A stretch of DNA of 64,000 nt from Planococcus sp. PAMC 21323. GTDB lineage: Bacteria > Bacillota > Bacilli > Bacillales_A > Planococcaceae. The position numbers were made by a program, and so were the translations under genes. This document shows positions 1 to 64,000 of this stretch, in pieces (within the stretch, counting starts at the first letter, position 1; every line of letters starts with the position of its first letter). The stretch spans positions 248,001 through 312,000 of the forward strand of contig NZ_CP009129.1 of assembly GCF_000785555.1 (NCBI RefSeq), given 5' to 3'. The notes under the pieces were generated by a model. The model did no database searches, was not told the DNA's origin, and was given only the letters and a program-made list of their open reading frames with translations.

Positions 1-594
1 AAAAGAGCCATAGCTTAAAGGATACTTTTGACCGTTTACTTCAAAGTCTTCAAAATCGATATCACCCATTTTTGTTGTATTGTAAAGTCCATAAGGTGCG
101 CTAAAAGTAGAAGAATAAGCGGCTAAGCTTTTCTCAGCTTCTGGATGCAATTGATAAGGTTTTTTACGCAATAGTTTTTTTAAGAACACACGAAATTCGG
201 GTGTTTCTTCCATAGCTTGCTCGAGTATTTCGGTTGGCAAGGCGAGAAGTTCACTCGTGATAAAAGACAATTGACTGCCGACTTTGGCAGCAGTAGATCC
301 GAATTTACTCGCTTGTAATTGGGCTTCATCATTAGTTTGATCTGTACTAGCTGTTAAATTTGCGTGAGTACTCAATAAAACCATTTTTTCCATAAAAGTC
401 ATATACGCTGTTAAAACTAAAATGATTGTTTCTGTATCAACAATTGTGCCTTGGAAGTTTTTGTTTAAAGCTTCTGCTTGTTGTTCTAAGTCTTGTAATT
501 GTTGATCGAAATTAGGTGAACTGCTAATTAAACTAGATAAATCCCATGTTTCTTCTATAGGAACAGCTGAGCGTGCAGGTAAACTTTTAACCAA
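1..594 (-). CDS. pepF: Oligoendopeptidase F, N-terminal part (runs off the window)
   Basis: This is the first 198 codons of a cytosolic M3B zinc oligopeptidase, which cuts short peptides. The family is usually about 600 residues, so the HExxH catalytic part lies outside the window. The N-terminus (VKSLPARSAVPIEETWDLSS) and the following helical region fit the PepF family. The start is TTG at 594-592: an in-frame stop sits directly before it (597-595) and AGGAGAG lies just upstream, so no longer start is possible. It diverges from the candidate RNA at 738-1176. Identity was assigned from memory of the family. Confidence 0.85.
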   Translation of the reverse strand, partial: MVKSLPARSAVPIEETWDLSSLISSSPNFDQQLQDLEQQAEALNKNFQGTIVDTETIILVLTAYMTFMEKMVLLSTHANLTASTDQTNDEAQLQASKFGSTAAKVGSQLSFITSELLALPTEILEQAMEETPEFRVFLKKLLRKKPYQLHPEAEKSLAAYSSTFSAPYGLYNTTKMGDIDFEDFEVNGQKYPLSYGSF

Positions 595-704
595 CTAAAT
601 CTCTCCTCTATGTATTACGGATTTCGAACTAATTATTAGTATAATAGGCAATTGAAGAAATGTAAAAATAATAGTTGTGAATATAAAAAAAATTTAAAAA
701 ATAG

Positions 705-731
705 GTTTAACTTTATTATTAGATTGGGTAC
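705..731 (+). promoter_or_regulatory. Sigma-B-like promoter of the candidate RNA
   Basis: GTTTAA at 705-710 and GGGTAC at 726-731 are 15 bases apart. The Bacillus sigma-B consensus is GTTTAA, 12-15 bases, GGGTAT, so only the last base deviates. A start about 7 bases downstream falls just before the first helix of the candidate RNA (743). A TATAAA at 734-739 could instead serve a sigma-A promoter. Confidence 0.45.
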
Positions 732-737
732 TATATA

Positions 738-1176
738 AATACAAGGCGGAATTACCGTTGAAAGACACGACTGGATTCGATTCAGAATCGCCTTTTAACG
801 AGAAACTGCACAGCCTTGGCGGGAAATTTGCTTTACTGACGATATTCACTCTTGTCAGGAACCATAGTTAATCAGGTTTCTATCCGGAAAGTGTTTCAAA
901 CAGTAAGTTGTAAGTTTTTTGTGGAAGTGCAATTGAAAGCCTGACTGCAGAACCAAAAAATTCACTGAGAAGTATATGTGAACCTAATTGCCTTATTGGC
1001 AAATGACAGTCAGTGTAACTAAACTGCAATGACGAGAGTTTCGTATTCGTCAGAGATTTTCAGTTTGTAGAAAGAATTTAATAAGATTTTCCGCGTGCAA
1101 AAGATCTCTCAGGATTTTCGAGAGATGGAAAAAGGAAGAGGCATGATCTGATGAAAAGGATCATGCTTTTTCCTTT
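738..1176 (+). ncRNA. Candidate structured non-coding RNA, about 440 nt
   Basis: No reading frame of useful length lies in this gap, but many complementary arms do. AAGGCG 743-748 pairs with CGCCTT 789-794, and CTGAC 836-840 with GTCAG 854-858. CTGACTG 941-947 pairs with 1007-1013 and encloses two hairpins (961-965/978-982 and 988-992/998-1002). AAACTG 1021-1026 pairs with 1061-1066 and encloses TGACGA 1030-1035 with 1047-1052. TTTTCC 1087-1092 pairs with 1127-1132 and encloses ATCTCTC 1104-1110 with 1120-1126. A terminator follows and a promoter-like pair precedes. It does not match what I remember of tmRNA, 6S, RNase P RNA, SRP RNA, T-boxes or common riboswitches. Boundaries and function are inferred. 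Confidence 0.5.
1131..1176 (+). terminator. Terminator of the candidate RNA
   Basis: GCATGATC 1141-1148 pairs with GATCATGC 1159-1166, followed by TTTTTCCTTT. The A-rich stretch before the stem can extend the pairing with the T-rich tail. Confidence 0.7.
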
Positions 1177-1254
1177 GGATTTTGAACTATCAGATTTTTT
1201 AGTGTAATCTGTTGTATATAGTAATTTTTAGTATGTTAAAAAGGGGAATCAGTT

Positions 1255-1734
1255 ATGGGAGAACATTCAGTAGTCGCGATACAAGACGAGTATGCAGAAG
1301 ATTTTGCGTGGTGTTATGGTTGCGGTCGACTCAATAAAGAAGGACATCAATTTCGGACAGTCTGGAATGGTGAAGAAACGGTAACTTTGTATGAGCCGAA
1401 AAAAGAACACACCGCTATTCCAGGATTTGTTTATGGTGGCTTGATTGCCTCTTTAGTAGATTGTCATGGAACAGGCTCAGCTTCTTTGGCACTTCACCGA
1501 AAAAACGGCTTTGAGCCAGGTAATGGCGTAGCGCCGCCGCGGTTTGTTACCGCTTCTTTGCATGTTGATTATTTAAAACCAACTCCTCAAGGCATTACGT
1601 TAAAGGCAGTTGGGAAAATAGAAGAAATTCATCCTAAGAAATTTAAAGTAAAAACAGAAGTTTACGCGGGAGATACACTTTGTGCAACAGGAGAAGTAAC
1701 GGCTGTCGTTATGCCAGCTTCCTTTGCTAAATAA
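1255..1734 (+). CDS. PaaI-type hot-dog thioesterase
   Basis: A 159-residue single hot-dog fold protein expected to hydrolyse acyl-CoA thioesters in the cytosol. Visible signs are the family-like N-terminal C-x-x-C-G patch (WCYGCGRLN, about residues 19-27), the central helix (FVYGGLIASLVDCHG) with its Gly-Gly and Asp, and a C-terminal strand region ending in the ATGEVTAVV segment. AAGGGG sits ahead of the ATG. It is followed 28 bases later by a small acidic gene on the same strand. The substrate cannot be told from sequence. Confidence 0.8.
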   Translation: MGEHSVVAIQDEYAEDFAWCYGCGRLNKEGHQFRTVWNGEETVTLYEPKKEHTAIPGFVYGGLIASLVDCHGTGSASLALHRKNGFEPGNGVAPPRFVTASLHVDYLKPTPQGITLKAVGKIEEIHPKKFKVKTEVYAGDTLCATGEVTAVVMPASFAK

Positions 1735-1762
1735 CTTGGAAAAGCCATAGAAGGAGTGCTTG

Positions 1763-1963
1763 ATGATGGTAGAGAATAAAAATGAAGAAGAACAAATTGG
1801 ACACACAGAAGCAACAGAAGTAGTTGAACCTGAAATTGAACCGGTTGAAGAAGAGTCAAATGTCGATGAGATGTACAGCAATATAGCATCTAATCGATAT
1901 GAAAACTTACGTACAAGCCACATTGAACAAAGAGCAAAAGAGTTGAGAAAACGAACAAAATAA
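1763..1963 (+). CDS. Small acidic hypothetical protein
   Basis: About 66 residues, very acidic in the first half (many Glu/Asp, no membrane segment) and basic at the end (QRAKELRKRTK). I do not recognise a family. AAGGAG at 1751-1756 suits the ATG at 1763 or 1766; a TTG at 1760 is less likely. It may be co-transcribed with the thioesterase upstream, since I see no terminator between them. A conflicting minus-strand frame covers the same bases, but it lacks a ribosome binding site. Confidence 0.55.
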   Translation: MMVENKNEEEQIGHTEATEVVEPEIEPVEEESNVDEMYSNIASNRYENLRTSHIEQRAKELRKRTK

Positions 1964-1990
1964 AAGATCAAGTGTGTTTACACTAGACCT

Positions 1991-2278
1991 TTACATTTTT
2001 TCAATTTCTTCTGACACCACAAAAGCCAAATCGTCATTACCGAAAAGCTGCAGAACATCCAATAAGGTGTGGTGGTCAATATCTAATTCCTCAGCATCTG
2101 CTTGCTCAATTGCATCAGTCAAAGTGGGATTTTGAAATTGGCCAGGGTATGCACGCTGATAAAGTTCGGCTGGATCTAGGTTGTAATTTATACACCATTG
2201 AACGAAAAGTTGTACCATAATTTGTTCATCTTGCTGGTATTTTTTGATAATATATTCATCTCGATTATCGTTGTTCAT
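1991..2278 (-). CDS. Conserved-looking hypothetical protein, 95 aa
   Basis: Soluble, acidic, mostly helical by composition, with no Cys-based metal motif and no membrane segment. The start is the ATG at 2278-2276 because GGAGGT lies 6-10 bases upstream. The open frame continues further upstream but without a start signal. It converges with the small acidic gene and diverges from the 226-residue protein at 2407. No family is recognised, so function is unknown. Confidence 0.65.
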   Translation of the reverse strand: MNNDNRDEYIIKKYQQDEQIMVQLFVQWCINYNLDPAELYQRAYPGQFQNPTLTDAIEQADAEELDIDHHTLLDVLQLFGNDDLAFVVSEEIEKM

Positions 2279-2406
2279 GTAGAGCACCTCCACTGTAAAA
2301 GTTTGATGATAAATAGCATACCAAACAATTCGAGTGCCTGCATGGACTTCTATCGACTTTTCCTCTAGAATAAAACCATGGCAATGATAGTATCGGAGGG
2401 TTAATG

Positions 2407-3087
2407 ATGAAATTACTTCAAGTAAGAAAAGGACAATTTGTTTATTACCAAAACGAGTTACACAAGGTGTACTCTGTAAAACCACTGGCTAAAAAGTCAG
2501 TATTAATGTTCCGTGTTAAAGATATGGAGCAAGTAGACTGTAAAGCTGAAGAAATTACACTTTACAAACCGAAACACATGGATTCCTTCTTATTTTTCGG
2601 ATCTAAGTATACGCTACTTGAGAACGAACCAGCTGAAGAAGGCGGTTATATCCTAATCACGAAACCAGACCCGGATTATATGGATCATTATTCGTTGAAC
2701 GAATTTGAAAAAGTAGAATCGGTTGAAGGTAAAAATGTAATCACAACGCGTCAAAATACAGTGAAATCAAAAGAATTTCTTGTTATGTCTCCTAATGAAG
2801 TAGCAGGAAGCAATGATATTATTTATCTTGATAAATCTAAAGTTTCGACTGAACAGTTAGAAAAAGATGCTCAACTAGAAGAAGTATTGCGTGAAAAGAG
2901 TGCAATTCGTCCTTCTATCGGAGATGTTTACTTGAACTTGGACAACACAGGAACTGCGATGGTAGTAGCAATTGTTGAAGAAGAAGTAGTTCTAGGGACT
3001 GGAGATCGACTTACTTTCCATCAATTGTACAAAGCAGATAACTGGAGTTATTTATATAACATCAACGATGGTGAATTTAGACAATAA
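2407..3087 (+). CDS. Hypothetical protein, 226 aa, beta-rich
   Basis: Not recognised. Alternating short hydrophobic and charged stretches suggest a beta-rich soluble protein. The N-terminal part (LLQVRKGQFVYYQNELHKVYSVKPL) has the feel of a small SH3/KOW-like barrel. A second similar stretch near the C-terminus (about residues 165-210) reads like another barrel (IGDVYLNLDNTGTAMVVAIV). GGAGGG at 2395-2400 gives the better spacing to the second ATG (2407) than to the one at 2404. The gene stands alone and is closed by a terminator. Confidence 0.7.
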   Translation: MKLLQVRKGQFVYYQNELHKVYSVKPLAKKSVLMFRVKDMEQVDCKAEEITLYKPKHMDSFLFFGSKYTLLENEPAEEGGYILITKPDPDYMDHYSLNEFEKVESVEGKNVITTRQNTVKSKEFLVMSPNEVAGSNDIIYLDKSKVSTEQLEKDAQLEEVLREKSAIRPSIGDVYLNLDNTGTAMVVAIVEEEVVLGTGDRLTFHQLYKADNWSYLYNINDGEFRQ

Positions 3088-3092
3088 TTAGC

Positions 3093-3124
3093 AAAAGGCG
3101 GCCTTTAGGGGACGCCTTTTTTTA
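3093..3124 (+). terminator. Terminator
   Basis: AAAAGGCG pairs with CGCCTTTT, followed by a run of T. Confidence 0.8.
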
Positions 3125-3146
3125 GATTAAATTTTAAAATAGAGAT

Positions 3147-3169
3147 GTTTAATTTCGAGAATGGGGTAT
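3147..3169 (+). promoter_or_regulatory. Possible sigma-B promoter of the catalase-like gene
   Basis: GTTTAA 3147-3152 and GGGTAT 3164-3169 are both perfect sigma-B hexamers, but the gap is 11 bases, one short of the usual 12-15. It is placed correctly for the gene starting at 3194. Confidence 0.35.
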
Positions 3170-3193
3170 GGAAGAGCATAAGAGGTGAAGAAA

Positions 3194-4102
3194 ATGGATG
3201 AATTAGCAAAAAAGACGATTAATCAAATTGAAAAGGTATTTGACGTACCAGCTGGTTTTCGGCGAGCTCATGCTAGAGGGAAAAGTTATCTAGCTCACTT
3301 TACTGCGACAGGATTTGCTGACCATTTTACCAAAGCTGCTCACTTTCAAGGTGGCGAAACGAAAGCGTATGTACGTTTTTCACATTTTTCACCAGATCCG
3401 AAATGGACCGATGCAATGTCTCCTGTAAAAGGAATGGCTGTTCAATTTCTATTGCCAAGCGGAGAAGTGACGAATATTGTAGGAGTAACCTCACCGATTT
3501 TCTTTGCCAAAACACCTGAAATTTTTAGTGAAATGCTGGGTGTTGTGAAATCTTTTAAAAAAGGTAAGCCTAGCTTAAAAGAATTGGGTGGTTTATTAGC
3601 AGATTATCCAGAAAGTGGAGCGATGATTAATAACATCCGAAAAATGCAGGCTCCTTCTAGTTTTGCTACGGGTCAATACCATGCAATTCATGCTTTTTAT
3701 TTTATTAATGAGAAAGGTCAGCGGCAGCCTATTAAATACCTCTGGGAACCAGAGGAAGAAGTAGAGACCTTATCACCGCTTGATGTGGTTTCCTTGTCTA
3801 CAGGTTCCTTTGAAAAGGAAATAGAAGAACGTGTCGCAAAAGGACCTGTGAAATTCCGTTTGGATGTTCTATTAGGACAACCAGAAGATCCCACCGATGA
3901 TCCGACAAAAGAATGGCCCCAAGATCGAGAGAAAATAACTTTAGGAACTTTAACAATCACGGAAGCTACAGAAGAAGCAGAAGATATAGTCTTTGATCCA
4001 ACTCTTGTAACAGATGGAATTGAATGTTCAGAAGATCGGATTTTGAATTTCCGTCATCATGCGTATCAAATTTCTCATCAACGTAGAATTTCAGAAAGAT
4101 AA
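3194..4102 (+). CDS. Catalase-related peroxidase (mini-catalase, SrpA type)
   Basis: A 302-residue haem protein of the catalase superfamily, much shorter than full catalases (about 480). Such proteins usually use peroxide to oxidise other molecules. The distal His is in the RAHARG motif (about residues 25-30). The FARFSHFSPD-like stretch reads here as YVRFSHFSPD. The proximal haem Tyr is probably in HHAYQIS near the C-terminus. No signal peptide, so cytosolic. The ATG at 3194 has AGAGGTG upstream; the GTG at 3185 falls inside that site. Possibly driven by a sigma-B-like promoter. Confidence 0.85.
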   Translation: MDELAKKTINQIEKVFDVPAGFRRAHARGKSYLAHFTATGFADHFTKAAHFQGGETKAYVRFSHFSPDPKWTDAMSPVKGMAVQFLLPSGEVTNIVGVTSPIFFAKTPEIFSEMLGVVKSFKKGKPSLKELGGLLADYPESGAMINNIRKMQAPSSFATGQYHAIHAFYFINEKGQRQPIKYLWEPEEEVETLSPLDVVSLSTGSFEKEIEERVAKGPVKFRLDVLLGQPEDPTDDPTKEWPQDREKITLGTLTITEATEEAEDIVFDPTLVTDGIECSEDRILNFRHHAYQISHQRRISER

Positions 4103-4138
4103 AAAGCACAGCCTATTGAAACAGGCTGTGCTTTTTTC
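4103..4138. terminator. Bidirectional terminator
   Basis: AAGCACAGCCT pairs with AGGCTGTGCTT, with A and T runs on both sides. It serves the catalase-like gene and the convergent BCCT gene. Confidence 0.85.
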
Positions 4139-5624
4139 ATTTTTTGTTTTTCATTAATTCTAACTCGGCGTTAAGTGCCTTAAAGAGGGCAATTACTATC
4201 AATATAATGACGAAAGAGAATGGTAGAGCCGCAATGATGATCGTGTTTTGAACCGCTGATAATCCACCTACCGACAAAAGAATAGCTGCAATTGTCGACT
4301 GTGCAATTCCCCAAAGAATCTTGATTTGATTGCTTGGCAACAACGAACCGCGCGTCGATTGCATGCCTAATACGAAAGTAGCGGAATCCGCCGATGTAAT
4401 AAAGAATGTAGTCACGAGTAGAATTGCGACCAGTGACAAGAAGAATCCGAAAGGCAACTCATTGAACATCGCAAACAAAGTTTGTTCTGTTGGGAAAGCC
4501 GTCAAATCAACTCCAGTTTTCTGCAGGTTGATCGCAGTGGTTCCGAAAGTCGCAAACCAAATAGAGCCGAAAAGCGTTGGGGCAATTACGACGCCTGCAA
4601 GGAATTCGCGAATCGTGCGTCCTTTAGAGACGCGTGCAATAAACATACTGACAAACGGAGCCCAAGAAATCCACCATGCCCAATAAAAGATTGTCCAACC
4701 GTCTAACCAGCTACGGTATTCCGTATCCAATGGTGCAGATTTGAAACTTGTGCTAATTAAGTTCTGGATATACTCTCCAAAAGTTTCGGTAAACATGTTC
4801 AAGATGAGAAGCGTGGGACCTAGTATTAATACCAATATTAAGAGCGTAACCGCTACAATCATGTTGACATTGGATAAGTATTTAATGCCTTTGTTGAGTC
4901 CAGACCATGCAGAAATAATGAACAAAACTGTTACAGCGCCAATGATGATCATCTGAACCCAGTTTTCCTGAGGTGCACCGAACAAATAGGCAATGCCGCC
5001 GTTAATTTGAGCTGCGCCAAAACCAAGTGATGTAGCTACGCCAAATACTGTCGCAAATACAGCGAGCACATCGATGAAAGTCCCTAAAGGTCCATTCATT
5101 TTATCACCAAAAATCGGTTTTAAAGTTGATGATATTAATGCGGGTTGACCTTTTCTAAATTGGAAAAAGGCTAACGACAAAGCAACCATTCCGTACATGG
5201 TCCAAATGTGAATACCCCAGTGATAATAGGTGCGTTGCAAAGACTCTTTAAATGCTTCATCTGTCCCTGGGTCAGCTGTTGGGGGGCTAACAAAATGTGA
5301 CAGTGGTTCGGAAGCGCCGTAAAAGACGAGTCCTATACCCATCCCCGCAGAGAAAAGCATCGATATCCAACTAAATGTAGAAAACTCCGGGCGATCCGAG
5401 TCTTTTCCGAGTCGGATTTTTCCGTATGGGCTAACCATGATGATACCAACAAAAATCATTAAGAAAGCCATGATCAGTAAATAATACCAGCCAAACGATG
5501 TATTAATATAGTTGCGAATCGTTCCTGTAGTAGTTTCAAAGAGTTCAGGTGCAATGACACCGAAACTAACTGTTAAAATAATCAGTGCAAATGTGATGTA
5601 AAAGACTTTCGAAGCTTTTTTCAT
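4137..5624 (-). CDS. BCCT-family betaine/choline/carnitine transporter
   Basis: A 495-residue membrane protein with about 12 hydrophobic segments, the normal length for OpuD/BetL-type sodium-coupled importers of glycine betaine. The family signature is clear (FYWAWWISWAPFVSMFIARV), as is the N-terminal glycine-rich segment (FSAGMGIGLVFYGASEP). It imports compatible solutes under osmotic or cold stress. The start is the ATG at 5624-5622 with AGGAGG upstream; the open frame extends 22 codons further without a start signal. YpsA lies upstream on the same strand 79 bases away. The exact substrate is not determined. Confidence 0.92.
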   Translation of the reverse strand: MKKASKVFYITFALIILTVSFGVIAPELFETTTGTIRNYINTSFGWYYLLIMAFLMIFVGIIMVSPYGKIRLGKDSDRPEFSTFSWISMLFSAGMGIGLVFYGASEPLSHFVSPPTADPGTDEAFKESLQRTYYHWGIHIWTMYGMVALSLAFFQFRKGQPALISSTLKPIFGDKMNGPLGTFIDVLAVFATVFGVATSLGFGAAQINGGIAYLFGAPQENWVQMIIIGAVTVLFIISAWSGLNKGIKYLSNVNMIVAVTLLILVLILGPTLLILNMFTETFGEYIQNLISTSFKSAPLDTEYRSWLDGWTIFYWAWWISWAPFVSMFIARVSKGRTIREFLAGVVIAPTLFGSIWFATFGTTAINLQKTGVDLTAFPTEQTLFAMFNELPFGFFLSLVAILLVTTFFITSADSATFVLGMQSTRGSLLPSNQIKILWGIAQSTIAAILLSVGGLSAVQNTIIIAALPFSFVIILIVIALFKALNAELELMKNKK

Positions 5625-5702
5625 AAATCCTCCTGTAATAATGTTTTTAACATAGTTATTAAGGTTACCTAAAAGCCCTCCTGTAGTCAACTAGAGGAAA
5701 GG

Positions 5703-6260
5703 CTACATATCCCATTCGTTCATTTGTTCTTCTTCTGTTACCACACGCAAGTCGTCTCCTGTAATGGTTAAGACTTGGTATTCATTTTTTTCTGCATAAC
5801 GCTCGGCTTCTTTTTTAATAAATTTTGGCGAACCATCAGTTTCTTCATCATAAAGAATTAAGATGCCGTCAGAGTTACGTAAAAAGAATTTATTTTTCTC
5901 GATAAATTGCCAAGGTGCTTCGTAAGGTTTGCTCGTTAAGCTTCGATGAAAATCGGCATTTTCGATGATCATCCGATAATTTTCCTGCTTTGTTTCATTC
6001 CACCTTTTTTCCTGTTCAAGAAAAGGCGTCAGCACCGCATATTTCAATTGAGGAAATTCTACTTTCATATCAAGAACCACTTCTGCAGCCCAAGTTTCAA
6101 CACCTAACTGCCCGCTTAAAATAACCCACTCCAAGCCTTCATCGAGCAAAGTGCGAAATCGGTTTTTTAACGCTTTTTTAATAAAGCGAATACCTGGATT
6201 TTTTTCATCGAATATACCGAGTTCATGCTGTTTATAACCGGTAACTACCAGTCGTTTCAA
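5703..6260 (-). CDS. ypsA: YpsA/DUF1273 family protein (SLOG fold)
   Basis: About 185 residues, similar in length and sequence to B. subtilis YpsA (RLVVTGYKQHELGIF at the start, SGQLGVETWAAEVV in the middle). YpsA belongs to the SLOG superfamily of nucleotide- or ligand-binding Rossmann folds, and raised levels affect cell division in B. subtilis and S. aureus. The start is most likely TTG at 6260 (LKRLVVTG), matching the YpsA N-terminus; TTG at 6263 is equally reachable from AAAGGGG. gpsB, its usual neighbour in B. subtilis, is not next to it here. Confidence 0.8.
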   Translation of the reverse strand: MKRLVVTGYKQHELGIFDEKNPGIRFIKKALKNRFRTLLDEGLEWVILSGQLGVETWAAEVVLDMKVEFPQLKYAVLTPFLEQEKRWNETKQENYRMIIENADFHRSLTSKPYEAPWQFIEKNKFFLRNSDGILILYDEETDGSPKFIKKEAERYAEKNEYQVLTITGDDLRVVTEEEQMNEWDM

Positions 6261-6325
6261 CAATTGATCAACCCCTTTCAACTCGCACAGTATTAGTTTA
6301 CAGGAATGAGGAGAGCTTTTACACT

Positions 6326-6339
6326 CGTTAAAGTTAACG
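6326..6339. promoter_or_regulatory. Small palindrome between ypsA and the dehydratase gene
   Basis: CGTTAA and TTAACG are separated by two bases, in the divergent control region. It could be an operator; no regulator is nearby to support this. Confidence 0.25.
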
Positions 6340-6419
6340 GAATAATTAATTTTATCTAATCAAACGTGATAAGATATGGGGAATCAAACGAACGATTGAA
6401 ATTTAAGGGAGTAGATAAA

Positions 6420-7370
6420 GTGGTTGGTTTAAACGATGTAAAAAAAGCGCATGAAAAAATTAAGAGCAGTATTCACGTGACACCCATAATGACTTCTTCA
6501 CAATTAAATAAGCAATGTGAAATGGAAGTGTTTTTAAAAGCAGAGCATCTACAGAAAACAGGATCATTTAAAATAAGGGGAGCAACAAATGCTGTAATGC
6601 AGGCAGTTGCAGAAGGTGCGCGCTTTATCACAGCTGCTTCGTCTGGAAATCATGGACAGGCTGTTGCTTATATTGCGAGTCAATTAGGTGTGCCGGCAGT
6701 AATTGTAGTACCAGAGGATGCGAACCGTGCCAAACTAGACGCCATTAAGGATTATGGGGCAGAAGTTGAATATTGTGGACTGACATCTGCCGAACGGATT
6801 CCAAGAGCTAAGCTACGCGCCAAAGAAAGAAACGGCGTCTATATTCCACCATATGATCATCAAGCTGTAATCGCTGGACAAGGGACGATTGCGTTAGAAA
6901 TTTTAGAGCAGCTACCAACTATTGATGTTATCGTTGCACCGGTCGGTGGGGGTGGATTGATAAGTGGAATTTTGTGCGCGGTAAAAAATTTAAAACCGGA
7001 AGTTCGCGTTATAGGTGTAGAGCCAGAAAGTGCAAATGATACTTATTTATCGCTTCAAAATGGTGAAATCACAGCAATTTCAGCAACATCGACCCTTGCA
7101 GATGGACTGCGCACCACACAACCAGGAAATTTGACGTTCCCCATTATAAAAGAGCATTTAGATGAATTGGTCTTAGTTACGGAAGACGAAATAAAAGAAG
7201 CGTTTAAGTTTCTGTTAGAACGCACAAAACAGTTAGTAGAACCATCAGGTGCGACAGCACTAGCAGCTGTAATGAGTGGTAAAGCTGGTAAGAAAAACGA
7301 GCGAGTTGCTGTTGTTTTATCTGGTGGAAATGTTGATCTCGATCAAATTTCGAAACTTTTGAAAACCTAG
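6420..7370 (+). CDS. Threonine/serine dehydratase-like PLP enzyme
   Basis: A 316-residue fold-type II PLP enzyme that deaminates threonine or serine to a keto acid, or racemises serine. The PLP lysine is in KTGSFKIRGA, the substrate loop is SSGNHGQA, the phosphate-binding loop is VGGGGLISG, and the C-terminal SGGN loop is present. There is no regulatory ACT domain, as in catabolic TdcB/YkvH types. The start is GTG at 6420 with AAGGGAG eight bases upstream; a GTG at 6366 has no ribosome binding site. It stands alone, so it is not part of an ilv operon. Dehydratase versus racemase is unresolved. Confidence 0.85.
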   Translation: MVGLNDVKKAHEKIKSSIHVTPIMTSSQLNKQCEMEVFLKAEHLQKTGSFKIRGATNAVMQAVAEGARFITAASSGNHGQAVAYIASQLGVPAVIVVPEDANRAKLDAIKDYGAEVEYCGLTSAERIPRAKLRAKERNGVYIPPYDHQAVIAGQGTIALEILEQLPTIDVIVAPVGGGGLISGILCAVKNLKPEVRVIGVEPESANDTYLSLQNGEITAISATSTLADGLRTTQPGNLTFPIIKEHLDELVLVTEDEIKEAFKFLLERTKQLVEPSGATALAAVMSGKAGKKNERVAVVLSGGNVDLDQISKLLKT

Positions 7371-7417
7371 GTACGAAACGTTTCATAAAAACAAAGGATA
7401 TTAAGGGAGTTGAGAAG

Positions 7418-7458
7418 CAAGTAGTTCTATTACTTTAATAATAGAGCTACTTGTTTTT
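7418..7458 (+). terminator. Terminator
   Basis: A long stem, CAAGTAGTTCTATTA with TAATAGAGCTACTTG, followed by TTTTTT. Confidence 0.85.
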
Positions 7459-7565
7459 TGTTTGCTTGTTGCAATAAAAATTTGAAAGGGCTAACATTGA
7501 GTTTAATTATTCTGAATATATCGACTAGTTTGCGTGAAAAGTTTTATCTATAAGGAGGGCGAAAA

Positions 7566-8339
7566 ATGACCGTTATGAATTTATTTAACTTAGATGGAAA
7601 GACAGCAATTATTACAGGGGGAGGTAGAGGACTTGGCGCAATGATGGCTGAGGCTTTTGCAGAGGCAGGAGCCAATATTGTTGTTTGTTCACGTAAAGTC
7701 GAAGCTTGCCAAGAAACGGCAAATAAAATTGAGAAAATGGGCGTAAAAGCACTAGCGTTAGCTTGTGATGTGACAAGTGAAAGCGATGTAGAAAGTGTGA
7801 TTCAAAAAACGCTCGAAAAGTTTGGGTCGATTGATATTTTAGTAAATAATTCTGGTGCAACTTGGGGTGCGCCTGTTATTGATATGCCGTTAGATGCATG
7901 GAAAAAAGTAATGGATGTCAATGTCACAGGCACGTTCTTAATGAGTCGCGCAGTTGGAAAAACCATGATTGAACAAAACAGCGGGAAAATCATTAACATT
8001 GCATCGGTTGCCGGATTGGGTGGGATCGACCCAACGTTAATGGACACCATCGGCTACAATACCAGCAAAGGTGCAGTTATCACTTTTACAAAAGACTTAG
8101 CTGCAAAATGGGGACAGTACAATATTAATGTAAATGCGATTGCTCCAGGATTTTTTCCGACAAAAATGTCTAAAGCAATAATGGATAGAGGAAAGGAAAG
8201 TTTGCTAGCTAAAACGCCTTTAAATCGATTTGGGACAGAAGAAGATTTAAAAGGAACTGCTTTATTCTTAGCCTCAAAGGCATCAGATTACATAACAGGA
8301 GATGTTGTTATTGTGGATGGTGGCATGCATGTTCTATAG
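7566..8339 (+). CDS. SDR-family oxidoreductase
   Basis: A 257-residue short-chain dehydrogenase. The NAD(P) loop TGGGRGLG is at about residues 18-25, the NNSG motif follows beta-strand 4, and the catalytic set is Ser (NIASVAG), Tyr (YNTSK) and Lys of YxxxK. The C-terminal DGG tail is typical. It resembles gluconate 5-dehydrogenase and 3-oxoacyl reductase-like members. AAGGAGG precedes the ATG. The remains of a TetR regulator start directly after its stop codon, which suggests the group was once regulated locally. Substrate unknown. Confidence 0.88.
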   Translation: MTVMNLFNLDGKTAIITGGGRGLGAMMAEAFAEAGANIVVCSRKVEACQETANKIEKMGVKALALACDVTSESDVESVIQKTLEKFGSIDILVNNSGATWGAPVIDMPLDAWKKVMDVNVTGTFLMSRAVGKTMIEQNSGKIINIASVAGLGGIDPTLMDTIGYNTSKGAVITFTKDLAAKWGQYNINVNAIAPGFFPTKMSKAIMDRGKESLLAKTPLNRFGTEEDLKGTALFLASKASDYITGDVVIVDGGMHVL

Positions 8340-8540
8340 TTCCCTAAGAAAATAAATGGGGACGAACATGCGATAAAAGTAAAAAAGAACCGTGAATTAT
8401 TCCGGAAAAATTTGGAGGAAATGATAAGAGAAGGAATCGCTCAAAAGGAGTTTCAAGATGGACTTAAAACTGAAATAGTTGCTTTTACTATTTTAGGTGT
8501 AATGAATTGGAGTTATCAGTGGTTCAACCCTTCAGGTTAA
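8340..8540 (+). pseudogene. Remnant of a TetR-family regulator (C-terminal domain only)
   Basis: The frame directly after the SDR stop codon reads as the ligand-binding C-terminus of a FadR-like TetR protein (RELFRKNLEEMIREGI, then VAFTILGVMNWSYQWFNPSG) and stops at 8538-8540. The DNA-binding helix-turn-helix is missing, and no start codon with a ribosome binding site precedes it. A frame shift after PSG would add a plausible TetR end (LEKYFLGGVL), which now overlaps the ribosome binding site of the next gene. I read this as a deleted and frameshifted regulator of the surrounding oxidoreductase genes. Confidence 0.7.
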
Positions 8541-8590
8541 TCATGAAGAGTAACGAAAAACTAGAAAAGTATTTCTTAGGAGGAGTATTG

Positions 8591-9565
8591 ATGAAGGTTA
8601 TAAAATTCGAGGAGTTTGGTGGACCAGATGTTTTACAGCTTGTGGAAGTTGAAAAGCCTGATTTTGGGGACACAGAAGTTATTGTTGAAGTAAAAGCGAT
8701 TGGCATTAATTATGCAGATACAGCGAGGCGTGAAGGGAAATATGTTGTACAAACCGAACTGCCTTATATTCCGGGGTCCGAAGTGGCAGGAGTAATTGTC
8801 GCGAGTGGGAAAAATGTAGAGAACTTCAAAGCAGGGGACCGTGTTGTTGCTTTAATCGGTTCTGCAGGATATGCAGAATTTGCTGCGGTCGATGAAAGTG
8901 TTTTGACCAAAATTCCAGAAGGTGTTGACTTTGATCAAGCTGTTGCACTGCCACTCCAAGGTTTGAGTGCGTATCATATATTAAAAACGATGGGGCGTAT
9001 TCAAAAAGGAGAGACAGTGCTGATTCATGCAGCTGCAGGGGGAGTTGGCGCGATTGCCGTACAGTTGGCTAGGATTTTTGGGGCCGAAACAATTATTGCA
9101 ACTGCTAGTACGGAAGAGAAGTTGTTTCATGCACAGAAAATGGGTGCAACTCATTTAGTTAACTACACAGAAGAAGGCTGGACCGACAAAGTTAAAAATA
9201 TTACTGGTGGTAGAGGGGTAGATTTGGCACTGGAAATGGTTGGTGGGGAAGTATTCAATAAAACATTAAAATGTTTGGCACCTTTTGGTAGGGTTGTTGT
9301 TTTTGGTGCTGCTAGCGGGGAACAGTCTTCTTTTAGTCCAGGGCAGTTAATGCGAAAAAATCAGTCTGTGATTGGATTTTTCCTGCCACAAATTATGCGT
9401 TATCCCGAATTGATTCAACAAAGCTTTGATGAGTTACTTGCCTATATGAAGAGTGGCGAATTGGTGTTAACGATTGGTGGAGTTTATCCATTAGCAGAAG
9501 CTGCAAAAGCACATTATTCATTGCAGGGAAGAAAAACCATTGGGAAATTGGTATTGAGACCATGA
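8591..9565 (+). CDS. NADPH:quinone oxidoreductase (zinc-free MDR family)
   Basis: A 324-residue medium-chain reductase of the QOR group, which reduces quinones or enones with NADPH. The N-terminal GroES-like domain has the GINYADTARREG stretch, the Rossmann loop is AAAGGVGAIAVQLA, and the C-terminus ends GKLVLRP as usual. Zinc-binding cysteines are absent. The ATG at 8591 follows AGGAGGAG; the open frame runs 28 codons further upstream, into the TetR remnant. It sits between the SDR/TetR remnant and a PanE-like reductase, with no terminator between. Confidence 0.9.
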   Translation: MKVIKFEEFGGPDVLQLVEVEKPDFGDTEVIVEVKAIGINYADTARREGKYVVQTELPYIPGSEVAGVIVASGKNVENFKAGDRVVALIGSAGYAEFAAVDESVLTKIPEGVDFDQAVALPLQGLSAYHILKTMGRIQKGETVLIHAAAGGVGAIAVQLARIFGAETIIATASTEEKLFHAQKMGATHLVNYTEEGWTDKVKNITGGRGVDLALEMVGGEVFNKTLKCLAPFGRVVVFGAASGEQSSFSPGQLMRKNQSVIGFFLPQIMRYPELIQQSFDELLAYMKSGELVLTIGGVYPLAEAAKAHYSLQGRKTIGKLVLRP

Positions 9566-9625
9566 CTTAGAATTTATCAGGTGAAAATGAGGTCATAATG
9601 AAAGATTTATAAAAGGAGTGAAACA

Positions 9626-10549
9626 ATGAAAATTTTAGTTGTGGGTGCAGGAGCAATTGGTGGATATTTCGGAGGGAGATTACTCGAAAAAGGAGAAGAC
9701 GTTACTTTTTTAGTAAGAGAAAAAAGAAAAGAAAAACTACAGCAAACTGGTTTGAAAATTAGGAGTAAAAATGGTGATCTTCAATTGACACCCAAGTTAT
9801 TAACTAAAGACGATGAAAGCAAGCCGTTTGATGTCGTATTGATCTCAACGAAATCGTATCAACTTGAAAATGCGATACAAGATATCCAACCGTTTGTTAA
9901 CGCAAAAACAATGATTTTGCCTTTACTGAATGGCATTTCTCATTTAGAACCGTTAGTCGAAGCATTTGGAGAAGAACGAGTGATTGGTGGATTGTGCTTT
10001 GTAGAAACGACATTGGCAGAAGATGGTGTAATCGTTCAGACTAGTCCAGTCCATCAACTGGTTTACGGTGAGCGGACGGGAGAGAAAACACAGCGCATTG
10101 AAACCTTAGAAAAATGCTTTAGTGGAACAAAAGCAGAGTTTGTTAAGAGCGATAACATCAATCAAGACATGTGGCATAAATATTTGTTTATTACCGTAAT
10201 GTCGGGTATTACTTCGATGATGGAGACGCCTATAGGGCCGATTAGAGATCTTGAATCAGGTCAGCGTACCATTCAAGCATTTCTAGACGAGCTAGTCGCT
10301 GTCATGGAGAAAATAGATGCCCCCATCCAACAAGGAATTGCTGAAGTTCAATTAAAACGAATTAATAGCATGTCCACAGAGATGAAGTCATCTATGCAAC
10401 GAGATATTGAAAAAAGACAGCCTACTGAGTTTGAGCATTTACAAGGGTATTTACTTGCTCAAGCTAAAAAAATGTCTGTTCCAGTTCCGATTTTAGAAAC
10501 GATTTATACGAAATTAAAATTGTATGAACAGAAACAAGTGATGGATTAA
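9626..10549 (+). CDS. 2-dehydropantoate 2-reductase family protein
   Basis: A 307-residue ApbA/PanE-family NADPH-dependent ketoacid reductase. The nucleotide loop VVGAGAIGGYFGGRL is at residues 5-19. The catalytic Lys is in STKSYQ, and a second conserved Lys-Tyr is in MWHKYLF. Family members make pantoate for coenzyme A, but genomes often carry paralogs with other ketoacid substrates. It is not beside panB or panC, so a catabolic paralog is as likely as true PanE. AAAAGGAG precedes the ATG. It is the last gene of the oxidoreductase group. Confidence 0.85.
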   Translation: MKILVVGAGAIGGYFGGRLLEKGEDVTFLVREKRKEKLQQTGLKIRSKNGDLQLTPKLLTKDDESKPFDVVLISTKSYQLENAIQDIQPFVNAKTMILPLLNGISHLEPLVEAFGEERVIGGLCFVETTLAEDGVIVQTSPVHQLVYGERTGEKTQRIETLEKCFSGTKAEFVKSDNINQDMWHKYLFITVMSGITSMMETPIGPIRDLESGQRTIQAFLDELVAVMEKIDAPIQQGIAEVQLKRINSMSTEMKSSMQRDIEKRQPTEFEHLQGYLLAQAKKMSVPVPILETIYTKLKLYEQKQVMD

Positions 10550-10658
10550 TAGTTGGAAACTAGGTAGTAGAGAATAAATTCTCAAGCCAGTAAAAACATT
10601 CAATTGATTTAATTCTTAGGAAGTAAAAAGAAATATTTGTCAGAACATTTACATTCTT

Positions 10659-10687
10659 TTGACAGTCATCTATGATGGACATACAAA
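10659..10687 (+). promoter_or_regulatory. Sigma-A promoter of cstA
   Basis: TTGACA 10659-10664, a 17-base spacer, then TACAAA 10682-10687. It lies 45 bases before the cstA start. Confidence 0.6.
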
Positions 10688-10732
10688 TGCTTTTTGGGTG
10701 TTTGCTAAAGATGAGAAAAAGGGGTTGGAAGA

Positions 10733-12469
10733 ATGAATGCGATTGCATTAGCTGCTATTGGTATTTTTATTTTTATACTAGGTTACCGCTTTTATTCCAA
10801 ATTTATAGCAGAAAAGATTTTTAAGCTTGATCCAAACTACGTTACTCCTGCGCACCGCTTTAAAGATGGTGTTGATTTTGTGCCTACCAATAAGTTTGTC
10901 TTATGGGGGCATCATTTTACGTCAGTTGCAGGGGCAGCCCCTATTTTAGGTCCAGCCATTGCGGTTTATTGGGGCTGGTTGCCAGCAGTACTATGGGTTG
11001 TACTCGGAACTGTGTTTGCTGCAGGAGTCCACGATTTCGGAACATTGGTTTTATCTGTTCGAAACAAAGGACAATCAGTTGGAACGCTTGCTCATCGATT
11101 AATCGGTCAACGAGGAAAAGTTTTGTTCTTGTTTATCATTTTGATCTTAGTGCTAATGGTCAATGCAGTATTTGCTTGGGTTATTGCTAAACTGTTTATC
11201 TCTTACCCAGCCAGTGTTGTTCCAGTATTTATTCAGATTCCTTTAGCTGTTTGGATTGGTCATGCTGTTTATAAGAAGAATAAGAAAATGCTTATTCCTT
11301 CTATATTTGCTTTAGCAATTATGTACATAACCGCTATTGTCGCCAGCCAAGTGAGTTTTCTTCAAATTGACCTTGTTCAATACATGGGTGGAGAAAATGG
11401 CACTGGAATATTCGGTCTCGATCCGATTTCCACAGCGTTCTTTATTTGGATTATCATTTTGATGATCTATGTTTATATCGCTTCTACGTTACCGGTTTGG
11501 AAATTACTTCAGCCACGCGACTTTATCAACTCGCATCAGTTAATTGTAGGACTTGGTATTCTTTATCTTGGGTTATTGTTTACTAATCCTAAAATCACAG
11601 CACCTATGACGAATCCAGATGCCGATATTTCTTGGTTCCCATTACTGTTCATTACAATTGCTTGTGGTGCGATTTCTGGATTCCACGGACTTGTTTCATC
11701 TGGAACCACTTCAAAGCAACTAGATAAAGAAACTGACGCTCGTTTTGTCGGATACTTAGGGGCAGTTGGAGAAGGGGTTTTGGCATTAATTTCGATTATT
11801 GCCGTTATTACGTTATTCCCTGACCGTGAGTCGTTCTTTGCAACTTACAGCAGCTTCCAAGCTTCTAATGGAGCGGGGTTAGGTGCCTTTATCGAAGGTG
11901 CTACAGGTTTAGCGCAAGGTTTATCGATTCCTGCAGAGGTGGCTTCAACAATTGTTTCGATTATTGTTGTGTCATTTGCAGCGACAACTTTAGATACTTC
12001 AGTTCGATTAATGCGCTATATCATTTCGGAACTTGGTGTCGAATACAAAATTCCGTCTCTCGAGAAAAAACATGTAGCTACAACACTTGCGGTTGGAGCA
12101 AGTGCTGCACTTGTATTACTTCCTGAAGGACCGAACGGTTTTGGTTCAGGTGGATACTTGTTATGGCCATTGTTCGGAACAGCCAATCAGTTGCTGGCCG
12201 GTATCAGTTTATTGCTGATTTCCATATGGTTGAAGAAACTTGGTCGAAATTACATGATCACCATTATTCCAATGATTTTCCTCATGTTTATGACGCTTTG
12301 GGCAATGTTCCAGCAAGTGTTCTTGCAGTGGGCATGGTATGCAAAACAGCCAAGCATGTTGTTGTTCATATTTGGCGCTATTATCTTTGTCTTTACACTA
12401 TGGATTATCTTAACTGCAGTTCAAGCATTGTTGAAGAAAACAGATCCTGGATTTTCGGAAGATGAATAA
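10733..12469 (+). CDS. cstA: Carbon starvation protein A (peptide/pyruvate transporter family)
   Basis: A 578-residue polytopic membrane protein of the CstA family, with about 16 hydrophobic segments. It has the characteristic N-terminal stretch (HHFTSVAGAAPILGPAIAVYWGWLPA), the GAISGFHGLVSSGTTSKQ loop, and the C-terminal WPLFGTANQLLAG motif. E. coli CstA and its paralogs move peptides or pyruvate when carbon is scarce. The ATG follows GGGG-rich sequence. A good promoter lies upstream and only a weak terminator downstream. The small CC-tailed gene follows 69 bases later. Confidence 0.93.
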   Translation: MNAIALAAIGIFIFILGYRFYSKFIAEKIFKLDPNYVTPAHRFKDGVDFVPTNKFVLWGHHFTSVAGAAPILGPAIAVYWGWLPAVLWVVLGTVFAAGVHDFGTLVLSVRNKGQSVGTLAHRLIGQRGKVLFLFIILILVLMVNAVFAWVIAKLFISYPASVVPVFIQIPLAVWIGHAVYKKNKKMLIPSIFALAIMYITAIVASQVSFLQIDLVQYMGGENGTGIFGLDPISTAFFIWIIILMIYVYIASTLPVWKLLQPRDFINSHQLIVGLGILYLGLLFTNPKITAPMTNPDADISWFPLLFITIACGAISGFHGLVSSGTTSKQLDKETDARFVGYLGAVGEGVLALISIIAVITLFPDRESFFATYSSFQASNGAGLGAFIEGATGLAQGLSIPAEVASTIVSIIVVSFAATTLDTSVRLMRYIISELGVEYKIPSLEKKHVATTLAVGASAALVLLPEGPNGFGSGGYLLWPLFGTANQLLAGISLLLISIWLKKLGRNYMITIIPMIFLMFMTLWAMFQQVFLQWAWYAKQPSMLLFIFGAIIFVFTLWIILTAVQALLKKTDPGFSEDE

Positions 12470-12483
12470 AATATAAAGTGGGT

Positions 12484-12511
12484 AAGGGGTCATGATTTTA
12501 TATGACCCCTT
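12484..12511 (+). terminator. Weak terminator-like hairpin
   Basis: AAGGGGTCAT pairs with ATGACCCCTT, a ten-base stem, but the following T run is poor. Read-through into the next gene is likely. Confidence 0.5.
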
Positions 12512-12538
12512 CCATTTAGTTTAGAAAGAGGTGTTGAT

Positions 12539-12802
12539 ATGTTGGTATTCGATAAATTAAAACAATTGATTGCTTTTTATGAGGCTGTCCTAGAATTGCC
12601 ACATCGCACTGAAATTGCACGTGAATTACGAGATGAAGACGATCTATTTTTACTCATGCTTTATTCGGAAATGTTGGGGATTCCAAATCCTGTGTATTAC
12701 TACACATTGGAATTGTATCCGTATATGATTGAAGAATTTCACGATTGGCATTTGCGTATGGGCATGGATAAATCACCTTTAACCGGTATACGTTGCTGTT
12801 AG
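12539..12802 (+). CDS. Small protein with C-terminal Cys-Cys (cory-CC-star-like)
   Basis: 87 residues, soluble, rich in Tyr and Leu in the middle (NPVYYYTLELYPYMIEEFHDWH), and ending in the last two residues Cys-Cys (GIRCC). It resembles proteins annotated as the cory-CC-star family, which I recall lying next to ArsA-like ATPases; that is memory, not a search. The very next gene here is indeed an ArsA-like ATPase, 24 bases away. AGAGGTG precedes the ATG. Function is unknown. The paired cysteines at the end invite metal, thiol or partner binding. Confidence 0.75.
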   Translation: MLVFDKLKQLIAFYEAVLELPHRTEIARELRDEDDLFLLMLYSEMLGIPNPVYYYTLELYPYMIEEFHDWHLRMGMDKSPLTGIRCC

Positions 12803-12826
12803 TTTTGTTAGGAATGAGGAGAAAAT

Positions 12827-13759
12827 ATGGATGTATTAACTAAAAGTATTATTTTTGTAGGAGGAAAAGGGGGTGTTGGGAAATCGACATCAGCTGCAGC
12901 AATTGCTTGGAAATCTGCTAAAGAAGGATATAAAACTTTGTTGATTTCTACAGACCCTGCCCATAATGTGGGAGATATTTTTAACGAACACATTGGTGGC
13001 AAAACAAAAGAGATTGCGAATAATTTATATGCACTTGAAATTGATCCGGAAATTGAAACGGATAATTATATTAAAACGGTAAAATCCAATATTAAAGGAA
13101 CTGTTCATTCAAGCATGATGGAAGAAGTAAATCGACAACTGGATACGGCAAAAGCTTCTCCTGGTGCAGACGAAGCGGCGTTATTCGATAAGCTAATTCA
13201 CATTATTTTAGAAGAGCGTCAGAACTTTGATAAGTTAGTGTTCGACACTGCTCCGACAGGCCATACAATTCGTTTGTTAACATTGCCTGAACTCATGGGT
13301 GTTTGGATTGAGGGATTGCTTGAGAAACGGCGCAAAACCAATGAAAATTACTCGCAACTATTAAATGATGGTGAACCAAGAGAAGATCCCATTTACGATG
13401 TGTTGAGAGAGCGGCAAGAGCGTTTTTCAAAAGCGCGAGATCTTTTACTAAATGAAAAAGAAACTGGATTTATCTTTGTGCTAAATCCAGAACGTTTGCC
13501 TATTTTAGAAACAAAAAAAGCATTGGATTTATTGAACAAATATCAACTACACGTAAAAACGCTCATTATTAATAAGGTGTTACCAGAAGAAGCAGACGGC
13601 GAATTTTTAATGGAACGAAAAAAGCATGAAAAGAAATATGTGCATCAAATAGAAGAAACATTCTCGGAACAAAAGCTGGTATACGTACCGCTTTTTTCAC
13701 AGGATATTATTAGTAAAGAACAACTGGAGTTATTCAGTGAGTACTTCAAGGAAGGATGA
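12827..13759 (+). CDS. ArsA/GET3-like ATPase lacking cysteines
   Basis: A 310-residue SIMIBI-class ATPase. The deviant Walker A GGKGGVGKST is at residues 12-21, switch I is STDPAHNVGD, and switch II is DTAPTGHTIR. Arsenite-pump ArsA subunits carry metal-binding cysteines, but this protein has no cysteine at all, so arsenic binding on the ArsA model is unlikely. The preceding gene encodes a small protein ending in Cys-Cys, and the pair is spaced like an operon. The role could be chaperone-like targeting or maturation; this is inferred. AGGAG precedes the ATG. Confidence 0.85.
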   Translation: MDVLTKSIIFVGGKGGVGKSTSAAAIAWKSAKEGYKTLLISTDPAHNVGDIFNEHIGGKTKEIANNLYALEIDPEIETDNYIKTVKSNIKGTVHSSMMEEVNRQLDTAKASPGADEAALFDKLIHIILEERQNFDKLVFDTAPTGHTIRLLTLPELMGVWIEGLLEKRRKTNENYSQLLNDGEPREDPIYDVLRERQERFSKARDLLLNEKETGFIFVLNPERLPILETKKALDLLNKYQLHVKTLIINKVLPEEADGEFLMERKKHEKKYVHQIEETFSEQKLVYVPLFSQDIISKEQLELFSEYFKEG

Positions 13760-13764
13760 GTTAA

Positions 13765-14748
13765 ATGAAAGCATTTGTAATAGAATCCGGCGAGTGGAAA
13801 CTAACAGATATTGAAGAACCAAAGCCAAAGTCAGGAGAAGTGGTAGTGTCTTTAAAAACGGCGGGCATAAACCGCAGAGACTTAGGTTTAATCAACCGTT
13901 ATGGAGATAATCCAGAAGCCCTTATTATTGGGTCAGACGGAGCGGGTGTAGTAGAGGAAGTTGGAGAAGGTGTAGTCGACTTTGCTTATGGAGACGAAGT
14001 GATTATTAATCCTGCGTTGCGCTGGTATAAAAACAGTGAGGCACCGCCTGCAGAATTTGATATTTTGGGGTTGCCTGATCATGGGACTTTTGCAGAAAAA
14101 ATTGCGATCTCAGCTGAACAATTAGAGAAAAAACCTGTCCATTTGAGCTGGGAAGAAGCGGGGAGTTTAGCTTTGCCTGCATTAACGGGATATCGAGCTT
14201 TGTTTACTAAAGGACAATTGAAAAAAGGAGAAACTTTGTTTATCCCAGGTGCAGGAAGCGGTGTGGCAACATTCTTAATTCAATTTGCTAAAAACTGTGG
14301 AGCTCGTGTAATTGTCACTTCACGTAGTGAAGAAAAGCGTCAATATGCTTTGAGAATAGGGGCTGATGTGGCCATCCCAACAGACAGTGAATGGGTAGAA
14401 GAACTAGAAGGCGAAACGATTGATCTTGTGATCGATAGTGTAGGAGAAGCTACTTTTAATCGCTCGCTGGATGTTTTGAAAAAAGGTGGGCGGATTGTTG
14501 TTTTTGGAGCAACTACAGACGACATTGTTGATTTTAATCTTCGGAAATTTTTCTACGGACAATATCAATTGTTTGGTTCTACCATGGGAAGTCGAGAAGA
14601 GTTACGTGCGATGTTGAAATATATGGAGTCTCATAATATGCGTCCTGTCGTTGACAAGGCTTTTTCATTAGATGAAGCAAAAGACGCATTCAACCATTTA
14701 GCATCAGGCAATCAATTTGGTAAAGTTGTTTTGCGCATCAGTGAATAA
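13765..14748 (+). CDS. Alcohol dehydrogenase-like MDR oxidoreductase
   Basis: A 327-residue medium-chain dehydrogenase/reductase, similar to B. subtilis YogA (AdhQ). The N-terminal GroES-like domain includes AGINRRDLGLINRYG, the NAD(P) loop is PGAGSGVATFLIQFA, and the C-terminus ends GKVVLRIS. The usual catalytic-zinc cysteine is replaced in the NRRD segment, so it is probably zinc-free. It starts five bases after the ATPase stop codon, so the CC protein, the ATPase and this enzyme probably share a transcript. Substrate unknown. Confidence 0.85.
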   Translation: MKAFVIESGEWKLTDIEEPKPKSGEVVVSLKTAGINRRDLGLINRYGDNPEALIIGSDGAGVVEEVGEGVVDFAYGDEVIINPALRWYKNSEAPPAEFDILGLPDHGTFAEKIAISAEQLEKKPVHLSWEEAGSLALPALTGYRALFTKGQLKKGETLFIPGAGSGVATFLIQFAKNCGARVIVTSRSEEKRQYALRIGADVAIPTDSEWVEELEGETIDLVIDSVGEATFNRSLDVLKKGGRIVVFGATTDDIVDFNLRKFFYGQYQLFGSTMGSREELRAMLKYMESHNMRPVVDKAFSLDEAKDAFNHLASGNQFGKVVLRISE

Positions 14749-14815
14749 AAATGAAACTTCTCAGACAGTCATCCGTATATATAGGACAAGAAAGAATTGA
14801 CTGGAGGTTTATAGG

Positions 14816-15124
14816 ATGGAAAACACAGGTTTGAAAGTACTTGTACATGCCAGTGCGTTTTTTGCACCATTTCTTGTCCCTGTTATTGTGTTTCTAATTT
14901 CAGAAGACAAAGAACTTAAAAAGCTGTCAATTCAAGCATTATTGTTCCAATTAGTAATAGGAGCATTAATCTTCGTTTCCAGCTGGCTCGTCTTTCTCCT
15001 AATTGGGATTCCGATGTTAATCGTCTTTGGATTGATGGGCGTCATCGTACCAATCATGGGAATTATTAAAGCTCTCAACAATGAGTATTTTGACTATCCA
15101 ATAGTCGGAAGCTGGTACCAATAA
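14816..15124 (+). CDS. DUF4870 small membrane protein
   Basis: 102 residues with three hydrophobic segments (about 8-30, 40-62 and 63-85) and the family-like ending ALNNEYFDYPIVGSWYQ. DUF4870 proteins are Tic20-like membrane proteins of unknown role. GGAGG precedes the ATG, and a strong terminator follows immediately. Confidence 0.8.
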   Translation: MENTGLKVLVHASAFFAPFLVPVIVFLISEDKELKKLSIQALLFQLVIGALIFVSSWLVFLLIGIPMLIVFGLMGVIVPIMGIIKALNNEYFDYPIVGSWYQ

Positions 15125-15148
15125 AAAAAGCCCCTCGGGGCTTTTTTT
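15124..15148. terminator. Bidirectional terminator
   Basis: AAAAAAGCCCC pairs with GGGGCTTTTTT. It is shared by the DUF4870 gene and convergent ytoQ. Confidence 0.9.
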
Positions 15149-15593
15149 ATTGTTCAAGAATATAAGACAAGGCTTTGATGGCTTGGTCGCAAGTTTCTAC
15201 AGTTGCACTGGCTTTTCGAGATAACTCTTTTAATGGATGATGTAATTTTTCAGGGCGGATGAGTATAACCGGCTTGCCTGAAGCAATTGCTGTACTAGCA
15301 TCCATTGCCGTATTCCATTGCTTGTACTGCTCACCAAATAGCGCGATCACCAAATCGGCCTTGTGCATCAAAACGCCAGTACGCAAATTATTAAAACTAG
15401 AAGCTGCATGATCTTTAGCGACCGCATCGGGTTGTTCACCCAAAATGTCTTCTCCAATATTATCCGAACGTTCGTGAATTTCCATCGGACCCACAAAATC
15501 GATTGGCAAATCTAAAGCAACCGACTTTTTCTTAATTTCCTCGCGCCACGCACTATGAATTTCTCCAGCAAGATAAACAGTTAATCTCATCAT
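15147..15593 (-). CDS. ytoQ: YtoQ family protein
   Basis: 148 residues, matching B. subtilis YtoQ in length and sequence style (YLAGEIHSAWREEI at the start, then FVGPMEIHERSDNIGE and LFGEQYKQWNTAMDAS). The fold is probably that of the nucleoside deoxyribosyltransferase-like/TIR-like group. The biochemical role is not established. The ATG at 15593 has GGAGGGTGA directly upstream, with a second ATG at 15590. The WYL-domain gene lies upstream on the same strand. Confidence 0.85.
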   Translation of the reverse strand: MMRLTVYLAGEIHSAWREEIKKKSVALDLPIDFVGPMEIHERSDNIGEDILGEQPDAVAKDHAASSFNNLRTGVLMHKADLVIALFGEQYKQWNTAMDASTAIASGKPVILIRPEKLHHPLKELSRKASATVETCDQAIKALSYILEQ

Positions 15594-15645
15594 GTCACCC
15601 TCCAAAAGATATTTCTTCAAGTGTATCATAATGATAAGGTGATGC

Positions 15646-15867
15646 TTATATGATCTGGCGCTCTCTATGAATAACGGGCATCACAGAAAGCACATTATCC
15701 ATTTTAAACGTGCGTTTCTTATGACGAAGAAAGCAATAGGCTTGAAATGAGTCTCCAGTCATCGATAAAATTTTAACACGACGTTTGCTGATGCTGCCAT
15801 CTTTAGCGATGTACATCATATCGATTAGCTGTTGGTAACTAAAAGCCTTTTGAATTTGTGCTTTCAT
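15646..15867 (-). CDS. Short WYL-like domain protein
   Basis: 73 residues, essentially one WYL-type beta-barrel: SKRRVKILSMTGDSFQAYCFLRHKKRTFKMDNVLSVMPV matches the domain's order of turns, ending in the basic RTFKMDNV strand. There is no helix-turn-helix. WYL domains bind ligands or nucleic acids in regulators of DNA damage and phage defence. AGGGAGGG precedes the ATG. It diverges from sbcD across a perfect palindrome containing a LexA-type box, so it may be SOS-induced. Confidence 0.7.
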   Translation of the reverse strand: MKAQIQKAFSYQQLIDMMYIAKDGSISKRRVKILSMTGDSFQAYCFLRHKKRTFKMDNVLSVMPVIHRERQII

Positions 15868-15880
15868 GATTAACCCTCCC

Positions 15881-15908
15881 TATAATAAGAACATTTGTTC
15901 TTATTATA
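15881..15908. promoter_or_regulatory. 28-base palindrome with LexA-type (SOS) box
   Basis: Two perfect 12-base arms (15881-15892 and 15897-15908) flank ATTT. The core GAACATTTGTTC (15889-15900) fits the Bacillus LexA pattern GAAC-N4-GTTC. Each arm also contains TATAAT on one strand, so the operator overlaps -10 elements, including that of the WYL gene. Confidence 0.65.
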
Positions 15909-15922
15909 AAACAAAAGACCGA

Positions 15923-15952
15923 TTAAAACAAGCAGTCTATCTCGTGTATAAT
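15923..15952 (+). promoter_or_regulatory. Promoter of sbcDC
   Basis: TTAAAA 15923-15928, an 18-base spacer, and a perfect TATAAT 15947-15952. It is followed at once by the second SOS-type box. Confidence 0.55.
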
Positions 15953-15956
15953 AGAA

Positions 15957-15970
15957 CGAACATATATTCT
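15957..15970. promoter_or_regulatory. Second LexA-type box at the sbcDC start site
   Basis: CGAACATATATTCT differs from GAAC-N4-GTTC at one base. It lies just after the -10 element, where repressor would block initiation of sbcDC. Confidence 0.5.
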
Positions 15971-15997
15971 TTTGCAACAAAGGAAAGGGGTAATTAA

Positions 15998-17164
15998 ATG
16001 AAGTTTTTTCATACAGCCGACTGGCATTTAGGGAAATTAGTGCAAGGCATATACATGACAGAAGATCAGCAATATGTACTAGAACAATTTATTAATGCAA
16101 TTAAAGAGGAAAAACCAGACGCCATCATTATTGCTGGTGATCTCTATGACCGTGCAGTTCCTCCAACAGAGGCAGTCAACTTACTCGATGAAGTATTGGC
16201 AGAAATCGTTTTAGAATTGAATACGCCCGTCGTGGCAGTAGTAGGAAATCACGATAGTCCTGGGAGGTTGAATTTTGGTAGTCGTCTAATGAAAGGCAAT
16301 GGGATCTATATCGCAGGACATGTTCATAAAGACCATCAAGCGGTTGTCTTAAATGATCAGTTTGGTGAAGTTCATTTTCATTTAATTCCTTATGCAGATC
16401 CTTCAATGATTCGTTATGAATTTGAAGATGATACGATTCGTACACATAACGACGCGATGAAAGCTATTACAGAAAATATTAAGTCCGCATATAACCCTCA
16501 AGCGCGGCACGTGTTTGTGGGTCATGCATTTGTGACGCCTCATGGTGAGCAAGAAGAAAATACCAGCGACTCAGAACGACCATTATCAATTGGTGGAGCG
16601 GAGCATGTAGATGCTCATCATTTCAACGGCTTTCATTACACAGCGCTTGGTCATTTACATAAAGCTCACTATGTATTGAATGAAACTATTCGCTATTCGG
16701 GATCTCCTTTAAAATATTCAATATCAGAAGAACATCATAAAAAAGGCTTTCATATTGTTGAACTAGACGCAGAAGGCGAAGTTACTGTGGAAAAGCGTTT
16801 ATTGTCACCCATGCGTGATATGCGAACAATCGAAGGAACGATAGAGGAAATATTACGCCATGAAATTAGCGAGGATTATGTCTTCGTTACTTTACTAGAC
16901 GAGGCACCGGTGCTATTTCCTATGGAAAAAGTGCGTTCCGTTTATCCGAACGCCATGCATGTTGGACGTAAAAACTTCTCAGGGAGCATGTTGCAACAAG
17001 AGACGGGATCTCGCAGGAAAATGGATTCCTTATCTTTGTTCCATGCTTTTTATGAAGAAGTAAAAGGGGAAAAGGCGACAGAAGAAACGGTCGACATTTT
17101 TAAAGATGTGCTTGAAGAATTTCTCCGTGAGGAACCAACTGTAAAAGTAGAGGTGAAGTCATGA
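15998..17164 (+). CDS. sbcD: SbcCD nuclease, SbcD (Mre11-like) subunit
   Basis: 388 residues. The metallophosphoesterase motifs are intact: ADWHLGK (residues 7-13), AGDLYDR, VGNHDSPGR, GHAFVTPHG and ALGHLHKAH. With SbcC it forms the nuclease that opens hairpins and removes blocked DNA ends. AAAGGGG precedes the ATG. The stop overlaps the SbcC start by four bases (ATGA), so translation is coupled. Control by LexA is suggested by the two boxes upstream. Confidence 0.95.
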   Translation: MKFFHTADWHLGKLVQGIYMTEDQQYVLEQFINAIKEEKPDAIIIAGDLYDRAVPPTEAVNLLDEVLAEIVLELNTPVVAVVGNHDSPGRLNFGSRLMKGNGIYIAGHVHKDHQAVVLNDQFGEVHFHLIPYADPSMIRYEFEDDTIRTHNDAMKAITENIKSAYNPQARHVFVGHAFVTPHGEQEENTSDSERPLSIGGAEHVDAHHFNGFHYTALGHLHKAHYVLNETIRYSGSPLKYSISEEHHKKGFHIVELDAEGEVTVEKRLLSPMRDMRTIEGTIEEILRHEISEDYVFVTLLDEAPVLFPMEKVRSVYPNAMHVGRKNFSGSMLQQETGSRRKMDSLSLFHAFYEEVKGEKATEETVDIFKDVLEEFLREEPTVKVEVKS

Positions 17165-20100
17165 GACCATTAAAACTAAAAATGACTGCATTCGGTCCAT
17201 ATAAAAATACTGAAGAAATTGATTTTACTAATTTGCAAGGAAATCAGCTATTTGTTATTTCGGGGAGTACAGGTTCAGGTAAAACGACAATTTTTGACGG
17301 GATTTGTTTTGCTTTGTATGGTTCTGCAAGTGGTTCTGACCGAAGTGAGGCACGCATATTGAGAAGTGATTTTGCAGATGACGCAACGCATACAGCTGTA
17401 GAAATGGAATTTGAAATTCACGGAAAAAAATACCGCGTATTGCGCCAAATGAGTCATGTTAAAAAAGGCAATAAAAGCCCGACTGGAGAGCGCTTTGAAT
17501 TTTTCGAGTTAACAGAAGAAGGTGAAAAGCCGGCAGTCGAACGCCAAATTGTTTCGGAAATTAATCGGCGCATCGAGGAAATTGTGGGATTAACTCAAAA
17601 TCAGTTTAGTCAAATTGTCATGTTGCCACAAGGTGAGTTCCGGAAACTTTTAACGTCGGAAACAGACAATAAAGAAGAGATTCTTCGGAAAATATTCAAA
17701 ACAGAACCGTATAAATTGATCAGTGAGCGCTTAAAGCAAAAGAAAGATGAGGCAGAAAAAATAGTTGACCGCGAGCATAACAAATTGACTATTCATCTTC
17801 AGCAGATTAGCTCTGCATTGCCAGAACGCCAATCGGAACTTTTTGAAGTGTTGAGCCGCGAACATAAAAATATCAATCAAGTGCTAGAGGGCTTACAAAA
17901 AGAAACAGCTTATTACAGAGAAAAAATCAGTCTAGATGAGCAAAAATACGTAAAGGCTTATCAACTTCATGCTGATAAGACGACAGCTTATCATGAAGCG
18001 AAAAAATGGAACGACCGTTTTGAAGAACTCTATGCGAAAAACGCTCAATTACAACAGCTTGTGCAACGTCAGTCGGAATATGAAGAAAAAGAAGCCGTTT
18101 TACAATCGGCGGAGAAAGCCAGTTATATTGCTGGAATGGAAAGCTTATTTTATGAACTGCAAAAAGATGAAATCAGCAAAAAGAAGTTGCTTGAAGATGC
18201 ACAAAATCAGCAAGAACAAGCAGAACAAAAGAAACGTTCAACAGAACAGACATTTTATACTCAACAAGAGTTACAAAGTGAGCGTGATAAATTAGGCGAG
18301 CAGCTTGTATATTTGCAAAAATTATTGCCAGCTATAGAAGAGTTAACGATAAAAAAACAACAACTTGTACAGCTCGAAGAAACCGCAAAACAGTCGGAGA
18401 ACAGCTTAAAGCAAGCAGAAAAAGAATTTAACGAACAAAAAAGTGAGAAACAACAATTAGATGAAAAAGTCATGGAAATAGAAAAAATTCTAGATTCATC
18501 TGATAATATACAACAAGAGTTAACAGTCGTAACTGAAAAATCGCGTGTAATAAATGACTATATTTTATTGAAAGAGCGAAACAGCCAACTGCAAATCGTG
18601 CAACAAGGCAAAAAGGAGAAATTTGAAGAAACCGCAGCTTCTTATCGCCAACTAGAAGCGCAGTGGTTTGCAAACCAAGCGCATGTTCTTGCCGGTCAAT
18701 TGCATGACGGAGAAGCATGTCCTGTTTGTGGAAGTATCGAACATCCTGGAGTGAATTTAAAGGATGCAGAGAAAGTCGTAACGAAAGAGCAAGTAGACGT
18801 GGCAAAATCTAGCTTTGATCAAGTAGATGGAGAATACCGCAATGCGTCAGCGAAGCTAATTGCTATAGAAGAGCAGTTGGAAAACAAAGCGGGTGAATTA
18901 ACTGGACTAAAATTAGACATTAACCAAATAGAAGAAATTTCAAACGCTATAGTAGAATCCAAACATCTATTAACTGAAAAAGTAAAACAACAGCAGGCTC
19001 ATAAAATCGAGTTACGAAAATGGAAAGAACAATTGACTAGTTGTTCTCAGAAGATTGAACAACTAGAACAAAAGAAACAGAGCTTGGCTAAAGAAGTGCA
19101 AGGTCATAGTTCATCTTTTCAAGCAGCTACAGCCGTTTTTGAAAATGAATTGGCCGCAGTTCCAGAAGAACTTCGTGAGCTGTCTGTCTTGAAGCAACAA
19201 TTACAACAAACAACATTACAAAAACAACAGTATGAGCAACAGTGGAAAGTGGCTCAAGAACAATTCCAAAACTCGAAAGAACAGTTGGCTAGTGCGGAAG
19301 TATCTGTCGGTCATGCTACAAATACAGTAATAGAAGTAGTGCAAAAGAGAGAAAAAGCTCAGCAACAATTTGTACAGGCTCTGGAAAAATCGGCATTTAG
19401 ATCTGAACAAGCTTATCAGCAAGCAAAAATGACAGAAGCAGCAGTTACAGCGTTGAAAAAAGATATTGAAGAGTTTAATCAACGCCGCCATACGTTAAAG
19501 CAGCAAGTAAGTGAATTGAAAGAATTGCTAGCGGATCAAGAGTTAAAGGATTTAAGTCAAGTAGAAATCGAGTTGTCTGAACTGAAAACAGATTACGAAA
19601 ATGCTTTCGCAGAACAGAATCGTTCACGAAATTTCGAGAAGATAGGTAATGAATTAATCGACAGCATTCAAAGTGTCATTGAAAAAGCACTTGAAGCAGA
19701 GAAAAATCTCAATCGAATTGCAGATTTGCATAATATGATTCGTGGACAAAATGGGTTAAAAATTTCGTTTGAACGCTATTTACAAATCGAGTATTTGGAA
19801 CAAATCATCTTATCTGCCAATGAACGGTTGAAAAACTTATCGAATGGTCAATTTTATTTGATTCGCAGCGACCGACAAGAAGCACGCGGTAAACAAAGCG
19901 GTCTTGGATTAGATGTCTATGATGCGTATACCGGACAAACTCGAGATGTTAAAACAATGTCAGGGGGAGAAAAATTTAATGCTTCGCTTTGCTTAGCGCT
20001 TGGTATGGCTGATGTTATTCAAAGCTTTCAAGGAAATGTCTCGATTGATACGATGTTTATTGACGAAGGGTTCGGATCGCTCGATGAAGAATCACTTAAT

Positions 20101-20253
20101 AAGTCGATTGAAACCTTGATCGATTTGCAAAAATCCGGACGTATGATCGGGGTTATTTCACATGTGAAAGAACTAAAAGCAGCGATTCCTGCCATATTGC
20201 AAGTTGAAAAATCAAAAGAAGGTTATAGTCGGACTAAGTTTCTTATTAAGTAA
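17161..20253 (+). CDS. sbcC: SbcCD nuclease, SbcC (Rad50-like) subunit
   Basis: A 1030-residue SMC-like ATPase. Walker A is GSTGSGKTT (about residues 37-45), long Gln/Glu-rich coiled coils fill most of residues 180-850, and the zinc-hook C-P-V-C is at residues 520-523. The ABC signature is MSGGEKFNASL and Walker B/D-loop is FIDEGFGSLDEE. It tethers DNA ends and drives SbcD. It is the second gene of sbcDC. addAB, often placed upstream of sbcDC in Bacillus, is absent here. Confidence 0.95.
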   Translation: MRPLKLKMTAFGPYKNTEEIDFTNLQGNQLFVISGSTGSGKTTIFDGICFALYGSASGSDRSEARILRSDFADDATHTAVEMEFEIHGKKYRVLRQMSHVKKGNKSPTGERFEFFELTEEGEKPAVERQIVSEINRRIEEIVGLTQNQFSQIVMLPQGEFRKLLTSETDNKEEILRKIFKTEPYKLISERLKQKKDEAEKIVDREHNKLTIHLQQISSALPERQSELFEVLSREHKNINQVLEGLQKETAYYREKISLDEQKYVKAYQLHADKTTAYHEAKKWNDRFEELYAKNAQLQQLVQRQSEYEEKEAVLQSAEKASYIAGMESLFYELQKDEISKKKLLEDAQNQQEQAEQKKRSTEQTFYTQQELQSERDKLGEQLVYLQKLLPAIEELTIKKQQLVQLEETAKQSENSLKQAEKEFNEQKSEKQQLDEKVMEIEKILDSSDNIQQELTVVTEKSRVINDYILLKERNSQLQIVQQGKKEKFEETAASYRQLEAQWFANQAHVLAGQLHDGEACPVCGSIEHPGVNLKDAEKVVTKEQVDVAKSSFDQVDGEYRNASAKLIAIEEQLENKAGELTGLKLDINQIEEISNAIVESKHLLTEKVKQQQAHKIELRKWKEQLTSCSQKIEQLEQKKQSLAKEVQGHSSSFQAATAVFENELAAVPEELRELSVLKQQLQQTTLQKQQYEQQWKVAQEQFQNSKEQLASAEVSVGHATNTVIEVVQKREKAQQQFVQALEKSAFRSEQAYQQAKMTEAAVTALKKDIEEFNQRRHTLKQQVSELKELLADQELKDLSQVEIELSELKTDYENAFAEQNRSRNFEKIGNELIDSIQSVIEKALEAEKNLNRIADLHNMIRGQNGLKISFERYLQIEYLEQIILSANERLKNLSNGQFYLIRSDRQEARGKQSGLGLDVYDAYTGQTRDVKTMSGGEKFNASLCLALGMADVIQSFQGNVSIDTMFIDEGFGSLDEESLNKSIETLIDLQKSGRMIGVISHVKELKAAIPAILQVEKSKEGYSRTKFLIK

Positions 20254-20387
20254 AACAAGACAGCAAGAGCTTGTGTGTTTGAATTGCTTAGAAAAAGTGA
20301 ATAATAAGAGTAAGAGATAAGTTACTAAAGACGCCGATTGCAGAGTGCATTACGGGGAAAATAACGAAAACCAAAGGGGTTTAAAAG

Positions 20388-20600
20388 ATGAAAGATTTTA
20401 GTTTTAAATCGCGAATTATCTACTTTGGCGCAATTGCTATCATCAGCCTGGCTTTCTTAGCATTACAGCTTACTTCTGTAATACAAGGATCTAACGGGGC
20501 GGGCTCTATTACTCTTGTAATTCTATGGTCGATAATGGCATTGTTTGGTATAGCAGGTATTGGGTACGCATATAAAGTTCGCAACCGTCAGAAAAACTGA
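20388..20600 (+). CDS. Small membrane protein, 70 aa
   Basis: Two hydrophobic segments (about 9-29 and 41-60) with a basic tail (YKVRNRQKN). No family is recognised. The stop codon lies inside the terminator hairpin. AAAGGGG upstream of the ATG supports translation. The 130 bases before it carry no other gene. Confidence 0.65.
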   Translation: MKDFSFKSRIIYFGAIAIISLAFLALQLTSVIQGSNGAGSITLVILWSIMALFGIAGIGYAYKVRNRQKN

Positions 20601-20611
20601 CGGTTTTTTTA
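20583..20611 (+). terminator. Terminator overlapping the gene end
   Basis: AACCGTCAG pairs with CTGACGGTT, followed by seven T. Confidence 0.85.
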
Positions 20612-20712
20612 TTTGCGGTTAAGACGAAATAGTTTAAAAGTTTAGGAAATGAAAGACCCGATAGAATATATGATAAAGTTAGAATAGAGTGAAAAAACAG
20701 GGGGGTTATAAG

Positions 20713-21981
20713 ATGGGGAAACAATTAACGCCACAAGAAGTAGTCAAGTTAATCGATAAAAATGCGGATCTGATTATCCCGATTGCCAACGGAGAACCAA
20801 TCCGATTACTAGATATATTAGAAGAAAATGCTGAGCAACTGGATGGAGTAAAAATACATCAAATGTTGGCATTACGGTCACGATCATACATTCAAGGTGA
20901 ATTCGAGCAACTAAAACATGTATCGTATTTTCTTAGTGGTGCTACGCGCAAAGTATATCAGCAAGCAAAAATGGACTTGATTCCAAACAACTTCCATGAA
21001 GTACCTCGTATGCTTCAAAAAACAACGAAAATGTCGATGATTTTGACAGTCGCATCACCAATGGATGAACATGGTTATTTCACTTTAGGAACTCAAGCTG
21101 ATTATATTGCTGAATTTATAGGGGAAGTGCCGTTTATTTTAGAAGTAAACAAAAATATGCCGCGCACATTTGGTCGCAATCAAATTCATGTTAGCCAAAT
21201 TGCAGGCTATGTAGAGCATCATGTAGCTCTTTCAGAAGAGATAATTCCGGAAGTTAGCGATAAGGATTTATTAATCGCCTCTAACATTATTCAAGACATT
21301 CAAGACGGAGATACGTTGCAAATTGGTATCGGTTCTGTACCTAACGCTGTTATCAGTATGTTGAAAGATCATCGTCATTTAGGAATTCACACAGAAATGT
21401 TGCCAGATGGCGTTGCAGGTTTAGTGGCTGCAGGTGCAGTAGATGGCACACGCAAGTTTACGAACCCAGGAAAAATTGTTGCTACTTTCGCTTTTGGATC
21501 TAAAAATTTGTATAATTTTATAGATAACAATCCTGCTGTTGAGTTCTTGCCAGTTAGTGTTGTAAACGATCCGCGAGAAATTGCGAAAGAAAAAAATATT
21601 GTTTCGATTAATTCAACAACAGAAGTTGATTTGTTTGGACAATGTGCTTCAGAAACTGTTGGTGGAAAGTATTATTCCTCAAGTGGTGGACAAGTAGACT
21701 TTGCGCGCGGTGTTCGATTTGCTGAAAATGGTAAAGGTTATATTTGCATGCCGTCAACTGCTAAAGACGATACATTGTCACGAATAAAGCTCCATCTTAC
21801 TCCAGGATCGATCGTGACCACTGGTAAAAATGATGTGGACAATATTGTCACAGAGTACGGCGTGGCCCGCTTACATGGCGTATCGATTTCAGAACGTGCT
21901 AAACGTCTAGCGGCAATAGCACATCCAAAATTCCGTGAAGAATTATTGTTTGATGCTAAAAAACAGGGATTGTTAACTTAA
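20713..21981 (+). CDS. Acetyl-CoA hydrolase/CoA-transferase family enzyme
   Basis: 422 residues, the length of the acetyl-CoA hydrolase / 4-hydroxybutyrate CoA-transferase group. The conserved glutamate-centred region (GQCASETVGG, then SSGGQVDFARG) and the C-terminal segment (VVTEYGVARLHG-like, here IVTEYGVARLHGVS, then HPKFREEL) are present. It moves CoA between short acyl groups or hydrolyses acyl-CoA. The start is ATG 20713 after AGGGGGG; the open frame begins eight codons earlier without a ribosome binding site. It is monocistronic. Confidence 0.88.
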   Translation: MGKQLTPQEVVKLIDKNADLIIPIANGEPIRLLDILEENAEQLDGVKIHQMLALRSRSYIQGEFEQLKHVSYFLSGATRKVYQQAKMDLIPNNFHEVPRMLQKTTKMSMILTVASPMDEHGYFTLGTQADYIAEFIGEVPFILEVNKNMPRTFGRNQIHVSQIAGYVEHHVALSEEIIPEVSDKDLLIASNIIQDIQDGDTLQIGIGSVPNAVISMLKDHRHLGIHTEMLPDGVAGLVAAGAVDGTRKFTNPGKIVATFAFGSKNLYNFIDNNPAVEFLPVSVVNDPREIAKEKNIVSINSTTEVDLFGQCASETVGGKYYSSSGGQVDFARGVRFAENGKGYICMPSTAKDDTLSRIKLHLTPGSIVTTGKNDVDNIVTEYGVARLHGVSISERAKRLAAIAHPKFREELLFDAKKQGLLT

Positions 21982-21984
21982 TAT

Positions 21985-22022
21985 AAAAAAAAGCCGTTTT
22001 CTTTTGAAAACGGCTTTTTTTT
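21985..22022 (+). terminator. Terminator
   Basis: AAGCCGTTTT pairs with AAAACGGCTT and is flanked by A and T runs. Confidence 0.9.
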
Positions 22023-22073
22023 ATTCGGCATCCGAAACAAACTTCTTTACAAGTCCATTAAATGGGAATATAC

Positions 22074-22085
22074 TTACTTAAGTAA
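22074..22085. promoter_or_regulatory. Likely operator of the MarR/MFS pair
   Basis: TTACTTAAGTAA is a perfect 12-base palindrome ending 22 bases before the MarR start. MarR proteins commonly bind such sites to repress their own operon. Confidence 0.45.
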
Positions 22086-22107
22086 ATAATATTTAAGGAT
22101 GAGGCTA

Positions 22108-22509
22108 ATGAAAAAATTATTGTTTCATGAAATTCACCAAAAATCGCGCTTATCAATCAAAGAAGTTAATGACGCCTTAAAAGAATTCGAATTATATAGT
22201 TCACAATGGGCTATTCTTTTTTGTTTAAAACAATTTGGTTCAATGACACAGAAAGAAATTTGGCAGTATTTGAATGTTGAAGCACCAACTGTTACGAGGA
22301 CAGTTGCTCGTCTGGAGGAAAAGGGATGGTTATTCCGGGAAGAAGGACATGACAAACGAGAAAGAATTGTTCACTTATCCCCATTTGCTGATGAAAACTT
22401 ACCGGAGATTGAAAGGCGGATTCAGCAGGTAGAGGAAGAGTTGCTATCAAACCTTTCGGATGAAGAGCAAAGCCAGTTAGTTTCGTTGCTGAAGAAAATT
22501 GGACAATAA
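22108..22509 (+). CDS. MarR-family transcriptional regulator
   Basis: About 133 residues with the winged helix in the centre (MTQKEIWQYLNVEAPTVTRTVARLEEKGWLFRE, recognition helix APTVTRTVARLE, wing HDKRERIVHL). It probably represses itself and the MFS exporter 23 bases downstream. The arrangement matches B. subtilis ywoH-ywoG. The start at 22108 (MKKLLFH) is favoured because GGATGAGG lies just upstream; ATG 22099 is possible. Confidence 0.87.
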   Translation: MKKLLFHEIHQKSRLSIKEVNDALKEFELYSSQWAILFCLKQFGSMTQKEIWQYLNVEAPTVTRTVARLEEKGWLFREEGHDKRERIVHLSPFADENLPEIERRIQQVEEELLSNLSDEEQSQLVSLLKKIGQ

Positions 22510-22532
22510 TTTTAAGGAAGAAGATGTAGTGA

Positions 22533-23705
22533 ATGACTGAAAAAAGACCAATCTGGACAAAGAGCTTTGTTAATATTTCAATCAGTACATTTTTTGTTTT
22601 TGTTGTTTTTTATGCATTATTAACATATATGCCTCTTTATGTTTTGAATGAATTAAACGGTACAGCTACAGAAGCAGGGTTGGTAATATCCGTATTCTTG
22701 CTGTCTGCGATTATTATGCGTTTCTTATCAGGGATGATTTTAGAGAAATTCGGGAAAAAAAAGATGTTGCTAATTTCAGTTTTTCTATTTGCTATTAGTA
22801 CCATATTTTATCTATTTATCGGAAGTTTCACAGCACTCTTATGGTTGCGGTTTTTCCATGGGATTTGGTTTAGCTTGCTAACAACTGTAGCAGGAGCGAT
22901 TGCTGCAGATATTATTCCACCAGAGCGTCGGGGTGAAGGTTTAGGTTATTACGGAATTGCGATGAATTTAGCAGTAGTTGTAGGTCCTTTTATCGTCTTA
23001 ACCTTGCAACAATACGTGTCAGCACATATTATCTTTATTGTACTTGCGGTTATTATCATTATCGGATTTTTATGTGCATTGGCTGTTAAGGTGAATGAAG
23101 AATCCTATGTTAAGCAACCAAAACATAAATTATCGATCAACGACTTTTTAGAGAAAAAAACGATGCCAATTGCAACGGTTGGTTTCTTAATCGCATTTGC
23201 GTATGCGAGTGTCATTGCCTTTATTTCTGTTTATGCGGAATCGCTAGGGCTCATACAAACCGCTAGTTTCTTCTTTCTTGTGTATGCGGTAGCGATGCTG
23301 GTTGTTCGACCAATTACCGGGAGGCTTTTTGATACTGTGGGACCTAAAGTCGTCATTATTCCTTCGATTATTATTTTTGGTGTGGGATTGATTACATTAA
23401 GCTTTACCGAAGTTCCGTGGATGTTATTATTGTCAGGGGCGTTAATCGGTCTTGGTTACGGGACCTTATTGCCTAGCTTTCAAAGTCTCGCTATACAGGC
23501 AGCTGACAAGCATCGTAGCGGTTATGCTACAGGAACGTTCTTTGCCTTTTACGATAGTGGGATTGCCATTGGATCTGTCTTACTTGGATTGATCGCAGGA
23601 ATCGCTGGCTACTCAAACCTCTATTTAATGCTAGGTGTTTTCGTGATTCTTGTTGTGTTTTACTATATGTGGATTGCATCAAAACAAGAGCCACAAGCTC
23701 ATTAA
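22533..23705 (+). CDS. MFS transporter (YwoG-like, drug/metabolite exporter)
   Basis: 390 residues with 12 hydrophobic segments. The MFS motif A region between TM2 and TM3 is present (FLSGMILEKFGKKK), as is the repeat after TM8 (ITGRLFDTVGPK). Together with the MarR gene it forms the ywoH-ywoG-type pair of a regulator and its exporter. Substrate unknown. The ribosome binding site is modest (AAGGAAG, long spacing), suggesting low or coupled translation. Confidence 0.88.
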   Translation: MTEKRPIWTKSFVNISISTFFVFVVFYALLTYMPLYVLNELNGTATEAGLVISVFLLSAIIMRFLSGMILEKFGKKKMLLISVFLFAISTIFYLFIGSFTALLWLRFFHGIWFSLLTTVAGAIAADIIPPERRGEGLGYYGIAMNLAVVVGPFIVLTLQQYVSAHIIFIVLAVIIIIGFLCALAVKVNEESYVKQPKHKLSINDFLEKKTMPIATVGFLIAFAYASVIAFISVYAESLGLIQTASFFFLVYAVAMLVVRPITGRLFDTVGPKVVIIPSIIIFGVGLITLSFTEVPWMLLLSGALIGLGYGTLLPSFQSLAIQAADKHRSGYATGTFFAFYDSGIAIGSVLLGLIAGIAGYSNLYLMLGVFVILVVFYYMWIASKQEPQAH

Positions 23706-23743
23706 AAAAAGTAGTGCACAATAAATTTGTGCACTACTTTTTT
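23704..23743. terminator. Bidirectional terminator
   Basis: AAAAAAGTAGTGCACA pairs with TGTGCACTACTTTTTT, between convergent genes. Confidence 0.9.
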
Positions 23744-24521
23744 AATGGACGGTCAAAATAACCGAGCCAAGTTCGCTATAACTTGCTTCATAAATACCTT
23801 TTTCTAATGGTTTTGGCAAAATAAATGTGCCAGAAGAAATGGCCATTCCTTTTTTAATTGATAATTCATGGGTGGCTAGTTCTTCAACCAACCATTTGAC
23901 TGCGTTAATTGGATGATCTAATACTTCGGAGGAATCATTAGAAGCGATTTCTATCCCGTTTAATGTTAAAGTGCCGGGTAATTTATCTAACTGATCATAA
24001 GTAATATGATCTTTTGGTGTTCCAATCACAATTTTCCCCGCTACTGCACTGTCAGCAATAACTTGTCCTAAACTAATTTTAGGGAACCAGTCCTCAAATC
24101 GAGAATCGGGTATTTCAATACCGGGTGCTACCAATGTCTTCTCTAAAAGTTGCTGGACATCGTCAGTGATAGATAGCTCTTCTTTCGCGATGAAAATCAA
24201 TTCTATTTCAATTAAAGGTGATGACATCGAGTCTAACTGGATTTCTCCGTCTGATATAGAACTCGTTGTGAGAGCTCCGTATAAAGGAGTTTCTGATTCG
24301 AATAGATTTTGTGTTTCTTTACTCGTCAAACTTATTTTATAGCCTTCTAATTGTTCTTGACCATCTTGTTTTTTGTTTGTAGTGACTCCATGTTGAATCA
24401 TGTACGCTTGGGATTTTTTTAATGTAGCGGGAATTGCTTCTTTTGCTATAGGTTGTCGCTTTTTATAAGCCTCGTACAAAGTCATTGTCATTTCTTTTAG
24501 TTGAGAGTTAAAGTGTGTCAT
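23742..24521 (-). CDS. 2-keto-4-pentenoate hydratase / oxalocrotonate decarboxylase family
   Basis: 259 residues of the FAH-fold hydratase/decarboxylase family. Its members add water to 2-hydroxypentadienoate-type acids, or decarboxylate oxalocrotonate, in meta-cleavage pathways. The pattern YKISLTSKETQ near residue 61, the acidic metal-site region PLIEIELIFIAKEE, and the GTLTLNGIEIA segment fit. No meta-cleavage genes are adjacent; a ring-cleavage dioxygenase-like gene lies 20 kb away. AGGAGG precedes the ATG. The real substrate is uncertain. Confidence 0.8.
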   Translation of the reverse strand: MTHFNSQLKEMTMTLYEAYKKRQPIAKEAIPATLKKSQAYMIQHGVTTNKKQDGQEQLEGYKISLTSKETQNLFESETPLYGALTTSSISDGEIQLDSMSSPLIEIELIFIAKEELSITDDVQQLLEKTLVAPGIEIPDSRFEDWFPKISLGQVIADSAVAGKIVIGTPKDHITYDQLDKLPGTLTLNGIEIASNDSSEVLDHPINAVKWLVEELATHELSIKKGMAISSGTFILPKPLEKGIYEASYSELGSVILTVH

Positions 24522-24602
24522 AGGTTAGCCTCCTTCATAAGCTATAACCTATAACATAACATTTTATCAGTTTATTTTGAATGTTTTGGGTGTTTTTCAA
24601 TT

Positions 24603-25250
24603 TTATAGTACATAAAAGTAAACAGATAAGAAGTGACATAGACTACCGAAGAGAATGAAGAGATGGAAAATTTCGTGAAACCCTAAGTATTTAGAAGATA
24701 GGAAGTTTGGTTTGATTCCATAAATAATACCGCCAACTGTATAAGAAACACCACCAGCAACAAGTAAAAGCAAACCTGTTAAAGAAAGACTGTCTGCTAA
24801 AGGAACAACTGCAAAAATGATAATCCAGCCCATCGCGATATAAATCGCAGTAGACAGCCATCTTGGTGAATGAAACCAAACCATTTTAAAGAAAATGCCG
24901 CTGAGACCTAGAATAGTGACAAGTGTAAACAAGGTCCAACCGAGTGTTCCCCCGAGCGCAATAAGACAAAAAGGGGCATAAGATCCTGCGATTAAAGCGA
25001 AAATCATGGAGTGATCGAGTTTTCGTAAAAAGGCAATAATATAAGGTTGAGAAAGGGCGGAATGGTAAATGGTTGAAGCGCTATATAAAAAGATTAAGCT
25101 AATACCAAAAATAGAAACAGCTGCTACGTGTAAGGCAGGTTGTCCGGCATAGGCCGTCTTGATGACCATTGCTAATAAGGCGGCTAAAGACAATAAGGCA
25201 CCTACTAAATGTGACAAAGCGTTAAATGGTTCTCGGATGTATGTGTTCAT
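24603..25250 (-). CDS. Hemolysin III family membrane protein (PAQR-like)
   Basis: 215 residues with seven hydrophobic segments. The family residues are there: EPFNALSHLVGA at the N-terminus (conserved His), YHS with a following LDHSMIF (His), and the C-terminal GFHEIFHLFILFGSLCHF with two more His that should bind zinc. The bacterial role is unclear despite the hemolysin name. AGGAGC precedes the ATG. Confidence 0.9.
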   Translation of the reverse strand: MNTYIREPFNALSHLVGALLSLAALLAMVIKTAYAGQPALHVAAVSIFGISLIFLYSASTIYHSALSQPYIIAFLRKLDHSMIFALIAGSYAPFCLIALGGTLGWTLFTLVTILGLSGIFFKMVWFHSPRWLSTAIYIAMGWIIIFAVVPLADSLSLTGLLLLVAGGVSYTVGGIIYGIKPNFLSSKYLGFHEIFHLFILFGSLCHFLSVYFYVL

Positions 25251-25389
25251 ATAAAAAGCTCCTCACTTCATGTAGTTATCGAAACTACTTATAAAGATAC
25301 TCGCATTATGTTTTGGAGTCAAGTTTGGAGAAAAAATGATAATGATGTAAAATAGCGAGTATGAAATACCTCAGGGAGTGTGCGGATAT

Positions 25390-25962
25390 ATGGAGAATGC
25401 AAATAAACTTATCGATGAAATGGCTTTTCACAATCAAGTTTTACCAGAAGACATTCCGAAAATTGATTTGTATATTGATCAAGTGATTCAGTTGTTTGAA
25501 TCTAGTTTCGCTGAAACAAAGCGACAGCCAGATGAAAAAATTCTTACGAAAACAATGATTAATAATTACGCAAAAGGCAAGTTGTTTTATCCGATTCAGA
25601 ATAAAAAGTATAGTCGTGATCACATTATGCTAATCAGTTTGATTTATCAGATGAAAAGCACGTTATCAATCAATGATGTGAAGCGGGTATTAGAAGGTAT
25701 AAATGAAAGAGCAGAGCAAAAAGAGATTGATCTTGAACAATTCTATCAACACTATCTAAACCTTCAGCAAAATAATATAGAACTTTTTAGAACCGGCTTA
25801 ACGCAACAAGCAGAAGATGCTGCCGCAAAAATCGCAGATGTTGAGGAATCTGAAGAATTGGAGCGAGTTTTGTTAATTGCATCACTAGTGCATACGAGCA
25901 ATCTTTACCGGAGAGCCGCAGAGAAACTGGTTGATGAAATGGTGGAAGGGAGCAACTCGTAA
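25390..25962 (+). CDS. DUF1836 protein (MerR-like N-terminal helix-turn-helix)
   Basis: 190 residues of the DUF1836 family. The N-terminal half looks like a MerR-type helix-turn-helix (EKILTKTMINNYAKGKLFYPIQNKKYSRDHIMLI), followed by helices. It is probably DNA-binding, targets unknown. AGGGAG at 25373-25378 supports ATG 25390; the GTG at 25378 overlaps that site. Its stop codon shares a base with the next start, so the pair is translationally coupled. Confidence 0.82.
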   Translation: MENANKLIDEMAFHNQVLPEDIPKIDLYIDQVIQLFESSFAETKRQPDEKILTKTMINNYAKGKLFYPIQNKKYSRDHIMLISLIYQMKSTLSINDVKRVLEGINERAEQKEIDLEQFYQHYLNLQQNNIELFRTGLTQQAEDAAAKIADVEESEELERVLLIASLVHTSNLYRRAAEKLVDEMVEGSNS

Positions 25963-26426
25963 TGGGGAAAATTTTAATTGATGCAGATGGTTGTCCCGTT
26001 GTGTCACAAACAATTGAGTTGGCGAAAGTTTATCAATTGCCGGTGGTTTTAATTTGTGACACTTCTCATGAAATGCATCGAGAGGGTGCAGAGACTATAA
26101 CGGTATCCAAAGGGGCTGATGCTGTAGATTTCGTTCTTGTAAACCGAGTAAAAAAAGGCGATATAGTGGTCACACAAGACTATGGACTTGCAGCAATGGT
26201 ACTTGCCAAACGCGGAGTTCCAATCGATCAAAACGGTCGCGTATATTCGGATGAGAACATTGAACAATTGCTTCATGGGCGTCATGTTGCGAAAAAGATT
26301 CGCCAAGGCGGGGGTAGGATGAAGGGACCGAAAAAACGACAACCTGAAGATAATGAAAAATTCCAAGCGGCTTTAACTCAATTATTGATACAAGCGAAAG
26401 AAAAAGAAGAAATGCCTGGCACATAA
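25962..26426 (+). CDS. YaiI/YqxD family (UPF0178) protein
   Basis: 154 residues. The family signature is at the N-terminus (ILIDADGCPV), followed by VSKGADAVDFVLVNRVKKGDIVVTQDYGLAAM, which gives the Asp residues of a PIN-like fold. It may be a metal-dependent nuclease; no activity is established. B. subtilis yqxD sits before dnaG, but here it is coupled to a DUF1836 regulator-like gene. Confidence 0.9.
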   Translation: MGKILIDADGCPVVSQTIELAKVYQLPVVLICDTSHEMHREGAETITVSKGADAVDFVLVNRVKKGDIVVTQDYGLAAMVLAKRGVPIDQNGRVYSDENIEQLLHGRHVAKKIRQGGGRMKGPKKRQPEDNEKFQAALTQLLIQAKEKEEMPGT

Positions 26427-26448
26427 AGTCGCCAGGCATTTCTTTTGT
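26409..26448. terminator. Bidirectional terminator
   Basis: AAATGCCTGGC pairs with GCCAGGCATTT at the 3' ends of convergent genes. It overlaps the last codons of the yqxD-like gene. Confidence 0.75.
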
Positions 26449-26459
26449 TGTTTTAGCGT

Positions 26460-27563
26460 TTAAATGGTCCAGCGATCATTAATAATCGCGACTAAAATCC
26501 ACTGTCCGCTAGTGTTTTTCTCGAATACCATACTCAGGCTTTGCCAATCCATTCCATCGTACTGTTCGGTACCTGGATAATGGTATTCAACAATCATCGC
26601 TTCGGGATAGAGTTGGTGGATAAACTCATGAGCGGTTGGTTGAGTCGTTCTTCCATACCGATCTTTGTCGGTATAAGTGGCATTCATCAAGTATTGATCA
26701 TAGTACTCGGCAGGCGTTAAGTTGATTTCAAAACCGCTACCGTCTTCGTATCCCCATAAATAATCATTGGGGTTAGTCATGAAGTTTGGAAGTTGTGCTT
26801 TAGTAAAAGTAACACCGCCGTTATCGAGACATCCTCCACTGTACGGACAGAAGGTCAATCCGTCTGCAGAACTTGTATAAGTGGCTACATCAGCAAAGTC
26901 CTTTGCTTTTAGCTCCGCTAAAATTTTGTTGGCTGTAGAAAGCAGTTTCTGCTTTTCTGGGATAAACACAGGATCAACGGCGCGAGCCAAAAATGCAGCA
27001 AATTGGGCACGAGTTACTGGTGTGTCAGGTCGGAACGTGTTATCTGGATAACCACGTGCAACGCCATAATGAGCGAGTCTAGACACAGCATCAAATGCAA
27101 AATGCTTTTTCTTCATATCCTTGAACATATTGTCTGGTGCTGTTGGGAAATAGAAAGCTCTGTCTAGCATAGCGGCAGTCTGACCACGAGTAACCGTCCA
27201 ATCAGGACGGAAATACTTATTCGGGAAACCAAAAATGATTTCCTTTTCAGCAGCCGAAGCAATGTAACCGGAAAACGGATGACTTGAAGGAACATCTTTA
27301 AAGCCGGTAGAGCGAGCTGTGTCGTCTAAATAAATAGCTCGTCCGATCATTGCAATAGCATGGGCACGAGTGACAGGATCATTTGGTCTGAAGGTACCAT
27401 CAGGATAACCATTAATGATGCCCTCTTCATAAAGGTAGGCAATTTCAAATGCAAATGGGTGGTCGGCATTCACATCATCAAACAAAACGATCGCGTTGGC
27501 GGGAGTTAAAAACGAACTGAACATCAGGATGGCAGCTGCAATTAAGGACAAAAAAGTTTTCAT
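26460..27563 (-). CDS. Secreted SLH-domain cell-surface protein
   Basis: 367 residues. A signal peptide covers residues 1-24 (ending ANA). Three SLH domains (about 28-75, 88-135 and 145-190, with GYPDGTFRPNDPVTR and GYPDNTFRPDTPVTR motifs) anchor it to pyruvylated wall polymer. The C-terminal domain of about 165 residues (YLWGYEDGSGFEI, GMDWQSLSMVF, NDRWTI) is a type often seen at the end of Firmicute surface proteins; its role is unknown to me. The two cysteines in FCPYSGGC could form a disulfide. The 229 bases upstream hold its promoter region and a sigma-B promoter facing the other way. Confidence 0.88.
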   Translation of the reverse strand: MKTFLSLIAAAILMFSSFLTPANAIVLFDDVNADHPFAFEIAYLYEEGIINGYPDGTFRPNDPVTRAHAIAMIGRAIYLDDTARSTGFKDVPSSHPFSGYIASAAEKEIIFGFPNKYFRPDWTVTRGQTAAMLDRAFYFPTAPDNMFKDMKKKHFAFDAVSRLAHYGVARGYPDNTFRPDTPVTRAQFAAFLARAVDPVFIPEKQKLLSTANKILAELKAKDFADVATYTSSADGLTFCPYSGGCLDNGGVTFTKAQLPNFMTNPNDYLWGYEDGSGFEINLTPAEYYDQYLMNATYTDKDRYGRTTQPTAHEFIHQLYPEAMIVEYHYPGTEQYDGMDWQSLSMVFEKNTSGQWILVAIINDRWTI

Positions 27564-27727
27564 ATTTATCCCTCCCTATTTGATCTTATTTTACCACAAT
27601 AAAAGGCATTATGTAACAAATATTTGTTTTAAAAATAATAAAATATTATCTGTTATATGTGTATACGATTGATGATAAAGCTATTTTCTAATAGGCTTCC
27701 GAATAAAAAACAAGCCTAGCTAAGCCA

Positions 27728-27751
27728 GTTTAAAAGGCTCAAAAAGGGTAT
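27728..27751 (+). promoter_or_regulatory. Sigma-B promoter
   Basis: GTTTAA 27728-27733, a 12-base spacer and GGGTAT 27746-27751: both hexamers match the Bacillus sigma-B consensus. A start near 27758 gives a 35-base leader to the gene at 27793. Confidence 0.65.
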
Positions 27752-27792
27752 ATAAGAAGGTGTAAGATTATATTTTGGAGGGGTTAGTTAAT

Positions 27793-28074
27793 ATGAAAAA
27801 ATCAACATTGAACACATTAATTGGGAGTGCGCTTGCTGCGGCTTCTGGTATTTTTGTATACCGAGCTTACCAAGAAAAAAATACCGTTCGTGTGGAACCG
27901 GATATAGATATGTACAATAGTACTGAAATCGATAATCGTGAAAGTGTCAATGCGTTAGAGGATTCTGCTGAACAAGGCTTATCTCAATTGGATTCTATAT
28001 ACCGCGATGATTGGCAAGCCAATGGATTTCCGCAAACTCATAAAGAAATGCGTGAGCTTGAAGAAAATAAATAA
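27793..28074 (+). CDS. Small stress-type membrane-anchored protein
   Basis: 93 residues: one N-terminal hydrophobic segment (about 8-26), then an acidic soluble tail rich in Asp, Glu, Asn and Ser. It resembles YtxH-style general stress proteins only in layout, and no family is recognised. The ATG at 27793 has GGAGGGG nine bases upstream; the longer frame from 27775 includes that site. A consensus sigma-B promoter lies upstream, so it should be a general stress gene. Confidence 0.68.
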   Translation: MKKSTLNTLIGSALAAASGIFVYRAYQEKNTVRVEPDIDMYNSTEIDNRESVNALEDSAEQGLSQLDSIYRDDWQANGFPQTHKEMRELEENK

Positions 28075-28086
28075 AAGGTAATCGAA

Positions 28087-28119
28087 GCGAAAGCAAGAGC
28101 TCTTTTTGCTTTCGCTTTT
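28087..28119 (+). terminator. Terminator
   Basis: AGCGAAAGCAA pairs with TTGCTTTCGCT, then TTT. Confidence 0.8.
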
Positions 28120-28160
28120 ACATGCCGAAATTCAAGGCGAAAATAAGGAGGGGAAAAAAT

Positions 28161-29252
28161 ATGTGGATTAGAAAGCCGTTTTTTGAATATACAACAGCCA
28201 TACTGCTGGTTGCCGTTACTTTATTTTTCTTAGGAAAAATTGATTTTGTTTTTGAACCCTTACAGATCATAGTTGCTACGATTTTTGCTCCAGTTTTATT
28301 AGGAGGACTTTTTTATTATTTATTGCGACCGTTTGTAAACTTATTGGCACGTTTCGTACCCAAAATTGCAGGAATTGGAATTATTTTTACAATTATAGCG
28401 TTAACAGCGATAACTTTACTATACTTTTTTGGACCTGTTATTACGAAACAAGTGGACAGTCTAGCAAACTTGGCTCCGGAAACAGTTGAAGAAGTGACAA
28501 AAGAATCGGATCACTTTTTAGCGAACTTTCAATTCGGTGGAGTTACTGGTTCAGAAATTCGTATATGGACTTTAGATTATTTAGAAAATCTTTCAGAAGG
28601 TTTACTAACTAATGTCATGGACATTTTAACAACGCTTATGAATATTGTAATTGTGTTAATTGTCGTGCCCTTTGTTTTATTCTTTTTATTGAAGGATGAT
28701 GACAAGTTTATCCCCCATTTAATAAAATATTTACCAGAAGAGCATAAACTTGAAGGTAAAAAAATATTGAATGATGTTGATCAAACTTTATCTTCTTTTA
28801 TTCTTGGGCAAGCTTTTGTAGCCGGGGTTGTAGGAACGTTAATGTACATCGGATATCTTATCATTGGGTTAGACTATGCCTTAAGTTTAGCGATTTTTGC
28901 GATGTTCTTAATCATTGTGCCGTTTCTAGGTCCACTTATTGGGATTATCCCCGCCCTATTTGTGGCATTGGCAAGTGGAGATATGTGGATGGCAACGAAA
29001 GTTATCCTTGTGTTGCTAGTGGTTCAACAACTTGAGGGGAATTTAGTCACACCAAATATTATGGGGAATCGTTTAAACATCCATCCGTTAACAATTATTT
29101 TACTGTTAATGATTGCGGGCGCACTTTATGGATTTGTAGGAATTTTAATTGCAATTCCAACTTATGCGGTCTTGAAAACATTAGTTCATAATTTTCGGTT
29201 GTTTAATCGATTACGGAAAAAAAGAGAAGTTGCTAGTAAAAAAGTACTTTAA
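28161..29252 (+). CDS. AI-2E family transporter (first copy)
   Basis: 363 residues with about seven hydrophobic segments and the family's central and C-terminal motifs (LIIGLDYALSLAIFAM, PFLGPLIGIIPA, QQLEGNLVTPNIMGNRLNIHPLTI). Members export small molecules such as AI-2, or act as sodium/proton antiporters, so the substrate cannot be inferred. AAGGAGGGG precedes ATG 28161. A paralog lies at 50175-51257. Confidence 0.88.
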   Translation: MWIRKPFFEYTTAILLVAVTLFFLGKIDFVFEPLQIIVATIFAPVLLGGLFYYLLRPFVNLLARFVPKIAGIGIIFTIIALTAITLLYFFGPVITKQVDSLANLAPETVEEVTKESDHFLANFQFGGVTGSEIRIWTLDYLENLSEGLLTNVMDILTTLMNIVIVLIVVPFVLFFLLKDDDKFIPHLIKYLPEEHKLEGKKILNDVDQTLSSFILGQAFVAGVVGTLMYIGYLIIGLDYALSLAIFAMFLIIVPFLGPLIGIIPALFVALASGDMWMATKVILVLLVVQQLEGNLVTPNIMGNRLNIHPLTIILLLMIAGALYGFVGILIAIPTYAVLKTLVHNFRLFNRLRKKREVASKKVL

Positions 29253-29368
29253 CAAGCTCTTTTTTCTGAAAAAGCACCAGTTAATTTTTTTGAAAGGTTC
29301 TGAAATTGAGAAAATTATGATATATTAATATTTAGTAAGGAAATGAAAGAAAACAAGGGGGAACTAAA

Positions 29369-30151
29369 ATGAAAAAATGGAGTCTTTTAGCACTACTTAT
29401 GGCAATGATGATGGTGATTGCTGCTTGTGGATCCGACGATAAAGAAGATGCAACAAATGGGGACGGCGAAAGTGAAGGGAAAACGTACAAGGTAGGAATT
29501 GATACAACGTATCCACCTTTCGAGTTTGAAGTAGACGGAGAATATACAGGAATCGATATTGATTTGATCAACGCAATCGCTGAAAATCAGGGCTTTGAAA
29601 TTGATTTCAGCCCAATGGATTTTGGTGGCATTATTCCAGCTTTGCAAGCAGATCAATTGGATGTCGCGATTGCGGGTATGAGTATTACAGATGAGCGTAA
29701 AGCAGTGGTTGATTTCTCTGATCCATACTTTGATGCAGGTTTGTCTCTTGTTGTCGCAGAAGGTAATAGTGAAATTATGTCTTTAGACGACTTAGAAGGC
29801 AAAACAGTAGCGGTTAAAAGTGGAACAACGGGTGCTCAATTTGCTCGTGATAACGAAGCAGAATATGGTTACACAGTAGCACAATTTGAAGATAGCCCAT
29901 CTATGTTCCAAGAAGTTTCAAACGGTAATGCAGCAGTATTGCTAGAAGATTACCCGGTTATTGCATATGCAATTGCTGAAAGTGGACTTGCTTTAGAAAC
30001 AGTAGGAGACCGTTTAACTGGAGATCAGTACGGAATTGCTGTACTAAAAGGTGAAAACGCAGAAGTTCTTGAGCAAATCAACGCAGGTCTTAAAGAATTG
30101 CGTGACAGTGGTCAGTACGATGAAATTTTAGCGAAGTATATTGCAGAATAA
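29369..30151 (+). CDS. Polar amino-acid ABC transporter, substrate-binding lipoprotein
   Basis: 260 residues. It has a lipoprotein signal (IAACG, lipidated Cys about residue 20) and a family-3 solute-binding domain (YKVGIDTTYPPFEF, then DVAIAGMSITDERK, then VAVKSGTTGA). It captures a polar amino acid, probably glutamine or a related one, outside the membrane and feeds the permease encoded next. GGGG precedes the ATG. A hairpin terminator between this gene and the permease should give more binding protein than permease. Confidence 0.92.
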   Translation: MKKWSLLALLMAMMMVIAACGSDDKEDATNGDGESEGKTYKVGIDTTYPPFEFEVDGEYTGIDIDLINAIAENQGFEIDFSPMDFGGIIPALQADQLDVAIAGMSITDERKAVVDFSDPYFDAGLSLVVAEGNSEIMSLDDLEGKTVAVKSGTTGAQFARDNEAEYGYTVAQFEDSPSMFQEVSNGNAAVLLEDYPVIAYAIAESGLALETVGDRLTGDQYGIAVLKGENAEVLEQINAGLKELRDSGQYDEILAKYIAE

Positions 30152-30157
30152 AAAATA

Positions 30158-30191
30158 AATGTAGCGCGCATAAGCGCGCTGCATTTTTTTA
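30158..30191 (+). terminator. Intra-operon attenuating terminator
   Basis: AATGTAGCGCGC pairs with GCGCGCTGCATT, followed by seven T, between binding-protein and permease genes. Confidence 0.75.
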
Positions 30192-30209
30192 TTCAAAGGG
30201 GATGTAAAC

Positions 30210-30854
30210 ATGGATACAATTGTTAATGCCTTTCCCTACTTAATGGAAGGTTTGAAAGTAACTATCTATATATTTGCGATTGCCATCGTACTTGGATTTC
30301 TAATCGGTTTAATTATAGCGCTATTTAGATTAGCGCCTTTAAAAATTTTAAATTGGATTGCGAAAATCTTTGTTGATGCGATTCGAGGAACACCGTTTAT
30401 TGTTCAGTTATTCTTTATCTATTTTGGTTTGAACTCTTTAGCTTTTATTTCTTTGGATAATACAACTGCTGGAATTGTAACAGTGGCGATTAACGCAGGG
30501 GCTTACTTCTCAGAAATCATTCGTGCAGGTATTCAGTCGATTGATAAAGGACAGACAGAAGCAGCGCGTTCGCTAGGCTTGAATTCAACACAAAATATGC
30601 GCTATATCATATTGCCGCAAGCTTTTAGACGCATGTTACCAACGATTACGAACCAAGCAATTATTTCATTAAAAGATACATCTTTGTTGTCGGTCATTGG
30701 TGTGGCAGATTTGACGCAAGAAGGTCGTATTCAGGCCAGCGCCACATTTGATGCTTTCAATGTTTACTTAATCCTAGGAATTATATACTTCGTCGTTATT
30801 TACTTGCTCTCTATGCTGGCGAATTATGTAGAAAGGAAGTTTGTATTGCGATGA
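30210..30854 (+). CDS. Polar amino-acid ABC transporter, permease
   Basis: 214 residues of the HisM/GlnP family with about five hydrophobic segments. The EAA loop is clear ([28 protein letters not shown]) and couples to the ATPase. The [12 protein letters not shown] stretch is typical. AAAGGGG precedes the ATG. The stop overlaps the ATPase start by four bases. Confidence 0.93.
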
Positions 30855-31579
30855 CTATGATTCGAGTAGAAAACTTAAAAAAATCATTCGGCAAGCTGGA
30901 AGTTATAAAAGATATGAGTACCATTGTAGAAGAAAAAGAAGTTATTTGTGTCATAGGTCCATCTGGTTCAGGGAAAAGTACATTTTTGCGTTGCTTAAAC
31001 CGTCTTGAAGAAATTACGGGAGGACATGTTTATATTGAAGGAACGGATATTACGGATCCGAAAATAGACATCAATCAAATTCGTCAAGATGTTGGAATGG
31101 TATTTCAGCAGTTTAACTTGTTTCCTCATAAATCGGTTTTGGAAAATATTGTATTAGCACCGATGAAAGTAAAAAAAGGCGATAGAAAAGCCGTGGAGAA
31201 AAAGGCTTACGAATTGCTGGACAAAGTTGGACTGCGTGAAAAAGCAAAAGCTTATCCAGGCGAACTTTCTGGTGGTCAAAAGCAACGTGTGGCGATTGCT
31301 CGCGCACTTGCAATGGATCCAAAAATCATGCTATTTGATGAACCAACTTCAGCGCTCGACCCAGAGATGGTAGGCGATGTGCTAGATGTTATGAAGCAAT
31401 TAGCGCGTGAAGGTATGACTATGGTCGTTGTGACACATGAAATGGGATTCGCCGCTGAAATGGGCGACCGTGTGTTGTTTATTGACGGAGGTTATATAGT
31501 AGAAGAAAATGTGCCGAAAGAATTGTTTGGCAATCCGCAACATGAGCGGACAAAAGCGTTTTTGAGTAAAGTGTTGTAG
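30851..31579 (+). CDS. Polar amino-acid ABC transporter, ATPase
   Basis: 242 residues. Walker [10 protein letters not shown] (about 36-44), Q-loop MVFQQFNLF, signature [15 protein letters not shown], Walker [14 protein letters not shown] and H-loop VVTHE are all intact. It powers the importer formed with the two preceding genes. A terminator follows, then the 21-bp repeat array. Confidence 0.95.
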
Positions 31580-31581
31580 AG

Positions 31582-31609
31582 AAATGCGCCTCTGGGCGTA
31601 TTTTTTTTT
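31582..31609 (+). terminator. Terminator of the ABC transporter operon
   Basis: AAATGCGCC pairs with GGGCGTATTT, followed by a long T run. Confidence 0.8.
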
Positions 31610-31626
31610 GTGGATTTGGGTGCTTG

Positions 31627-31731
31627 GACAGTATTTTGGGTGATTTGGACAGTATTCCACTCGAACTCGACAGTATTTCATTCCATTCGGACAGTATTCA
31701 TCACAAACTCGACAGTATTTCAAAAATATGG
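31627..31731. repeat. Five tandem 21-bp repeats (GACAGTATT core)
   Basis: GACAGTATT occurs at 31627, 31648, 31669, 31690 and 31711, exactly 21 bases apart each time, while the 12 bases between copies vary but share short words (AACTC in units 2 and 4, ATTCG or TTTG before others). Twenty-one bases are two helical turns, so all cores face one side of the DNA. The array lies between the 3' ends of two convergent genes. Confidence 0.9.
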
Positions 31732-31750
31732 AATAAAATATCAAACAAAA

Positions 31751-31780
31751 AGCCGGACTGGATAAAAATCCAGTCCGGCT
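31751..31780 (-). terminator. Terminator of ppiB
   Basis: AGCCGGACTGGAT pairs with ATCCAGTCCGGCT, followed on the minus strand by TTTTTG. Confidence 0.85.
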
Positions 31781-31794
31781 AAGTTCAGTCGTTT

Positions 31795-32235
31795 TTATTC
31801 TTCGTCAAAAACGTGAACTTTTGTCATTTTGTCGCCATTGCTCATTGCTTTAGCGATTTCCACTCCTGAAGTCACTTGTCCGAAAACAGTGTGAACGCCG
31901 TCAAGGTGCGGTTGTGGTGCGTGAACGATAAAGAATTGGCTTGAACCAGTGTCTTTACCTGCATGCGCCATTGAAAGGCTTCCTGCTTGATGCTTGTGCG
32001 GGTTGCCTGCAGTTTCACATTTGATTGTTTTGCCACTTCCGCCAGCACCAGTGCCAGTAGGATCGCCGCCTTGGCTTACGAAGCCAGGAATTACGCGGTG
32101 GAATGTTACGTCATTGTAAAAACCTGAGTTTGCAAGGTCCTCAAAGTTTGCAACAGTGTTTGGTGCTTCATTAGGGAAAAGTTCGAATTCGATGATTTCG
32201 CCGTTTTCCATGTGGATGTGTCCTTTTTTAGCCAT
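31795..32235 (-). CDS. ppiB: Cyclophilin-type peptidyl-prolyl isomerase
   Basis: A 146-residue cytosolic cyclophilin that speeds proline cis-trans steps in folding. It has [19 protein letters not shown] with the catalytic Arg, then [25 protein letters not shown]. The length matches B. subtilis PpiB. AAAGGAGAT precedes the ATG. Monocistronic. Confidence 0.95.
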
Positions 32236-32313
32236 GTTAAAACATCTCCTTTGTAATTAGGTTCATTTTCTAGTATATCGATTTTTGGTGTGGCTGTATA
32301 ATCATTTGGCACA

Positions 32314-33105
32314 TTACAATGCTTTTAATGATCCACCTTCTACAACGAGCGACTGTCCAGTTAAAAATGAGTTTGCTGAAGAAGCTAAAAAGACAATGAT
32401 TTTTGCAAATTCTTCAGGCTCTCCGTAGCGTCCAGCAGGAATCTCCGATTTACTTTTTTCAATAATTTCTTCTATTGAAATGCCTTGTTTGTCAGCAGCA
32501 ATCTGATCGAGTTCAGTAACGCGGTCTGTGGCAAAACGACCAGGACCGACTGTATTGACTAAAATATTATCCCCGGCAACTTCGCGTGCTAACGTTTTCG
32601 CAAATCCTACCATCCCTGCACGGAAAGTATTCGACAAAATCAATCCATCAATGACTTCTTTAACGGAAGAAGAGGAGACGTTAATGATCCGTCCAAATTG
32701 CTGTTTTTTCATATACGGAAGAACTGCACGAGACGCACGTATATAGCTCAGTAAGTTTTGTTCAAAAGCCTGGTACCAGTCAGCATCTTCGATCGCATCA
32801 AATCCTCCCGCTTTTGGTCCGCCTGTGTTGTTAATCAAAACATCAACACGTCCAAATTGATCGACCACAAATTGAAACAAATCAAAGATATCCTGTTCTT
32901 TCGAGCCATCGCAAACGTGTGAAAATACTTGTGGATTGCCAGAAGTTGTTTTAATTTCATCTGCAGCCGTATCTAGTGTCTGCTGATTTCGGCTTGAGAG
33001 TATGACGATAGCACCTTCTTTAGCAAACTCAAGTGCAGTCGCTTTGCCGAGTCCTTTACTAGAAGCCATCACAACCACTACTTTTTCTTTAATTCCTAAA
33101 TCCAC
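32314..33105 (-). CDS. SDR-family oxidoreductase (3-oxoacyl reductase-like)
   Basis: 263 residues. The cofactor loop is ASSKGLGKA, not the usual TGxxxGxG, as in a known SDR subgroup. NNTGG follows, then catalytic Ser in NVSSSSV. The position of the usual YxxxK reads as NTFRAGMVGFAKT, so the catalytic Tyr and Lys are missing or replaced at the expected place. GTG at 33105 follows AAAGGGTGAG; the longer frame starts nine codons earlier without a site. The substitution may mean altered chemistry. Confidence 0.82.
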   Translation of the reverse strand: MDLGIKEKVVVVMASSKGLGKATALEFAKEGAIVILSSRNQQTLDTAADEIKTTSGNPQVFSHVCDGSKEQDIFDLFQFVVDQFGRVDVLINNTGGPKAGGFDAIEDADWYQAFEQNLLSYIRASRAVLPYMKKQQFGRIINVSSSSVKEVIDGLILSNTFRAGMVGFAKTLAREVAGDNILVNTVGPGRFATDRVTELDQIAADKQGISIEEIIEKSKSEIPAGRYGEPEEFAKIIVFLASSANSFLTGQSLVVEGGSLKAL

Positions 33106-33262
33106 GTGTCTCACCCTTTCGTATGTATACAAGCTTTAGTTTAAAGATAAGAGACAGAGGATTCAAACTTTTCTTTTTTTAATTTCCGTCATAAGTCCAA
33201 TGGCGTGAAATAGGGGTAAATATGATAGGATATAGTTACTGATTAGATTAGGAGTGTTATAA

Positions 33263-34249
33263 ATGGAAGAACGCGAAGTTTTTGATATAACGATTATCGG
33301 CGGCGGGCCAACTGGCTTGTTTGCTTCCTTTTACGGCGGTATGCGCAAAATGAAAGTTAAAATCATCGACAGTTTGCCACAACTTGGTGGTCAACTGACT
33401 GAACTATATCCAGACAAATTTATTTACGATATTGGTGGATTCCCCAAAATATTAGCGAAAGATTTAGTGGACAACTTAGTTCAACAAGCAAAATACGGAG
33501 ATCCTGAAATTTGTTTAGAAGAATCGGTAACAGCTGCTGAACGTCACGGAGATCATTTTGTGATTCAAACAGACAAAGGTCTTCATTACTCAAAAGCAAT
33601 TTTGTTAACAGCGGGCGTAGGAGCATTCCAACCACGTAAATTGGCGGTTGAAGGGTGCGAAGCTTTTGAAGGAAAGTCACTTCATTACGGAGTAAAAGAT
33701 TTAACGGTCTTCAGCGATAAAAAAGTTGTCGTTTTGGGTGGAGGAGATTCAGCCGTTGACTGGTCAATGATGCTTGAAAACGTGGCGTCGCATGTAACAT
33801 TGAGCCATCGCAGAGAAAAAATGACTGCGCACGAAGCCAACATCGATGTTTTAATGGCATCAAAAGTAGAAGTCAAAAAACCTTTTGGTGTGAAAGAATT
33901 AGTTGGAGAAAATGGACAAGTTCGTGAGCTTGTTTTAATCGACAAAGAAGGAAACGAAGAACGTCTTGAAGTCGATCATGTAATTTGCAACTACGGCAAC
34001 ATCACATCTTTAGGCGCTATTAAAGAGTGGGGCCTTGAAATGGATAAAAACTCCGTCATCGTTAACTCTAAAATGGAAACAAGCATTCCGGGCATTTATG
34101 CTGCAGGAGATATTTCAACGTATGAAGGAAAAGTTAAGTTGATCGCAGTAGGTTTTGGTGAAGCGCCAACAGCGATTAACAATGCAAAATCTTACTTGGA
34201 TCCAAAATCAAAAGTTCAACCGTTACACAGTACAAGCGTATTCAAATAA
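33263..34249 (+). CDS. Ferredoxin/flavodoxin-NADP reductase, YumC type
   Basis: A 328-residue thioredoxin-reductase-like flavoprotein lacking the CxxC pair. It has the FAD loop [16 protein letters not shown] at residues 11-26, the NADPH loop [12 protein letters not shown], and the C-terminal FAD segment [11 protein letters not shown]. It passes electrons between NADPH and ferredoxin or flavodoxin. The [22 protein letters not shown] segment is typical of this bacterial type. GGAG precedes the ATG. Confidence 0.93.
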
Positions 34250-34254
34250 TATTG

Positions 34255-34291
34255 AAAAGTCCGTTGCCAACAATAGGCAGCGGACTTTTTT
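34255..34291 (+). terminator. Terminator
   Basis: AAAAGTCCGTTGCC pairs with GGCAGCGGACTTTT, then T run. Confidence 0.9.
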
Positions 34292-34427
34292 GATGTTTTC
34301 TTGAACTTTAACTAAAGGATCTTGCACTGTTGCAATAATCAAAGCATTTTGAAGCCTTAATGATAGCAGAAGTCTATTCGTCTCTCGTTATCAGTTTTAT
34401 TACATTTTGTAATAAAGAGAAATTCTG

Positions 34428-34444
34428 TGTCATCAAATTGTTAT
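34428..34444 (+). promoter_or_regulatory. Candidate WalR binding site
   Basis: TGTCAT, five bases, TGTTAT fits the WalR direct repeat TGTWAH-N5-TGTWAH with one mismatch. It lies 84 bases before a YocH-like gene, a WalR target in B. subtilis. A 12-base palindrome TCGACATGTCGA (34471-34482) lies further downstream. Confidence 0.45.
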
Positions 34445-34527
34445 GTTCTATCTGTCGTTTTGACATGTTCTCGACATGTCGAGGTGTTATGATCATTCCT
34501 GTTAGTGAAAAGGAGGAAATTCAATTT

Positions 34528-35310
34528 ATGAAAAAGCAAATCGTTACACTAACTGCTATTGCAGCATTAAGTGTAGGAGCAGCTACAACAGCTAGCGCTT
34601 CATCGTCATATACAGTTCAATCAGGTGATACTCTATGGGGAATTTCGCAAGATAATAATGTATCGGTAGAAAGCTTAAAAGGATGGAACGATCTATCATC
34701 AGATCTAATCTTCCCGAACCAAGCACTCGAAATCGATGGTAAAGCAACATCAACGACAACATCAGACAAATCAACATATACAGTAAAATCAGGTGACACA
34801 TTATTTAAAATCGCAAGTGCTCACGGAATTTCAGTAGATAGCTTAATGAGCTGGAACGGAATTTCTAGCTCTATGATTTATCCAGGTGAAACATTTACTG
34901 TTAAAGGTGGAACAGCACAAAAAGCTGAAGCACCAGCACCAGCAAAATCAACTGCACCAACACCTGCACCAGCAAGTGCTCCTGCAGAAAAAGCACCAGC
35001 ACAAGCTTCAACACAAGCTGGTAAAACGATGACAGTTTCAGCAACAGCGTATACTGCTTATTGTGCAGGGTGTTCTGGAACTACAGCGACAGGCATTGAC
35101 CTTCGCGCAAATCCAAACCAAAAAGTAATTGCTGTTGATCCTTCTGTTATTCCATTAGGCTCTAAAGTTTGGGTTGAAGGATACGGAGAAGCAATCGCTG
35201 GCGATACTGGCGGCGCAATCAAAGGCAACAAAATTGATGTCTTTATCCCAACACAAAGCGAAGCTCTACAATGGGGACGCAAAAATATTACAATTAAAGT
35301 TTTAAACTAA
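34528..35310 (+). CDS. Secreted LysM and 3D-domain wall protein (YocH-like)
   Basis: 260 residues. Signal peptide 1-25 (ending ASA), two LysM domains (about 28-70 and 80-124) that hold it on peptidoglycan, an Ala/Pro-rich linker (about 128-165), and a C-terminal 3D domain (about 168-259) with its aspartates in AVDPSVIPLGS, AGDTGG and IDVF. 3D domains have lytic-transglycosylase-like activity on glycan strands. AAGGAGG precedes ATG 34528; the longer open frame has no start signal. The domain order equals B. subtilis YocH. Confidence 0.9.
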   Translation: MKKQIVTLTAIAALSVGAATTASASSSYTVQSGDTLWGISQDNNVSVESLKGWNDLSSDLIFPNQALEIDGKATSTTTSDKSTYTVKSGDTLFKIASAHGISVDSLMSWNGISSSMIYPGETFTVKGGTAQKAEAPAPAKSTAPTPAPASAPAEKAPAQASTQAGKTMTVSATAYTAYCAGCSGTTATGIDLRANPNQKVIAVDPSVIPLGSKVWVEGYGEAIAGDTGGAIKGNKIDVFIPTQSEALQWGRKNITIKVLN

Positions 35311-35326
35311 AATAATACTGCTACAA

Positions 35327-35360
35327 AGCCGAGGTGTTCATTCCCTTGGCTCTTTTTTTT
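35327..35360 (+). terminator. Terminator
   Basis: AGCCGAGG pairs with CCTTGGCT (one G-T pair), followed by nine T. Confidence 0.8.
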
Positions 35361-35500
35361 GGTCTTTTTTAATCGTTAAGTATTCAGAATAGGGTTTATA
35401 CAAAGGGATGTTTTTTAATAAGAAGGTTGCATAAATGATTATTGAGGGAGTATAGTGAGTTTATATTCAGAATAATTAATTAAATAAGGAGGTTAGCAAA

Positions 35501-36253
35501 ATGGCGGAAAAAAGTAAAAGTTTTTCACGACGTGACTTCTTAAAAACTTCAGGGATAGCAACAGGTGCTTTAATTGGTGGAGGAATTATTGGTGGCTTAA
35601 TCGGTGCTAACACGAACAAGCAAGATACCACTACGACTGCTCCAGGTACTTCGGGTGGAAATTCAGGGTCTACTGGTGCAGTAAGAGGTTTGACGTTTTT
35701 TAATACAGCTGCAGAATTTGAAATCTTATCACAAGCTACAGAACGAATTTTCCCAGAAGATGACTTAGGACCAGGAGCTATTGGATTAGGAGTTCCTTAT
35801 TTTATCGATGGACAATTAGCTGGTAGTTACGGAGAAAATTCAAAAGAATACATGCAAGGTCCTTTTTTCGAAGGAGAGCCTACACAAGGATACCAAAGTC
35901 GACTTAAGCGTAATGAGATATTTAGACAAGGTATTCAGGTTATGGAACAAGAAGCAAAAAATCGCTTTGATGCCAAGTTCGTTGATTTAAAAGGTGAACA
36001 AATGGATGAAATTTTAACGGCGTTGCAAGAAAATGAAATCAAAATGAGAGGTGTAGAATCTCAATTTTTCTTCCGTTTATTAAGACAAGCAACTTTAGAA
36101 GGAGCTTATGCGGATCCGATTTATGGAGGGAATGTCAACATGGAAGGTTGGAAAATGAAAGGCTTCCCTGGACATCAGTTAGCATATATTAAAGACATTG
36201 AAAGTGAAGACTTTATTAAAATTGAGCCTAAATCTGTAGGAATGAACCATTAA
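35501..36253 (+). CDS. Gluconate 2-dehydrogenase subunit 3-like, Tat-exported
   Basis: 250 residues of the Gluconate_2-dh3 family, the small chaperone-like subunit of membrane sugar dehydrogenases. The Tat signal SRRDFLK is at residues 9-15, followed by a Gly/Ala-rich hydrophobic core and a Thr/Ser/Gly-rich linker. The domain starts at about residue 63 (LTFFNTAAEFEILSQATERIFPED). AAGGAGG precedes the ATG. It is followed by the GMC catalytic subunit, tatA and tatC on one transcript, so its own translocase is co-encoded. Confidence 0.9.
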   Translation: MAEKSKSFSRRDFLKTSGIATGALIGGGIIGGLIGANTNKQDTTTTAPGTSGGNSGSTGAVRGLTFFNTAAEFEILSQATERIFPEDDLGPGAIGLGVPYFIDGQLAGSYGENSKEYMQGPFFEGEPTQGYQSRLKRNEIFRQGIQVMEQEAKNRFDAKFVDLKGEQMDEILTALQENEIKMRGVESQFFFRLLRQATLEGAYADPIYGGNVNMEGWKMKGFPGHQLAYIKDIESEDFIKIEPKSVGMNH

Positions 36254-36273
36254 ACGAAAAAGGAGGAATCACT

Positions 36274-37986
36274 ATGGTGACAACTTTGGAAAGTGTGGAC
36301 GTGGTAACGGTGGGTGTCGGATGGACAGGCGGTATTATTGCTGCGGAATGTGCAAAAGAAGGCCTTAAAGTAGTGGGGTTAGAACGTGGTCGCGAGCGTG
36401 GTACAGAAGATTTTAGTATGGTTCATGACGAATATCGCTATGCTGTTCGCTATGAATTGATGCAGGATTTATCTAAGGAAACCCTCACGTTTCGTAATAA
36501 TCGAAAACAGCGCGCTTTGCCAATGCGTCAATTAGGCTCATTTTTGCTAGGTGAAGGTTTAGGTGGATCCGGTACGCATTGGAATGGGCAGACGTGGCGT
36601 TTTCTTCCGTATGATTTTGAAATTAAAACAATGACTGATAAAAAATATGGAGCGAATAAACTATCCGCTGATTACACCATACAAGATTGGGGCATTACAT
36701 ACGACGAATTAGAGCCTTATTTTGATCGTTTTGAAAAAACTGTAGGTCTTTCGGGAGAAGATAAAAATCCGTTTTGGGGAAAGCGTTCAAGTGATTTCCC
36801 AACACCCCCGATGAAAAAAACGCCAATGTTGCAACGTTTTGAAAAAGCTACATCAAGTTTAGGTTATACGCCGTTTATGATGCCTTCTGCCAATTTATCA
36901 GAGGCTTATGAGAATCCAGATGGTCAAAAAATCAATGCTTGTCAGTATTGCGGATTTTGTGAGCGTTTTGGCTGTGAGTATGGAGCAAAAACTTCACCGG
37001 AAATCACAGTAGTACCTGCAGCTAAAGCAACAGGGAATTACGAAGTTAAATTTAATGCGAACGTTGTGGAAGTGATGAAAGAAGGCGATAAAGTAACAGG
37101 AGTCAGATACTACGACACTGTGACTTTTGAAGAATTTATTCAACCTGCGAATGTTGTTGTACTAACAAGTTACATTATGAATAATGCGAAATTGTTGATG
37201 GTTTCCGATATCGGACAGCAGTACGACCCAGAAACAGGTCAAGGAACATTAGGTAAAAACTATGCATATCAAATTCTTCCTGGAGCTTCAGGGTTTTTCG
37301 ATGAACAAATGAATACCTTTATGGGAGCCGGAGCTTTAGGTATGACGATTGATGATTTTAATGGCGATGCCTTTGATCATGGAGATCTCGATTTTATCCA
37401 TGGTGCCAGCTTATCTTCGACGCAAACGGGTACTCGTCCAATTTTATCTAATCCAACTCCACCAGGCACTCCATCATGGGGAGCCGACTTTAAACGCGCT
37501 TCCATTGAAAACTATACAAGAATACAAGGGGTAGGTGGGCAAGGAGCTTCAATGCCACATAAAGAAAATTTCTTAACACTGGATAATACGTATAAAGATA
37601 TTTATGGCATTCCTCTATTGCAGTTAAACTATAACTTTACAGATCAGGATCGAGCACTTCATCTTTATATTACTGAAAAAGCGAAAGAAATTTTAAATGA
37701 AATGGGTGCAAAAACGGTTGCCGCAGGCGGTGAACTGGGAGATTACGATATTGTACCTTATCAAACAACGCACAATACAGGCGGAACGATTATGGGTGCA
37801 GACCCAGAGACTAGCGTAGTCAATAATTTCTTGCAACATTGGGATGCTGAAAATCTATTCGTAGTAGGAGCAGGGAACTTTGCGCATAACGGTGGCTATA
37901 ACCCAACAGGCACGGTTGGAGCACTTGCGTATCGTTGCGCAGAAGGTGTTATTCGCTATAGTCGTGAAGGCGGCTCACTTGTTTAA
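36274..37986 (+). CDS. GMC-family sugar/alcohol dehydrogenase, large subunit
   Basis: A 570-residue FAD enzyme. The FAD loop is [13 protein letters not shown] (about residues 12-24), with a [12 protein letters not shown] segment. The C-terminal catalytic part is [12 protein letters not shown], and the closing [17 protein letters not shown] has the active-site His and Asn. A cysteine cluster C-x2-C-x2-C-x4-C (223, 226, 229, 234) could hold an iron-sulfur centre, as in FAD-dependent glucose and fructose dehydrogenases. It has no signal peptide, so it is presumably carried out by the Tat partner encoded upstream. No cytochrome c subunit follows, so the electron acceptor is unknown. Confidence 0.9.
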
Positions 37987-38003
37987 TAAAGGAGGAGAAA
38001 AAA

Positions 38004-38228
38004 ATGGGAGGATTAGCTTCTATAGGTGTACCAGGTTTAATCATTATTTTAGTGATTGTGTTGATCATATTCGGACCTAAAAAACTACCAGAAATTGGTG
38101 GGGCAGTCGGAAAAACTTTCTCTGAATTTAAACGTTCAACAAAAGGATTAATGGATGATGATGAGGAAGAAACGGTGAAAAAAGACACAGTTGAAGATAA
38201 AGACTTAAAAAAATCTGAGAAACTATGA
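38004..38228 (+). CDS. tatA: Twin-arginine translocase subunit TatA
   Basis: 74 residues: a short N-terminal membrane helix (about 8-22), the hinge FGPKKLPE, an amphipathic helix ([15 protein letters not shown]), and an acidic then charged tail. It forms the pore of the Tat system. AGGAGG precedes the ATG. It lies 17 bases after the GMC gene and 10 before tatC, so this is a cargo-dedicated TatAC pair of the minimal Bacillus type without TatB. Confidence 0.95.
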
Positions 38229-38238
38229 AGGTGGTTAA

Positions 38239-39078
38239 ATGGATCCGTACGGAGACAAAAAGCTAATAAGTCCGTTGCATAAAAAAGCGGCACAACCAGA
38301 AGAGCCTGCGGAAAAGGTTCCGGTGAAAAATCCGGAACCTCCTATTAATGAACCTGAAACACCGCTGCAAGTCGAAACATTGGTGGATCATTTAGGAGAA
38401 TTACGAAAACAACTCATTAAAAGTGCTGTTGTTTTCTTGTTTTTCTTAGTAGTTGTCTTTTCAACTTTGAATTTTTGGTTCCCTTATATCGTGAAAGGAA
38501 ACAATTTAGTCATTTTAGGTCCTCTTGAAGTGATTAAGTTTTATACTTCCATATCCGCAACATTAGCTTTAGGATTGTCCTTACCATTTCTAATTCATTT
38601 TATATGGAAATTTGTAAAGCCGGGCCTTGAAGAAAAAGAAGCCCGTTTTCTTGGCTTGTATTCACCTGTGATGTTTTTATTATTTATTTTAGGAATTGCT
38701 TTTGGATATTTTATTGTAAATCCGTTAAGCTTTCAATTCTTAATTGGTATGGGAATGGCGAACTTTGATGTTATGATTTCAGCAAATGAATACATTCATT
38801 TTCTTATCATGACAACTGTACCGCTCGGTCTATTATTTGAAATGCCCATTATCGCTTTGTTTTTATCTTCGATTGGCGTTTTAACTTCAGTTTCGATGAA
38901 AAAGGTTAGGAAATGGTCTTACCTTGTATTAGCAGTTGTTTCGGCATTAATTACTCCGCCGGATTTTTTGAGCCAATTGCTCGTATTGATTCCAATGGCA
39001 GGACTTTACGAAACGAGTATTTTCATCATCAAAAAAACCGAGCAACGTAAAGAGGCTATCGAAGATACGGTAGTGTAA
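38239..39078 (+). CDS. tatC: Twin-arginine translocase subunit TatC
   Basis: A 279-residue, six-helix membrane receptor for twin-arginine signals. HLGELRKQL at about residues 51-59 is the conserved cytoplasmic start, FVKPGLEEKEARF follows TM2, and the TPPDFLSQLLVLIPM segment is typical. The N-terminus is longer than usual by about 45 residues, rich in Pro and Glu, with no clear function. AAGGTGG precedes the ATG. A strong terminator ends the four-gene operon. Confidence 0.95.
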   Translation: MDPYGDKKLISPLHKKAAQPEEPAEKVPVKNPEPPINEPETPLQVETLVDHLGELRKQLIKSAVVFLFFLVVVFSTLNFWFPYIVKGNNLVILGPLEVIKFYTSISATLALGLSLPFLIHFIWKFVKPGLEEKEARFLGLYSPVMFLLFILGIAFGYFIVNPLSFQFLIGMGMANFDVMISANEYIHFLIMTTVPLGLLFEMPIIALFLSSIGVLTSVSMKKVRKWSYLVLAVVSALITPPDFLSQLLVLIPMAGLYETSIFIIKKTEQRKEAIEDTVV

Positions 39079-39079
39079 T

Positions 39080-39113
39080 AAAAGGGGACTGCAAATCGCA
39101 GCCCCTTTTATTT
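39080..39113 (+). terminator. Terminator of the Tat operon
   Basis: AAAAGGGGACTGC pairs with GCAGCCCCTTTT (one bulge). Confidence 0.88.
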
Positions 39114-39232
39114 GGTGGAAAATTCAGATATTTATTGGCTATTAACCTATAACTGCTATACACTAAAAGAGCAGGTGATCGTCAGAAAATCCGTAAGTGG
39201 AAAGTGTATATCCATTATGAGGAGGATGCGAC

Positions 39233-39703
39233 ATGACAGTAGAAATCAAAGAAATTCAAGACTTGAAAAAGCTAGATGTTTCGAAACTGGTAGAAGAAAG
39301 TGAAGCCGAAGGGTATCGTTTTTTAAGAAGACTTGTAGATCAGTACGAAGATGGCAGCAATACATTTAATAAGCAATCCGAAGTTTTATACGGTGTATGG
39401 GATCAGGATCATTTGATAGCAATTGGCGGATTAAATCGTGATCCGTATTCGAGTAAAGATGGTGTAGGGAGACTTCGGAGGTTCTATATTTCTACTAATG
39501 CTCGTCGACAAGGCGTCGGCACAAAGTTATTACAAACAATTGTTGAAGATGCAAAAGGACATTTCCACGAACTTGTTGTCCGGACAGATTCTTCAGCAGC
39601 CGATGCTTTTTACAGAGCCAATGGCTTTTCGGGAGACCTTGGATTACCAGAAGCTACTCATGGCATCGTTTTAGAACAGGAACAACGTAAGAAGGCAGAG
39701 TAA
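39233..39703 (+). CDS. GNAT-family N-acetyltransferase
   Basis: 156 residues with the GNAT acetyl-CoA motif RRFYISTNARRQGVGTKLLQTI (R-x-x-G-x-G around residues 86-91) and the downstream DAFYRANGF strand-helix. Acceptor unknown. AGGAGG precedes ATG 39233. Monocistronic. Confidence 0.88.
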   Translation: MTVEIKEIQDLKKLDVSKLVEESEAEGYRFLRRLVDQYEDGSNTFNKQSEVLYGVWDQDHLIAIGGLNRDPYSSKDGVGRLRRFYISTNARRQGVGTKLLQTIVEDAKGHFHELVVRTDSSAADAFYRANGFSGDLGLPEATHGIVLEQEQRKKAE

Positions 39704-39714
39704 TACCTTTATGG

Positions 39715-39745
39715 AAACGGCTTGCAGTTGCAAGCCGTTTTTTTA
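39715..39745 (+). terminator. Terminator
   Basis: AAACGGCTTGCA pairs with TGCAAGCCGTTT, then TTTT. Confidence 0.9.
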
Positions 39746-39841
39746 TGTATAGAAATATTTAGAGAAGCTCGTCCAGTTTGTTGGAATATGTGGTAACGTA
39801 AAAAGAGCTGATTAATTTGAAAGTATGATAGGGGCGATTTC

Positions 39842-40255
39842 ATGGAAATGTCGAATTGGAAAGGCGCTGCAGGCGTCTGCATCAATGAAAAAAACGAAGT
39901 ACTATTAGTGTTGCAAGGAGTTCCAGGAGAAGAAAAAAAGTGGACAGTACCGGCAGGCGGAATTGAAGGAGCAGAAACGGTTGAACAATGCTGTACGCGA
40001 GAATTTTTTGAAGAAACAGGATTGTCTGTTCGAGTTATAGAAAAGTTAAGCACGCGAGCAGGAGAATACGAAGATTCGAAAGTGTCTTTTGAAGTGGTTT
40101 ATTTTAAAGTAGAAGTGACAGGTGGAGAAATTGTCCTTCATCGAGAAGATGAGTGGATTGCCGATGTTGCGTGGAAACCCATTGCTGAAATTCGTGAATT
40201 AGAAATGACTTATCCAGACGACGCTGAGCTTATTGAATCTTTAGCAGTTCAGTAA
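39842..40255 (+). CDS. Nudix hydrolase
   Basis: 137 residues. The Nudix box is complete: G at the start of GGIEGAE, seven residues, then REFFEETGL, fitting G-x5-E-x7-REUxEExGU. It hydrolyses a nucleoside diphosphate linked to another group, with Mg; substrate unknown. AGGGGCG precedes the ATG. A 55-residue gene follows. Confidence 0.9.
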   Translation: MEMSNWKGAAGVCINEKNEVLLVLQGVPGEEKKWTVPAGGIEGAETVEQCCTREFFEETGLSVRVIEKLSTRAGEYEDSKVSFEVVYFKVEVTGGEIVLHREDEWIADVAWKPIAEIRELEMTYPDDAELIESLAVQ

Positions 40256-40334
40256 TTTGATAATATTTCGTAAGGATTATAAATAAACAGAACGGGTAAT
40301 TACGGTGTAATAGCAATCCGAGGAGGTGTTTTGG

Positions 40335-40502
40335 ATGAAAAAAGACCGTGAGAATAAAGACGGAGAACAACTGATTCCAGAAGTTGAACCGAGACGCAAT
40401 ATGCCAGCTGAAAAGGGAATGGACCCCATGCCGGACAGAGATATAGAGTATAAAGAAAACTCGAATGAAAAATACAGTGACAATACGCAACAGGAAGAGT
40501 AG
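40335..40502 (+). CDS. Small hydrophilic protein, 55 aa
   Basis: Highly charged, no hydrophobic segment, Pro- and Met-containing centre (NMPAEKGMDPMPDRDIEY), ending in QQEE. AGGAGGTG (40321-40328) is a perfect ribosome binding site seven bases from the ATG, and a terminator begins at the stop codon, so the gene looks real though short. It is intrinsically disordered in appearance; no family is recognised. Confidence 0.7.
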   Translation: MKKDRENKDGEQLIPEVEPRRNMPAEKGMDPMPDRDIEYKENSNEKYSDNTQQEE

Positions 40503-40528
40503 GCAAGCCAAGTATTGGCTTGCCTTTT
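40501..40528 (+). terminator. Terminator
   Basis: AGGCAAGCCAA pairs with TTGGCTTGCCT, then TTT; it overlaps the stop codon. Confidence 0.85.
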
Positions 40529-40551
40529 GCATCTGGAAAGGAGATTGTTAA

Positions 40552-41493
40552 ATGCCTCAATACACTTTCAAACATGCGGTCTGGCACGAAGAAGAAGGTG
40601 TTGGAAGTACGAGCTTCCGTAAATATCTTCCGGAAAACGACAAAATGCATAATTGGATTGATAAATCGATAAATCCAGCGGTCAATATTCTTCATACGCA
40701 TACGGTTGACCGCGGCAAGGAATCTTTATGGGGATCATTAATATACAAACAAAGTGAAACTTCTAAAGGATCTCGTGAAGTGTTTCATTTCTATATATCT
40801 TCAAATGTTTTTGTCACTAGTAAAATTAATTTTGAACAAGATTCAGATTTAAATAAAGATGAAATTTTACGCCAGATGGAAAATGCCTCATCTTCTATCG
40901 AAATCATGATGATTATTCTTGGCGAAATGGTCGCATCCATTTTACATAAAATAGATCGTTTCGAAGAACGTCTACATGACTTATTATGGGCAATAAAAGA
41001 ACACAACAACAAAAAGACTTTAGGTGAAATTGAAACCATTCGGCATGAGATTTTATTGTGGAAGCATCTAATTATGGGGTTTCAAGAAATTAAAATGGCC
41101 ATCGAAGAAACATTTGGAAAAGACGTTATAGATCAAATAGAATATCGGAGAACCGCTACTCGAATTGAGCGTTGTGTAATGCTCGTTAATTCCTATGAAG
41201 ATGAAGTGAATAATATGGTTGATATCGAAAACGTAGTAGCCAATTATCGAGGCAATGAAATCATGAAAACCTTAACGGTATTAACAACTTTATTTACCCC
41301 TGTCATGGCGTGGGGGGCTCTATGGGGAATGAACTTCGAGAATATGCCTGAGTTAAAATGGAAGTTCGGATATCTTGGGTCGGTGTTGATCATTTTAGGA
41401 TCAACATTTATTCTGTATCTATACCTCAGGCAAAAAGGATGGATGGGGGATATTTTGCAGTCGATTGGAAAAAGTACAGGTAGGAAAAAATAA
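40552..41493 (+). CDS. CorA-family Mg/divalent metal transporter
   Basis: A 313-residue pentameric channel-type transporter. A soluble N-terminal domain and long helix (about 100-235) precede two membrane helices at the C-terminus. The GMN selectivity motif is present (LWGMNFENMPELKW). The protein is somewhat divergent from classical CorA. AAAGGAG precedes the ATG. Confidence 0.9.
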   Translation: MPQYTFKHAVWHEEEGVGSTSFRKYLPENDKMHNWIDKSINPAVNILHTHTVDRGKESLWGSLIYKQSETSKGSREVFHFYISSNVFVTSKINFEQDSDLNKDEILRQMENASSSIEIMMIILGEMVASILHKIDRFEERLHDLLWAIKEHNNKKTLGEIETIRHEILLWKHLIMGFQEIKMAIEETFGKDVIDQIEYRRTATRIERCVMLVNSYEDEVNNMVDIENVVANYRGNEIMKTLTVLTTLFTPVMAWGALWGMNFENMPELKWKFGYLGSVLIILGSTFILYLYLRQKGWMGDILQSIGKSTGRKK

Positions 41494-41532
41494 GACGAAA
41501 GCAGGGTCTAACCGATCCCTGCTTTCGTCTTA
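41491..41532. terminator. Bidirectional terminator
   Basis: AAGACGAAAGCAGGG pairs with CCCTGCTTTCGTCTT between convergent genes. Confidence 0.9.
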
Positions 41533-41841
41533 TTTGGCTTTATCATTTTCTAGTTCTTGCAGTAGTTCGGTGTAAGGATGTAAATCCTGATCCCCGTGTT
41601 TTTCGATATAACCGGTGATTAATTCTTTCAAATCTCGTCGCTGCCGTTCTACTGCAACCAGTTTTTCCTTCATTGACTGTTGCTTCCATAGAACTGCATC
41701 TTGAACATCCTCCATTTTTTCAAGCATATCGATTTCAGCAAGCAACACTAAAGCTTCGGTTTTTTTAGCTTCGTACTTTTTTAAGGATCTTTCTACTTTT
41801 CGGGTATCGTTGTCAAAAGTCAATTTAGAGTACATAGACAT
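41530..41841 (-). CDS. Coiled-coil hypothetical protein, 103 aa
   Basis: Almost entirely charged helix, with heptad-like spacing of Leu/Ile/Met (about residues 12-85), so a coiled coil is likely. The C-terminus is HPYTELLQELENDKAK. No family is recognised. The start at 41841 (MSMYSKLTF) has AAGGGG eight bases upstream; the open frame extends eight codons further across that site. It diverges from the ABC-F leader. Confidence 0.65.
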   Translation of the reverse strand: MSMYSKLTFDNDTRKVERSLKKYEAKKTEALVLLAEIDMLEKMEDVQDAVLWKQQSMKEKLVAVERQRRDLKELITGYIEKHGDQDLHPYTELLQELENDKAK

Positions 41842-41955
41842 TTTCTGATTCCCCTTTCCAGTCAATAGCTCTTACTTATCAGTACCCGGATCTCAACAAG
41901 CTTATCCCTCTTTTTGAAGAGTAAGTTTATATATAAAGAATATTCTGTCAAAAAA

Positions 41956-41984
41956 TTGACGAAGTCTAATAGGAATTGTATGAT
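41956..41984 (+). promoter_or_regulatory. Strong sigma-A promoter of the uORF/ABC-F transcript
   Basis: TTGACG 41956-41961, 17-base spacer, TATGAT 41979-41984. The start would be near 41991, about 250 bases before the ABC-F gene. Confidence 0.75.
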
Positions 41985-42013
41985 AGAGAGACTAAATAAA
42001 GGAGGTGGGTAAG

Positions 42014-42151
42014 ATGAATCAAACTGGTAAACGCATGACAGAATGTCAAGAATATCTCTACATTCTTCATGGCGTTACTTTCACTGGAGTAGCTGGACAG
42101 GAGGAGTCTGTCTTTTTTCAGCCAACAAAATCGAGTGAATATTACCAGTAA
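42014..42151 (+). CDS. Leader peptide of the ABC-F gene, 45 aa
   Basis: 45 residues beginning MNQTGKRMTECQEYLYILHG and ending KSSEYYQ. It has a near-perfect ribosome binding site (AAAGGAGGTG) and lies between a strong promoter and an intrinsic terminator placed before the ABC-F gene. This is the layout of drug-sensing leader peptides, though longer than most known ones. Its stop codon overlaps AAGAGAC (42150-42156), which is complementary to GTCTCTT (42217-42223) just before the ABC-F start. Regulatory function is inferred. Confidence 0.65.
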   Translation: MNQTGKRMTECQEYLYILHGVTFTGVAGQEESVFFQPTKSSEYYQ

Positions 42152-42180
42152 GAGACGTCTGCCTACAATCGGATTTTAAC

Positions 42181-42208
42181 AAAGGCATGCCTCTTGGCGT
42201 GCCTTTTT
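42181..42208 (+). terminator. Attenuator in the ABC-F leader
   Basis: AAAGGCATGCC (42181-42191) pairs with GGCGTGCCTTT (42196-42206) around TCTT, followed by T's. It stands 30 bases after the leader peptide and 33 before the ABC-F start, so it should stop transcription unless relieved. Confidence 0.75.
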
Positions 42209-42240
42209 GTGTGCATGTCTCTTCTTTAGAGAGGAAGAGA

Positions 42241-43875
42241 ATGATGATTATTAGTCAGTTTCAACAAGTGATGTGCCATTTTGCAACGCAAAAAATATTT
42301 AATCATATAAAAGGGGAAGTTTCAGAAGGGCAACGCATTGGGCTCGTCGGAAGAAATGGAGAGGGAAAGTCCACGTTATTAAATGTACTTGCAGGAATAC
42401 TGCAACCAACTGAGGGAGTTGTAACGTGGAAAAAAGGCAGCAACATTGGTTTGTTAGAGCAATCACCTGATGAGCAGCCAGAGCAAACGGTAGAACAATT
42501 ATTGAGAACTGTCTTTTCAGAGTTAAATGCTTTGCAGCAGCAATTAGTGAAGATGGAAAAGCAGATGGAAACTGTCGATCCCAATGAAATGGAACGGCTT
42601 CTTCTTCGTTACGGAGCGATGCAAGATGATTTTATCCAACGCGGTGGTTATGAAATCGATATGAGAATAGATCAAGTGTTAAACGGGTTAAAGGTTAAGT
42701 CGTTGAAATTTGAACAATGGGGACACTTGAGCGGTGGAGAAAAAACGAAAATCGGGTTAGCGAAATTACTTTTACAAAAACCAGACTTGCTATTGCTAGA
42801 CGAACCAACAAATCATTTAGATTTAGATGCGATTGAGTGGCTTGGCTCATTTATTAGCCACTACAAAGGGACGATTGTCCTCGTATCTCACGACCGCTAT
42901 TTTTTAGATGAAACTGTTACGCATATTTGGGAATTGGACCAAGGTGAGTTGATTCAGTATGTTGGAAATTACTCGAACTATGTAAAAGAACGAGAAGCTC
43001 GATTATTAGTAGAGTTTCAGCAATATCAGGATCAACAAAAGAAAATTCAAAAGATGAAAGAAACCATTAAACGATTGAAAGAATGGGCCAATCGGGCAAA
43101 TCCCCCAAATGCCGGCATGCACAGACAAGCGAAAAGTATGGAAAAAGCGTTGCACCGAATTGAAGTTCTCGACCAACCTGTGTTATCGAAAAAACAGATG
43201 GCCTTAAATTTGAAAATAGACGAACGTAGCGGCAAAGATGTTGTGCGTCTCGATGGGGTATGGAAAGAATTTGGAGAGCATATGCTGTTTCAAGACATTG
43301 CAATGCATATCCGTTACGGAGAACGAGTAGCGATTGTTGGTTCAAATGGGACAGGAAAAACAACATTGCTAAATATGATGGTTGGGAAAGAGTCAGTTGA
43401 TGTCGGAGATGTAAAGTTAGGGAGTAATACATCAATCGGTTATTTATCTCAACACACATTAGAGATGGATAATGGTAGAACCGTCATAGAAGAATTTCGT
43501 GAAGCAATTGCTGTTTCGGAATACGATGCACGTCCAATGCTCGCTCAATTTTTGTTTTTTGGCAATATGGTATTTCAACCAGTACGGCAACTTAGTGGTG
43601 GAGAACGGATGAGGTTGCGGCTCGCACAGCTGATGCATCAGCATCATAACTTATTAATTTTAGATGAACCGACCAATCATTTAGATCTAGAAGCAAAAGA
43701 AGTGATGGAAGAGGCTTTGAGTGAGTTTCCGGGAACGATTATTGCGGTTTCACATGATCGTTATTTTTTAGATAAGCTATTCCCCGTTACGTACTGGCTT
43801 AAAAATGAAACAATCGAACGATTTCATGGAGGCTATTCGACCGCGAGAGAGAAAGTGGCAAGTTCTATCCAATAA
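42241..43875 (+). CDS. ABC-F family ATPase (probable ribosome-protection type)
   Basis: 544 residues with two ABC domains and no membrane segment. Walker A motifs are GRNGEGKST (37-45) and GSNGTGKTT; signatures are LSGGEKTKIG and LSGGERMRLR; both Walker B sites read LDEPTNHLDL. The linker between domains is a charged helix pair of about 75 residues (about 245-320). ABC-F proteins act on the ribosome, and many remove antibiotics. The start is ATG 42241 or 42244; the frame is open further upstream only through the attenuator. Leader control suggests drug induction. Housekeeping ABC-F function cannot be excluded. Confidence 0.85.
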   Translation: MMIISQFQQVMCHFATQKIFNHIKGEVSEGQRIGLVGRNGEGKSTLLNVLAGILQPTEGVVTWKKGSNIGLLEQSPDEQPEQTVEQLLRTVFSELNALQQQLVKMEKQMETVDPNEMERLLLRYGAMQDDFIQRGGYEIDMRIDQVLNGLKVKSLKFEQWGHLSGGEKTKIGLAKLLLQKPDLLLLDEPTNHLDLDAIEWLGSFISHYKGTIVLVSHDRYFLDETVTHIWELDQGELIQYVGNYSNYVKEREARLLVEFQQYQDQQKKIQKMKETIKRLKEWANRANPPNAGMHRQAKSMEKALHRIEVLDQPVLSKKQMALNLKIDERSGKDVVRLDGVWKEFGEHMLFQDIAMHIRYGERVAIVGSNGTGKTTLLNMMVGKESVDVGDVKLGSNTSIGYLSQHTLEMDNGRTVIEEFREAIAVSEYDARPMLAQFLFFGNMVFQPVRQLSGGERMRLRLAQLMHQHHNLLILDEPTNHLDLEAKEVMEEALSEFPGTIIAVSHDRYFLDKLFPVTYWLKNETIERFHGGYSTAREKVASSIQ

Positions 43876-43911
43876 AAAAGAGCTTATCCGCTTTTTCGGA
43901 TAGGCTCTTTT
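43876..43911. terminator. Bidirectional terminator
   Basis: AAAAGAGCcTATCCG pairs with CGGATAgGCTCTTTT, between convergent genes. Confidence 0.85.
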
Positions 43912-43928
43912 GTCAATGGTCTAAAAAT

Positions 43929-44258
43929 TTATTCGTTGTTTGTTTCAACAGAATCTACCCATACTTGTGACCAATTTTGAATTTCGTCCATAACAGGTTT
44001 TAACGATTGTCCTTTTTCAGTTAATGCATACTCAATCTTTATAGGAGTCTCGGGATAAACTGTGCGCGTAACTAATCCTTGTGTTTCTAAGTTTTTCAGT
44101 CGTTCAGATAATAGCCGTCCGCTGATGCCAATAATATCGGTTAGTTCACTAAAACGTTGGGGTCCCGAAAGTAGTTGATAAATAATCAGTCCTGTCCAGC
44201 GCTGACTGAGCAAGGAAATAGCTATCTCGAAACGAGGGCAAATGATGGAAGTGTCCAT
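43929..44258 (-). CDS. HxlR/DUF24 redox-sensing regulator, CatR/YodB-like
   Basis: A 109-residue winged-helix dimer (RFSELTDIIGISGRLLSERLKNLETQGLVTR). Counting from ATG 44258, a cysteine lies at residue 7 (MDTSIIC), as in B. subtilis CatR and near Cys6 of YodB, the thiol that senses quinones and electrophiles. AAGGAG lies eight bases upstream of this start. It diverges from a CatE-like dioxygenase gene across a palindrome, which is the CatR target arrangement in function though not necessarily in position. Confidence 0.85.
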   Translation of the reverse strand: MDTSIICPRFEIAISLLSQRWTGLIIYQLLSGPQRFSELTDIIGISGRLLSERLKNLETQGLVTRTVYPETPIKIEYALTEKGQSLKPVMDEIQNWSQVWVDSVETNNE

Positions 44259-44351
44259 GCTCATCACTCCTTTTCTAACATAGTAGCACAGATTCTAACT
44301 ATTTTAAAAGAATTTAGTTACTTGACGGAATTAAGTATTTAAAATATAGTT

Positions 44352-44368
44352 AGTTACATAAAGTAACT
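44352..44368. promoter_or_regulatory. Probable HxlR-type operator
   Basis: AGTTAC, five bases, GTAACT in the divergent control region. Further TAGTTAC words occur upstream (around 44315 and 44350), suggesting more than one half-site. Confidence 0.5.
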
Positions 44369-44391
44369 TGAAGAAAAGGGGCGTAAGAATA

Positions 44392-45240
44392 ATGGGTTTT
44401 CACAAAAAACCAGTCACACATGTAGGTGAAATAGGATTGAAAGTAGTCGATATGAAGAAGATGAAAGAGTTTTACACGGAGGTCATAGGATTTGAAGTAA
44501 TCTCGGAAGAGCAGCATTCAGTAGCATTGGGTGCTGGTGATAATGTATTAGTCAGACTCGAAGCAATTGAAGGGATTATGCCTAAACGAGGTCGTTATAC
44601 AGGACTGTATCATCTCGCTATTTTATTACCAACTAGAGAATCATTAGGAAAAATTCTTGTGCATCTTCATAAGCAAGGGATTCAATTAGGCTCTGCAGAT
44701 CACTTAGTTAGCGAAGCTTTATATTTATCTGACCCAGAAGGTAACGGTATTGAAATTTATCAGGATCGAAAACCTGACCAATGGAACTGGGAAAATGATC
44801 AAGTAGCTATGGCCGTAGATCCGATTGATGCTCAAGGATTAGTTGAAGAAGCCCAAAAATCTTTAGAGCCGTGGAAAGGTCTGCCTGCTGAAACCGTGAT
44901 GGGACATATTCACTTACATGTATCGAACTTAAATGAAGCTAAAGACTTTTATGTAAATGGACTTGGGCTAGAAGTCGTTTCAAATTTGGGTGCTCAAGCA
45001 TTATTTATAGCCGATCAAAAATACCATCATCACATCGGCATGAACGTCTGGAACGGTGAGGGTATTCCGGCGTTGCCTGAAAAAGAAGCAGGATTGCATT
45101 ATTACACGTTAGTTATGGACAATGAAATTCGCAATAAAGTCGTTGGAAATCTTCGTTCATTGGGAATGAAAATGGTGGAAGAAGAAAGATATTTTGAAGT
45201 CAAAGACCCTTCAGGAAACGCCATTCGTCTATGTGTGTGA
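44392..45240 (+). CDS. CatE-like ring-cleavage dioxygenase / glyoxalase family protein
   Basis: 282 residues made of two VOC modules (about 10-125 and 165-282). The likely role is breaking catechols or quinone products. Candidate metal His are in GHIHLHVSN and GLHYYTLVM of the second module, but the usual Glu of DPxGNxIEL reads as Arg there (DPSGNAIRL), while the first module keeps Glu (DPEGNGIEI). Metal binding may therefore differ from classical extradiol enzymes. AAGGGG precedes ATG 44392. It is divergent from the CatR-like regulator. Confidence 0.82.
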   Translation: MGFHKKPVTHVGEIGLKVVDMKKMKEFYTEVIGFEVISEEQHSVALGAGDNVLVRLEAIEGIMPKRGRYTGLYHLAILLPTRESLGKILVHLHKQGIQLGSADHLVSEALYLSDPEGNGIEIYQDRKPDQWNWENDQVAMAVDPIDAQGLVEEAQKSLEPWKGLPAETVMGHIHLHVSNLNEAKDFYVNGLGLEVVSNLGAQALFIADQKYHHHIGMNVWNGEGIPALPEKEAGLHYYTLVMDNEIRNKVVGNLRSLGMKMVEEERYFEVKDPSGNAIRLCV

Positions 45241-45246
45241 TTATTA

Positions 45247-45289
45247 AATAACAAAAGCCGACTCAATTCATGAGACGGCTTTTGTTATT
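45247..45289. terminator. Bidirectional terminator
   Basis: AATAACAAAAGCCG pairs with CGGCTTTTGTTATT. Confidence 0.85.
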
Positions 45290-45545
45290 GTGGAGAAACA
45301 CTTTCGCAACGATTGTCTGTTTCCATATAGGCCGTAGTAGTAAAAGCTGCTTGTTCTGGAATTTCAGTTAGTACTTGGTTTTCCAAAGGAATTTTTGGAA
45401 TATTATTTTGACGTGTTTCGATATATGCGTGCATACTTTCTCGGCTGATTGCTTTTTCTAAAGGATTATTATAAAACGTTAAGAGGATCAAGCCACATGC
45501 CCCAGCAATTAAAGTGATACCTAATAGTGAAAGGAACCCCTTCAT
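45285..45545 (-). CDS. Small membrane-anchored hypothetical protein
   Basis: 86 residues: an N-terminal hydrophobic helix (about 4-24, containing the small-residue stretch AGACG) and an exported hydrophilic part with a late cysteine. The helix might be read as a lipoprotein signal, but the residue three before the Cys is not Leu, so a plain anchor is more likely. AAGGCGGGA precedes the ATG. No family recognised. Confidence 0.6.
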   Translation of the reverse strand: MKGFLSLLGITLIAGACGLILLTFYNNPLEKAISRESMHAYIETRQNNIPKIPLENQVLTEIPEQAAFTTTAYMETDNRCESVSPQ

Positions 45546-45682
45546 AGTAAATCCCGCCTTTATGTGTTTAGTTATTATAAGAACGATGTACCGTACAAAA
45601 AGTTCCTCGTTGCGACATATTGTTGTTTAAGAGATACTAGTGACAATCGTAATATCCAACAAACTAAAGGGGAGGATTGATT

Positions 45683-46753
45683 ATGATATCGTTAGAAACA
45701 GAAATTTGTCAATTGTTTAAAATAAACTATCCGATTATTCAGGCGGGAATGGCGGGAGGTCCTACCACGGCTGAACTTGTAGCTGAAGTCAGTAATGCAG
45801 GCGGGCTTGGAACTCTAGGAGCAGCATACATGACACCGACTGCACTGCGGCAAGCGATAAAAGAAATTCAGTCGAAAACCCAAAAACCATTTGCTGTTAA
45901 TATTTTTGCAGCCATCATACGGGACGATTTTAGTCGCGCTGAGGAGATGCAAAAAGTATTAAGTCCTTTCCGCTCGGAGCTAAACATTAGCAACCTTCAG
46001 TCCGCATATTCGTCCCCTAATTGGAGTGCAGAACAATTTGATATTTGCATTGAAGAAGGGGTAGCTGTTGTTAGTACGGCTTTTGGTTGTTTATCCGTCG
46101 AACAGATGACAGTAGCTAAGAAAAGAGGCGTCAAAATCATAACAATGGTTACGACAGTTGAAGAAGCCAAAAAGGCAGAGAGTTCTGGGGCAACTGCTGT
46201 GGTGGCTCAAGGAAGTGAAGCAGGAGGTCATCGTAGTACCTTTTCGCTCGACCAACATCCGTCAGGTGCCCAAATTGGCACGCTGTCCCTAGTTCCTCAA
46301 GTAGTCGATGCTATTGGGATTCCAGTTATTGCAGCGGGAGGTATTGTGGATGGTCGAGGGTTAATTGCTTCACTGGCACTCGGTGCACAAGGAGTTCAAA
46401 TCGGTACTCGGTTTGTCAGCGCCAAAGAATCAGGGGCGCATGCCGTTTATAAAAAGGCGATATTTAAGAGTGACGAGGAAAGCACGGTTGTAACAAAAAG
46501 CTTTTCTGGAAGACCGGCAAGAGCCATTCAGAATCGCTTTATTCGTGAATTTGAAAAAAGCGGTGTCGAGCCATTGCCATTTCCTTCTCAAAACACCATC
46601 ACCAAAGACATTCGTGCAGCGGCTTCGGAATCTGGAAATCCGGAATTCATGTCACTATGGGCGGGGCAGTCTACGCGTAGTTTGACAGAAGAAATGGCTG
46701 CAGCTGAGATTGTTCAGGCGATCGTAGAAGAGGCGAAATCAATTGTATGCTAA
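45683..46753 (+). CDS. Nitronate monooxygenase-like FMN oxidoreductase
   Basis: A 356-residue TIM-barrel flavoprotein of the NMO/2-nitropropane dioxygenase family. Seen are YPIIQAGMAGGPTTAELVAEVSNAGGLGTLG at the N-terminus, QGSEAGGH in the middle (conserved His), and AAGGIVDGRGLIASLALGAQGVQIGTRF for the FMN phosphate. It oxidises nitronates or works as an enoyl reductase-like enzyme (FabK is related). GGGGAGG suits ATG 45683. It is not in a fatty-acid cluster. Confidence 0.9.
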   Translation: MISLETEICQLFKINYPIIQAGMAGGPTTAELVAEVSNAGGLGTLGAAYMTPTALRQAIKEIQSKTQKPFAVNIFAAIIRDDFSRAEEMQKVLSPFRSELNISNLQSAYSSPNWSAEQFDICIEEGVAVVSTAFGCLSVEQMTVAKKRGVKIITMVTTVEEAKKAESSGATAVVAQGSEAGGHRSTFSLDQHPSGAQIGTLSLVPQVVDAIGIPVIAAGGIVDGRGLIASLALGAQGVQIGTRFVSAKESGAHAVYKKAIFKSDEESTVVTKSFSGRPARAIQNRFIREFEKSGVEPLPFPSQNTITKDIRAAASESGNPEFMSLWAGQSTRSLTEEMAAAEIVQAIVEEAKSIVC

Positions 46754-46851
46754 CTTAATAACGAATAAAAACGGTTGGATCGAAGCTCGAGTTTCCTATG
46801 GGCACATGCTATACTATTAAAAGTGATTTTTAAAATGAGGAGATTAGACGA

Positions 46852-47685
46852 ATGGAATGGAAGAATATATACCGTGGCATCTTGATGGGAATCAGTGACT
46901 TGATCCCGGGAGTAAGCGGAGGCACAATTGCGTTTATTTTAGGGATTTATGATCGTTTGTTAGAGGCTATTAGCGGATTTTTTAGCCGTAACTGGAAAAA
47001 GCAACTTGGATTTTTAGTACCTCTTGGGATAGGGATTGTCATCACCCTTTTATTGTTTAGCCGAGTGATTGAATATTTACTGGAACAACATTATGAAGCA
47101 ACTCAGTTTTTCTTTATGGGCCTTATTATTGGTGTCATTCCGTACATTATGAAGCAGGCTGAAGTAAAGAAGAACTTCACTGCACGTCACATGATTATTC
47201 TCTTGGTTATTGGAGCGGCTTTGGCAGCTACAGCCTTTATTCCGACTGAGGAAAATTTGGCACCGATTACGACGCTTACTGTACCAGTTTTCTTTATGTT
47301 ATTTTTCTCTGGGTGGCTAGCAAGTATGGCAATGTTATTACCAGGAATTAGCGGTTCATTCATACTATTGTTGTTAGGCGTTTATTCAACCGCTATCAAC
47401 GCTTTATCGACTTTGAACATTCCGATTGTTTTCGCAATCGGTGCTGGGGTGATTGCTGGATTTATCGTCAGCAGTAAAGCAATTCAGTATTTGCTTCAAC
47501 ATTTTACTTACGTCACTTACGCAGCAATTATTGGACTGATCATCGGATCTCTGTTTGTGGTGTTCCCAGGGTTTTCTTCTGATTCCACTACGCTGATTAC
47601 TAGTCTAGTCACATTTGGACTCGGACTTTCGTTTACATTATTGTTTAGTTCACCTAAAAAAACGACTATTACAGAAGAAGTTTAA
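46852..47685 (+). CDS. DUF368 membrane protein (PopT-type undecaprenyl phosphate translocase)
   Basis: 277 residues with about eight hydrophobic segments. The twin family motifs are DLIPGVSGGTIAFILGIYDRL near residue 16 and LPGISGSFILLLLGVYS near residue 163. DUF368 proteins were recently reported to return undecaprenyl phosphate across the membrane for cell-wall synthesis (PopT). UppP, which makes that lipid outside, is encoded 1.5 kb away. GAGGAG precedes the ATG. A terminator follows. Confidence 0.9.
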   Translation: MEWKNIYRGILMGISDLIPGVSGGTIAFILGIYDRLLEAISGFFSRNWKKQLGFLVPLGIGIVITLLLFSRVIEYLLEQHYEATQFFFMGLIIGVIPYIMKQAEVKKNFTARHMIILLVIGAALAATAFIPTEENLAPITTLTVPVFFMLFFSGWLASMAMLLPGISGSFILLLLGVYSTAINALSTLNIPIVFAIGAGVIAGFIVSSKAIQYLLQHFTYVTYAAIIGLIIGSLFVVFPGFSSDSTTLITSLVTFGLGLSFTLLFSSPKKTTITEEV

Positions 47686-47751
47686 TGAAGAAGTAGTTTC
47701 TTGTTATCTTTAAAGTAGGAGTAGCGACTAAAACGATATTCTTTGCAGACT

Positions 47752-47785
47752 GAGGCACCATCATAAATGATGGTGCCTCTTTTTT
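47752..47785 (+). terminator. Terminator
   Basis: GAGGCACCATCA pairs with TGATGGTGCCTC, then TTTTTT. Confidence 0.92.
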
Positions 47786-47805
47786 ATGGATAAATTATGT
47801 TATCG

Positions 47806-47966
47806 TATGCCCGTCAAAGCTACACGGGCGCTTACGCTTTTCTGATTGTCTAGCTCCAGCGCCCAGCTTCTAGGGTCATAAGTCACTCCGACTGTGCGGC
47901 AAAGACCGCCGCTTCGTCAGAGCACCTTATGCCCGTCAAAGCTACACGGGCGCTTACGCTTTTCTG
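47806..47966. repeat. Dispersed-type intergenic repeat with a duplicated 39-bp end
   Basis: A 39-base segment is present twice and identical (47806-47844 and 47928-47966), 122 bases apart. Between the copies lies TGTCTAGCTCCAGCGCCCAG and a GC-rich stretch. AGCGCCC 47858-47864 can pair with GGGCGCT 47948-47954, so the unit can fold into a long hairpin. I recognise the TAGCTCCAGCGCC ... GCGCTTACGCTTTTC style as a family of short repeats scattered between genes in Bacillaceae; copy number was not checked. This fills the 348-base gap, apart from the terminator. Confidence 0.75.
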
Positions 47967-48033
47967 GTATAAAGCCTTTTTGCTTTGTGGATGGTGGGTT
48001 TGCCTTTAAACTGAAGGTTAAGAGGTGATGCGT

Positions 48034-49161
48034 GTGCGAAAAATTTTCTGGTGGTTTGTTGTGTTGCTGGCCGTGTTTTTTGCGCGCCCGATTTGGGAAG
48101 AGCCTGTTAGTAAGTATGTCGATTTAGGTTTTTTGGATTCTGTTGACGAAGCAGTTGGTAATATCGCAGGAAATCCAGAGGTGACGCAAGTTATAGATGA
48201 AGCGAGAGATTTTACTTCGCGCGTCAGTGCACAACTGCAGTCGTTTATCGTTTCTAGTTCAGTTGAAGTGCCAGAAGCTGTGGCCAAACCAGAACTAGTT
48301 GAAACTGAATCTTTGTTTGCCATTCATAATGTAACATTAGGAATGAGTAAAGAAGATGCTCAAAAGAAAGTCGGGTTGCCACTACGTTTAATGCGGAACG
48401 AATATGGAACTGATTGGCATAGCTATCATCAAGATTTTCAGAATTATGTTTTATTGTCTTATGATCAAGACGGAATCGTAAATGGGATGTTTACGAACCA
48501 AGATTTGTTTTCGTCGAAGGAAGGGATTACGATGGATTCCACAAAATCCGAAGTCCGTTCCGCACTGGGCACTCCGCTAAAAAGCCTCCAAAAAGGAAAT
48601 GTTCAATATATACTCGATACACGTGATGAATACGATGTATTTAAAACGGATAATACGTATACGACGATTTTTTATGATATCCATGAAGAAGATACCGTAA
48701 CGGCCGTACAAGTAATACATGAAAAACTAGAAAAACAACGCCCTAAAATATATGCGGAGTCGGATGAAAAGTTAAAAGAAGGCTATGAATATTTGCTTTT
48801 CGAATTGACCAATTCAGCTCGTATTCAACGAGGTTTGTCGTTATTAAAATGGGATAGTGAGACTAGAACGACTGCTCGCAAGCACAGTGTAGATATGGCC
48901 GAAAATCAATATTTCAGTCATACGAATCTAGCTGGACAATCTCCTTTTGATCGGATGAAAGAAGACGGCATTACATTTTATGTAGCAGGAGAAAATTTGG
49001 CGTATGGGCAGTATAGTAGTGTCTTTGCTCATGAAGGCCTGATGAATTCTTTAGGTCATCGTGAAAATATTGTAAAGCCAGACTTCGGGTATCTAGGGGT
49101 AGGAACGGCATTTAATGCAGAAAACCAACCGTATTATACGGCCAATTTCTTTAATCGATAA
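48034..49161 (+). CDS. CAP-domain (SCP/PR-1) protein with CAP-associated N-terminal domain
   Basis: About 375 residues. It has an N-terminal membrane anchor or signal (residues 3-18), a linker, then a CAP-associated domain (about 90-235, two GMSKEDAQKKVGLPLRL / DSTKSEVRSALGTP repeats). A C-terminal CAP domain (about 250-375) has LTNSARIQRGL, YFSHTN, GENLAYG and LGHRENI, giving the His and Glu cluster. The order equals B. subtilis YlbC. Role unknown, outside the membrane. The start is GTG 48034 (AGAGGTGAT upstream); ATG 48028 is the alternative. Confidence 0.87.
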   Translation: MRKIFWWFVVLLAVFFARPIWEEPVSKYVDLGFLDSVDEAVGNIAGNPEVTQVIDEARDFTSRVSAQLQSFIVSSSVEVPEAVAKPELVETESLFAIHNVTLGMSKEDAQKKVGLPLRLMRNEYGTDWHSYHQDFQNYVLLSYDQDGIVNGMFTNQDLFSSKEGITMDSTKSEVRSALGTPLKSLQKGNVQYILDTRDEYDVFKTDNTYTTIFYDIHEEDTVTAVQVIHEKLEKQRPKIYAESDEKLKEGYEYLLFELTNSARIQRGLSLLKWDSETRTTARKHSVDMAENQYFSHTNLAGQSPFDRMKEDGITFYVAGENLAYGQYSSVFAHEGLMNSLGHRENIVKPDFGYLGVGTAFNAENQPYYTANFFNR

Positions 49162-49199
49162 AAAAGGCAAGCTGTCATTAACTGACGGCTTGCCTTTTA
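49162..49199. terminator. Bidirectional terminator
   Basis: AAAGGCAAGC and GCTTGCCTTT arms with an inner GTCA/TGAC pair, between convergent genes. Confidence 0.85.
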
Positions 49200-49200
49200 A

Positions 49201-50031
49201 TTAATTTAATACGAGCCATGCTAATACAACAAGTGGACCGACGATAAAGCAATAAATCGCGAAATACTTTAGTTGTCCTTTTGCCATAATGTTCATAAAC
49301 CATTTTAATGAGAAATAAGAAGCGACTAGAGAACCAAGAAATGCCATTACATATGGAATCGCCATCGTAGCTAAATTATCATCGTTAATGATGTCTGTAA
49401 TGCTGAGAACTGCACCACCAAGGCTAACTGGGATAAATAATAAGAAAGAAAAGCGCAATGCGGTTTCCTGGTTGATGCCTCTTGCCATTGCAGCGACTAT
49501 TGTAGCACCACTACGGCTAATACCAGGAATAAGTGCTATAGCTTGAGCTCCACCAATGATAATCGCGTCTTTCATTGTCATACTGCCATCTTTTCGTTGC
49601 CCACGCATATTGCGGATCCACCATAGACCAAAGCCTGTAACGATTAACGTCAATCCGACTGTCACGATAGTTGAAAGATTGTCATCAATCGCATCCTGGA
49701 ACAACAAACCAATGACTGCCGCAGGGATCGTTGCAACAACAAGGTAAACGATAAACATGAAGTCTCTTTTCGTTTCTGCGTTTTTCACAGTAAAATACTT
49801 TAAACCGTTAATTACAAGGCGCTGAATATCATTGCGGTAAATGATTAAGACGGCAATTAACGAAGCACTGTTAACAAGCAATGCGAATGTCGATACGCTT
49901 CCTTCAATTTGTACGTCCAAAAAGTATTGCGCGATCAACAAGTGCCCACTTGAAGAAATCGGAATTGGTTCAGTAAGTCCTTGGAATAGTCCAAGAAGCA
50001 AAAATTTGATTGTTAGCCATAATTGATCCAT
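49201..50031 (-). CDS. uppP: Undecaprenyl-diphosphatase
   Basis: 276 residues with about eight hydrophobic segments. The BacA/UppP motifs are intact: [15 protein letters not shown] at residues 19-33 (conserved Glu and Ser) and [11 protein letters not shown] (Arg). It removes a phosphate from undecaprenyl diphosphate outside the membrane, recycling the wall lipid carrier and giving bacitracin tolerance. AGGATT lies before the ATG. Its product is the substrate of the DUF368 protein encoded nearby. Confidence 0.95.
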
Positions 50032-50174
50032 TTATATAAATCCTCCATTGTTCGTTCATTTAGTTATTTGACTGCAAATTTCCTATTCGATAAATTCAAA
50101 TCAACATAAAAAATATAATACCATAATTTCATGGTAAACTGTGTATATTAATGAAAAGAAAGGTAGTGACACGC

Positions 50175-51257
50175 TTGACGAACAAGCTTTGGTTTCAAGT
50201 AGGAATAGGAGTTATTCTAGCTTTAGTCATCATTAGATTGTTTATTGAAGTACAAGGGATTTTTGATCCTTTATTTATTATTGCAGGCACGATTTTTGTC
50301 CCATTATTACTAGGGGGTGTCTTGTTCTATTTAACAAGACCGGTTTTGAATTTTTTGGTGAAGAGAAAGTTTCCGAAATGGGCTGCAGTTCTTACAGTTC
50401 TATTATCAATCGTATTAGTATTTTATTTGTTATTCATCATGATTGGTCCAATTGTGACAGGACAAATCAATGCATTGGTAGATAATGCACCCGAAATCAT
50501 ACAAAGTGTAGAAGAATCGGCTCAATACGTATTCGATCAACGAGACCGTCTTCCGGATTCAATTGAAGAGCAGTTAAATGGCATGGCGGGTCAAATTGGT
50601 GACCGACTTGGTGACATCGGTGGCTGGGTTGTTTCCTTTATCGGTAGCTTCGTGTCTGGCGTAATTACGCTAGTATTAGTACCGTTTTTCCTTGTCTACT
50701 TATTGGTCGACCATAAAAAATTCGTTCCGTTTGTTTCTGGATTTTTCTCAGGGGAACGAAAAAGGTGGATTCGTAAAACCTTGCAGGACATCGATGACAC
50801 CTTGCAAGCATATATCCAAGGGCAGCTATTTGTCAGCTTTTTAGTAGGAATTATGCTACTCATTGGTTACTTAATCATTGGATTGGACTATGCACTGCTA
50901 TTGGCATTAATTGGTATGGCTACGAACGTTATCCCATTTTTAGGACCTTATATTGCAGTTATTCCAGCTATTCTTATAGCGCTTGTGCAAGACCCAATTA
51001 TGGCTGTCTACGTAGGAATTATTATGTTAGTAGCACAACAAATTGAAAGTAATTTCATTACGCCAAACGTGATGGGGAAATCACTCGACGTTCACCCACT
51101 AACTGTCATTACGCTAATTCTAGCGGCAGGAAATATAGCAGGATTATGGGGGATTATTTTGGCGATTCCGGTTTACGCGGTAATCAAAACTATCGTTTCC
51201 AATATATACGCACGACGCAGTGAAATCCGTAACACAGCTACACGTGATATCGAATAA
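50175..51257 (+). CDS. AI-2E family transporter (second copy)
   Basis: 360 residues, same layout as the protein at 28161-29252, with a closely similar C-terminal part (LIIGLDYALLLALIGM, PFLGPYIAVIPAILIAL, QQIESNFITPNVMGKSLDVHPLTV). The middle soluble stretch differs (IGDRLGDIGGW). TTG 50175 with AAAGG upstream is preferred; ATG 50151 overlaps a probable -10 element and has no ribosome binding site. Substrate unknown. Confidence 0.87.
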   Translation: MTNKLWFQVGIGVILALVIIRLFIEVQGIFDPLFIIAGTIFVPLLLGGVLFYLTRPVLNFLVKRKFPKWAAVLTVLLSIVLVFYLLFIMIGPIVTGQINALVDNAPEIIQSVEESAQYVFDQRDRLPDSIEEQLNGMAGQIGDRLGDIGGWVVSFIGSFVSGVITLVLVPFFLVYLLVDHKKFVPFVSGFFSGERKRWIRKTLQDIDDTLQAYIQGQLFVSFLVGIMLLIGYLIIGLDYALLLALIGMATNVIPFLGPYIAVIPAILIALVQDPIMAVYVGIIMLVAQQIESNFITPNVMGKSLDVHPLTVITLILAAGNIAGLWGIILAIPVYAVIKTIVSNIYARRSEIRNTATRDIE

Positions 51258-51260
51258 CCG

Positions 51261-51291
51261 AAACCTGTGAACAGAGTTCACAGGTTTTTTT
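51261..51291 (+). terminator. Terminator
   Basis: AAACCTGTGAA pairs with TTCACAGGTTT, then TTTT. Confidence 0.92.
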
Positions 51292-51310
51292 GTGGATTAA
51301 GCCAATAATC

Positions 51311-51367
51311 TTGACGCTCGATAGTATACCCCCTAAACTATAACTATTGGTTGAGGGGGTATACTAT
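51311..51367 (+). promoter_or_regulatory. Promoter and large palindromic operator of the MarR/MMPL operon
   Basis: TTGACG 51311-51316 and TAAACT 51334-51339 (17-base spacer) form a promoter. Two perfect 14-base arms, ATAGTATACCCCCT (51321-51334) and AGGGGGTATACTAT (51354-51367), surround it. The left arm fills the spacer and the right arm contains the Shine-Dalgarno sequence. Each arm contains GTATAC, itself a palindrome. Confidence 0.65.
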
Positions 51368-51368
51368 T

Positions 51369-51812
51369 TTGGATGGAAGAATAAAAGAGGCAGTAGATCT
51401 TTTTCAAGATGTATTGGTTTATGGAACCGAGCGGGTGATCAAGTCAGTAGATCATCCTTTGTGGAAAGAGTATTCACCTGAGCAAATTCAAATGTTGAAG
51501 TTGATTGGTACGGAAAAACAAATCACTTCAGCTAGATTAGCTGTGCTGCAAGCTGTACATAAAAGTGCAATTTCTAGTCGCATAAAAAAGTTACTACAAA
51601 AAGATGTAATACAAGTTGTTCAAACCTCAGATAAACGTGAGAAATTGCTAGAGCTTACGGATAAAGGACGGACGATTATTAGTGAACTAGATCAGGTGTT
51701 GTCAAATTATCTTGAAAAGCTCCTATCTGAAAATATTGCAGACGAGGAAATAGAACAATTTTTAACGATTTTCCGCAAGCTAAAAACAATTATAAAAATG
51801 GACGGAGTGTAA
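51369..51812 (+). CDS. MarR-family transcriptional regulator
   Basis: About 147 residues with a winged helix (TSARLAVLQAVHKSAISSRIKKLLQKDVIQVVQTSDKREKLLELTDKG). It most likely represses itself and the MMPL transporter four bases downstream. The start is TTG 51369, nine bases after GAGGGGG; the open frame from 51351 begins inside that site. The palindrome around its promoter is the probable operator. Confidence 0.87.
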   Translation: MDGRIKEAVDLFQDVLVYGTERVIKSVDHPLWKEYSPEQIQMLKLIGTEKQITSARLAVLQAVHKSAISSRIKKLLQKDVIQVVQTSDKREKLLELTDKGRTIISELDQVLSNYLEKLLSENIADEEIEQFLTIFRKLKTIIKMDGV

Positions 51813-51815
51813 CAT

Positions 51816-54434
51816 ATGCATACCATATTAAAATTCAAATGGCCGATTGCGATTGGTTTAATTGTAATAACAGTCGCCTTGTTCTTATTAGCGCCTAACT
51901 TAACAAAGCAAGCAGAACAAGCAGGATCATTTCAGTTATCGGATGAAGCATCTTCGCAAATTGCCTCGCAAATATTAAGCGATGCGGATGCTGCTGAGAA
52001 AACGATATCACTTGTTATACCTTTAGAAAGTAAACTCACAGATGAAACACGTCAAACACTTGAACAAATGGTGACGGATATTGAAGGATTAGGTGATCCA
52101 ATTACGAGTGTATTGAATCCTGTTGAAAGTAAAGAACTAGAAGAACAATTAATATCAGAAGACCAGCAAACTGTTTTGGTGCCAATTACGGTTGATGGCA
52201 CAGATGAAGAAGTGAATATGGTTGCAGATGAAATAAGAGAAACGATTATCCCTGAAGATATTACAGCGTATATCACAGGAGAAGCCATTATAAATAATGA
52301 TGTAAACATTAGTGCGCAAGAAGGATTAAAGCGTACAGAAATCATTACAGTCGTATTGATTTTCGGTTTGTTGCTAGCGGTATTCCGTTCGTTTGTTACG
52401 CCATTTATCCCCCTTGTGGCAGTCGGAATCACTTATTTATTGAGCCAATCATTAGTAGCGTTTTTCATTGATTGGTTTGGATTCCCAGTTTCAAACTACA
52501 CACAAATCTTCCTAGTAGCGATCTTATTTGGTATCGGAACAGATTATTGTATTTTGCTACTAAGCCGCTATAAAGAAGAATTAGCAGCTGGACATGATGT
52601 GGAAAAGTCAATCATCAACACGTATAAAACAGCGGGTAGAACGTTGCTAATTAGTGGAGCAGCTGTCTTTGTTGGATTTTTCGCAATCGGCTTTGCAGAG
52701 TTCCCAATTTTTAAATCGGCTGTTGCGGTCGCAGTTGGGATATTCGTCTTGCTGATCGTGCTGTATACAATCGTGCCATTCTTTATGGCGTTATTAAAAG
52801 AAAAACTATTCTGGCCAGCTAAAAAATCTGCTGCTCATAGAGACAGCAAATTATGGATTTGGATGAGTAAATTATCGATTAACCGTCCATTGCTCTCTAT
52901 GCTTGTAGTGGCTTTAATTACGGTGCCATTGTTGTTTACGTATGATAACTCGTTATCTTTTAATACGGTAGATGAAATTGGTTCGGAGTATGAATCTGTA
53001 AAAGGATTAAACGCCATTGAAGAAGGCTTTGGCAAAGGCGATTCGTTACCAGTTCAAGTAATTGTGAAATCGGACGAAACTTTGACTAATCGAGAAACCG
53101 TTCCTTATTTTGAGTCTTTAAGTAGAGAAATTGAAAAAATTGAAGGTGTCGAAACGGTTCGATCGATTACACGACCGACTGGAGATGTGATTAACGAACT
53201 TTATGTAGATGAACAGCTCGGGCTATTAGCTGACGGGTTAGGCGATGCACGTGATGGTCTTGGTGAGGTGCAAGCGGGACTGACAGAAGTTCAAACTAAC
53301 TTAACCGCTATTAGCGAACAAGCTGGCAATTCTGCAGGTTTAACGGAAGTAGCTGCAGGGCTTGGTCAAATCAATCAACAATTGGGACAAGTCTCGCAAG
53401 GACTTCAGCAAACAGGAAATATCCCTCAAACTGTAGGGGCATTAACACAAATCAGTGGAGGCTTGACTGAAATTCAACAAGGTTTAGCTGGGGCAGCTGG
53501 ACAAACAGCTGAACTGAGTGCTGGTTTAGCGCAATTAGCGGAAGGTATTGGCGCGTCAAACCAAGGACTTGCCGAAATTGAATCTGGTTTAACGGAAGCT
53601 GTCGACATGATGCAAGAAATGAGCGACAGCGAGGCAGTACGCGATACGGGCTTGTATATTCCAGAAGGTACATTAGAAAGCGAAGATTTTGAACAAGTAT
53701 TAGATCGTTATTCTTTTGCGGATGGGACAGGAATTACGATGGAAGTTATTTTAGCAGTAGATCCATATTCTCCCGAAGCAATTGACGTGACAACAAAAAT
53801 AAAAGAAACAGTAGAGCGCGCTAAAGTAGGAACACCGTTTGAAAAAGCTGAAATTGCATTTAGTGGGATTTCAAGTATCAACAGTGATTTGGAAGAAGTA
53901 TCTTCTAGTGACTTTACAACGACGGTCATCATTATGTTGATTAGTTTATTTGTCATCTTAGCGATTTTATTCCGTTCGCTAATTATGCCATTGTATATGA
54001 TTGGCTCGTTATTGCTGACGTATTACACAGCGATATCGATTGCGGAATTAATCTTCGTGAACGGTCTTGGCTTTGATGGCATTAGTTGGGCAGTGCCGTT
54101 CTTTGGCTTTGTTATGCTAGTAGCGTTGGGTGTCGATTATTCGATTTTCTTATTGGATCGTTTCCGAGAAGAGTCTTTTAATGGCGTTACCGTTCGTGAT
54201 GCAATGCGCACATCGATGGCGAAAATGGGGACAGTTATTATTACAGCTGCCATCATTCTAGCAGGTACTTTCGGTGCTATGATGCCATCAGGTGTCTTGA
54301 GTCTTGTGCAAATTGCGACCATCGTTATTACCGGCTTATTATTATACGGCTTGATTGTATTACCATTATTAATTCCGGCAATTTCCGTATCTTTTGACCG
54401 TGGTGTTTGGTGGCCATTTGGCAAAAAGAAATAA
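51816..54434 (+). CDS. MMPL/RND-family transporter (YdfJ-like)
   Basis: 872 residues. There are two sets of membrane helices (about 7-25 plus 175-370, and 700-865), each with an exported loop. The second loop (about 475-600) carries a run of GL-x-E-x-x-x-GL repeats (GLGEVQAGLTEVQ and similar) expected to form a helical stalk. The TM4-like segments GIGTDYCILLLSRYKEE and ALGVDYSIFLLDRFREE have the paired Asp-Tyr proton-relay motif. It exports lipids, drugs or wall compounds. It is coupled to the MarR gene. Confidence 0.92.
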   Translation: MHTILKFKWPIAIGLIVITVALFLLAPNLTKQAEQAGSFQLSDEASSQIASQILSDADAAEKTISLVIPLESKLTDETRQTLEQMVTDIEGLGDPITSVLNPVESKELEEQLISEDQQTVLVPITVDGTDEEVNMVADEIRETIIPEDITAYITGEAIINNDVNISAQEGLKRTEIITVVLIFGLLLAVFRSFVTPFIPLVAVGITYLLSQSLVAFFIDWFGFPVSNYTQIFLVAILFGIGTDYCILLLSRYKEELAAGHDVEKSIINTYKTAGRTLLISGAAVFVGFFAIGFAEFPIFKSAVAVAVGIFVLLIVLYTIVPFFMALLKEKLFWPAKKSAAHRDSKLWIWMSKLSINRPLLSMLVVALITVPLLFTYDNSLSFNTVDEIGSEYESVKGLNAIEEGFGKGDSLPVQVIVKSDETLTNRETVPYFESLSREIEKIEGVETVRSITRPTGDVINELYVDEQLGLLADGLGDARDGLGEVQAGLTEVQTNLTAISEQAGNSAGLTEVAAGLGQINQQLGQVSQGLQQTGNIPQTVGALTQISGGLTEIQQGLAGAAGQTAELSAGLAQLAEGIGASNQGLAEIESGLTEAVDMMQEMSDSEAVRDTGLYIPEGTLESEDFEQVLDRYSFADGTGITMEVILAVDPYSPEAIDVTTKIKETVERAKVGTPFEKAEIAFSGISSINSDLEEVSSSDFTTTVIIMLISLFVILAILFRSLIMPLYMIGSLLLTYYTAISIAELIFVNGLGFDGISWAVPFFGFVMLVALGVDYSIFLLDRFREESFNGVTVRDAMRTSMAKMGTVIITAAIILAGTFGAMMPSGVLSLVQIATIVITGLLLYGLIVLPLLIPAISVSFDRGVWWPFGKKK

Positions 54435-54443
54435 AACGGCATA

Positions 54444-54478
54444 TAGAAAAAGAGCTGCCTTCGCGCAGCTTTTTTCTA
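54444..54478 (+). terminator. Terminator
   Basis: AAAAAGAGCTGC and GCAGCTTTTTT arms, T-rich tail. Confidence 0.85.
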
Positions 54479-54645
54479 TGGATGTAGGATTCCTCCAGGC
54501 ATGTTATACTGAGTGGTAATTAAAAATGTGAAACGGGTGTACTTAACTATTTCTACGAGCTTGTATGAATTGCTTGTAGTTTATGTCTTGGATTTTCCTA
54601 AGATTTTTGATGAGATAAACGAAACTACGAAAAGAGGTAATGAAT

Positions 54646-55098
54646 TTGTTAACATTTGAACAAAAGCTAGAAATTATTGAGTCTTTTCCAGAATTAACGA
54701 GAAAAGATGTATCGATGAAACGTGTGAACTTTCATTTTGAAGAAAGCTTGTACGATAAGAAAATTGTTGTCTATCATTTGCATCCGACAGGTAACGGTTT
54801 TGTTTACGTAGGCAACTTGCCACAATATGAAGTAGATAAAAAAGGTTTTGTAAACGTTCGTGATTTTTCTGAAAAAGAATTGCGCAGTGTTCTTGCCGAT
54901 TCATTGGATTATTTGTCATTAGAGCCGGAGCCTCCTTACGATAAAACGTGGACAAATCGCGAAAATGAAAAATTAGATTTGGTTTACGAAGAGCCGTTTT
55001 GGAATGTCTACACAGGTAAAAACTTAGAAGAAAGCTTCGGAACATTTGACGATGCTGAAAACTACTTAATTGACCAAGGGTTTAAAGAAAAGAAATAA
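54646..55098 (+). CDS. Hypothetical protein, 150 aa
   Basis: A soluble protein with mixed charge and several aromatic residues, no membrane segment and no cysteine. It begins LLTFEQKLEIIESFPELTRKDV and has a central stretch HPTGNGFVYVGNLPQYEVDKKGFVNVRDF. Not recognised, though it looks like a conserved folded protein. AGAGGTAAT fits TTG 54646 better than ATG 54640, which it nearly overlaps. It stands alone between terminators. Confidence 0.68.
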   Translation: MLTFEQKLEIIESFPELTRKDVSMKRVNFHFEESLYDKKIVVYHLHPTGNGFVYVGNLPQYEVDKKGFVNVRDFSEKELRSVLADSLDYLSLEPEPPYDKTWTNRENEKLDLVYEEPFWNVYTGKNLEESFGTFDDAENYLIDQGFKEKK

Positions 55099-55154
55099 GG
55101 AATAGTCGTTTGCTAAAAGGACTATTTTCTAAGTGCGAATAGCGACGACGACAA

Positions 55155-55181
55155 AAAGGAGCCTCAAGGCTTCTTTTTTGT
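55155..55181 (+). terminator. Terminator
   Basis: AAGGAGCCT pairs with AGGCTTCTT (one G-T), then TTTTTG. Confidence 0.75.
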
Positions 55182-55239
55182 GGTTAAAAGAGGAAAAAAA
55201 ACTAGTTTTTCGGTATGCTTAGGGCAAGGAGTGAGGGAC

Positions 55240-56889
55240 ATGTTTAAAAAGGTGATCTTATATACCAATCAATTAGAAGACATGAAAGGCTTTTATGAGT
55301 ACCAACTAGGCTTCCGAATTGTTGAAGAAGATGACACCAGTTTTACATTGTCGATGGGGGAATCCCAATTGGTCTTCCGGGAATCGGACAGAGCAGCGGT
55401 TTATCATTTTGCGCTGAACATACCCGGAAACCAATTTACCCTTGCTAAATCTTGGACCAGTGAGCGAGTGACATTAAATCGTCAAGAAGGCATGGATGAA
55501 GTCTTTTATGCTAATTTTGATGCGGATGCGTTTTATTTTCAGGATCCAGCAGGAAATGTAGTGGAATTTATTGCGCGTCGTAGCGTCGATCGTATGGCTA
55601 ATTTTACTGTAGATTCTATACTTAATATTAGTGAAGTAAGTATTACCACAACATATGTTGAAGAAGTTGGCGAATTGATTGAGGATATGGATATCCCGGT
55701 CCGTGGTAGTAAAGGAATTGAAGCAAAGTCGTTGAATTTCCTTGGCAGTGGTCATGCTTTTATTCTTTTAGTAGAACCAAAGCGGATCTGGTATTTTTCT
55801 AAACAAAAAAGCGAAACCCATCCGTTATCAATCGAGTTAACGGATGGTCGCCAAATTAACATAACAGAAGAAGGAAGATTTCAGCAGGAAAAGTCAGCCA
55901 ATCCAATACTAGACAAAATGGAGGAAATAGATTTCTCAGGAGTTGCTTATTTAGCGAAACAAGAACCGTGGGCTATGGCAAAGGGATTTGCTGATCAGGC
56001 TAACGAACGACCAAATACCGTGGATACAAGATTTGGTATTGCCTCGGGGAGTAAACTTTTTACAGCTCTAGTTATTTGTCAACTCGTAGAGGAAGAGAAA
56101 GTTAGTTTTGAAGATTTACTATCCGAGCTATTGCCGAAAACATTTCCTCATTTCAACGTTACCATCCATCAATTATTAACACATACTTCGGGTATTCCAG
56201 ATTACTTTGATGAACAGACGATGGATGACTTCGAAGATTTATGGAGACACCGTCCAATGTATCGAATGGAAACGGCTTCAGACTTTATCCCGTTGTTTAA
56301 AGATCAGCCAATGACGTTTGAACCGGGTGAAAAATTTCATTATAATAATGCGGGCTATATTGCACTAGGACTGATTATTGAGGACATCACAGGAAAAGAG
56401 TTTGTGGACGCAGTAGAAGAACGTATTTTTGTACCTGCTCAGATGCAAAATTCCGGTTACTTCCGCTTAGATTTTCTACCGGGTCAGACTGCATTTGGTT
56501 ATATCGAAGAAGAAGGACAGTGGCGTACAAACCAATACGCCATTCCAGTTCGTGGCGGAGCTGATGGCGGTGCTTATGTAACGGCAAAAGATATGGCGAA
56601 TTTCTGGAATTGCTTAATGGATGGTACATTAATAACTGGAGATATGTTGAAGAAAATGCTCCACGTTCACGCTAGTGGGGAAAAGAGTGATTATGGTTAT
56701 GGGCTCTGGATTCAAACGCTGACAAGTGGTGCTTTGAAATATCATATTATAGGCTATGACCCAGGTGTAAGTTTTTATTCGGCGTTTTATCCGGAAAAAG
56801 GCAATATACTAACTGTTTTATCAAATAAAAGCGGTAGAGCTTACGAACTTGCTACAGCGATTGAAGAATTGAAAATTGAAGAGGAGTGA
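55240..56889 (+). CDS. Fusion of VOC (glyoxalase-fold) module and class C beta-lactamase-like serine hydrolase
   Basis: 549 residues. Residues 1-115 and about 125-215 look like paired VOC modules (FKKVILYTNQLEDMKGFYEYQLGF, QDPAGNVVEF). Residues 230-549 form a serine beta-lactamase/DD-peptidase-like domain: nucleophile S269-x-x-K272 (SGSK), Y368-N-N (YxN), HTSGIPDYFD, and a late HIIG. There is no signal peptide, so it is probably cytosolic. ATG 55240 follows AAGGAGTGAGG; the open frame extends upstream through a terminator. The two activities together are unusual, and the joint substrate is unknown. Confidence 0.85.
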   Translation: MFKKVILYTNQLEDMKGFYEYQLGFRIVEEDDTSFTLSMGESQLVFRESDRAAVYHFALNIPGNQFTLAKSWTSERVTLNRQEGMDEVFYANFDADAFYFQDPAGNVVEFIARRSVDRMANFTVDSILNISEVSITTTYVEEVGELIEDMDIPVRGSKGIEAKSLNFLGSGHAFILLVEPKRIWYFSKQKSETHPLSIELTDGRQINITEEGRFQQEKSANPILDKMEEIDFSGVAYLAKQEPWAMAKGFADQANERPNTVDTRFGIASGSKLFTALVICQLVEEEKVSFEDLLSELLPKTFPHFNVTIHQLLTHTSGIPDYFDEQTMDDFEDLWRHRPMYRMETASDFIPLFKDQPMTFEPGEKFHYNNAGYIALGLIIEDITGKEFVDAVEERIFVPAQMQNSGYFRLDFLPGQTAFGYIEEEGQWRTNQYAIPVRGGADGGAYVTAKDMANFWNCLMDGTLITGDMLKKMLHVHASGEKSDYGYGLWIQTLTSGALKYHIIGYDPGVSFYSAFYPEKGNILTVLSNKSGRAYELATAIEELKIEEE

Positions 56890-56893
56890 AAGT

Positions 56894-56992
56894 ATGACTG
56901 GAAAAAAACTAGTACTGGCGATTATTATCAGTACAGTTGGTTTTAGCGTTTTAATTTTTGCCGTCTTTCAACTATATTTTTGGTTAAATTAA
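56894..56992 (+). CDS. 32-residue membrane peptide
   Basis: A positive start (MTGKKLV) and a single hydrophobic helix through residue 28 (ending FQLYFWLN). GAGGAGTG lies six bases upstream and four bases after the previous gene's stop, so it is coupled to the fusion enzyme and followed by a terminator. Real but unrecognised; it could be a small membrane partner or anchor. Confidence 0.6.
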   Translation: MTGKKLVLAIIISTVGFSVLIFAVFQLYFWLN

Positions 56993-56993
56993 G

Positions 56994-57037
56994 AAAAAGC
57001 TGCGATCGAGGAGGATATCCTTGATCGCAGCTTTTTA
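56994..57037. terminator. Terminator (works both ways)
   Basis: AAAAAGCTGCGATC pairs with GATCGCAGCTTTTT. Confidence 0.88.
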
Positions 57038-57045
57038 ATTAAGAA

Positions 57046-57077
57046 CAAAAAATGAGCTCTTCCGAAGAAGAGCTCAT
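57046..57077 (-). terminator. Terminator of the cold-shock gene
   Basis: ATGAGCTCTTC pairs with GAAGAGCTCAT, followed on the minus strand by TTTTTTG. Confidence 0.85.
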
Positions 57078-57095
57078 TGATAAGTTAGCTTTAGA

Positions 57096-57296
57096 TTAAG
57101 CTTTTTGTACGTTAGTAGCTTGAAGACCGCGTTGGCCTTGCTCGATATCAAACGTTACTTCTTGACCTTCGTCAAGTGATTTAAAGCCTTCGCTTTGGAT
57201 TGCAGAGAAATGTACGAATACATCGTCGCCGCCTTCGCGTTCGATGAAGCCAAATCCTTTTTCTGAGTTAAACCATTTTACTTTACCTTGTTCCAT
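57096..57296 (-). CDS. Cold-shock protein, CspA family
   Basis: A 66-residue single OB-fold protein that binds single-stranded RNA and DNA. RNP1 is KGFGFIE and RNP2 is VFVHFSAI. The length matches CspB/CspD of Bacillus. GAGGAGG lies seven bases before ATG 57296; the open frame continues 26 codons upstream, which is more likely the transcribed leader typical of csp mRNAs. Confidence 0.95.
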
Positions 57297-57532
57297 GTGT
57301 ATTTCCTCCTCGTATGCGTGAGCATACATTGTATTACTATCCTTGCTCAAATCTTGCAGATGAACATCTGACACTTCGTAAAAAGTTATCCGAACAAAAA
57401 TAATTCTTCCTTAGAATAACACGGGGTTACATATATTGCAAGGGAAAATGAAATATTCTTTTTGATATGGGTTAAATCAAACATGTATGATAATAAAAAA
57501 ACAATAGAAAAAGTACTGAGGAGGACAGAGAT

Positions 57533-58063
57533 ATGAATAGAATAATTGTACTTGGTGTGTCTGCTGGTGTTGGTAAATCAAGCTTTGCAAGAAAGCTTTC
57601 AGATAAGACGATGATCCCAGTTTATCATTTGGATGCGTATTTTTGGAAGCCTGGTTGGGTGGAAAACAGTGAAGAAGAATTTAGTGCGGAGCAGCGAAAA
57701 CTCGTAGCAAAAGAGCAATGGATTATTGAAGGAAACTACTCAAGTACTTACGGTATTCGGCAGCAAAGAGCGGATACCATTATTTACTTGGAACTGCCTT
57801 TAATCGTTTGTTTGTATCGTGTAGTTAAACGAAGAGTCATGTATCACGGAAAAACTCGTCCTGATTTAGGAGAAGGATGTCCGGAGAAATTAGACGCAGC
57901 GTTCTTAAAGTTTATTGTTACTACATACTCCGGAAGAAAAATAAAGATGAGAAAAAGAATTGATCAGTTTGAAAAAGAAAATCCCCATAATCAAGTTCTC
58001 CTATTGCGCAATCAAAAAGAAATAAATCAGTTTGCAAATGGCCTATCAGAAAAAATGGATTAA
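57533..58063 (+). CDS. P-loop kinase-like protein (topology modulation / adenylate kinase-like)
   Basis: 176 residues. Walker A-like loop GVSAGVGKSSFARKL (about residues 8-22, with GKSS), then YHLDAYFWKPGW and WIIEGNYSSTYGIRQQRADTIIYLELP, the pattern of the FlaR/topology modulation P-loop family. It probably phosphorylates a small molecule or nucleotide; substrate unknown. AGGAGG precedes the ATG. Monocistronic. Confidence 0.82.
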   Translation: MNRIIVLGVSAGVGKSSFARKLSDKTMIPVYHLDAYFWKPGWVENSEEEFSAEQRKLVAKEQWIIEGNYSSTYGIRQQRADTIIYLELPLIVCLYRVVKRRVMYHGKTRPDLGEGCPEKLDAAFLKFIVTTYSGRKIKMRKRIDQFEKENPHNQVLLLRNQKEINQFANGLSEKMD

Positions 58064-58161
58064 AACTTTTTTAATTAATGAGTGAATTTTAAAAACTTAC
58101 AGACGTTCATAGGTGGAAGTGGTATTCTAAACTTACATAAACAGACGGAGGGGAATGAGCG

Positions 58162-58875
58162 ATGAACTTGCTGTATGAAGGCACAATCACGAACCAAGTG
58201 CTTCATAAAAAGCTTCCTTTTTCTATGAAACGCTTGTATTTGGAAGATTTACCTATAATAGAACACGTTCAGTCGAAAGTAATGGCGTCTATTTCCGAAA
58301 AGACTTCGTTACAAGCTTTAACAACAGAAGAATTTTTATTTATTTTAAACGAACGAGGGCTTCTAGTAGGGGCTTTTGTTGAAGATGAATTGATTGGTTT
58401 TAGAGCATTATTAATCCCTGATATTGATGAAGAACATTTAGGGTGGGATATCGGACTTCCTGCAGAAGAGTTAGAGAAAGTCATTTATCAAGAAATCTCA
58501 GTGGTACTTCCTGAATATCGAGGAAATCGCCTTCAGCAGAAATTGGCCGAAGTAATCATGAAAGAATTGCCCAATCTTGAAGTGAAGTTTCGATATATTT
58601 GTTGTACTGTTGCACCGATGAATATTCCAAGTTTAAAAGACAAGTTTACTCAGTCTATGCACATTGCAGCTTTGAAGGAAAAGTATGAAGGTCTCAAGCG
58701 ATATATACTAGTGAAGGACTTGGAAAAACCAGGTGTACACTATACCGGACATGTTACGGTGAAATTGGATGATTTGAAAAAACAAAAACAATTGCTTAGT
58801 GAAGGATATGTAGGAATTGGATTTCAACTCGTACATGGCTTTCACGAGCTTCAATTTGCAAAAACCATTCTGTAA
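58162..58875 (+). CDS. GNAT-like acetyltransferase, divergent
   Basis: 237 residues. The middle (about 20-150) has the GNAT layout: GAFVEDELIGFRALLIP, then ISVVLPEYRGNRLQQKLAEVIM, where R-G-N-R-L-Q replaces the usual R-x-x-G-x-G. The C-terminal 90 residues are not part of the basic fold and end in a FQLVHGFHELQFAKTIL strand pair. AGGGGAATGAGC precedes ATG 58162. Acceptor unknown. The terminator overlaps the end. Confidence 0.7.
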   Translation: MNLLYEGTITNQVLHKKLPFSMKRLYLEDLPIIEHVQSKVMASISEKTSLQALTTEEFLFILNERGLLVGAFVEDELIGFRALLIPDIDEEHLGWDIGLPAEELEKVIYQEISVVLPEYRGNRLQQKLAEVIMKELPNLEVKFRYICCTVAPMNIPSLKDKFTQSMHIAALKEKYEGLKRYILVKDLEKPGVHYTGHVTVKLDDLKKQKQLLSEGYVGIGFQLVHGFHELQFAKTIL

Positions 58876-58891
58876 TAGGAATGGTTTTTTT
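58861..58891 (+). terminator. Terminator overlapping the stop codon
   Basis: AAAACCATTC pairs with GGAATGGTTTT, then TTT. Confidence 0.85.
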
Positions 58892-58982
58892 ATTGTATAT
58901 CTATAATTCTGAAACTTCTTATAAAGTTTAGCGTACTACTAAGTAACATGGTAAGCATTTTACTAGAATGGGAGGTTTTGGA

Positions 58983-59534
58983 ATGGGGCTATTTGGTATA
59001 CCGATGGAACAACTCTATATGTATACATTGCTCGCAGCGGGAGCATTAACAGTTCTCTGCGTTTTCTTTGGAGAAGTTACAGAATTTAAAGGTATTTGGC
59101 CAATACTCAATCCGATAGTCATCCTGTCTTTTGTTACGTTTGGATCTGCGATCGGATTTTTATTGGAAACAGCGACAGAGTTTAACGAATGGTCAATTTT
59201 AGGGATAGCTTTATTGTCTGCTGTTTTATTAGATCTTTTACTTTATTTTTTAATTTTATTACCAGTGTCCTCCGCGGCAACCATACATACAGAAGAGTTA
59301 CTATCTGGACAAGTGGCCAATGTTGTCATTCCGATTCCTGTTGATGGTTATGGAGAAGTTATGTTTGAAAGCTATTCAGGAGTGATTTCAAAGCCGGCAG
59401 CGGGCTATAACAATGAAGCAATTGCTAAAGATGAAAAAGTGATAATTGTCGAAGTGAGTGAAGGCACTGTATATGTGCAAGTTTATGCATCTTTAAATAT
59501 GAGGAAAAAAGAAAAATGGGCAAATGGAATTTAA
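58983..59534 (+). CDS. NfeD-like membrane protein (YuaF type)
   Basis: 183 residues: three hydrophobic segments (about 10-30, 40-62, 68-95), then a C-terminal OB-like barrel (about 110-175, GQVANVVIPIPVDGYGEVMFE). This is the short NfeD1b/YuaF layout. These proteins usually sit beside a flotillin gene and organise membrane domains, but no flotillin is adjacent here. GGGAGG suits ATG 58983; the ATG at 58968 overlaps that site. Confidence 0.75.
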   Translation: MGLFGIPMEQLYMYTLLAAGALTVLCVFFGEVTEFKGIWPILNPIVILSFVTFGSAIGFLLETATEFNEWSILGIALLSAVLLDLLLYFLILLPVSSAATIHTEELLSGQVANVVIPIPVDGYGEVMFESYSGVISKPAAGYNNEAIAKDEKVIIVEVSEGTVYVQVYASLNMRKKEKWANGI

Positions 59535-59584
59535 AATGAAAAGTAGAACGTTAGCAAGAATTGAAGATTTTGAAGATATATAAA

Positions 59585-59618
59585 GAAGCTGCACTCTTTT
59601 TTAGAGCGCAGCTTTTTT
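59585..59618 (+). terminator. Terminator
   Basis: AAGCTGC and GCAGCTT arms with inner CTCT/AGAG pairing, then TTTT. Confidence 0.8.
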
Positions 59619-59764
59619 ATATTCCGAATAATACAGAAAAACATGTCATTTCGGAAGATTAGGTTAAAAGTGTTTCCGCAATCATGGGTAAATGATAGAA
59701 TAATGATACACGTTCCTGTGAAACCATAGGTATTTGACATAATTTTTCCCTAAGGAGCCTTTTA

Positions 59765-61264
59765 ATGGATATACAACTCAGCAATATTCCCGCTTTTCCT
59801 ATTACCGAGCAATTCGGACCTGAATATTCAACATTAAGTTCAATCGAGTACAACTCCACATTAGTTGTCCAGGATTGCGCATTCTTTTGTGTGCCCGGAG
59901 AAAATACCGATGGTCATTTTTATATCGGAGAGGCAATTGCTAACGGAGCGACAACGATTATTGGATCAGATAAATCTTTAGTAACTGAGTATGCAAAAAA
60001 GCATCCAGACCTTTCATTTGCAGTAGTACCAAATGTCCGGGCAGCACTGGCGTACCTATCCGATTTCTTTTACAACTCAGCCCAAAAAGAGTTGATCAAA
60101 GTAGGTGTTACAGGTACCAACGGAAAGACTACGACAGCAACCTACGTTTATAATTTATTTAATCTTCTTGGAATAAGCTGTGGATTTATTGGGACAACAG
60201 GAATTTTAAGAATGGATGGCAAGATTCCTTTCTATAAGAGTACACCTACGACTCCAATTTCATCCGACCTCCACAAAATATTTGCGAAATTTGTTGAGGA
60301 GGGAGACCGTGCAGTCGCTATGGAGGTTTCTTCTATCGCTTTAGATCAGATGCGAGTAGAAGGAATTCAATTTGATGTAGCGATTCACACGAATATTTCA
60401 GAAGAACATCTGGAGTACCACAAAATATTTGAGCATTATCTCCAGTCTAAGTTAATGTTGTTCAAACAGTCGAAAGCAGCGGTCGTCAATATAGATGATG
60501 AAGGTATGGCGAAAGAAATACTAGAAGTCATTAGCTATCCTCATTTAACATACAGCAATCGCTTAGATTCTGGTGCCGATTTAATTTGGACGGATTGTGA
60601 GTCATCTGATTCGGGATTGAAATTTAACCTCTACTACAAAGGAGAACAATGGCCGGTTCATGTACCTCTTTTTGGAGAGTACAATGCAGCTAATTTAACG
60701 GCGGCAATTGGTTCTGCTCTCCTAGCCGGTAAAGACTTGAACGCTATAATAGCTGTCTTGCCTAAAATGTCTCAAGTTGAGGGACGTTTTCAAGTAATTC
60801 AAGGTCCTGAGAACCGGAAAGTGATTTTGGATTATGCTCATACACCGGTTGCGTTGTCAGCGGTTCTACATGAAGTGAAGAAATTATCGCATAACCGATT
60901 GATTGCACTTATTGCAGGAATCGGTATACGGGATTTCTCCAAAATGCCAAAAATGGCGAAAGCAGCTGAAGGAAAAGCGGATGTTCTTGTCGTAACTGTG
61001 GACCATCCTGGTGATAATGAACCTTCTGTGGTTATTGATGCTGTTTTAGAAGGTTTTACCGTTCCATACATGCAGCAAGTATTAACTGCTACATCTAGAC
61101 GCGAGGCAGTTTTAACAGCATTACGAGAAAGTGGACCAAACGACCTTGTGCTCTTGTCGAGCGGGTCGATCAATGGTGCACAAATCGTCAAAGGTGAATA
61201 TATTCCTCATTCCGACGAAGCGATCATCGAAGAGTTTTTCAATAAATGGACGAGTGACTTTTAA
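59765..61264 (+). CDS. MurE-like Mur ligase with altered signature motifs
   Basis: 499 residues, the size of UDP-MurNAc-tripeptide synthetase, which adds the third amino acid to the wall precursor. The ATP loop [11 protein letters not shown] (114-124), the [12 protein letters not shown] segment and the lysine region [10 protein letters not shown] are good. Three other sites differ. The N-terminal DSR patch reads SIEYNS. The amino-acid-selecting DNPR or DNPA motif reads DHPG (413-416). The GKGHE motif near the end reads SSGSINGAQ (465-473). It is outside any dcw cluster. It could be the L-lysine-type MurE, or a paralog with another substrate. AAGGAG precedes the ATG. Confidence 0.8.
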
Positions 61265-61346
61265 CCACAAAAGTCGCTTTTTAAGTAATGAATATGGTTA
61301 TAATAGAAGAGAAGGTTACTTACATATCAGAATTGGAGTGAATGGA

Positions 61347-62729
61347 ATGCAGTATCGTACAGAAAAAGATACGATCGGTGAAATTCAAGTTGAAGCAGAT
61401 AAAATGTGGGGCGCTCAAACACAGCGTAGCTTGCAAAACTTTGAAATTGGTACAGAGCGTATGCCACATGAAGTTGTTATGGCTTTTGCCCAACTGAAAA
61501 AAGCGACGGCGAAAGCTAACCATAAGCTTGGAAAACTATCTGAAGCGAAGATGAAAGCTGTAGAACTTGCTGCAAATGAAGTAATTGATGGCAAATGGAA
61601 CGATCATTTTCCGTTAGTTGTATGGCAAACAGGCAGCGGTACTCAGTCTAATATGAACATGAACGAAGTTCTAGCACGCCGTGGAAACGAAATCTTGGCA
61701 GAACAAAATTCTGACGAAAAACTTCATCCAAACGACGATGTGAATATGTCTCAAAGCTCTAACGATACGTACCCAACAGCGATGCATGTTGCAGGCGTTT
61801 TAGCCGTAACTGAAAAACTTGTGCCGGCTGTTCAAAAGTTAAAAGCAACATTAGATGAAAAAGCGAAAAAATTTGATGAAGTGATCAAAATTGGACGCAC
61901 TCACTTGCAGGATGCGACACCGTTAACATTAGGCCAAGAAATTAGTGGCTGGAGACATATGCTTGAAAAGAGCGAAAGCATGATCAGTCAAAGTGTTGAA
62001 TACATGCGCGAATTAGCAATCGGCGGTACGGCAGTAGGAACAGGTATCAATGCTGATCCAACTTTCGGCCCTTCAGTTGCTGAATTCATAAGCGAAGCAG
62101 TGGGAACTTCTTTCACTTCTGCAGAAAACAAATTCCATGCACTGACAAGCCATGATGAAATGGTTTACACGCATGGTGCGATTAAAGCTTTAGCAGCAGA
62201 TGCGATGAAAATTGCCAACGACGTACGTTGGTTAGCTAGTGGACCTCGTAGCGGAATCGGTGAAATCACCATTCCAGCAAATGAACCAGGAAGCTCGATT
62301 ATGCCAGGTAAAGTAAATCCAACGCAAAGCGAAGCATTGACGATGGTTGCGGCTCAAGTAATGGGTAATGATGCAACAATCGGCTTTTCTGCAAGCCAAG
62401 GAAACTTTGAATTGAACGTTTTCAAACCGGTTATTGCCTATAACTTCTTGCAATCTGTACGTCTTATGACAGATAGCTTAAATAGCTTTAACGATCATTG
62501 TGCAATTGGCATCGAGGCAAACCTTGATATTATCCAAAACCACGTAAGCAATTCATTGATGCTGGTTACAGCATTGAACCCGCATATTGGTTATGAAAAT
62601 GCGGCGGCGATTGCGAAACAAGCTCATAAAGATGGTACAACCTTAAAAGAATCAGCTGTAAACAGCGGACATTTAACTGCTGATCAGTTTGATGAATGGG
62701 TGAAACCAGAAAACATGGTAGGCAAATAA
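61347..62729 (+). CDS. fumC: Fumarate hydratase, class II
   Basis: A 460-residue iron-free fumarase of the TCA cycle (fumarate to malate). The superfamily signature [11 protein letters not shown] is present with its catalytic Ser, and [30 protein letters not shown] and [14 protein letters not shown] all match FumC. ATG 61347 follows TTGGAGTG; the open frame runs far upstream into the MurE-like gene but has no start signal. Followed by a terminator. Confidence 0.96.
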
Positions 62730-62734
62730 TAGAC

Positions 62735-62766
62735 GAAAGCGGCCGGTATTTCCCGGTCGCTTTTTT
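62735..62766 (+). terminator. Terminator
   Basis: AAGCGgCCGG pairs with CCGGtCGCTT, then TTTT. Confidence 0.82.
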
Positions 62767-62880
62767 ATTTCAGAAAAAATTGATGCTAGCTCTAAACACC
62801 GAAAATCATTATGTGCTAAAGGGTTTTACATAAGTCATGGCGAACTAGTTACAGTAATAGCAAAATTAAAGAGGTGTATT

Positions 62881-63543
62881 ATGCAAAAATCATTTGTGAT
62901 GTCATGGAGTGGCGGGAAAGATTCAGCACTCGCTTATTACCGAGCGGTATTAGACGGGCATGTGCCGCTAGCGTTATTTACAATGTTCGAAGAAGACGGG
63001 ACTAAATCACGGTCACATGGGTTGCCCATTAAAGTAATGGAAGCGCAAGCTGAACGTATGGGTTTGCCTTTAATAATTGGCAAAGCTAGTTGGTCGGGAT
63101 ACGAAAAGGAATTTATCGAACAGCTAAAAATCTTTAAAGCACAAGAAATCGAGATGGCTGTTTATGGCGATATCGATTTGCAGGATCATTTAGATTGGGT
63201 AGTGAAAGTTAGCGCTGAAGCAGAGATGGGTGTTCTTCATCCACTTTGGCAAGAACCACGCAAATCATTATTGAAAGAGTTAATTGAAGAAGGCTTCAAA
63301 GCTATTATTACGGTTGTGGATACAAGCCGACTAGATGAGCGATTTTTAGGGCGTGAGTTTACGCATGAGTTAATCGATGAACTAGAAGCGGCAGGTGTTG
63401 ACGCATGTGGAGAAGAAGGCGAATTTCATACAATTATCGTTGATGGACCTATTTTTGTAGAACCTGTACCTATTCAATTTGGTGAAAAGATTCATGCTGG
63501 AAATTACGCGATATTGGAAGTAGAACTTCATTCAGAGGAGTGA
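62881..63543 (+). CDS. Dph6-like PP-loop ATP pyrophosphatase
   Basis: 220 residues of the diphthine-ammonia ligase-like family (ATP_bind_4). The PP-loop SWSGGKDSALA is at residues 9-19, the conserved TMFEEDGTKSRSHG follows, then VYGDIDLQDH and the C-terminal GEEGEFHTIIVDGPIF. In archaea and eukaryotes Dph6 amidates diphthine on EF2. Bacteria lack diphthamide, so the substrate here must be different. AGAGGTG precedes the ATG. A GNAT gene follows after six bases. Confidence 0.88.
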   Translation: MQKSFVMSWSGGKDSALAYYRAVLDGHVPLALFTMFEEDGTKSRSHGLPIKVMEAQAERMGLPLIIGKASWSGYEKEFIEQLKIFKAQEIEMAVYGDIDLQDHLDWVVKVSAEAEMGVLHPLWQEPRKSLLKELIEEGFKAIITVVDTSRLDERFLGREFTHELIDELEAAGVDACGEEGEFHTIIVDGPIFVEPVPIQFGEKIHAGNYAILEVELHSEE

Positions 63544-63549
63544 TTGTGG

Positions 63550-64000
63550 ATGATTCGAATTATGGGGATGGAAGAAAAGCATATTCGGCAAATGTCTGTG
63601 TTGCTAGCAAAGCGGCACGAGCGAGAACGGAAAATTTTTAACTTTCTACCTGAAAGATTTGAAGAAATCGATGACACAGAAGAAGTATTGCGAAAATTAT
63701 TAGAACGCCCTTACATTAATGGCATTGTAGCGGTTAGAGAAATTGATGTCATTGGCTATTTACTTTACGAATTCAAAGAAGACGCCAGACACGGGCGCTA
63801 TGTATGGATGGACTATGAATCAATTGCCATCAGTGAACATGAACATCCACGGTTATTGAGACTGCTATATGCAAATGCAGGTGCGGAATGGATTAAGCAC
63901 GGCTATTTCCAACATATGTTAATGGCACCTCTTGGCGATGAGAAAGTTATCGATCAATGGCTAGACCAATCGTTTGCGTTTGACCAAAAATATGGAATTT
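63550..64000 (+). CDS. GNAT-like acetyltransferase, N-terminal part (runs off the window)
   Basis: The first 150 codons are visible (MIRIMGMEEKHIRQMSVLLAKRHERER, later VWMDYESIAISEHEHPRLLRLLYANAGAEWIKHGY). The layout of a helical start, a strand with AVREIDVIGYLLYEF, and a following YESIAI strand suggests GNAT, but the acetyl-CoA loop reads EHEHPRLLRLLY and is not classical. GAGGAGTG lies about nine bases upstream. It is probably co-transcribed with the Dph6-like gene. Confidence 0.65.
   Translation, partial: MIRIMGMEEKHIRQMSVLLAKRHERERKIFNFLPERFEEIDDTEEVLRKLLERPYINGIVAVREIDVIGYLLYEFKEDARHGRYVWMDYESIAISEHEHPRLLRLLYANAGAEWIKHGYFQHMLMAPLGDEKVIDQWLDQSFAFDQKYGI

Follow-up and report, generated by a model that had tools for sequence, protein, structure and literature searches.

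The gap between two genes of Planococcus sp. PAMC 21323 probably encodes a stand-alone, trans-acting structured non-coding RNA that belongs to the sigma-B general stress regulon and founds a new RNA family; for this reading as a whole we estimate a probability of about 0.6. The window, i. e. the whole stretch of DNA that was analysed, comprises 64,000 nucleotides (positions 248,001 to 312,000 of contig NZ_CP009129.1), and all coordinates of the RNA given below refer to it. The components of this reading differ in strength. That a real structured non-coding RNA is present is virtually certain, and it is very likely that this RNA is non-coding and acts in trans; its regulation and its mode of action are discussed in their place.

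Large structured bacterial RNA families of unknown function are few, and the finding of such a family has often been followed by that of a new particle or biochemical activity. We know of no sigma-B promoter conserved along with the RNA in the families compared below. In the present case the promoter is conserved with the RNA across several genera of at least two families. Because a general-stress promoter is conserved together with the RNA, its function is directly testable. It also points to a sizeable RNA component, missing from Rfam 15, in the sigma-B regulons of many relatives of Bacillus. The finding is larger in extent than an initial annotation of this DNA had seen, as a pseudoknot core and a wide distribution beyond the genus are added.

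The locus and the predicted transcript

The gap (595-1254) is flanked by a pepF-like gene on the minus strand, which is partial because it is cut by the window edge, and by a gene for a hotdog thioesterase (4HBT) on the plus strand. The initial annotation had recognised a gene-free gap here with a non-coding RNA locus at 705-1176, and this agrees with our reading. However, it had placed the gap downstream of pepF, while the RNA is actually divergent from pepF and lies 5' of its start. A block of about 435 nt is conserved in alignments of relatives and is apparently non-coding; the element has one match in its own genome. The outer features are the following:

705..731, plus strand: sigma-B-type promoter GTTTAA-N15-GGGTAC (GTTTAA 705-710, GGGTAC 726-731), read directly
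738..1176, plus strand: predicted RNA with its start at about 738-741 and its end in the T run, as derived from promoter spacing and terminator position
1141..1176, plus strand: P12 terminator stem (1141-1148/1159-1166), followed by TTTTTCC

Judged by these elements, transcription would begin a few bases 5' of CAAGGC and end at the terminator. The 8-bp stem with T run that had been proposed as the terminator stands: 1141-1148/1159-1166 is paired in all 31 relatives aligned (100%), and five of its eight pairs are altered on both sides. A simple terminator scan of 560-1300 listed no terminator-like site at all, not even P12. The folding energy of 738-1178 is -131.5 kcal/mol compared to -103.35 for shuffled sequences (sd 5.68; z -4.96), and none of 100 shuffles was as low. 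Together with the covariation in the 31 relatives described below, this confirms that the structure exceeds what chance would give.

A sigma-B-type promoter conserved with the RNA

The GTTTAA/GGGTAC pair with its spacing of 15 bases fits what we take to be the B. subtilis sigma-B consensus. This promoter-like pair had already been noted before; it is borne out by direct reading and by its conservation. In the 60 bases preceding the motif ACAAGG, the strict form GTTTA-N13-17-GGGTA was found in 73 of 103 deduplicated copies of the RNA, compared to a mean of 0.11 and a maximum of 1 in 200 first-order Markov shuffles. A looser form was present in 85 of the 103 copies (Markov shuffles: mean 1.6, maximum 7). 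The distance is fixed in 60 of the 73 copies with the strict form, where GGGTA ends exactly 10 nt 5' of ACAAGG.

The motif alone proves nothing, because with spacers of 14-16 it is not more common in the own genome (26 sites) than a reversed control (32 sites). Seven of the 26 sites are one repeated sequence resembling 16S rDNA, and at least one site apparently lies inside a gene. For the 18 sites that remain besides that of this RNA, nine downstream proteins were checked against Pfam. Matches were obtained for seven of these, which include two YflT/DUF2382 stress proteins as well as a thioredoxin, a DUF948 protein and a baeRF-family protein. In B. subtilis, sigma-B controls the relatives of YflT, YtxG (DUF948) and thioredoxin.

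As expected for a member of the sigma-B regulon, a sigma-B-type promoter is thus found at the predicted transcript start (705-731). The own genome contains a sigma-B gene (TIGR02941, E 7.9e-122, over the cut-off), as do 252 of the 261 genomes of the order when the curated cut-off is applied. One genome that is 94% complete (G032) carries the RNA without a sigma-B gene over the cut-off. A joint loss of RNA and sigma-B was considered and rejected: the RNA occurs in one of the nine genomes below the cut-off compared to 116 of the 252 above it, and the Fisher p of 0.045, uncorrected for phylogeny, is too weak.

The initial annotation had called the RNA possibly stress-induced. The conservation of the promoter with the RNA and the presence of the sigma-B gene strengthen this part of the reading, and from the sequence we consider it quite probable that the RNA is sigma-B-dependent. 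The promoter would then be activated by sigma-B when cells are stressed or enter stationary phase.

Helices and their support by covariation

To describe the fold, a model of 94 pairs was drawn by hand from the window sequence and evaluated in an alignment of 31 sequences of the genus. It agrees partly with the RNAalifold prediction from the same alignment, which has 74 pairs, 23 of them altered on both sides in some sequence; in alignment columns 213-340 RNAalifold preferred some different pairs. The helices outside the long-range core are:

756..800, plus strand: P2/P3 hairpin (756-764/792-800, 768-770/788-790, 771-776/780-785)
836..858, plus strand: P6 hairpin (836-842/852-858)
859..879, plus strand: P7 hairpin (859-863/875-879)
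941..1013, plus strand: P8 domain (941-947/1007-1013, enclosing 961-965/978-982 and 990-992/998-1000)
1021..1066, plus strand: P9 (1021-1026/1061-1066) enclosing P10 (1030-1035/1047-1052)
1104..1126, plus strand: P11 hairpin (1104-1110/1120-1126)

In the 94-pair model, 89.8% of the cells are paired compared to 87.1% after shuffling. Changes on both sides affect 29 of the 94 pairs (shuffled mean 16.5) and 122 cells (50.7 in shuffles), and the covariation score is 0.181 compared to 0.138. Not one of 500 shuffles reached the observed value in any of these four measures. The opposite trend was seen for further pair types: there were 69, compared to 75.9 in the shuffles, of which 499 of 500 equalled or exceeded the observed number. 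When the pairing partners were slid by one to three columns, pairing fell from 89.8% to 34-43%; this control is biased in favour of the model, which derives from the sequence of the window itself. Hence the compensatory base changes across relatives that characterise a structured RNA family, and that had been proposed as a check on this RNA, are present.

P3, P8, P12 and part of P2 are best supported by covariation. P3 is 93.5% paired with five of seven pairs altered on both sides, and P2 is 78.1% paired with five of nine (both in 31 sequences). For P8 the values are 98.2% and five of seven, for P8a 87.7% and two of five. P6 is 98.2% paired and shows one-sided changes only. P7, P9, P10 and P11 are weaker, with 66-84% pairing. 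P9 is 78.8% paired, with one pair altered on both sides, and P10 84.3%. Although P11 reaches just 66.3% pairing in the MAFFT alignment, four of its seven pairs are altered on both sides. The weakest evidence among the hairpins is that for P7, which is 80.6% paired and has no both-sided change in the genus alignment. The two nested helices reported earlier (941-1013 and 1021-1066) can both be read in the sequence.

Across genera, RNAalifold on a MAFFT alignment left the 5' and 3' segments without a structure, and therefore folds of the single sequences were used. Four segments folded copy by copy gave mean z values of -2.29, -1.05, -1.37 and -5.84 (n=103, 98, 103 and 103), compared to -0.10 for control segments from upstream that were folded in the same way. 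In the 5' domain, to which the value of -2.29 from 103 copies belongs, most of 26 picked copies form a single hairpin.

The strands of P6 (836-858) and P10 (1030-1052) are nearly identical (CUGACGA/UUGUCAG and UGACGA/UCGUCA, respectively), and therefore they could swap partners or pair between two molecules. By pattern search, both patterns are present in 38 of the 103 copies, and swapping was not kept as part of the reading.

A predicted pseudoknot core

Three further helices were absent from the initial annotation: 742-747/813-818, 819-829/1084-1094 and, crossing these, 807-811/927-931. Their strands and an adjoining conserved block are:

742..747, plus strand: P1 5' strand CAAGGC, pairs with 813-818
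807..811, plus strand: P5 5' strand UGCAC (crossing helix), pairs with 927-931
813..818, plus strand: P1 3' strand GCCUUG, pairs with 742-747
819..829, plus strand: P4 5' strand GCGGGAAAUUU, pairs with 1084-1094
915..926, plus strand: near-invariant U-rich block UUUUUUGUGGAA, which adjoins the P5 3' strand, as seen in alignments
927..931, plus strand: P5 3' strand GUGCA, pairs with 807-811
1084..1094, plus strand: P4 3' strand AGAUUUUCCGC, pairs with 819-829

The complementarity of the core (CAAGGC/GCCUUG, CGGAAAA/UUUUCCG, UGCAC/GUGCA) is kept in nearly all of the 103 deduplicated copies, which come from several genera and were chosen partly by core motifs, as approximate versions of four anchor motifs were required. 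P1 is invariant in the 31 genus sequences; in the 103 copies a C-G pair has become U-G in six, and there is one A.G mismatch. P5 is likewise invariant in the genus, and all five pairs are kept in 98 of the 103 copies. One pair is broken in five copies, and at pair 1 two Gracilibacillus copies show the both-sided change from U-A to G-U. P4 is 100% paired in the 31 sequences, with seven pairs invariant, four varying on one side and none on both. Among the 103 copies its outermost G-C pair is kept in only 64% while the next seven pairs are kept in 99-100%, and an A-U pair is replaced by G-U in seven. As P1, P4 and P5 hardly vary, covariation supports these helices little.

The strands of the core follow each other in the order P1a-P5a-P1b-P4a-P5b-P4b. 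These long-range pairings suggest a core built as a chained pseudoknot, and from complementarity and conservation we infer that P1, P5 and P4 may adopt a kissing-loop topology. Via P5, the loop of the 5' hairpin would be joined to that of the long-range helix P4. The peripheral hairpins P2/P3 and P6-P11, which covariation supports to differing degrees, would surround this core. That the U-rich block could serve as the strand of a triple helix is an idea only.

Distribution among relatives

In a DNA search of 60 genomes, each of the 36 from the same genus, the own one among them, was matched but none of 24 others from the class, and the best matches in the other genomes of the genus were 71-97% identical. 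Among 200 genomes of the family, 75 matched, in five of 19 genera. With a covariance model (R1) for the 132 positions of the core, the RNA was found in 70 of 200 family genomes, in all 46 of the genus and in 117 of the 261 genomes of the order, two of these 117 (G075 and G141) being near 30 bits. A second model (R2) matched 24 of 398 genomes of the class, only one of them outside the family of the window; absence at class level is weak, because only eight candidates per genome were scored. In the family of this one genome, which contains Halolactibacillus, R2 matched 23 of 146 genomes, in 10 of 46 genera.

When named species genomes were scanned for a single exact motif of 19 bases, 111 stretches were obtained, part of which were checked by eye. 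The records belong to Planococcus, Planomicrobium, Sporosarcina, Psychrobacillus, Bhargavaea, Edaphobacillus, Filibacter and Indiicoccus, and further to Oceanobacillus, Ornithinibacillus, Gracilibacillus, Saliterribacillus, Halolactibacillus, Streptohalobacillus, Amphibacillus, Natronobacillus, Bacillus thermotolerans and Bacillus badius. Among these stretches, eight (L124, L153, L161, L164, L197, L212, L217 and L219) appear to be chance hits, lying in unrelated bacteria or genes. With the core model they scored 17.5-28.2 bits, compared to at least 54 bits for five true copies. Since three of them (L164, L161 and L219) nevertheless fell below E 0.001, model matches near 30 bits are insecure alone.

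Genomes have one to three matches, some of them in tandem; in Planococcus there is a single match per genome and a single locus type. Tandem copies about 410-470 bases apart were seen in L060, L064 and L069, which belong to a genus (g29) suggested by the named records to be Psychrobacillus. A second copy of the Psychrobacillus type (L076:1460-1620) is perhaps decaying, as its promoter and P1 5' strand look replaced. In copies of Bhargavaea and Edaphobacillus (L068, L072, L087, L189 and L208) the P4 5' strand and the U-rich block are separated by an insert of about 280 nt, and the insert-bearing copy of L087 contains internal repeats. A record labelled Arthrobacter holds two copies (L127 and L166), and its label looks wrong.

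A shortened relative was seen in G075 (L312:400-1100, minus strand). It has a near sigma-B promoter, ACAAGG, ACACCTTG, GGGGAATT/AATTTCCC and a terminator, and is without the U-rich block. The other three sampled genomes of this genus have neither a sigma-B gene over the cut-off nor the RNA.

Possible function and alternative explanations

The folded RNA would act as an RNA, most likely as a protein-binding scaffold or as a component of a ribonucleoprotein. This is an assignment by analogy, and given the rest of the reading we somewhat favour such a mode.

The main rival is a regulatory RNA which is induced by sigma-B and works chiefly through base pairing with mRNAs; its structure would provide stability and expose the seed. 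Sigma-B-dependent base-pairing RNAs occur in Gram-positive bacteria, and the conservation of the U-rich block (915-926) and of other loops would suit this mode of action. However, the most conserved blocks are largely occupied by the pairing of P1, P4 and P5, and both the size and the pseudoknotting would be unusual for the class. We regard a base-pairing regulator as unlikely. Pairing with rRNA was looked at separately and discarded: in one 6.5-kb rRNA-type stretch the longest exact complement was 11 nt, compared to 9-13 nt in 40 shuffles.

Within the genus, the position of the RNA could suggest a long cis-acting leader, i. e. a riboswitch or attenuator, of the thioesterase gene. In deduplicated loci, neighbours group by genus; the pepF-like gene lies upstream in 23 loci and the thioesterase gene downstream in 21, 3' of the RNA and on the same strand, and these loci are of the Planococcus type wherever inspected. 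The RNA also ends in a terminator stem, as a leader might. Elsewhere, however, other genes border the copies, and no common downstream gene, as a cis-acting leader would have in its own direction, exists across the 103 copies. Of these, 54 have their nearest downstream ORF on the same strand and 48 on the opposite one, and one has none; outside Planococcus (83 copies) the numbers are 35, 47 and one. Tandem copies also argue against a leader, as do one locus (L016) in which no thioesterase was found and three others (L033-L035) in which the gap spans 1.0-1.3 kb. On casual inspection, no alternative anti-terminator was noticed. Because the orientation of the neighbours differs among the copies, we rejected the leader reading, which appears very unlikely.

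If the RNA were the remnant or passenger of a mobile element and conserved merely by copying, this might account for the multiple and partly tandem matches and for the different loci in different genera. Yet no match was found by blastn in phage and plasmid collections, nor in IMG/VR by one exact motif, and the uniform single locus within the genus does not fit such an origin. Moreover, conserved promoter, covariation and terminator together speak for selection, and we give this explanation next to no weight.

A small-protein gene or dual-function RNA, to which 30 ORFs of at least 90 aa overlapping RNA copies might point (seven loci have a similar antisense one), is hardly credible, as among ORFs of at least 20 aa in six frames no stop column is common to more than 12 of the 31 genus sequences and the gap-run lengths of the alignment do not come in threes (421, 158 and 126 for remainders 1, 2 and 0 modulo 3); we read these long ORFs as by-products of the conserved sequence and rejected a protein-coding reading.

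Comparison with known RNA families

A stand-alone structured RNA under sigma-B control, which is the reading we prefer, has no counterpart in Rfam 15 (4227 families). In a search of the whole window no family matched at the RNA, and the only match was cspA at 57048-57445. A lenient scan of 400-1500 (E up to 5) gave only sub-threshold matches, all on the terminator hairpin. No match was obtained in ten 8-kb loci of relatives, and two relatives searched at E up to 5 again gave only sub-threshold matches. Rfam 15 includes 6S, tmRNA, RNase P, SRP, riboswitches, ROOL and GOLLD. The view that the RNA is undescribed and unlike tmRNA, 6S, RNase P, SRP or riboswitches, for which an Rfam search had been proposed as a check, therefore withstood this search in the window and in the relatives' loci. 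No title or abstract opening returned by our searches of open PMC papers describes the RNA. It is a new family without detectable relatives, within the broad kind of large structured bacterial RNAs, from which its conserved sigma-B promoter sets it apart.

Nearest in style are OLE and raiA/ModT. OLE RNA (RF01071) is also a large structured stand-alone bacterial RNA that occurs in Bacilli. A conserved sigma-B promoter like that of the RNA described here is not known to us for OLE, which comprises 616 positions compared to a length of about 435. OLE is reported to be tied to stress and to the binding of several proteins (PMC12286853).

OLE had no match in the window and none in the 261 genomes of the order (own included); the 14 controls were silent as well, though the same model matched 107 of the 146 genomes of the Halolactibacillus-containing family. 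In that family OLE is present in 11 of the 23 carriers of the RNA compared to 96 of the 123 non-carriers (Fisher p 0.0046, uncorrected for descent). One genus (g149) includes eight carriers of the RNA without OLE, three genomes with OLE and without the RNA, and none with both. The exclusion is not strict, because eleven genomes carry both, and the partly complementary distribution is only a lead.

OLE was not found in the order of the window, where the RNA is common, and in the other family the two tend to replace each other. For these reasons one could speculate that the RNA is the founder of a class of stress-built RNA machine that replaces the OLE ribonucleoprotein where OLE is absent; we consider this doubtful.

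The raiA motif or ModT RNA (RF03072) resembles our RNA in being pseudoknotted, stand-alone and linked to stress. The sizes differ, as it has about 200 nt, and no conserved sequence is shared over any threshold. It was not found in the window, nor in 61 genomes of the family, the latter result being weak since the controls were silent. Deletion of modT in C. difficile is reported to lower part of the sigma-B regulon (PMC11706538). By analogy, this may be taken as a functional echo and no more.

ROOL and GOLLD are reported to be large ornate RNAs of unknown function, and GOLLD to be encoded by prophages and phages and similar to ROOL (PMC12286853). In contrast to these, the RNA described here was not found in the phage, plasmid and IMG/VR collections, and it has no Rfam match. 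The sigma-B-dependent small RNAs of Listeria and Staphylococcus share the tie to sigma-B. They are described as regulatory small RNAs; our RNA is larger and more structured and has no Rfam family.

The cspA thermoregulator (RF01766) at 57048-57445 of the window lies on the minus strand, and its score of 78.7 bits is just above the gathering score of 78 bits.
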